Positions 1-15,965 of a stretch of 15,965 nucleotides of DNA are shown here, in pieces (position 1 is the stretch's first letter; each line of letters begins with the position of its first letter). Both the position numbers and the translations under genes were made by a program. This DNA comes from Proteobacteria bacterium UBA1847 (GTDB lineage: Bacteria > Pseudomonadota > Gammaproteobacteria > Steroidobacterales > Woeseiaceae), in assembly GCA_002338605.1 (NCBI GenBank), contig DDIP01000029.1:7660-23624 (forward strand), in the 5' to 3' direction. Below the pieces are notes generated by a model that was not told the origin of the DNA, did not search any database, and saw only the letters and a program-made list of their open reading frames with translations.

Positions 1-507
1 GGCCGGCTTGCCGCCGTCGCCGAAAAAGTTGCCAGCATGGCTGGCTGGGGACGCGACCTGCCCAAAGGGCGCGGGCTCGGAATTGCCGTGCACCGCTCGT
101 TCCTGTCCTACGTTGGCGTCGTCGCCGAAGTGAGTGTGAATGACAACGGCAAGCTGGTTGTTCATGAAGTCTGGAACTGTATTGATGCCGGAACCGTGAT
201 CAACCCGGATCGCGTGCAGGCCCAGATGGAAGGCGCAACAATTTTCGGCATGAGCCTCGCATTGCACGGCGAGATCACCGCGAAAGACGGCGGTATTGTC
301 CAGGGCAACTTCGATACCTACCCGATGGTTCGCATCAACGAGGCACCCACTGCAATTCACTGCCACATCATGGAAAGCGATGCGCCTCCGGGCGGCGTCG
401 GCGAACCGGGTGTGCCGCCAGTCGCACCGGCAATCGTGAATGCCTACTTTGCCGCGACGGGCAAACGCGTGCGCGAACTTCCCTTGCGAAAGGCGGGTCT
501 CGCGTAA
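1..507 (+). CDS. Molybdenum hydroxylase large subunit, C-terminal fragment (IorB/xanthine dehydrogenase family)
   Basis: The reading frame is open from the first base, so only the last 168 residues are visible and the start lies outside the window. The fragment matches the C-terminal molybdopterin-cytosine-dinucleotide domain of isoquinoline 1-oxidoreductase beta subunits and related xanthine dehydrogenase-family proteins. Matching blocks are the NPD and QMEGATIFGMSLALHGEI stretches, an NEAPTAIHCHIMES block, and the diagnostic GGVGEPGVPPVAPAIVNA. The Glu of GVGEP (about visible residue 135) corresponds to the family's catalytic base. Such enzymes hydroxylate N-heterocycles, purines or aldehydes using water, with a 2Fe-2S partner subunit that would lie upstream. 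The 15-nt gap to the symporter gene suggests co-transcription. The IorB-like GEPGVPPVAP form makes isoquinoline/quinoline-type or aldehyde chemistry somewhat likelier than true xanthine dehydrogenase. The substrate is not determinable from this fragment. Confidence 0.9.
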   Translation, partial: GRLAAVAEKVASMAGWGRDLPKGRGLGIAVHRSFLSYVGVVAEVSVNDNGKLVVHEVWNCIDAGTVINPDRVQAQMEGATIFGMSLALHGEITAKDGGIVQGNFDTYPMVRINEAPTAIHCHIMESDAPPGGVGEPGVPPVAPAIVNAYFAATGKRVRELPLRKAGLA

Positions 508-522
508 CGCTCGAACAGTGCC

Positions 523-2283
523 ATGGACATATTTACCGCGACGATTGCGGTTAGCGTACTTATTTTTGTCTTCATTGGCAGTTATTCAGGGCGTAGCGTC
601 AAACAGCTTGACGACTACTTTGTTGCGGGACGACGTGCGCCGACGCTGCTGATTGTCGGCACCCTCGTTGCGAGTGTTTTCAGCACGTCCATTTTCATGG
701 GCGAAGCGGCCTTCACCTACGACGGGCAACTCGGTCCGTACATGCTGTTTCCCGGCATTGCCGTCGTTGGCTATGTTTACGGTGCATTGCTGTTCGGCAC
801 CTATTTGCGCCGCAGCCGCGCGAAAACGGTGGCGAGCTACCTCGGTGAACGCTTCGACAGTCATCGCGTGCAACAAATTGCCGGAATCACGATCATCATC
901 GGTCTCGGCGGCTACCTGCTGGTCGTGACACAGGGCGCGGCGATTCTTCTCAATGATTTGACCGGCCTGTCGTACGTACAGAGCCTTGTCATCGCGTGGC
1001 TGAGTTACACCGGGTTCACAATCTATTCGGGTTCCCGGGGTGTCGTGATCACGGACACGCTGATGTTCCTGCTGTTCACGGCGGCGACCATTTGTTTCGT
1101 CTATCTGATCGTCAGTGACATCGGCGGTGTTGCCTCCGCAGTGGAAACCCTGGCGCAGGGTGACATCAAGGGTGATATCGCATCCTGGCACGGCATTGTT
1201 GGACCTGGTACCGCGTGGCCGACGCCCATGGACTACCTGATCTGGATGCTGGTCATGGACATGTCCTGGGGCATGGTTTACGCAGTGGGTCCCTGGCAGG
1301 CGAGCCGTCACCTGATGGCCCGGAACGAACACGTCGTCATTCGCGCCGCGATCTACGCCTGTTTCGCCGTAATCCTGATGCAGCTGCTTATCTATGGCGC
1401 CGGTGGTGTCATCAATATCTTCAATAGCGATATTACGCCGTCAGAAACAGTCATCATCTGGGCTGCCAAAAGCATGGTTCCCGAATTTCTGGGCGCGCTC
1501 CTGCTCGCGGGAATTATTGCAGCTGCACTGTCAAGCGCATCAACATTTCTATCACTGGTCGGATTCAGCGTCAGCAATGACATCATCGTGCGCGACAAAG
1601 CGCGGAGCCTCGGATCGACGCGTTTCGTGATGGTCCTCGTTGCCGTTGTTGTGCTTATCACCTGTTTCTATTTTCCGCCGAACATTTTCTGGGTCATGAT
1701 GTTTATTGGCACGGTGTTCGCATCCAGCTGGGGTCCTGTCGGCCTGATGAGTGTCTGGAGCAAGACCATCACTCGAGACGCGGCCTTCTGGGGAATTGTC
1801 ACGGGCTTCCTGTTCAACGTCGTTCCGTCGGCGCTCAGGTACCTGGAACTCATTTCGCTGCCGAGCTACCTTGATCCTGCGATCATAGGTGCGGCAGTCA
1901 GTACCGTCACCATTCTGGTACTGTCGAAAATCGGCCAGGTGACAGCGAAAGAGGCTCGCTTCCGTGAGCATCTTCATCAGACACCGCACACGGATCGAGA
2001 TTGGAAAAAAACCAGGACTACGCTGATCGGCGCTGGCCTTTTGGTTGTTTACGGGCTGGCGATGCCCGTCGTGATGCTGGTCAACTACGTCTACCCGTAT
2101 CAACGCGGTGCTGGGAAGCTGCTGGGCGACGGCAGCCTGGACTGGTCACGTGGTGAGGTGCTGCTGACATTGTCGATTGCGTTACTCTTCATTCCACTCG
2201 GCGCTATTACGGGGCTGGTGATCTGGAAGCGCTATCGTCCATCGAACCCGCAGGCAGAGACACGAGGCATCGGAGCCATATGA
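523..2283 (+). CDS. Sodium:solute symporter (SSS/SLC5 family)
   Basis: This 586-residue protein is rich in hydrophobic segments, consistent with the 13 or so helices of the SSS fold. After the first helix comes DDYFVAGRRAP (residues 30-40), the usual SSS signature. A following helix carries VASVFSTSIFMGEAAFTYDG. Residues 335-357 (AALSSASTFLSLVGFSVSND and on) match the TM8-cytoplasmic segment whose paired serines (S337, S338) form part of the Na2 site in characterised members. It should couple Na+ entry to uptake of a small organic solute across the inner membrane. The solute cannot be read from sequence. Its place 15 nt after a molybdenum hydroxylase gene suggests it imports that enzyme's substrate. 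The ATG at 523 follows a poor Shine-Dalgarno, so translation may depend on coupling to the upstream gene. It converges with the minus-strand hydrolase cassette. I see no convincing terminator in the 86-nt gap. Confidence 0.93.
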   Translation: MDIFTATIAVSVLIFVFIGSYSGRSVKQLDDYFVAGRRAPTLLIVGTLVASVFSTSIFMGEAAFTYDGQLGPYMLFPGIAVVGYVYGALLFGTYLRRSRAKTVASYLGERFDSHRVQQIAGITIIIGLGGYLLVVTQGAAILLNDLTGLSYVQSLVIAWLSYTGFTIYSGSRGVVITDTLMFLLFTAATICFVYLIVSDIGGVASAVETLAQGDIKGDIASWHGIVGPGTAWPTPMDYLIWMLVMDMSWGMVYAVGPWQASRHLMARNEHVVIRAAIYACFAVILMQLLIYGAGGVINIFNSDITPSETVIIWAAKSMVPEFLGALLLAGIIAAALSSASTFLSLVGFSVSNDIIVRDKARSLGSTRFVMVLVAVVVLITCFYFPPNIFWVMMFIGTVFASSWGPVGLMSVWSKTITRDAAFWGIVTGFLFNVVPSALRYLELISLPSYLDPAIIGAAVSTVTILVLSKIGQVTAKEARFREHLHQTPHTDRDWKKTRTTLIGAGLLVVYGLAMPVVMLVNYVYPYQRGAGKLLGDGSLDWSRGEVLLTLSIALLFIPLGAITGLVIWKRYRPSNPQAETRGIGAI

Positions 2284-2369
2284 CGAAAATACCGGGAATT
2301 TCGGGAAGCCTGCGCGGCGTGCCATGACGTGTACATACCTTTCGTCTGTCTGAGGAAAACGCCGAGCCG

Positions 2370-3194
2370 TCATAACTCGCGCTTGCCCGTCAGAATCCCG
2401 GGCCGCACCTGGTCAACCATCTCGCGTACCGCCGTGATTACAAGCTCTGGATTGTCCTTGTGAATGTAATGGCCGCAGAGTTCGCAAACGGTATGAGTCG
2501 ATTTCGTCGTTTGGGCGGCGAGTGATTTCTGAGTCTCCAGCCAGACGCTGTAGAACAGTTCGTCATCCTTAGTAGCCTTGCCCCTTGTCAAGACTGACAG
2601 TGGAACGTCGGGGAAGGGCTCTGCGCGCAGTACCTCATGCATCGTCAATTCGCCATCCTCGAGCTCCCTCTTCGGCGCACCCTGTAGCAGCGCCGCGAGC
2701 AAAGCCGGTGGTCTGCATGAGCGAGCACCAGCCGCCTCGCATTGCCGGGTGAAGTCTGCGTGTCGCGAATCGACCAGGACGACCCCTGCAACTTCGTCGG
2801 GGTAGGTTCTCGCAAACAGCTCCATATAGGTACCACCAATTGAGTGTCCGACGAGAACATACGGCGGCGGGAGTTCGAGCGCCTGCAACGTCGCTCGAAG
2901 TTCGCGGACTATGGTGGCTCCGTCACGTGAGCGGTTCGAGCTCCTGCTCGCACCATAGCCAGCCCGATCGTAGGCAAGTACCTGCGCAAATTGCGCCACC
3001 GCGTCGTAAATCGGAACCCAGCTCTCTTTGCCATCAGCAAGCCCGGATTCCAGCACGACAGTTGGTGTTCCCGAGCCGCGCAACACGTACGTGTGAGTCG
3101 CCGCCGAAGTGGTAATTCCCTGTGCCGCCGGCAATGTCGAACAACCAGAGAGAAGGATCATTAATATCGTCAGGTTGACAGTCACAAATTTCAT
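2370..3194 (-). CDS. Alpha/beta-hydrolase lipoprotein
   Basis: This 274-residue protein has a short lipoprotein signal ending in the lipobox LLSGC (lipid-anchored C18). The rest is one alpha/beta-hydrolase domain: an oxyanion-region VVLESGLADGKESW stretch (47-59), YDRAGYGASR (75-84), the nucleophile elbow GHSIGG with S118, and a C-terminal GHYIHKDNPELV block with the catalytic His probably H242. I could not assign the acid residue with confidence. The protein should be an esterase, amidase or similar hydrolase on the periplasmic face of a membrane. Its start codon overlaps the stop of the preceding serine hydrolase gene (ATGA, 4 nt), which indicates translational coupling. It is the last gene of the minus-strand cassette. 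Three hydrolytic lipoproteins in one operon suggest stepwise breakdown of an extracytoplasmic ester or amide substrate, but this is inference. Confidence 0.9.
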   Translation of the reverse strand: MKFVTVNLTILMILLSGCSTLPAAQGITTSAATHTYVLRGSGTPTVVLESGLADGKESWVPIYDAVAQFAQVLAYDRAGYGASRSSNRSRDGATIVRELRATLQALELPPPYVLVGHSIGGTYMELFARTYPDEVAGVVLVDSRHADFTRQCEAAGARSCRPPALLAALLQGAPKRELEDGELTMHEVLRAEPFPDVPLSVLTRGKATKDDELFYSVWLETQKSLAAQTTKSTHTVCELCGHYIHKDNPELVITAVREMVDQVRPGILTGKREL

Positions 3195-4375
3195 GGCAGG
3201 CTCACTTGCAGAAGATCGACATCAAGAAGAATGTCCTGCACCGACAGCTTTAGTCTCTGAAACAGATCCTCGTAATCGCCGAGGCTGGCGCTTGCACAAA
3301 AAACGATCGTCAGGTCATTGCCCGATGATTGCAGGTGGTGAAACTCAGTACGCGTTCCTGCGTCCTGGCCAGCATTCCAGTAGATTGAGACAGTCGGCGT
3401 CGAAACGTTCGCAACGTCGACACCGAGTGCTGTGGCTGAAGGCGGATCGCCGGCACCGGACGGAGTAACAAGTTCGGCCCGCATGGCGTTTGTCAGCACG
3501 CTCTCGGAGGTGAAGATCGCATGGACGAAGCTGGCGACATCAGCAGCGGAAGCCTGAATACCACCGTCAGAAACCCCGTAGTGGCTGTACCACGGGTACA
3601 CATCAAGTAGTGAACCCTCCAACTCGACGTAGCCGTGGGCCAGGTTCGGCACACCGTTCGCCTCGTATCCGTGCAGGGTATCCTGCAGACCGAGGGGTGC
3701 CAGCGCGTAATTACGGACAATGTCCTGGACGGGCAGACCGCTGGCCGCTTCGGCAATCAGTCCAAGGAGCACATAGTTCGAATCGGCATACCGGGCGCTC
3801 GTCCCCGGCTCAAAGTGCAGCGGACGACCCAGGAAATACGGCAGAACGTCTACGTTGCTCCAATGGCGATTCGGGTCCGGAAGAAAGGCATTAAACAGCC
3901 AGTCCGTAGAGTCGTCCTGGTAGTCGAAAATCCCGCTCGTGTGATTAAGCAAATGCCGAACCGTGATTCGATCGCTGGACGGTATTCCGTCTGCAATTGA
4001 CCTTGGCAACCATCGTGTGATCGGATCGTCCAGGCCGAGAAGACCATCGGCCGCCATCTTGACGATTGCGACGGCGGTATAGGTCTTGCCAACACTGGCC
4101 AGGTAAAACCGGTGGTTTGCGCTCAACGGCACCATGGACTCAAGAGCTTCGACGCCGGCGACACCGTTGAAGTCCAGGTTGTCACCTTTGACTGAAACTG
4201 CGACGGCTGGCAAGCCGTCCGCAACGGCCTGATCCAGCGCCACCTGCAATCGTTCCGCTACCGATTGCCGCACGGGCAATTCGGCGGTCCGACTGGATGA
4301 GTTGCAGCCAATTATTTGTGCTGCAAGGAGTGCTACCGTCAGTAAATGTAACGGTTTGCTAAGTAAAGCTTTCAT
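3191..4375 (-). CDS. Lipoprotein serine hydrolase, beta-lactamase/class C PBP fold, with divergent motifs 2 and 3
   Basis: I place the start at the ATG at 4375 rather than an in-frame ATG at 4414. The later one has an AAGGA ribosome-binding site 8 nt upstream, leaves the upstream microprotein gene free, and puts a lipoprotein signal at the N-terminus (lipobox IIGC, C24). The product is 394 residues. The nucleophile motif is S94-V-G-K97 in FYLASVGKTYTA. The tyrosine motif is Y196-A-D198 (GTSARYADSNYVLLG), where many class C enzymes have YSN. The expected HxG motif is replaced by Q337-D-A339 (NAGQDAGTRTEF). HLLNHTSGIFDY (141-152) and PLGLQDT are typical of the Beta-lactamase PF00144 family. The enzyme probably acts in the periplasm as an esterase, peptidase or carboxypeptidase. 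The altered third motif argues against classical beta-lactamase activity. It lies 22 nt downstream of the microprotein gene and overlaps the alpha/beta-hydrolase gene. Confidence 0.9.
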   Translation of the reverse strand: MKALLSKPLHLLTVALLAAQIIGCNSSSRTAELPVRQSVAERLQVALDQAVADGLPAVAVSVKGDNLDFNGVAGVEALESMVPLSANHRFYLASVGKTYTAVAIVKMAADGLLGLDDPITRWLPRSIADGIPSSDRITVRHLLNHTSGIFDYQDDSTDWLFNAFLPDPNRHWSNVDVLPYFLGRPLHFEPGTSARYADSNYVLLGLIAEAASGLPVQDIVRNYALAPLGLQDTLHGYEANGVPNLAHGYVELEGSLLDVYPWYSHYGVSDGGIQASAADVASFVHAIFTSESVLTNAMRAELVTPSGAGDPPSATALGVDVANVSTPTVSIYWNAGQDAGTRTEFHHLQSSGNDLTIVFCASASLGDYEDLFQRLKLSVQDILLDVDLLQVSLP

Positions 4376-4383
4376 CTTTGTAT

Positions 4384-4388
4384 TCCTT
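4384..4388 (-). promoter_or_regulatory. Ribosome-binding site deciding the 4375 start
   Basis: On the minus strand AAGGA sits 8 nt before the ATG at 4375. The alternative ATG at 4414 lies inside the upstream microprotein gene and would add 13 residues before the signal peptide. The RBS and the lipoprotein signal therefore both favour 4375. Confidence 0.7.
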
Positions 4389-4397
4389 AAAAAATTT

Positions 4398-4496
4398 CTA
4401 AAACGTTCCGCCAAAGACCGCCACCAGCCACCAGGCCAGCATGAAGAGGGCGATCAGGCCGATTAGGTTGGCCGTGAATTTCCAGAATTTGTCCAT
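4398..4496 (-). CDS. 32-residue single-span membrane microprotein (hypothetical)
   Basis: A short minus-strand frame runs from ATG at 4496 to TAG at 4398-4400. The product is 32 residues: a charged, aromatic N-terminus (MDKFWKFTAN) followed by one continuous hydrophobic stretch from about L11 to F28, then GGTF. TAAGGA, formed partly from the stop codon of the upstream hydrolase gene, provides a Shine-Dalgarno 9 nt before the ATG. The gene starts 12 nt after that stop and ends 22 nt before the next start, so it fills an otherwise unexplained operon gap exactly. The lysine-flanked N-terminus and uncharged C-terminus suggest a single inner-membrane helix. I do not recognise a family. Small single-helix proteins in operons often modulate or stabilise a membrane partner, but here the neighbours are predicted lipoproteins, so the partner is unknown. 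Confidence 0.65.
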   Translation of the reverse strand: MDKFWKFTANLIGLIALFMLAWWLVAVFGGTF

Positions 4497-4508
4497 GGCC
4501 GCGCGTCC

Positions 4509-6293
4509 TTAGTGCGCCCGGCGAAGCAGGAAGCCCGAGAAACTCAGGATTTCCTCGCCATCGACTTCGGTGATACGAATCGTGTCGCCCTTATTACGTC
4601 CGAGACCCGCGATCACGGCGTCCGTATCCGATACCACCCGCAGTGCTTCGGTAAAAACTTCCTTGCCGCCGGGCTTCATTTCGACATTAAGTTTGGCAAT
4701 AAGAAGACCATCGTCGTAAGCAAGCTCGACGCTTTGCAAAATTATGTCGCCCGCCGCGTTCGTGACTTCGTAAGTACCGAGGCGCTCTCGCCATGCTGTG
4801 GAAAGCGGTTGCGGCTCAATTCTCTCAGCGACGACCATGACGGGTTTTGAGTTCACATGAAGCACAAGCAAATCCCGCCCGGCGATCTTTCGATAGCCAA
4901 TACCGGCTCTGCCGATATTTCCCATGTTGACTGGAAACAGGCCAAGCAGTTTGTATTGCAAGTGGTAGTAACCGTCTTCGCGCCGCAGTAAGTCGAGCTT
5001 CGTGCCACTCACCTCGAATTTGAGACGACTCCCACGCGGATAAATGTGTGCCACCCCCATGGGCGTCGACCATGCGCCCGGGAGGCGCTCGAGATCTTCG
5101 CTTAACGTCGGCAGCCTGGACTCAGGTGTCACAGGTGTTTTTCGCTTAATCCCGGTCTTGCTTTCCAGAGCAAGCGCCAGTGCTTCGTTACTGATCTCGT
5201 CAATCACGCCTTGCGCTGTATTGCTGTTCGCAAAGACAACGACCGCCAGCTTTTGATCGGGCAACGTCAGAAACCCGCTGTAGAACATCATGGTTCCGCC
5301 GTCGTGGTTTGCGACGATGCCAGCTTTCTCGCCAATGCGTTGATCCAGTCTCCATGCGAGGCCAACCTCCTGGTGCAAATCGAAAGTGCCGTTCCCGTCC
5401 TGAAAACTCTGCATCTCAGCCAGCGTCTCGGACTCGAGAACGCGACTACCATTGAACTCGCCTCGGGCAAAAGTCATTTGCGCGAAATGTGCCAGGTCCA
5501 CGACGCTTGCGTTGAGTGCCCCGGCCGGAAGGTCCCGAAGATAAGGCGTGGGGAAATTCTTGCCCTTGAAGTAGCCCTTCGAGCTTCGGCCATCGTCGCG
5601 CAGGTTCGGTGCGATATAGGCCTGTCGCATGCCGGCTGGTCGAAGAATCCGGTCTTCGATGTATTCGGCGTAAGGGATACCGCTGACTTTTTCGACCGCG
5701 TGACCCAGCAACGAAAAGCCAACATTGGAATACGCTTCAATAGTGTTGGGCGCGCTGATGACGTACTCGTCCTGCAATACCCTGACCAGGTCCGTGAACC
5801 TGGCGGTTTCGTCGCCCCACATTTGATTATGGCGATCAGAGGGCAGCCCGGCGTGATGTGTCATCAGCAGGCGCGGCGTAATCGGATCGTCCTCTGGGAA
5901 TCGGCTCTTGATGCGGAACTCCGGCAGGTAAACCTGCAACGGCTGATCGATGTCCATAAGACCTTCCTCGACCAGTTGCATTGCCGCGGTTGCGGTGAAG
6001 AGCTTGGTTATCGATCCGGCCCGATAGATAGTATCCGGGCTGGCCTTGATACCCTTTTTCTTGTCCGCAAAACCAAACCCTTCTGCCCAGACGATTTCCT
6101 GATCATCGACGACGGCAATGCTCAGCCCGACGATATCCCGCTCGGCCATCTTGTCGCCAATCATCCAGCGCATGTGCGAGCGCAGGTAATTGTAGTGATC
6201 GCCCTGAGTCTGGCTCGGGCGTTGTGGCGCAGTAGAACAAGCGCCCGCAAAAATGAATGCGAGCACGAGTAAACAGATTCCTGTCTTTTTCAC
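4509..6293 (-). CDS. Lipoprotein serine hydrolase (beta-lactamase/D-Ala-D-Ala carboxypeptidase family) with C-terminal extension
   Basis: This 594-residue protein starts at GTG (6293), preceded by an AAAGGGA ribosome-binding site 14 nt or less after the MipA stop. The signal ends in the lipobox AGAC (C19). All three catalytic motifs of the class C/R61-type fold are present: S94-I-T-K97 (YRAGSITKLF), Y188-S-N190 (EAYSNVGFSLLG) and H330-D-G332 (VANHDGGTMMFYSG). Supporting blocks are LLMTHHAGLPSD (142-153) and the FANSN region near 354. The catalytic domain ends at about residue 385. The last 200 residues form a beta-rich extension of the kind (DUF3471-like or lipocalin-like) often fused to these hydrolases. 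It is probably membrane-anchored, acting on a peptide, ester or D-amino-acid substrate in the periplasm. It is the intact paralogue of the divergent hydrolase downstream. Its substrate is unknown. Confidence 0.93.
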   Translation of the reverse strand: MKKTGICLLVLAFIFAGACSTAPQRPSQTQGDHYNYLRSHMRWMIGDKMAERDIVGLSIAVVDDQEIVWAEGFGFADKKKGIKASPDTIYRAGSITKLFTATAAMQLVEEGLMDIDQPLQVYLPEFRIKSRFPEDDPITPRLLMTHHAGLPSDRHNQMWGDETARFTDLVRVLQDEYVISAPNTIEAYSNVGFSLLGHAVEKVSGIPYAEYIEDRILRPAGMRQAYIAPNLRDDGRSSKGYFKGKNFPTPYLRDLPAGALNASVVDLAHFAQMTFARGEFNGSRVLESETLAEMQSFQDGNGTFDLHQEVGLAWRLDQRIGEKAGIVANHDGGTMMFYSGFLTLPDQKLAVVVFANSNTAQGVIDEISNEALALALESKTGIKRKTPVTPESRLPTLSEDLERLPGAWSTPMGVAHIYPRGSRLKFEVSGTKLDLLRREDGYYHLQYKLLGLFPVNMGNIGRAGIGYRKIAGRDLLVLHVNSKPVMVVAERIEPQPLSTAWRERLGTYEVTNAAGDIILQSVELAYDDGLLIAKLNVEMKPGGKEVFTEALRVVSDTDAVIAGLGRNKGDTIRITEVDGEEILSFSGFLLRRAH

Positions 6294-6307
6294 TTTATTG
6301 TCCCTTT

Positions 6308-7048
6308 CTAGAAGCGGTAAATAAGCGCACTAAAAATGCTCGCTTCGTGATTTTTTTCGATGATTGGACTCGACTTGATGCTGTCGTCCAGGCGCAGGTA
6401 TTCGGCACCAGCGAGAATCTGCCAGCGCTGTGTGAGCTTGTAAGCCGCGGTAAGACCGGCCGAGATATTGGTCGCTCTGCCAGCCGCGTAGGCTGGACGT
6501 GTTGCGTTGGCTTCGCTAACGCGGACGCCGTAGTAGTAGTCAACGAGGTCAGCGCTGCGCCACTTCAGTTCGATTGATGGCACGACCGTCCAGCGACCGG
6601 ATTGATACGGTACCTGGTACGACGCAGCGATCTCGTAGCCCTGGTGTGTTCCGGTAACATCGCCCAGAAACCTGAGCTGAGCGGCACCCCAACGGCCACT
6701 GGTTGCCAGGCTGAAGCCTGCATCGAGTGCCGGGTTTCGTTTCTGCATTCCGGCCAGCGCCGAATTGCCCTTTGGATCAAAGCCGTCGAAGCGCGCCTGT
6801 CCTTCCAGCGCCAGCTGAAAACCCTTCAAATCGATAAGGCGGTAGGAGACCGATCCAAAGCTGAGGCTCAGTCGATCTCCCTCATAAAACGGAAACGGCC
6901 CGCCGTCGATCTCGATATCCGCACCTTGCTGGGGCGGTTGATGTGCGGCGATGCCAATTCCGATGCCCCATTCGCCGGCACGTCCAACGTTCGGTACCAG
7001 GCTTGCGGTCACAAGAACCAGTAACAGCGGCCCAAGTGCTTGTTTCAT
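6308..7048 (-). CDS. MipA/OmpV family outer-membrane protein
   Basis: The product has 246 residues with a Sec signal peptide, cleavage likely after VGRA (residue 24). The mature part is a run of alternating amphipathic beta strands and ends in FSALIYRF, the terminal-aromatic pattern expected for BAM insertion and typical of MipA/OmpV proteins. The N-terminal WGIGIGIAAHQPPQQGADIEIDGGPFPFYEGDRLSL pattern (read in pieces) also fits that family, where an early loop around PFPFYEGDRL is conserved. Members are associated with murein-synthase scaffolding, adhesion, or resistance and adaptation to stress; the role here is not established. The gene heads the tightly spaced hydrolase cassette and has an unusually strong AGGAGG ribosome-binding site. 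That site sits in a perfect inverted repeat, so its translation may be controlled. Confidence 0.85.
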   Translation of the reverse strand: MKQALGPLLLVLVTASLVPNVGRAGEWGIGIGIAAHQPPQQGADIEIDGGPFPFYEGDRLSLSFGSVSYRLIDLKGFQLALEGQARFDGFDPKGNSALAGMQKRNPALDAGFSLATSGRWGAAQLRFLGDVTGTHQGYEIAASYQVPYQSGRWTVVPSIELKWRSADLVDYYYGVRVSEANATRPAYAAGRATNISAGLTAAYKLTQRWQILAGAEYLRLDDSIKSSPIIEKNHEASIFSALIYRF

Positions 7049-7051
7049 TGA

Positions 7052-7085
7052 AAAATCCTCCTGTAGTTAAGAAGTGGAGGATTTT
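7052..7085 (-). promoter_or_regulatory. Perfect 10-bp hairpin sequestering the MipA-gene Shine-Dalgarno (possible dual terminator)
   Basis: On the minus strand AAAATCCTCC (7085-7076) is followed by a 14-nt loop (7075-7062) and then GGAGGATTTT (7061-7052), an exact reverse complement. The 3' arm contains the GGAGG core of the ribosome-binding site, 8 nt before the ATG at 7048. If the RNA folds, the SD is fully base-paired. The A-tract/CCTCC/GGAGGAT/T-tract pattern also resembles an intrinsic terminator for the upstream regulator gene, although the loop is long and only four of ten pairs are G-C. The inverted repeat is directly visible. The regulatory meaning is inference. Confidence 0.6.
7057..7062 (-). 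promoter_or_regulatory. Strong ribosome-binding site AGGAGG of the MipA gene
   Basis: AGGAGG on the minus strand lies 8 nt before the ATG at 7048, near-ideal complementarity to 16S rRNA. It is the strongest SD I see in the window and lies almost entirely within the 3' arm of the hairpin. Confidence 0.8.
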
Positions 7086-7109
7086 GCGGGCCGATTGGTG
7101 CCCTGTAGT
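7060..7109. repeat. Direct repeat CCTGTAGT x2, 42 bp apart, candidate operator half-sites
   Basis: CCTGTAGT occurs at 7060-7067 and again at 7102-7109, start-to-start distance 42 bp (about four helical turns). This lies in the short gap between the AraC-type regulator gene and the MipA gene it probably controls. AraC-family proteins commonly bind repeated half-sites placed on one face of the helix. The repeat is only 8 bp, so chance is possible. Confidence 0.3.
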
Positions 7110-7129
7110 CCGGGCGTGTAAGTCCGGAC
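7107..7129. repeat. Direct repeat AGTCCGG x2 with an embedded palindrome
   Basis: AGTCCGG occurs at 7107-7113 and 7121-7127, 14 bp apart. The second copy extends into the palindrome GTCCGGAC (7122-7129). The element is upstream of the MipA RBS hairpin in the only non-coding gap of the cassette, so it may be a regulator site. No clear sigma-70 promoter hexamers could be assigned nearby. Confidence 0.25.
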
Positions 7130-7140
7130 GAATTCCTGGC

Positions 7141-8325
7141 CTAGTCCGGTGCCGCGGCGAGGGATTTCCGATACTGGCCGGGCGTCATCATGGCGTGTTG
7201 CCTGAACGCGTCGTAAAAGGCCGACTTCGAGTTGAAGCCGGATTCCATGGCGATTGTCAGAATATTGGTCCTGGAGTCGGGCGATGTGGCGAGAAGTTGC
7301 TTCGCCATCCCGACGCGGTACGAATTGACGAAATCAAAGAAATTCTTGCCCGTCTGTTCGTTGATGATCTGCGACAGGTAGTTGGACGAAATCCCGAGTT
7401 GACTGGCCAGCTGGGACATTGTCAGTGTGTTATCGAGATACGGCCGTTCGCGGGCCATGTAGGACTCAAGTTCTTTGAGGAGCAAGCCGCTCGTCTCGGC
7501 ATCGAGCGCGGACCGCTGATATTTCTTTTTCCCGGCGACGACCGTCGTGCTGTCAGTCACCACATCGTCGCCATCCTGCGAGAAAATCTGCGGCTGCCGC
7601 AGGCCCATATACCCGATACTGTAGATGACGATGACAGTGGCGAGATTCAGCAGCCTCTCGAGGTTTTCATTGCTGATAAACGCTCCGGAGAACACGGTCC
7701 CGATAAAGTACAGGATATACAGAACGCAAAATGCAGCGAGCAGGTTTCGCAGCCAGACCAGGCTGATTTTTTGAATCGACGAGAATTGTTCGCGGATGCT
7801 TCGACCGTGCCGGATCAGCCGCCGGATGGACAATGCAAAATAGGTGGCGATTTGCGGAATCGGAAAAACAAAAATAAACAAGCCGCCGAGAGCCCACAAA
7901 CCGATTCCGGGATCTACATCGGCATCCGAATAAATTGACGCGAGCAGTTTGTCATCGCTTACAAAATAGAAGGGAACAAGCAAAACAATACTGGCCGCCA
8001 GCGGCAGGAAGTGGGCGAGTTTCGCGAATGACAAGCGAAACGTCGACTGCGATGTCAACGCACACACATACAGGTATGTCAGCGGCCCGTACAGGAAGCT
8101 GGTAATAGCCTCGATGAAAATCACCCGGGGAAATTCAACCAGGTAGCGAGACTCTTTCAGGAAATCGACACCGAGATCGGCCGCAAACGTTACGGTGATC
8201 AGGGCCAGAAGCCTCAGGGCTGTAATATTTCCGGATTTGACGTTGAGAATTGCAAGCGCGAGGAAGACGCCGTGGGCTGCGCCGAGCAATAGAATGCCTG
8301 AGTACAGTGAGTTTGCAGTTTCCAA
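7141..8325 (-). CDS. Membrane-embedded AraC-family transcriptional regulator
   Basis: The 394-residue product begins at TTG (8325). No ATG or GTG lies between that point and the upstream in-frame stop, and a TTG start fits the family's N-terminus. Residues 1-245 form about seven hydrophobic helices (near 7-28, 36-56, 68-90, 104-122, 142-168, 190-214, 224-242). A linker of about 40 residues leads to an AraC DNA-binding domain at about 280-388, with a first helix-turn-helix around LTMSQLASQLGISSNYLSQI and a second around ILTIAMESGFNSKSAFYDAF, ending in TPGQYR. It should sense an envelope or small-molecule signal and bind DNA from the inner membrane. It sits immediately upstream of the MipA/hydrolase operon, on the same strand with a 92-nt gap, making that operon the likely target. 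A possible -10 TAGAAT lies on the minus strand at 8367-8362, without a matching -35. Confidence 0.9.
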   Translation of the reverse strand: METANSLYSGILLLGAAHGVFLALAILNVKSGNITALRLLALITVTFAADLGVDFLKESRYLVEFPRVIFIEAITSFLYGPLTYLYVCALTSQSTFRLSFAKLAHFLPLAASIVLLVPFYFVSDDKLLASIYSDADVDPGIGLWALGGLFIFVFPIPQIATYFALSIRRLIRHGRSIREQFSSIQKISLVWLRNLLAAFCVLYILYFIGTVFSGAFISNENLERLLNLATVIVIYSIGYMGLRQPQIFSQDGDDVVTDSTTVVAGKKKYQRSALDAETSGLLLKELESYMARERPYLDNTLTMSQLASQLGISSNYLSQIINEQTGKNFFDFVNSYRVGMAKQLLATSPDSRTNILTIAMESGFNSKSAFYDAFRQHAMMTPGQYRKSLAAAPD

Positions 8326-8456
8326 TGCGACAAGGCTCGTCGATGTGAGCGGAATACAAAGATTCTACGCGTGATTCGGTCGTTTTACCCGGCCGGGGCG
8401 GCCCGTTTCAGTCTCAGAAAACCTTGCGCAGGGTCGACTGCAGCTTGTCAACACAC

Positions 8457-9488
8457 TCAAAAAGGGGGTCGGGAACCCCTGAGCACGTTGACCACATTGG
8501 TCCCGATGTCGGACACCGCGTAACCGCCCTCCATGACAAACAGCGTCGGCAGGTCAAGGCGGCCAATACGCTTGCCGACTTCAAGATAGTCCGGCGTCCT
8601 GAGTCGAAACTGCGAGATCGGATCATCGATAAACGTGTCTACGCCAAGGGATACGACCAGGTGGTCGGGCGCGAAGTCTGATATTCGCTGCAAGCCGGTA
8701 TCGAGCGCGGAAAACCAGTCGTCCGCACTGCTCTGCCACGGCAACGGCAGGTTCAGGTTAAAGCCTTTGCCCGTACCCTCGCCGGTCTCATCGGCGTGTC
8801 CGAGGAAAAACGGGTACTCCTGGCGCGGGTCGCCATGGATCGAAACAAACAGAATGTCATTGCGATCGTAAAAAATCGACTGCGTGCCGTTGCCGTGGTG
8901 GTAGTCGACATCGAGTATGGCTACGCGCTTCGCGCCCTGATCACGAAGGTATTGAGCGGCAATCGCCGCATTGTTGAAAAAGCAGTATCCGCCATAGTAA
9001 TCGGCGGCGGCGTGATGGCCCGGCGGACGGCATAACGCGAAGGCCCGGGTTTCGCCATCAACAAGCTTCTTCGCTCCGGTCAGTGCAACGTTTGCGCCCG
9101 ATGTGATGGCAGTCCAGGTTCCGGCGGTTATCGGCGTTGCGGCATCAAATGAAAAATACGACAACTTGCCGTCGATGTAGTCCGGCTCGATCTGTCGCAT
9201 GCCGCGCACCGGCCAGTTGAGGGGTAGCGCGTCGCTGCTTCGACCCTCGGCTGTCCACAGTCCCCAGGCTTCTTCGAGAAACGCGACGAACTGCGGGCTG
9301 TGCACGCGTCGAATGGGTTCGAGGCCGAAGGTGTCAGGAGCGATTATTTCGCCGAGCTGCGCGTCCCTGACTGCGGCTAATATATTGTCTGCACGAGCCG
9401 GGAATTCAAAGCAAGGCTGGAACTTGCCGTCGTTGAGCTCCCCCTGGCCGTGGTGCAGTCGATGGTCGTCGCTGTAAATCGTCAGCAT
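8457..9488 (-). CDS. Acetylpolyamine amidohydrolase / class II HDAC-like deacetylase
   Basis: I choose the ATG at 9488 over an in-frame upstream ATG at 9542, giving 343 residues, close to Mycoplana ramosa APAH (341). With that start the active-site numbering coincides with the recalled APAH numbering: H158 and H159 (RPPGHHA), Zn ligands D195 and H197 (ILDVDYHHGNG), D284 (SLGVDTF) and catalytic Y323 (MEGGYAV). FGGYCFFNNAAI-type and SIHGDP blocks also match. The reaction is Zn-dependent removal of acetyl from N-acetylated polyamines such as acetylputrescine or acetylspermidine, in the cytoplasm (no signal peptide). The long L2 insert around 90-120 that narrows the APAH pocket is present, but position 117, Glu in APAH, is Ala here. 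Substrate may therefore differ. The gene diverges from the deacylase-like lipoprotein gene across 115 nt that must hold both promoters. Confidence 0.92.
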   Translation of the reverse strand: MLTIYSDDHRLHHGQGELNDGKFQPCFEFPARADNILAAVRDAQLGEIIAPDTFGLEPIRRVHSPQFVAFLEEAWGLWTAEGRSSDALPLNWPVRGMRQIEPDYIDGKLSYFSFDAATPITAGTWTAITSGANVALTGAKKLVDGETRAFALCRPPGHHAAADYYGGYCFFNNAAIAAQYLRDQGAKRVAILDVDYHHGNGTQSIFYDRNDILFVSIHGDPRQEYPFFLGHADETGEGTGKGFNLNLPLPWQSSADDWFSALDTGLQRISDFAPDHLVVSLGVDTFIDDPISQFRLRTPDYLEVGKRIGRLDLPTLFVMEGGYAVSDIGTNVVNVLRGSRPPF

Positions 9489-9590
9489 TTCGCTATTTCC
9501 ATTTCGGCTGGTACGCGTCAGTATCGCAAGAACGCTTTGCAATACACAGCGATTGTGCGATCGTCAGGCGCTGCCTGCCAGCCCCCCACT

Positions 9591-9596
9591 AAGGAG
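9591..9596 (+). promoter_or_regulatory. Ribosome-binding site deciding the GTG start at 9604
   Basis: AAGGAG lies 7 nt before the GTG at 9604. An in-frame ATG at 9553 lacks such a site and would place 17 extra residues before the lipoprotein signal, so GTG is preferred. Confidence 0.8.
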
Positions 9597-9603
9597 TAAC
9601 GTC

Positions 9604-11310
9604 GTGTTCCGCAAACTACCGATCTGGATTGCTCTTCTGGTCAGCGTCGTTGCCTGCTCGAAGCAAGGCGCGCCCAATCAGGTCGCGACGGAACATTTCG
9701 ACCTGCTGGTTATTAACGGTGAGGTCTACGATGGCCTTGGCGGAGATCCGTACCGCGCAGACATCGCGATACTCGGCGACCGAATCGTCGGCATTGGCAG
9801 CAACCTCGGCTCTGCCGACCAAACCATCGATGCATCCGGCCTTGCGGTGTCGCCGGGCTTTATCAACATGCTGAGCTGGGCCACCGAGTCACTTATCGCC
9901 GACGGTCGATCTGAGAGTGATATCCGGCAGGGCGTGACCCTGGAAGTCATGGGTGAGGGCTGGAGCATGGGGCCGCTGAGCGACGAAATGAAGGCCGAAG
10001 CACCGGGCCAGCAGGGCGATATCAAATACGACGTCACCTGGACAACACTGGGCGAGTATCTGCAGTTTCTCGAAGACAAGGGTATCTCCACCAACGTCGC
10101 CTCGTTCGTCGGTGCGACCACCGTGCGAATCCATGAGCTCGGATTTGCAGACCGGGCACCGACCGATGAAGAACTCAAGCGCATGCAAGACCTGGTTCGG
10201 GCGGCAATGGAAGAAGGCGCGCTGGGTGTGGGATCGTCACTTATCTACGCACCGGCATTCTATGCGGACACGGACGAGTTGATCGCACTTGGCCGTGTCG
10301 CTGCTGACTACGGCGGTCGCTACATTTCTCACATTCGAAGCGAAGGCGGCCAGTTCGTTGAGGCGGTCGATGAGCTGATCACCATTGCTCGCGAGGCAGG
10401 ACTCGGTGCCGAAATCTATCATCTGAAAGCAGCCGGAGCGGATAACTTCGGCAAGCTCGAAGCGGTGTTCGATCGAATCGAAGCCGCGCGAGCCGCGGGC
10501 CTCGATATCACCGCGGACATGTACACCTACACCGCCGGTGCAACGGGACTGGACGCGTCGATGCCACCGTGGGTGCAGGAAGGCGGCTACGAGGCGTGGG
10601 CCGAGCGCCTTAAAGATCCGGCAATTCGAAAACGCCTGCTAACAGAGATCGCGACACCGACAGATGACTGGGAGAACCTCTATCACTCGGCCGGCAGCGC
10701 GGACAAAGTCATACTGGTGGGCTTCAAAAACCCCGAGTTGAAACCCCTGACCGGCAAGACTCTCGCCGAAGTTGCGGCGATGCGAGAGACATCCCCCATT
10801 GAAACGATGATGGATCTTGTCATTGAAGACGGCAGTCGTGTTGGAACCATCTACTTCATCATGTCCGAGGACAATGTGAAAAAGAAAATCGCACAGCCCT
10901 GGATGGCATTTGGATCGGACGCGGAATCGCTAGCGCCCGAAGGGAAATTCCTGCTGTCGAACCCGCATCCCCGCGCTTACGGAACCTTCGCGCGCCTGCT
11001 CGGAAAGTACGTGCGTGATGAAAAGGTCATTTCCCTGCAGGAGGCTATTCGACGACTGACGAGCCTGCCAGCCGGCAACCTGAAGATCGCGGGACGCGGT
11101 CAGCTCAAGCCAGGCAACTTTGCCGACATTGTGGTATTTGATCCGGCAGCCGTTCAGGACCATGCGACCTTCGCCAACCCGCACCAGTACTCGACCGGTG
11201 TAGAGCATGTCATCGTGAATGGCACGCCGGTCCTGCTTGATGGCGAGCACACCGGCGCGACGCCAGGGCGGTTTGTGAAAGGGCCCGGGTACCGGCAAAA
11301 TGATCAGTAA
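9604..11310 (+). CDS. N-acyl-D-amino-acid deacylase-like amidohydrolase lipoprotein with degenerate metal site
   Basis: From the GTG at 9604 the product is 568 residues, with a lipoprotein signal and lipobox VVAC (C18). The fold is the D-aminoacylase branch of the amidohydrolase superfamily: LLVINGEVYDGLGG and PYRADIAILGDRIVGIG at the N-terminus, YISHIRSEGG (H243), EIYHLKAAG (H273), AFGSD (D439), and a C-terminal GQLKPGNFADIVVFDP plus VIVNGTPVLLDGEHTG. In Alcaligenes D-aminoacylase the ligands are H67, H69, C96, H220, H250 with catalytic D366. Here the equivalents of H220, H250 and D366 remain, but the HxH is L90-S-W92 and the Cys is G119. It is probably exported and anchored facing the periplasm. 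Activity on N-acyl-D-amino acids is doubtful; a changed single-metal enzyme or a dipeptidase-like or binding role is possible. It heads a co-directional run with nhaD 36 nt downstream. Confidence 0.88.
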   Translation: MFRKLPIWIALLVSVVACSKQGAPNQVATEHFDLLVINGEVYDGLGGDPYRADIAILGDRIVGIGSNLGSADQTIDASGLAVSPGFINMLSWATESLIADGRSESDIRQGVTLEVMGEGWSMGPLSDEMKAEAPGQQGDIKYDVTWTTLGEYLQFLEDKGISTNVASFVGATTVRIHELGFADRAPTDEELKRMQDLVRAAMEEGALGVGSSLIYAPAFYADTDELIALGRVAADYGGRYISHIRSEGGQFVEAVDELITIAREAGLGAEIYHLKAAGADNFGKLEAVFDRIEAARAAGLDITADMYTYTAGATGLDASMPPWVQEGGYEAWAERLKDPAIRKRLLTEIATPTDDWENLYHSAGSADKVILVGFKNPELKPLTGKTLAEVAAMRETSPIETMMDLVIEDGSRVGTIYFIMSEDNVKKKIAQPWMAFGSDAESLAPEGKFLLSNPHPRAYGTFARLLGKYVRDEKVISLQEAIRRLTSLPAGNLKIAGRGQLKPGNFADIVVFDPAAVQDHATFANPHQYSTGVEHVIVNGTPVLLDGEHTGATPGRFVKGPGYRQNDQ

Positions 11311-11346
11311 CCGCAGTTAACGAAAGCTGGCACAGGCCCGGGACAA

Positions 11347-12684
11347 ATGAACGAGCAAATCGACCTCACCACACACTGGGTCGGCATCACGTCGCTGATT
11401 CTATTCGTACTGGCGTATTCAGCGGTCATCGCCGAAGAATACACGCACATGCGAAAGTCCAAGCCGGTCCTGCTGGCTGCGGGCCTGATCTGGGCACTGG
11501 TTGGTTACCAGTATGCAGAGGCCAATCTTTCGCTGGTCGCCGAGGAAGCGATCGATCATTTCCTGATTGAATTTGCACAGCTCTTCCTGTTTCTCCTTGC
11601 CGCGATGACTTACGTCAATGCGATGAGCGAACGTAATGTGTTCAACGCCCTGCGCGCCTGGCTGACGAGCAAGGGATTTAGTTACCGGAGTATTTTCTGG
11701 ATCACCGGCGTGATGAGTTTTTTCCTGTCGCCGGTGATCGATAACCTGACAACCGCACTGGTCATGTGTGCCGTTGTTCTGGCAATCGGAAAGGGAAAGC
11801 CGAAGTTCATTACCGTGGCCTGTATCAACATCGTCGTCGCAGCGAATGCGGGCGGCGCATTCAGTCCGTTTGGTGATATCACGACATTGATGGTCTGGCA
11901 GCGTGGCCTGATAGAGTTCCAGACGTTTTTCGCGCTGTTTATTCCATCCGCCGTCAACTACCTGGTGCCCGCGACCCTGATGTCCTTTGCCGTACCGAAG
12001 GAAGCAGCGACGGCCAGCAAGTCACGCGAGAAAACCAAACCCGGGGCCAAGCGAATTGTGCTGCTTTTTGTGACGACTGTCGCCACGGCCGTCACCTTCC
12101 ACAATGTCTTCGGCTTGCCTGCATTTATGGGCATGATGACAGGACTCGCTTTTCTCAAATTGTTCGGCTATTACCTGCGAATGACGTCACGGGTCTCGGT
12201 GGCGGAGCGTACGCAGTACCAGTCAGTCGGTGAGGTCACACCGTTCGACACTTTCAAGGAAGTCGCGAGGGTCGAGTGGGACACACTGTTGTTCTTCTTC
12301 GGCGTCATTCTGTGCGTCGGCGGTCTGGGATTCATCGGCTACCTCGAACACATGTCGGTGTTCCTGTACAACGATCTGGGCGCAACAGCCGCCAACATCA
12401 TCGTCGGGATCCTGTCGGCACTCGTTGACAATATCCCCATCATGGTTGCCGTACTCGAAATGAACCCGGCGATGGACCTGCAGCAATGGTTGCTTGTCAC
12501 CATGACGGCTGGCGTCGGTGGCAGTATGTTGTCCATCGGCTCCGCTGCGGGCGTTGCACTGATGGGCCAGGCCCGGGGTCACTACACGTTTTTCGGACAC
12601 CTTCGCTGGACGCCCGCCATCGCACTCGGTTACTTTCTGAGTATCTGGGTTCACTTCCTGGTAAACGCCCGATTCGCAACCTGA
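11347..12684 (+). CDS. nhaD: NhaD-type Na+/H+ antiporter
   Basis: This 445-residue inner-membrane protein of the ion-transporter superfamily has about 11-12 helices. Family hallmarks are VIAEEYTHMRKSKPVLLAAG-type sequence near 27-46, the first half-repeat SPVIDNLTTALVM (D132-N133), GGAFSPFGDITTLMVW (169-184), and the second half-repeat ALVDNIPIMVAVLEMNP (D361-N362), with SIGSAAGVALMG near 396. The paired DN motifs on the two inverted repeats are the expected cation-binding sites. It would expel Na+ (or Li+) in exchange for protons, supporting growth in saline or alkaline conditions. The start has only a weak SD-like GGGA just upstream. It lies in the middle of the + strand run, and its stop codon overlaps the probable start of the QEGLA protein gene. 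Confidence 0.93.
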   Translation: MNEQIDLTTHWVGITSLILFVLAYSAVIAEEYTHMRKSKPVLLAAGLIWALVGYQYAEANLSLVAEEAIDHFLIEFAQLFLFLLAAMTYVNAMSERNVFNALRAWLTSKGFSYRSIFWITGVMSFFLSPVIDNLTTALVMCAVVLAIGKGKPKFITVACINIVVAANAGGAFSPFGDITTLMVWQRGLIEFQTFFALFIPSAVNYLVPATLMSFAVPKEAATASKSREKTKPGAKRIVLLFVTTVATAVTFHNVFGLPAFMGMMTGLAFLKLFGYYLRMTSRVSVAERTQYQSVGEVTPFDTFKEVARVEWDTLLFFFGVILCVGGLGFIGYLEHMSVFLYNDLGATAANIIVGILSALVDNIPIMVAVLEMNPAMDLQQWLLVTMTAGVGGSMLSIGSAAGVALMGQARGHYTFFGHLRWTPAIALGYFLSIWVHFLVNARFAT

Positions 12685-13946
12685 CCGAACTCGACAGACT
12701 CAGTGCGCTGGACAAAGAGCTTGTCGCTGCGTCGCGTGACATCAAAATCCTGTCTGAAATCGCCTGGGAACCGGCGCTGCAGCGTCCGTTTATTCAGCGC
12801 TGGGAGCGAGGCAACCCGGCACTCCCGGAGGTCAGCTACGATCCCGCGGATTATTCACCGCAGATACGGCAGCTCGATTCGATCATCCGGCGAGCATCCG
12901 CACTGGAACACCCGCTCGCGGACTACCTGAAAGATACGGCACAATCTTATATCGATGTTGCGCGGCTGATCGGTAGCCTCGGTACAAGCAGAATGACCGA
13001 GCTGTCGATCGGTATTTACGGCCGTCCCGGGAACCCGATAACCGGCGGCGACGGGGCAACCAGCCTTGACGCCGCAAAATACTTTATCGATGTCGGTGCC
13101 GAATTTTACGCGACGTACCTGCTTCGCGATGCGGACTATTGCCTGAGTGCGCAAACCATCAAGGACGACCTGGAAGCCGGTCTTAAAGAAGTATTCGACG
13201 ACGGCCTGATCAGTGTCGTGGTCGACCCCGACCTGGCCGCCAAGGCTGCAGCGGGAGCAACCCGTATTCGTCTGCGGGACTCAACGTGTTTTTCGCCGTA
13301 CGACGCACAGCAATTGCTGCAGCACGAGGTTTTTGTACATTCGCTGACCGCGCTTAACGGTCGTTCGCAGGCAACGATCAGTGCGATGAGCCTCGGGGCG
13401 CCGCGAACGACAGCAGCACAGGAAGGACTCGCGACATTCGCCGAGCTGGTAACCGGGTCGATTGATATTTCCCGTCTCGAGCGCATCGCCATGCGTATCA
13501 TCGCGATCGACATGGCGCTCAACGGAGCGGACTTCATCGACGTTTTTCGCTACTTTGTGGACACCGGGTTACCGGTCGCCGAATGCTACAATTCGGCGAT
13601 GCGCGTATTCCGGGGTGCGCCGGTCAGCGGCGGTCATGCGTTTACGAAAGACTCGGTCTACCTGCGTGGTATGCTGGAGGTGCACACGTTTTTCCGCTGG
13701 GCTTTCAAAGAACAAAAGTTTCGATTTTGTCAGCACTTCTTTGCCGGTCGCATGACACTGAACGATGTTGTTCGTTACGAATCGTTTTTCGAAGACGGCA
13801 CCTTGAGTCAGCCAAAGTACCTGCCACCGTGGATGACGCGCACGGCCGGCCTCGGTGGCTATCTCGCATTTTCTGTTTTTGCGAATACAATCAACCTGGC
13901 CGGAGTGCAAACCGAACACGATTTCTATGATTTGATACGCCACTGA
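12681..13946 (+). CDS. QEGLA-motif protein (DUF1704), MATCAP-like putative zinc peptidase
   Basis: The conserved domain begins at LDRLSALDKELVAASRDIKIL, typically 10 residues from the N-terminus of family members. No ATG, GTG or TTG exists in frame there. The nearest plausible start is CTG at 12681, which overlaps the nhaD stop as CTGA, giving 421 residues. An ATG at 12486 is in frame, but would add 65 residues unlike any domain, encoded inside nhaD. The protein carries H215-E-V-F-V-H220 (an HExxxH metal-binding pattern) and AAQEGLATFAEL (Q247-E248). These are the signatures of the flavohemoglobin-expression-modulating QEGLA family (PF08014), whose eukaryotic relatives are the tubulin tyrosine carboxypeptidases MATCAP1/2. 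It is probably a cytoplasmic zinc peptidase of unknown substrate. No signal peptide is visible. Gene identity is firm; the exact start is uncertain. Confidence 0.85.
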   Translation: MTELDRLSALDKELVAASRDIKILSEIAWEPALQRPFIQRWERGNPALPEVSYDPADYSPQIRQLDSIIRRASALEHPLADYLKDTAQSYIDVARLIGSLGTSRMTELSIGIYGRPGNPITGGDGATSLDAAKYFIDVGAEFYATYLLRDADYCLSAQTIKDDLEAGLKEVFDDGLISVVVDPDLAAKAAAGATRIRLRDSTCFSPYDAQQLLQHEVFVHSLTALNGRSQATISAMSLGAPRTTAAQEGLATFAELVTGSIDISRLERIAMRIIAIDMALNGADFIDVFRYFVDTGLPVAECYNSAMRVFRGAPVSGGHAFTKDSVYLRGMLEVHTFFRWAFKEQKFRFCQHFFAGRMTLNDVVRYESFFEDGTLSQPKYLPPWMTRTAGLGGYLAFSVFANTINLAGVQTEHDFYDLIRH

Positions 13947-13950
13947 TTTG

Positions 13951-13966
13951 GCCGCACAAGAGCGGC
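13951..13966 (+). other. Short hairpin GCCGC-ACAAGA-GCGGC between the QEGLA and pirin genes
   Basis: A perfect 5-bp GC-only inverted repeat with a 6-nt loop lies 4 nt after the QEGLA stop codon. There is no following T-run, so it is not a standard intrinsic terminator. It could be an RNA processing or stability element separating expression of the two genes, or chance. Confidence 0.3.
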
Positions 13967-13979
13967 AATCGAGGGAGCC

Positions 13980-14882
13980 ATGAGTTACCAGGAAACCCCG
14001 GAACCGCTGTGCAAACCGGTCTCCGGAAGCATTGAGCTCTGTGTCGAACCGAAGGAGAAAAGCCTCGGCGAGTTCACGGTAAGACGGGTATTGCCATCAA
14101 TCGATCGCCGCAGAGTCGGCCCCTTCGTGTTTTTCGATCACATGGGGCCGGCTGAATTTCCGCCGGGCAAGGGTATCAATGTGAGACCGCATCCGCACAT
14201 CGGGCTCTCGACCGTAACCTATCTTTTCGATGGTGAAATCATGCACCGTGACAGCCTCGGCTACGCACAGGCGATCCATGAAGGTGCGGTCAACCTGATG
14301 ACCGCGGGTAAGGGTATCGTGCATTCGGAGCGTGCCGGCGACGACTTGCACGAGGTGTCGACGCTGCACGGCATCCAGACCTGGATGGCGTTACCGACAG
14401 ACAAGGCAGAAATGGATCCTGCGTTCGAACACTTTCCGGCAGACGTGCTGCCGGATTTCGATATCGACGGTGCGCACATTCGCATCATTATGGGTACTGC
14501 CTACGGCCACACGTCGCCGGTGACGACCCATTCACCGACCTTGTATCTGGCGTGCGAAATGCCGGCCGGGATCGCACTGACGTTGCCCGATCATTACGAC
14601 GAGATTGCCGTCTATGCCGTAAGCGGCAAAGTCCGGATCGATGATGAAACGTATTCCGGCGGTGTGCTGGCCGTGGCCAGCCCGGGCGCCAAGGTTACGG
14701 TCAGCGCCGAGGAGCAGTGCCTGTTCATGGTCATCGGCGGTGATTCCATCGGCGAGCGCAAAGTCTGGTGGAATTTTGTGGCCAGTTCAGCCGAACGCAT
14801 GGAGCAGGCGAAACGAGACTGGAAAGAAGGTCGATTCGGTACCGTTCCCGGGGACGACGAATTCATTCCGCTGCCGGAATAA
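13980..14882 (+). CDS. Pirin family protein (bicupin)
   Basis: This 300-residue protein matches pirin throughout its N-terminal cupin: VRRVLPSIDRRRVGPFVFFDHMGP (read across 34-57), RPHPHIGLSTVTYLFDGEIMHRDSLG (69-94), and MTAGKGIVHSER (107-118). The four metal ligands of pirins correspond to H71, H73, H115 and E117, all present. The C-terminal cupin has the usual ALPTDKAEMDPAFEHF start. Bacterial pirins are Fe- or Ni-binding cytoplasmic proteins; some have quercetin 2,3-dioxygenase-like activity, others modulate pyruvate dehydrogenase or act in stress responses. The role here is unassigned. The ATG follows a GAGGGAG purine-rich ribosome-binding site. The gene lies 33 nt after the QEGLA gene and probably ends the + strand transcript. 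It converges with the porin gene, with only 19 nt between the stops. Confidence 0.95.
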   Translation: MSYQETPEPLCKPVSGSIELCVEPKEKSLGEFTVRRVLPSIDRRRVGPFVFFDHMGPAEFPPGKGINVRPHPHIGLSTVTYLFDGEIMHRDSLGYAQAIHEGAVNLMTAGKGIVHSERAGDDLHEVSTLHGIQTWMALPTDKAEMDPAFEHFPADVLPDFDIDGAHIRIIMGTAYGHTSPVTTHSPTLYLACEMPAGIALTLPDHYDEIAVYAVSGKVRIDDETYSGGVLAVASPGAKVTVSAEEQCLFMVIGGDSIGERKVWWNFVASSAERMEQAKRDWKEGRFGTVPGDDEFIPLPE

Positions 14883-14901
14883 GTCACGCGACTGGACGAT
14901 T

Positions 14902-15965
14902 CTAGAACGAAACGTGGAACCTGAGGCTTGCAACGGTCACGGCGCTCGGAACCCCCGCGCCGGTGCCATCAAAGCCCGGATTCTCAACGTGCTGTATCGA
15001 CGGTGTCAATTGCAATCGGTCATTGACGAAGGAAAAGCGGTAAAATATCTCGGCATCCCAGACATCGGCAAGGTTTCTTTGCTGGAAGGTGTCGGAAACC
15101 GACGTGTGTGCAATACCGATGCCGAACAGACCATGCCGCAGTTGTCGCTCGAACGCGAAAGCGGCGAACTGGTTCGCAACTGAGACGTCTTTGCTGGCGA
15201 CGCCAAAACGAAAGTTCAGCGCGTTTGCCTGCTTGCGCCAACCGATGACGAGGTAGCTGCCGTAATTTCCATCCGTCGTACGATTGGCACCGAGAACGTC
15301 GTGTTCGTCCGAACGCCACCACCCGCCAAAGCGCAGCGCCAGCTGATTGTGTGACCATCCCGCCTGCGCCCCGACGAACACGCCCCGGCCATCGGAGCCG
15401 ATGTTCAACAATTCCTGGTAGGACCTGTCCGGCATATTGGCAATGCCGTCCGAGCCGCTAACGACGACGGCGATATCCGGTCCGTGGTCCCAGCCGTTCC
15501 AGTTGAAGACGCCGCCAAGGGTGTAGTCCGGAAATTCAATGGTTGCGTTGTGCGAAAAACTGCCGTTCAAAAACTCTTTATTCTCGTCCGTTGCGATGCG
15601 TCCAAGATCCAGCCAGGCCGATGGATCGATCAGCCCAACAGACAGGGTCTTCTCATCGGCCAGAAAAAACGTGTAGTTAAATTCGGAAACCTGCAGTCCA
15701 CCATCGCCGTCCCGGTTCAACACAGAACCCGCGTCGGCGTTAGCCGTTGGATACAGCGACGATATGCCATTGCGGTCAGGCGTTGTACTGCCCTCAGCAT
15801 AGAACAGCCACTGGCCGTGCTCGGTTGTTGACTCGAAAACCAGGTCAACAGACAGCGTCTTTTCCCTGTCAACCGAATTGTTGTCGCTGGCCTGGAAAAT
15901 AGCGGTAGCGCCGCCAGTCCACCTGTAGTCGGCATTGGCCGATGTGCCGAGCAGGCAGGCAGCCC
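14902..15965 (-). CDS. OprB-like carbohydrate porin with EF-hand-type loop (5' end cut by window)
   Basis: The minus-strand frame stays open from TAG at 14902 to the window edge, so 353 residues are visible. The first, LLGTSANA then DYRW, look like the end of a signal peptide, so only some 10-20 residues are missing. A GTG at 15723 is internal and not the start. The pattern fits carbohydrate-selective porins (OprB, PF04966): SVDLVFES, WLFYAEGS, LSVGLIDPSAWLD, RIATDENKEFLN, IEFPDYTLGGVFNWNG, LALRFGGWWRS, and a C-terminal LQLTPSIQHVENPGFDG ending LRFHVSF with the terminal phenylalanine expected of a beta barrel. It should be a 16-strand outer-membrane diffusion channel, substrate unknown. Unusually, residues encoded at 15717-15682 (NRDGDGGLQVSE) form a complete EF-hand calcium loop early in the barrel. 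Confidence 0.85.
   Translation of the reverse strand, partial: AACLLGTSANADYRWTGGATAIFQASDNNSVDREKTLSVDLVFESTTEHGQWLFYAEGSTTPDRNGISSLYPTANADAGSVLNRDGDGGLQVSEFNYTFFLADEKTLSVGLIDPSAWLDLGRIATDENKEFLNGSFSHNATIEFPDYTLGGVFNWNGWDHGPDIAVVVSGSDGIANMPDRSYQELLNIGSDGRGVFVGAQAGWSHNQLALRFGGWWRSDEHDVLGANRTTDGNYGSYLVIGWRKQANALNFRFGVASKDVSVANQFAAFAFERQLRHGLFGIGIAHTSVSDTFQQRNLADVWDAEIFYRFSFVNDRLQLTPSIQHVENPGFDGTGAGVPSAVTVASLRFHVSF

What the first reader, a model, noticed from the sequence alone, without database searches (positions are those of the whole stretch)
7049..7085. Perfect anti-SD/SD hairpin immediately before the MipA/hydrolase operon
Seen directly: AAAATCCTCC and GGAGGATTTT are exact reverse complements separated by 14 nt, and the second arm holds the GGAGG of the only consensus-strength ribosome-binding site in the region, 8 nt from ATG. 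The arrangement suggests an RNA switch: a thermometer, a protein- or small-RNA-opened RBS, or a terminator of the upstream regulator gene whose T-tract abuts the next start. Because the four genes downstream are tightly coupled, locking this one RBS could silence the whole envelope cassette. No known riboswitch class is recognised.
Basis: partly seen in the sequence, partly recalled or inferred. Interest (0 to 1): 0.7.

Follow-up and report, generated by a model that had tools for sequence, protein, structure and literature searches.

The report
Promoter-embedded ribosome-site lock beside AraC regulator
A short inverted repeat that can hide the translation start signal of an outer-membrane protein gene is part of a control module conserved in related bacteria near one regulator gene; its first arm probably lies just before the point where the gene's own message begins, so that only stray read-through messages would be kept silent.

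Summary
The hairpin is real: 10/10 bp, loop 14, GGAGG in the 3' arm, 8 nt before the mipA ATG. It is the end of a ~58-nt module of which I found six copies in four genomes: upstream of mipA (window, L031, L032) and of a beta-lactamase-fold gene (L031, L032, L090). Each copy has a GTCC(14 nt)GGAC dyad, then 27 nt, then a pyrimidine tract exactly complementary to that gene's own Shine-Dalgarno (SD): CCTCC/GGAGG or TCTCCT/AGGAGA. All four genomes carry the AraC-hydrolase cassette.

The 27-nt spacing is constant; the tract-to-SD gap varies (14-35 nt). Two -10-like bases, A and T, are invariant just before the tract. Best reading: the AraC-linked promoter starts RNA right after the anti-SD tract, so its own mRNA has a freer SD, while read-through RNA carries the lock, as in phage T4 gene e. 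Start sites are inferred, the promoter is weak by consensus scores, and four of six leaders fold no better than about 2 sd from shuffles. A fully transcribed RNA switch is the main rival. The terminator reading fails in the orthologues.

The parts
7141..8325 (-). AraC-type regulator gene (HTH_18); stop codon 11 nt before the dyad
   Evidence: Pfam; 57% identical homologues in the same cassette in G013 and G196
7108..7129 (-). Dyad GTCCGGACTTACACGCCCGGAC, candidate operator (or RNA hairpin 1)
   Evidence: 85.4% of cells paired in 6 rows
7081..7086 (-). Candidate -10 CAAAAT; its A(-11) and T(-7) are invariant in 6 of 6 modules
7076..7080 (-). Anti-SD tract CCTCC, core of the 5' arm (whole arm 7076-7085), 27 nt after the dyad
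7075..7075 (-). Predicted transcription start (purine A) just after the anti-SD tract
   Evidence: inference; not mapped
7052..7061 (-). 3' arm GGAGGATTTT holding the SD GGAGG (7057-7061), 8 nt from ATG
6308..7048 (-). mipA (MipA/OmpV outer-membrane family)
   Evidence: Pfam PF06629, 162 bits
4509..6293 (-). First beta-lactamase-fold serine hydrolase of the cassette
   Evidence: Pfam PF00144
4399..4497 (-). Small ORF with one hydrophobic stretch; a similar ORF is in L031 and L032
   Evidence: read by eye; no NCBIfam match
3191..4375 (-). Second beta-lactamase-fold hydrolase (bla2, likely ATG start at 4375); no module upstream in the window
2370..3194 (-). Alpha/beta hydrolase, last gene of the cassette

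Best explanation
The inverted repeat is the downstream end of an AraC-linked promoter module. Inferred mechanism: the AraC-type regulator binds the GTCC...GGAC dyad, centred about 44 bp upstream of the start and abutting a weak -35. RNA polymerase uses the nAnnnT -10 and starts just after the pyrimidine tract. The own-promoter mRNA therefore lacks the anti-SD arm and its SD is freer. RNA running in from upstream (the AraC mRNA into mipA, or leakage past the terminator before bla2) carries the arm, folds the SD into the hairpin and is not translated. Shown here: the six-copy anatomy, constant spacing, arm-to-own-SD match and predicted folding. Inferred: start site, AraC binding, presence of read-through RNA, effect on translation.
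For: Six of six modules found have the dyad, 27 nt to the tract, and a tract that is an exact reverse complement of its own SD (CCTCC/GGAGG in the window, TCCTCC/GGAGGA in 2, TCTCCT/AGGAGA in 3; sequences; spacing). The tract-to-SD gap varies: 14, 23, 23, 35, 33, 33 nt. Swapping arms and SDs between mipA and bla2 weakens pairing in 10 of 12 cross cells of five leaders (L090 not included). Among 63 other gene starts with an SD of 5 nt or more, 4 hold GGAGGA and 6 hold AGGAGA. A48 and T52, where A(-11) and T(-7) would be, are the only invariant A and T 4 nt apart in the module. The best common -10 position over offsets -60 to +70 is this one; 29 of 3000 four-group shifts reach it. The bla2 copies in L031 and L032 lie 35 nt after the T-run of a terminator-like stem, and the window AraC stop lies 11 nt before the dyad, so an upstream promoter has little non-coding room. 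The window has neither terminator nor module before bla2. RNA from +1 against RNA from the dyad lowers the SD opening cost in 5 of 6: 12.8 to 4.0, 9.9 to 3.4, 8.6 to 3.7, 4.8 to 2.7, 7.7 to 3.8 kcal/mol; the tract alone (RNA from the tract against RNA from +1) does so in the same 5: 10.0 to 4.0, 11.1 to 3.4, 7.8 to 3.7, 3.2 to 2.7, 6.6 to 3.8. Precedent T4 gene e (passages of PMC3014915).
Against: No start site is mapped. The promoter is weak: the simple scans call none here, in none of five leaders is this the top-scoring -35/-10 pair (second in the window), and the -10s of L031 and L032 mipA score only 0.7 and 1.4 bits. With only mipA and bla2 as groups, 253 of 3000 shifts reach the -10 score. 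A purine follows the tract in only 4 of 6 (T in L031 bla2 and in L090). In L031 bla2 the tract does not free the SD (4.9 to 5.8 kcal/mol), and the window SD stays mostly paired without it (P unpaired 0.04). Whole-leader folds of L031 and L032 are unremarkable (z -0.43, -1.90, -1.02, -1.79); L090 z -2.60. The dyad shows compensatory changes (5 of 6 Watson-Crick at columns 8/21, permutation 12 of 720; covariation score reached by 4 of 500 shuffles), which an RNA hairpin explains better than an operator. The L031, L032 and L090 start codons used are my choice among in-frame starts. The copies are related by descent, so they are not six independent trials.
Confidence: 0.42

Rival explanations
1. 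The whole module is an RNA leader. Hairpin 1 (GTCC...GGAC with a conserved CUUA loop) and the SD hairpin are both in the main mRNA, and a protein, small RNA or ligand that binds hairpin 1 opens or closes the RBS.
For: Both hairpins appear in the minimum-energy fold of 6 of 6 leaders. Hairpin 1 has pairs with changes on both sides. Loop bases CTTA and G are invariant.
Against: Constant 27-nt linker of low sequence conservation; little non-coding room for a promoter upstream in bla2 of L031/L032 and in the window; the second-best common -10 (motif-8) would start inside hairpin 1's 5' arm; copies seen only in this regulator's cassette; no Rfam match; in L031 bla2 the centroid structure lacks the SD hairpin.
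Confidence: 0.24
2. The module is only an AraC operator plus promoter. The pyrimidine-rich discriminator resembles an anti-SD by coincidence and the hairpin has no role.
For: Promoter-like anatomy as above. In L031 bla2 the tract does not affect predicted SD accessibility.
Against: Exact 5-6-nt complement to the own SD in 6 of 6, of two different kinds; GGAGGA and AGGAGA are in 4 and 6 of 63 other SD-bearing starts; SD stems of 7 bp or more are rare (3 of the remaining 94).
Confidence: 0.19
3. Start-site choice as in pyrC (recalled): RNAs that start within the pyrimidine tract carry a 5' anti-SD and are shut, RNAs that start a few bases later are open, tying translation to nucleotide pools.
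For: The tract lies at the expected start region; titles of the pyrC work were seen in a reference list.
Against: With this -10, a start early enough to keep most of the tract would be only 1-3 nt downstream of it, closer than usual (recalled).
Confidence: 0.08
4. Intrinsic terminator of the AraC mRNA.
For: A-run, stem and T-run in the window.
Against: 14-nt loop, outside what the terminator scan looks for (loops of 3-8), and not called there; T-run absent in L031 and L032 while the stem core stays.
Confidence: 0.03

Closest known systems
Phage T4 gene e (also soc, 49, I-TevI): RBS locked in long early transcripts, late promoter in the region encoding the 5' strand
   Same: The promoter lies in the sequence of the 5' arm, so upstream-initiated RNA is locked and locally initiated RNA is open (passages of PMC3014915)
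   Different: Here a chromosomal AraC-linked cassette with the module repeated within one locus; start sites not mapped; no T4 late promoter
Read-through protection of IS10-type transposases (recalled; searches listed no paper on it)
   Same: Hairpin formed only in RNA entering from outside hides the RBS
   Different: The cassette is not a transposon and the arm is not known to be a terminal inverted repeat
Enteric pyrC start-site switching (recalled; titles only)
   Same: Anti-SD near the 5' end and the start region
   Different: No evidence of alternative starts or nucleotide sensing; not pyrimidine genes
ROSE and fourU RNA thermometers (recalled)
   Same: SD masked by a local stem
   Different: Full Watson-Crick anti-SD without the mismatched or U-rich pairing recalled for those classes; no Rfam match

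Membership tests
T4 gene e-type read-through lock | 5' arm complementary to the SD | tested here: met
   6 of 6 leaders
T4 gene e-type read-through lock | Promoter overlapping the 5' arm, start after it | tested here: inconclusive
   -10-like bases at a fixed place, but weak scores and no mapped start
T4 gene e-type read-through lock | Longer upstream transcripts exist and are poorly translated | not testable with these tools
   No RNA data; no terminator called on the coding strand between AraC and mipA in the window, L031 or L032
Intrinsic terminator | Stem followed by T-run, conserved | tested here: not met
   T-run absent in L031 and L032; not called in the window
Known riboswitch or thermometer (Rfam 15) | Covariance-model match at gathering score | tested here: not met
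   0 matches in the window; 2 hits with E 1.7 and 2.4 for 6900-7250, both eukaryotic RNA families far below gathering
AraC-dependent promoter | Conserved site at fixed distance upstream of the -10, in the regulator's own locus | tested here: met
   27 nt to the tract in 6 of 6; R1 matches in 3 of 107 family genomes, all with the cassette, plus the diverged copy in G086
AraC-dependent promoter | Direct-repeat half-sites bound by the regulator | tested here: inconclusive
   The site is an inverted repeat; direct repeats seen by eye in the window are not kept in L090; binding not testable here

The most novel reading that the evidence does not exclude
A self-insulating bacterial promoter cassette: one compact module joins an AraC-type operator, a -10 and an anti-SD just upstream of +1 that is tuned to each gene's own SD. 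Only RNA started by the regulator is translated, and any read-through RNA is silenced. The module is present before a second gene in the same locus with its anti-SD matched to that gene's different SD.
Probability: 0.37. Interest if true: 0.65.

Novelty: new variant of a known kind. Interest (0 to 1): 0.45.

Why it matters
If right, it shows an ordinary chromosomal operon using a phage-style trick to make translation depend on which promoter made the RNA, with no extra factor. It would give a simple sequence rule (a tract just upstream of +1 complementary to the gene's own SD) that can be looked for wherever start sites are mapped, and a natural design for leak-proof expression units.

Tried and rejected
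Rfam search: nothing. Terminator: not conserved. Coding extension of mipA into the leader (open in L031/L032): rejected by eye, since changes between the two are spread over all codon positions and the window has an in-frame stop. Genome-wide CCTCC/GGAGG pairs: chance level. Other module copies: R1 in 107 family genomes gave only the five training copies at E<=0.1, with the stricter filters used above 40 genomes; it missed the diverged G086 copy, so further diverged copies in the other genomes are not excluded. R2 was run in five genomes only: 14 matches at E<=10, namely the six training copies and eight weak ones. Of the eight, G021 (25.8 bits) lies inside a long coding frame, one lies in this window at 1788-1852 antisense to the symporter gene, and six (E 5 to 10) were not opened. 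Dyad motif with up to 2 mismatches in 107 genomes: 12 matches in 10 genomes, 5 of them cassette copies; 7 scattered others against 7 for the reversed control pattern. Only L073 of these was opened; there the hit lies over the end of a coding frame.

Reach of the homologue searches: mipA at E<=1e-40 in 3 of 396 order genomes and at E<=1e-36 in 3 of 107 family genomes; bla2 at E<=1e-40 in 4 of 107 and at E<=1e-50 in 4 of 396; AraC at E<=1e-50 in 5 of 107. One genome-contig scan gave 6 loci; the two at 56-60% were used, the four at 33-36% were not compared at the leader. DNA around other close proteins (for example the 75% one, P0002) was not available: no metagenome scans were allowed.

Literature: searches (none found in 83). 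Seen: passages of PMC3014915 and PMC8450116, reference-list passages of PMC5730371, otherwise listings with abstract starts. None of the listed titles is about this module, but the searches were few and narrow.

Full report
What is there. On the - strand, between the stop of an AraC-type regulator (7141-8325) and the ATG of mipA (7048), the 92-nt gap holds AAAATCCTCC-ACTTCTTAACTACA-GGAGGATTTT, two exact reverse-complement arms 14 nt apart, with GGAGG 8 nt before ATG. The 42-nt RNA folds at -12.4 kcal/mol (z -5.45, 0 of 200 shuffles as good); longer stretches give z -2.15 and -2.50, -5.01 and -4.16. A CCTCC/GGAGG pair at 10-30 nt is at chance level across the genome (24 against 26 in the control). 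A stem of 10 bp onto an SD is rarer: 1 of 99 gene starts in the loci then held, this one. Stems of 7 bp or more were at 8 of 99: 4 module leaders, 1 opposite-strand artefact of this hairpin and 3 of the remaining 94.

Orthologues. MipA relatives at 60% (L031, the same place as L002 in genome G013) and 56% (L032, the same place as in genome G196) both follow a 57% AraC homologue, and the cassette order AraC, mipA, hydrolase, small ORF, hydrolase, alpha/beta hydrolase is kept. Both leaders keep CCTCC and GGAGG, with a 23-nt loop in place of 14. The T-run of the window is missing in both, so the stem core is kept without the terminator feature. Aligning the leaders showed a second conserved block, GTCCnGACTTACmCGnCnGGAC. 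The mipA starts in L031 and L032 are taken by homology to the window; the frame is open further upstream there.

More copies. Searching that block with up to 2 mismatches in 107 family genomes found, besides the three mipA copies, one upstream of the second beta-lactamase-fold gene (bla2) in L031 and in L032, and seven scattered hits against seven for the reversed control. In the two bla2 copies the 27-nt-distant tract is TCTCCT and the SD is AAGGAGA: a different SD with a matching anti-SD. A covariance model of the five copies (R1) found only these five in 107 genomes at E<=0.1. Looking at the other AraC homologues (5 of 107 genomes at E<=1e-50) showed a sixth, diverged copy (14.8 bits by R1, below that threshold) in G086, between a truncated AraC gene (integrase and AlpA-type genes lie just upstream) and a bla2-type gene. 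It has GTCCG...CGGAC, 27 nt, TCTCCT and then AGGAGA, 10 nt before the ATG I take as the start (2163; another in-frame ATG lies at 2118). The fifth AraC-bearing genome, G021 (37%, other neighbours), has no credible copy: its best R2 match lies inside a coding frame.

Anatomy of the module. In 6 of 6 the dyad-to-tract distance is 27 nt, while the tract-to-SD distance is 14, 23, 23, 35, 33 and 33 nt. Invariant columns are GTCC, CTTA, G, GGAC, A27, A48, T52, C54 and C57. A48 and T52 stand where A(-11) and T(-7) of a -10 hexamer would be if RNA starts just after the tract (6 nt of tract in five copies, 5 nt in the window). A purine follows the tract in 4 of 6: A in the window, G in L031 and L032 mipA, A in L032 bla2; T in L031 bla2 and L090. 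A -10 weight table (recalled frequencies) scores this place best in common among offsets -60 to +70: 170 of 5000 grouped shifts reach it with five leaders; with six, 29 of 3000 with four groups and 253 of 3000 with two. The runner-up, 8 nt before the dyad, would start RNA inside the dyad. Taken leader by leader the promoter is weak: in the five leaders scored it is never the top -35/-10 pair (second in the window), and the consensus scans call nothing here. The dyad would be centred at about -44, where activators that touch the -35 region usually sit (recalled).

Why the promoter is probably inside. In L031 and L032 the bla2 module begins 35 nt after the T-run of a terminator-like stem (L031 -36.6 kcal/mol, z -6.4; L032 weaker, z -1.0; the simple scan, limited to loops of 3-8, did not call them). 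In the window the AraC stop is 11 nt before the dyad. Where bla2 has no terminator before it (window), it has no module either. These facts fit a promoter unit. They fit a long RNA leader less well, since its promoter would have to overlap a terminator or a coding end.

Why the anti-SD is probably not chance. Two kinds of tract match two kinds of SD. In the cross table of five leaders (L090 was found later), mipA arms pair with bla2 SDs by 4 bp only (6 of 6 cells weaker than the own pair); bla2 arms pair less well with the SDs of L031 and L032 mipA (4 of 4 cells) but better with the window SD (2 of 2), so 10 of 12 cross cells are weaker. Among 297 other gene starts, 63 have an SD of 5 nt or more; of these, GGAGGA occurs in 4 and AGGAGA in 6, and 4 of 63 have an exact upstream complement of an SD hexamer (starts called mechanically). 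RNA starting after the tract has a cheaper SD opening in 5 of 6 leaders, whether compared with RNA from the dyad or with RNA from the tract; the gain is small in L032 bla2 (3.2 to 2.7 kcal/mol from the tract) and absent in L031 bla2.

Mechanism and its limits. My best reading is a read-through lock: the regulator's own promoter makes RNA that lacks the anti-SD arm, and RNA from upstream is shut. The closest precedent is T4 gene e, where longer early RNAs fold the RBS away and late promoters lie in the region that encodes the 5' strand (passages of PMC3014915). The main fact against it is that the dyad behaves like a stem: 85.4% of cells pair, and the covariation score is reached by 4 of 500 shuffles in six rows (in five rows 38 of 500). 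That favours the rival in which both hairpins are in the main mRNA; all six leaders do fold that way as minimum-energy structures, although against shuffles only the window (z -5.0) and L090 (z -2.6) stand out, the others having z -0.4 to -1.9. Only start-site mapping can decide.

Verdict. The thing is a new variant of a known kind, moderately interesting, and testable in a laboratory strain.

Noticed in passing
window 4399-4497 (-); L031 about 4267; L032 about 8580: A ~30-aa ORF (MDKFWKFTANLIGLIALFMLAWWLVAVFGGTF in the window) with one hydrophobic stretch lies between the two beta-lactamase-fold genes in all three cassettes; no NCBIfam match.
   Followed up: partly
L090 20-2013: In G086 the AraC homologue is cut to its C-terminal part just downstream of a phage-type integrase and an AlpA-like gene, yet the module and the bla2-type gene behind it remain.
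   Followed up: partly
window 12486-13946 (+): Protein with a very strong match (346 bits) to the MATCAP (microtubule-associated tyrosine carboxypeptidase) Pfam model in a bacterium.
   Followed up: no
window 8457-9542 (-): Histone-deacetylase-fold protein on the same strand just upstream of the AraC gene.
   Followed up: no
L032 8670-8800: Repeats of GGGGTCGAACCGA and its reverse complement, seen by eye, between the small ORF and the bla2 module.
   Followed up: no
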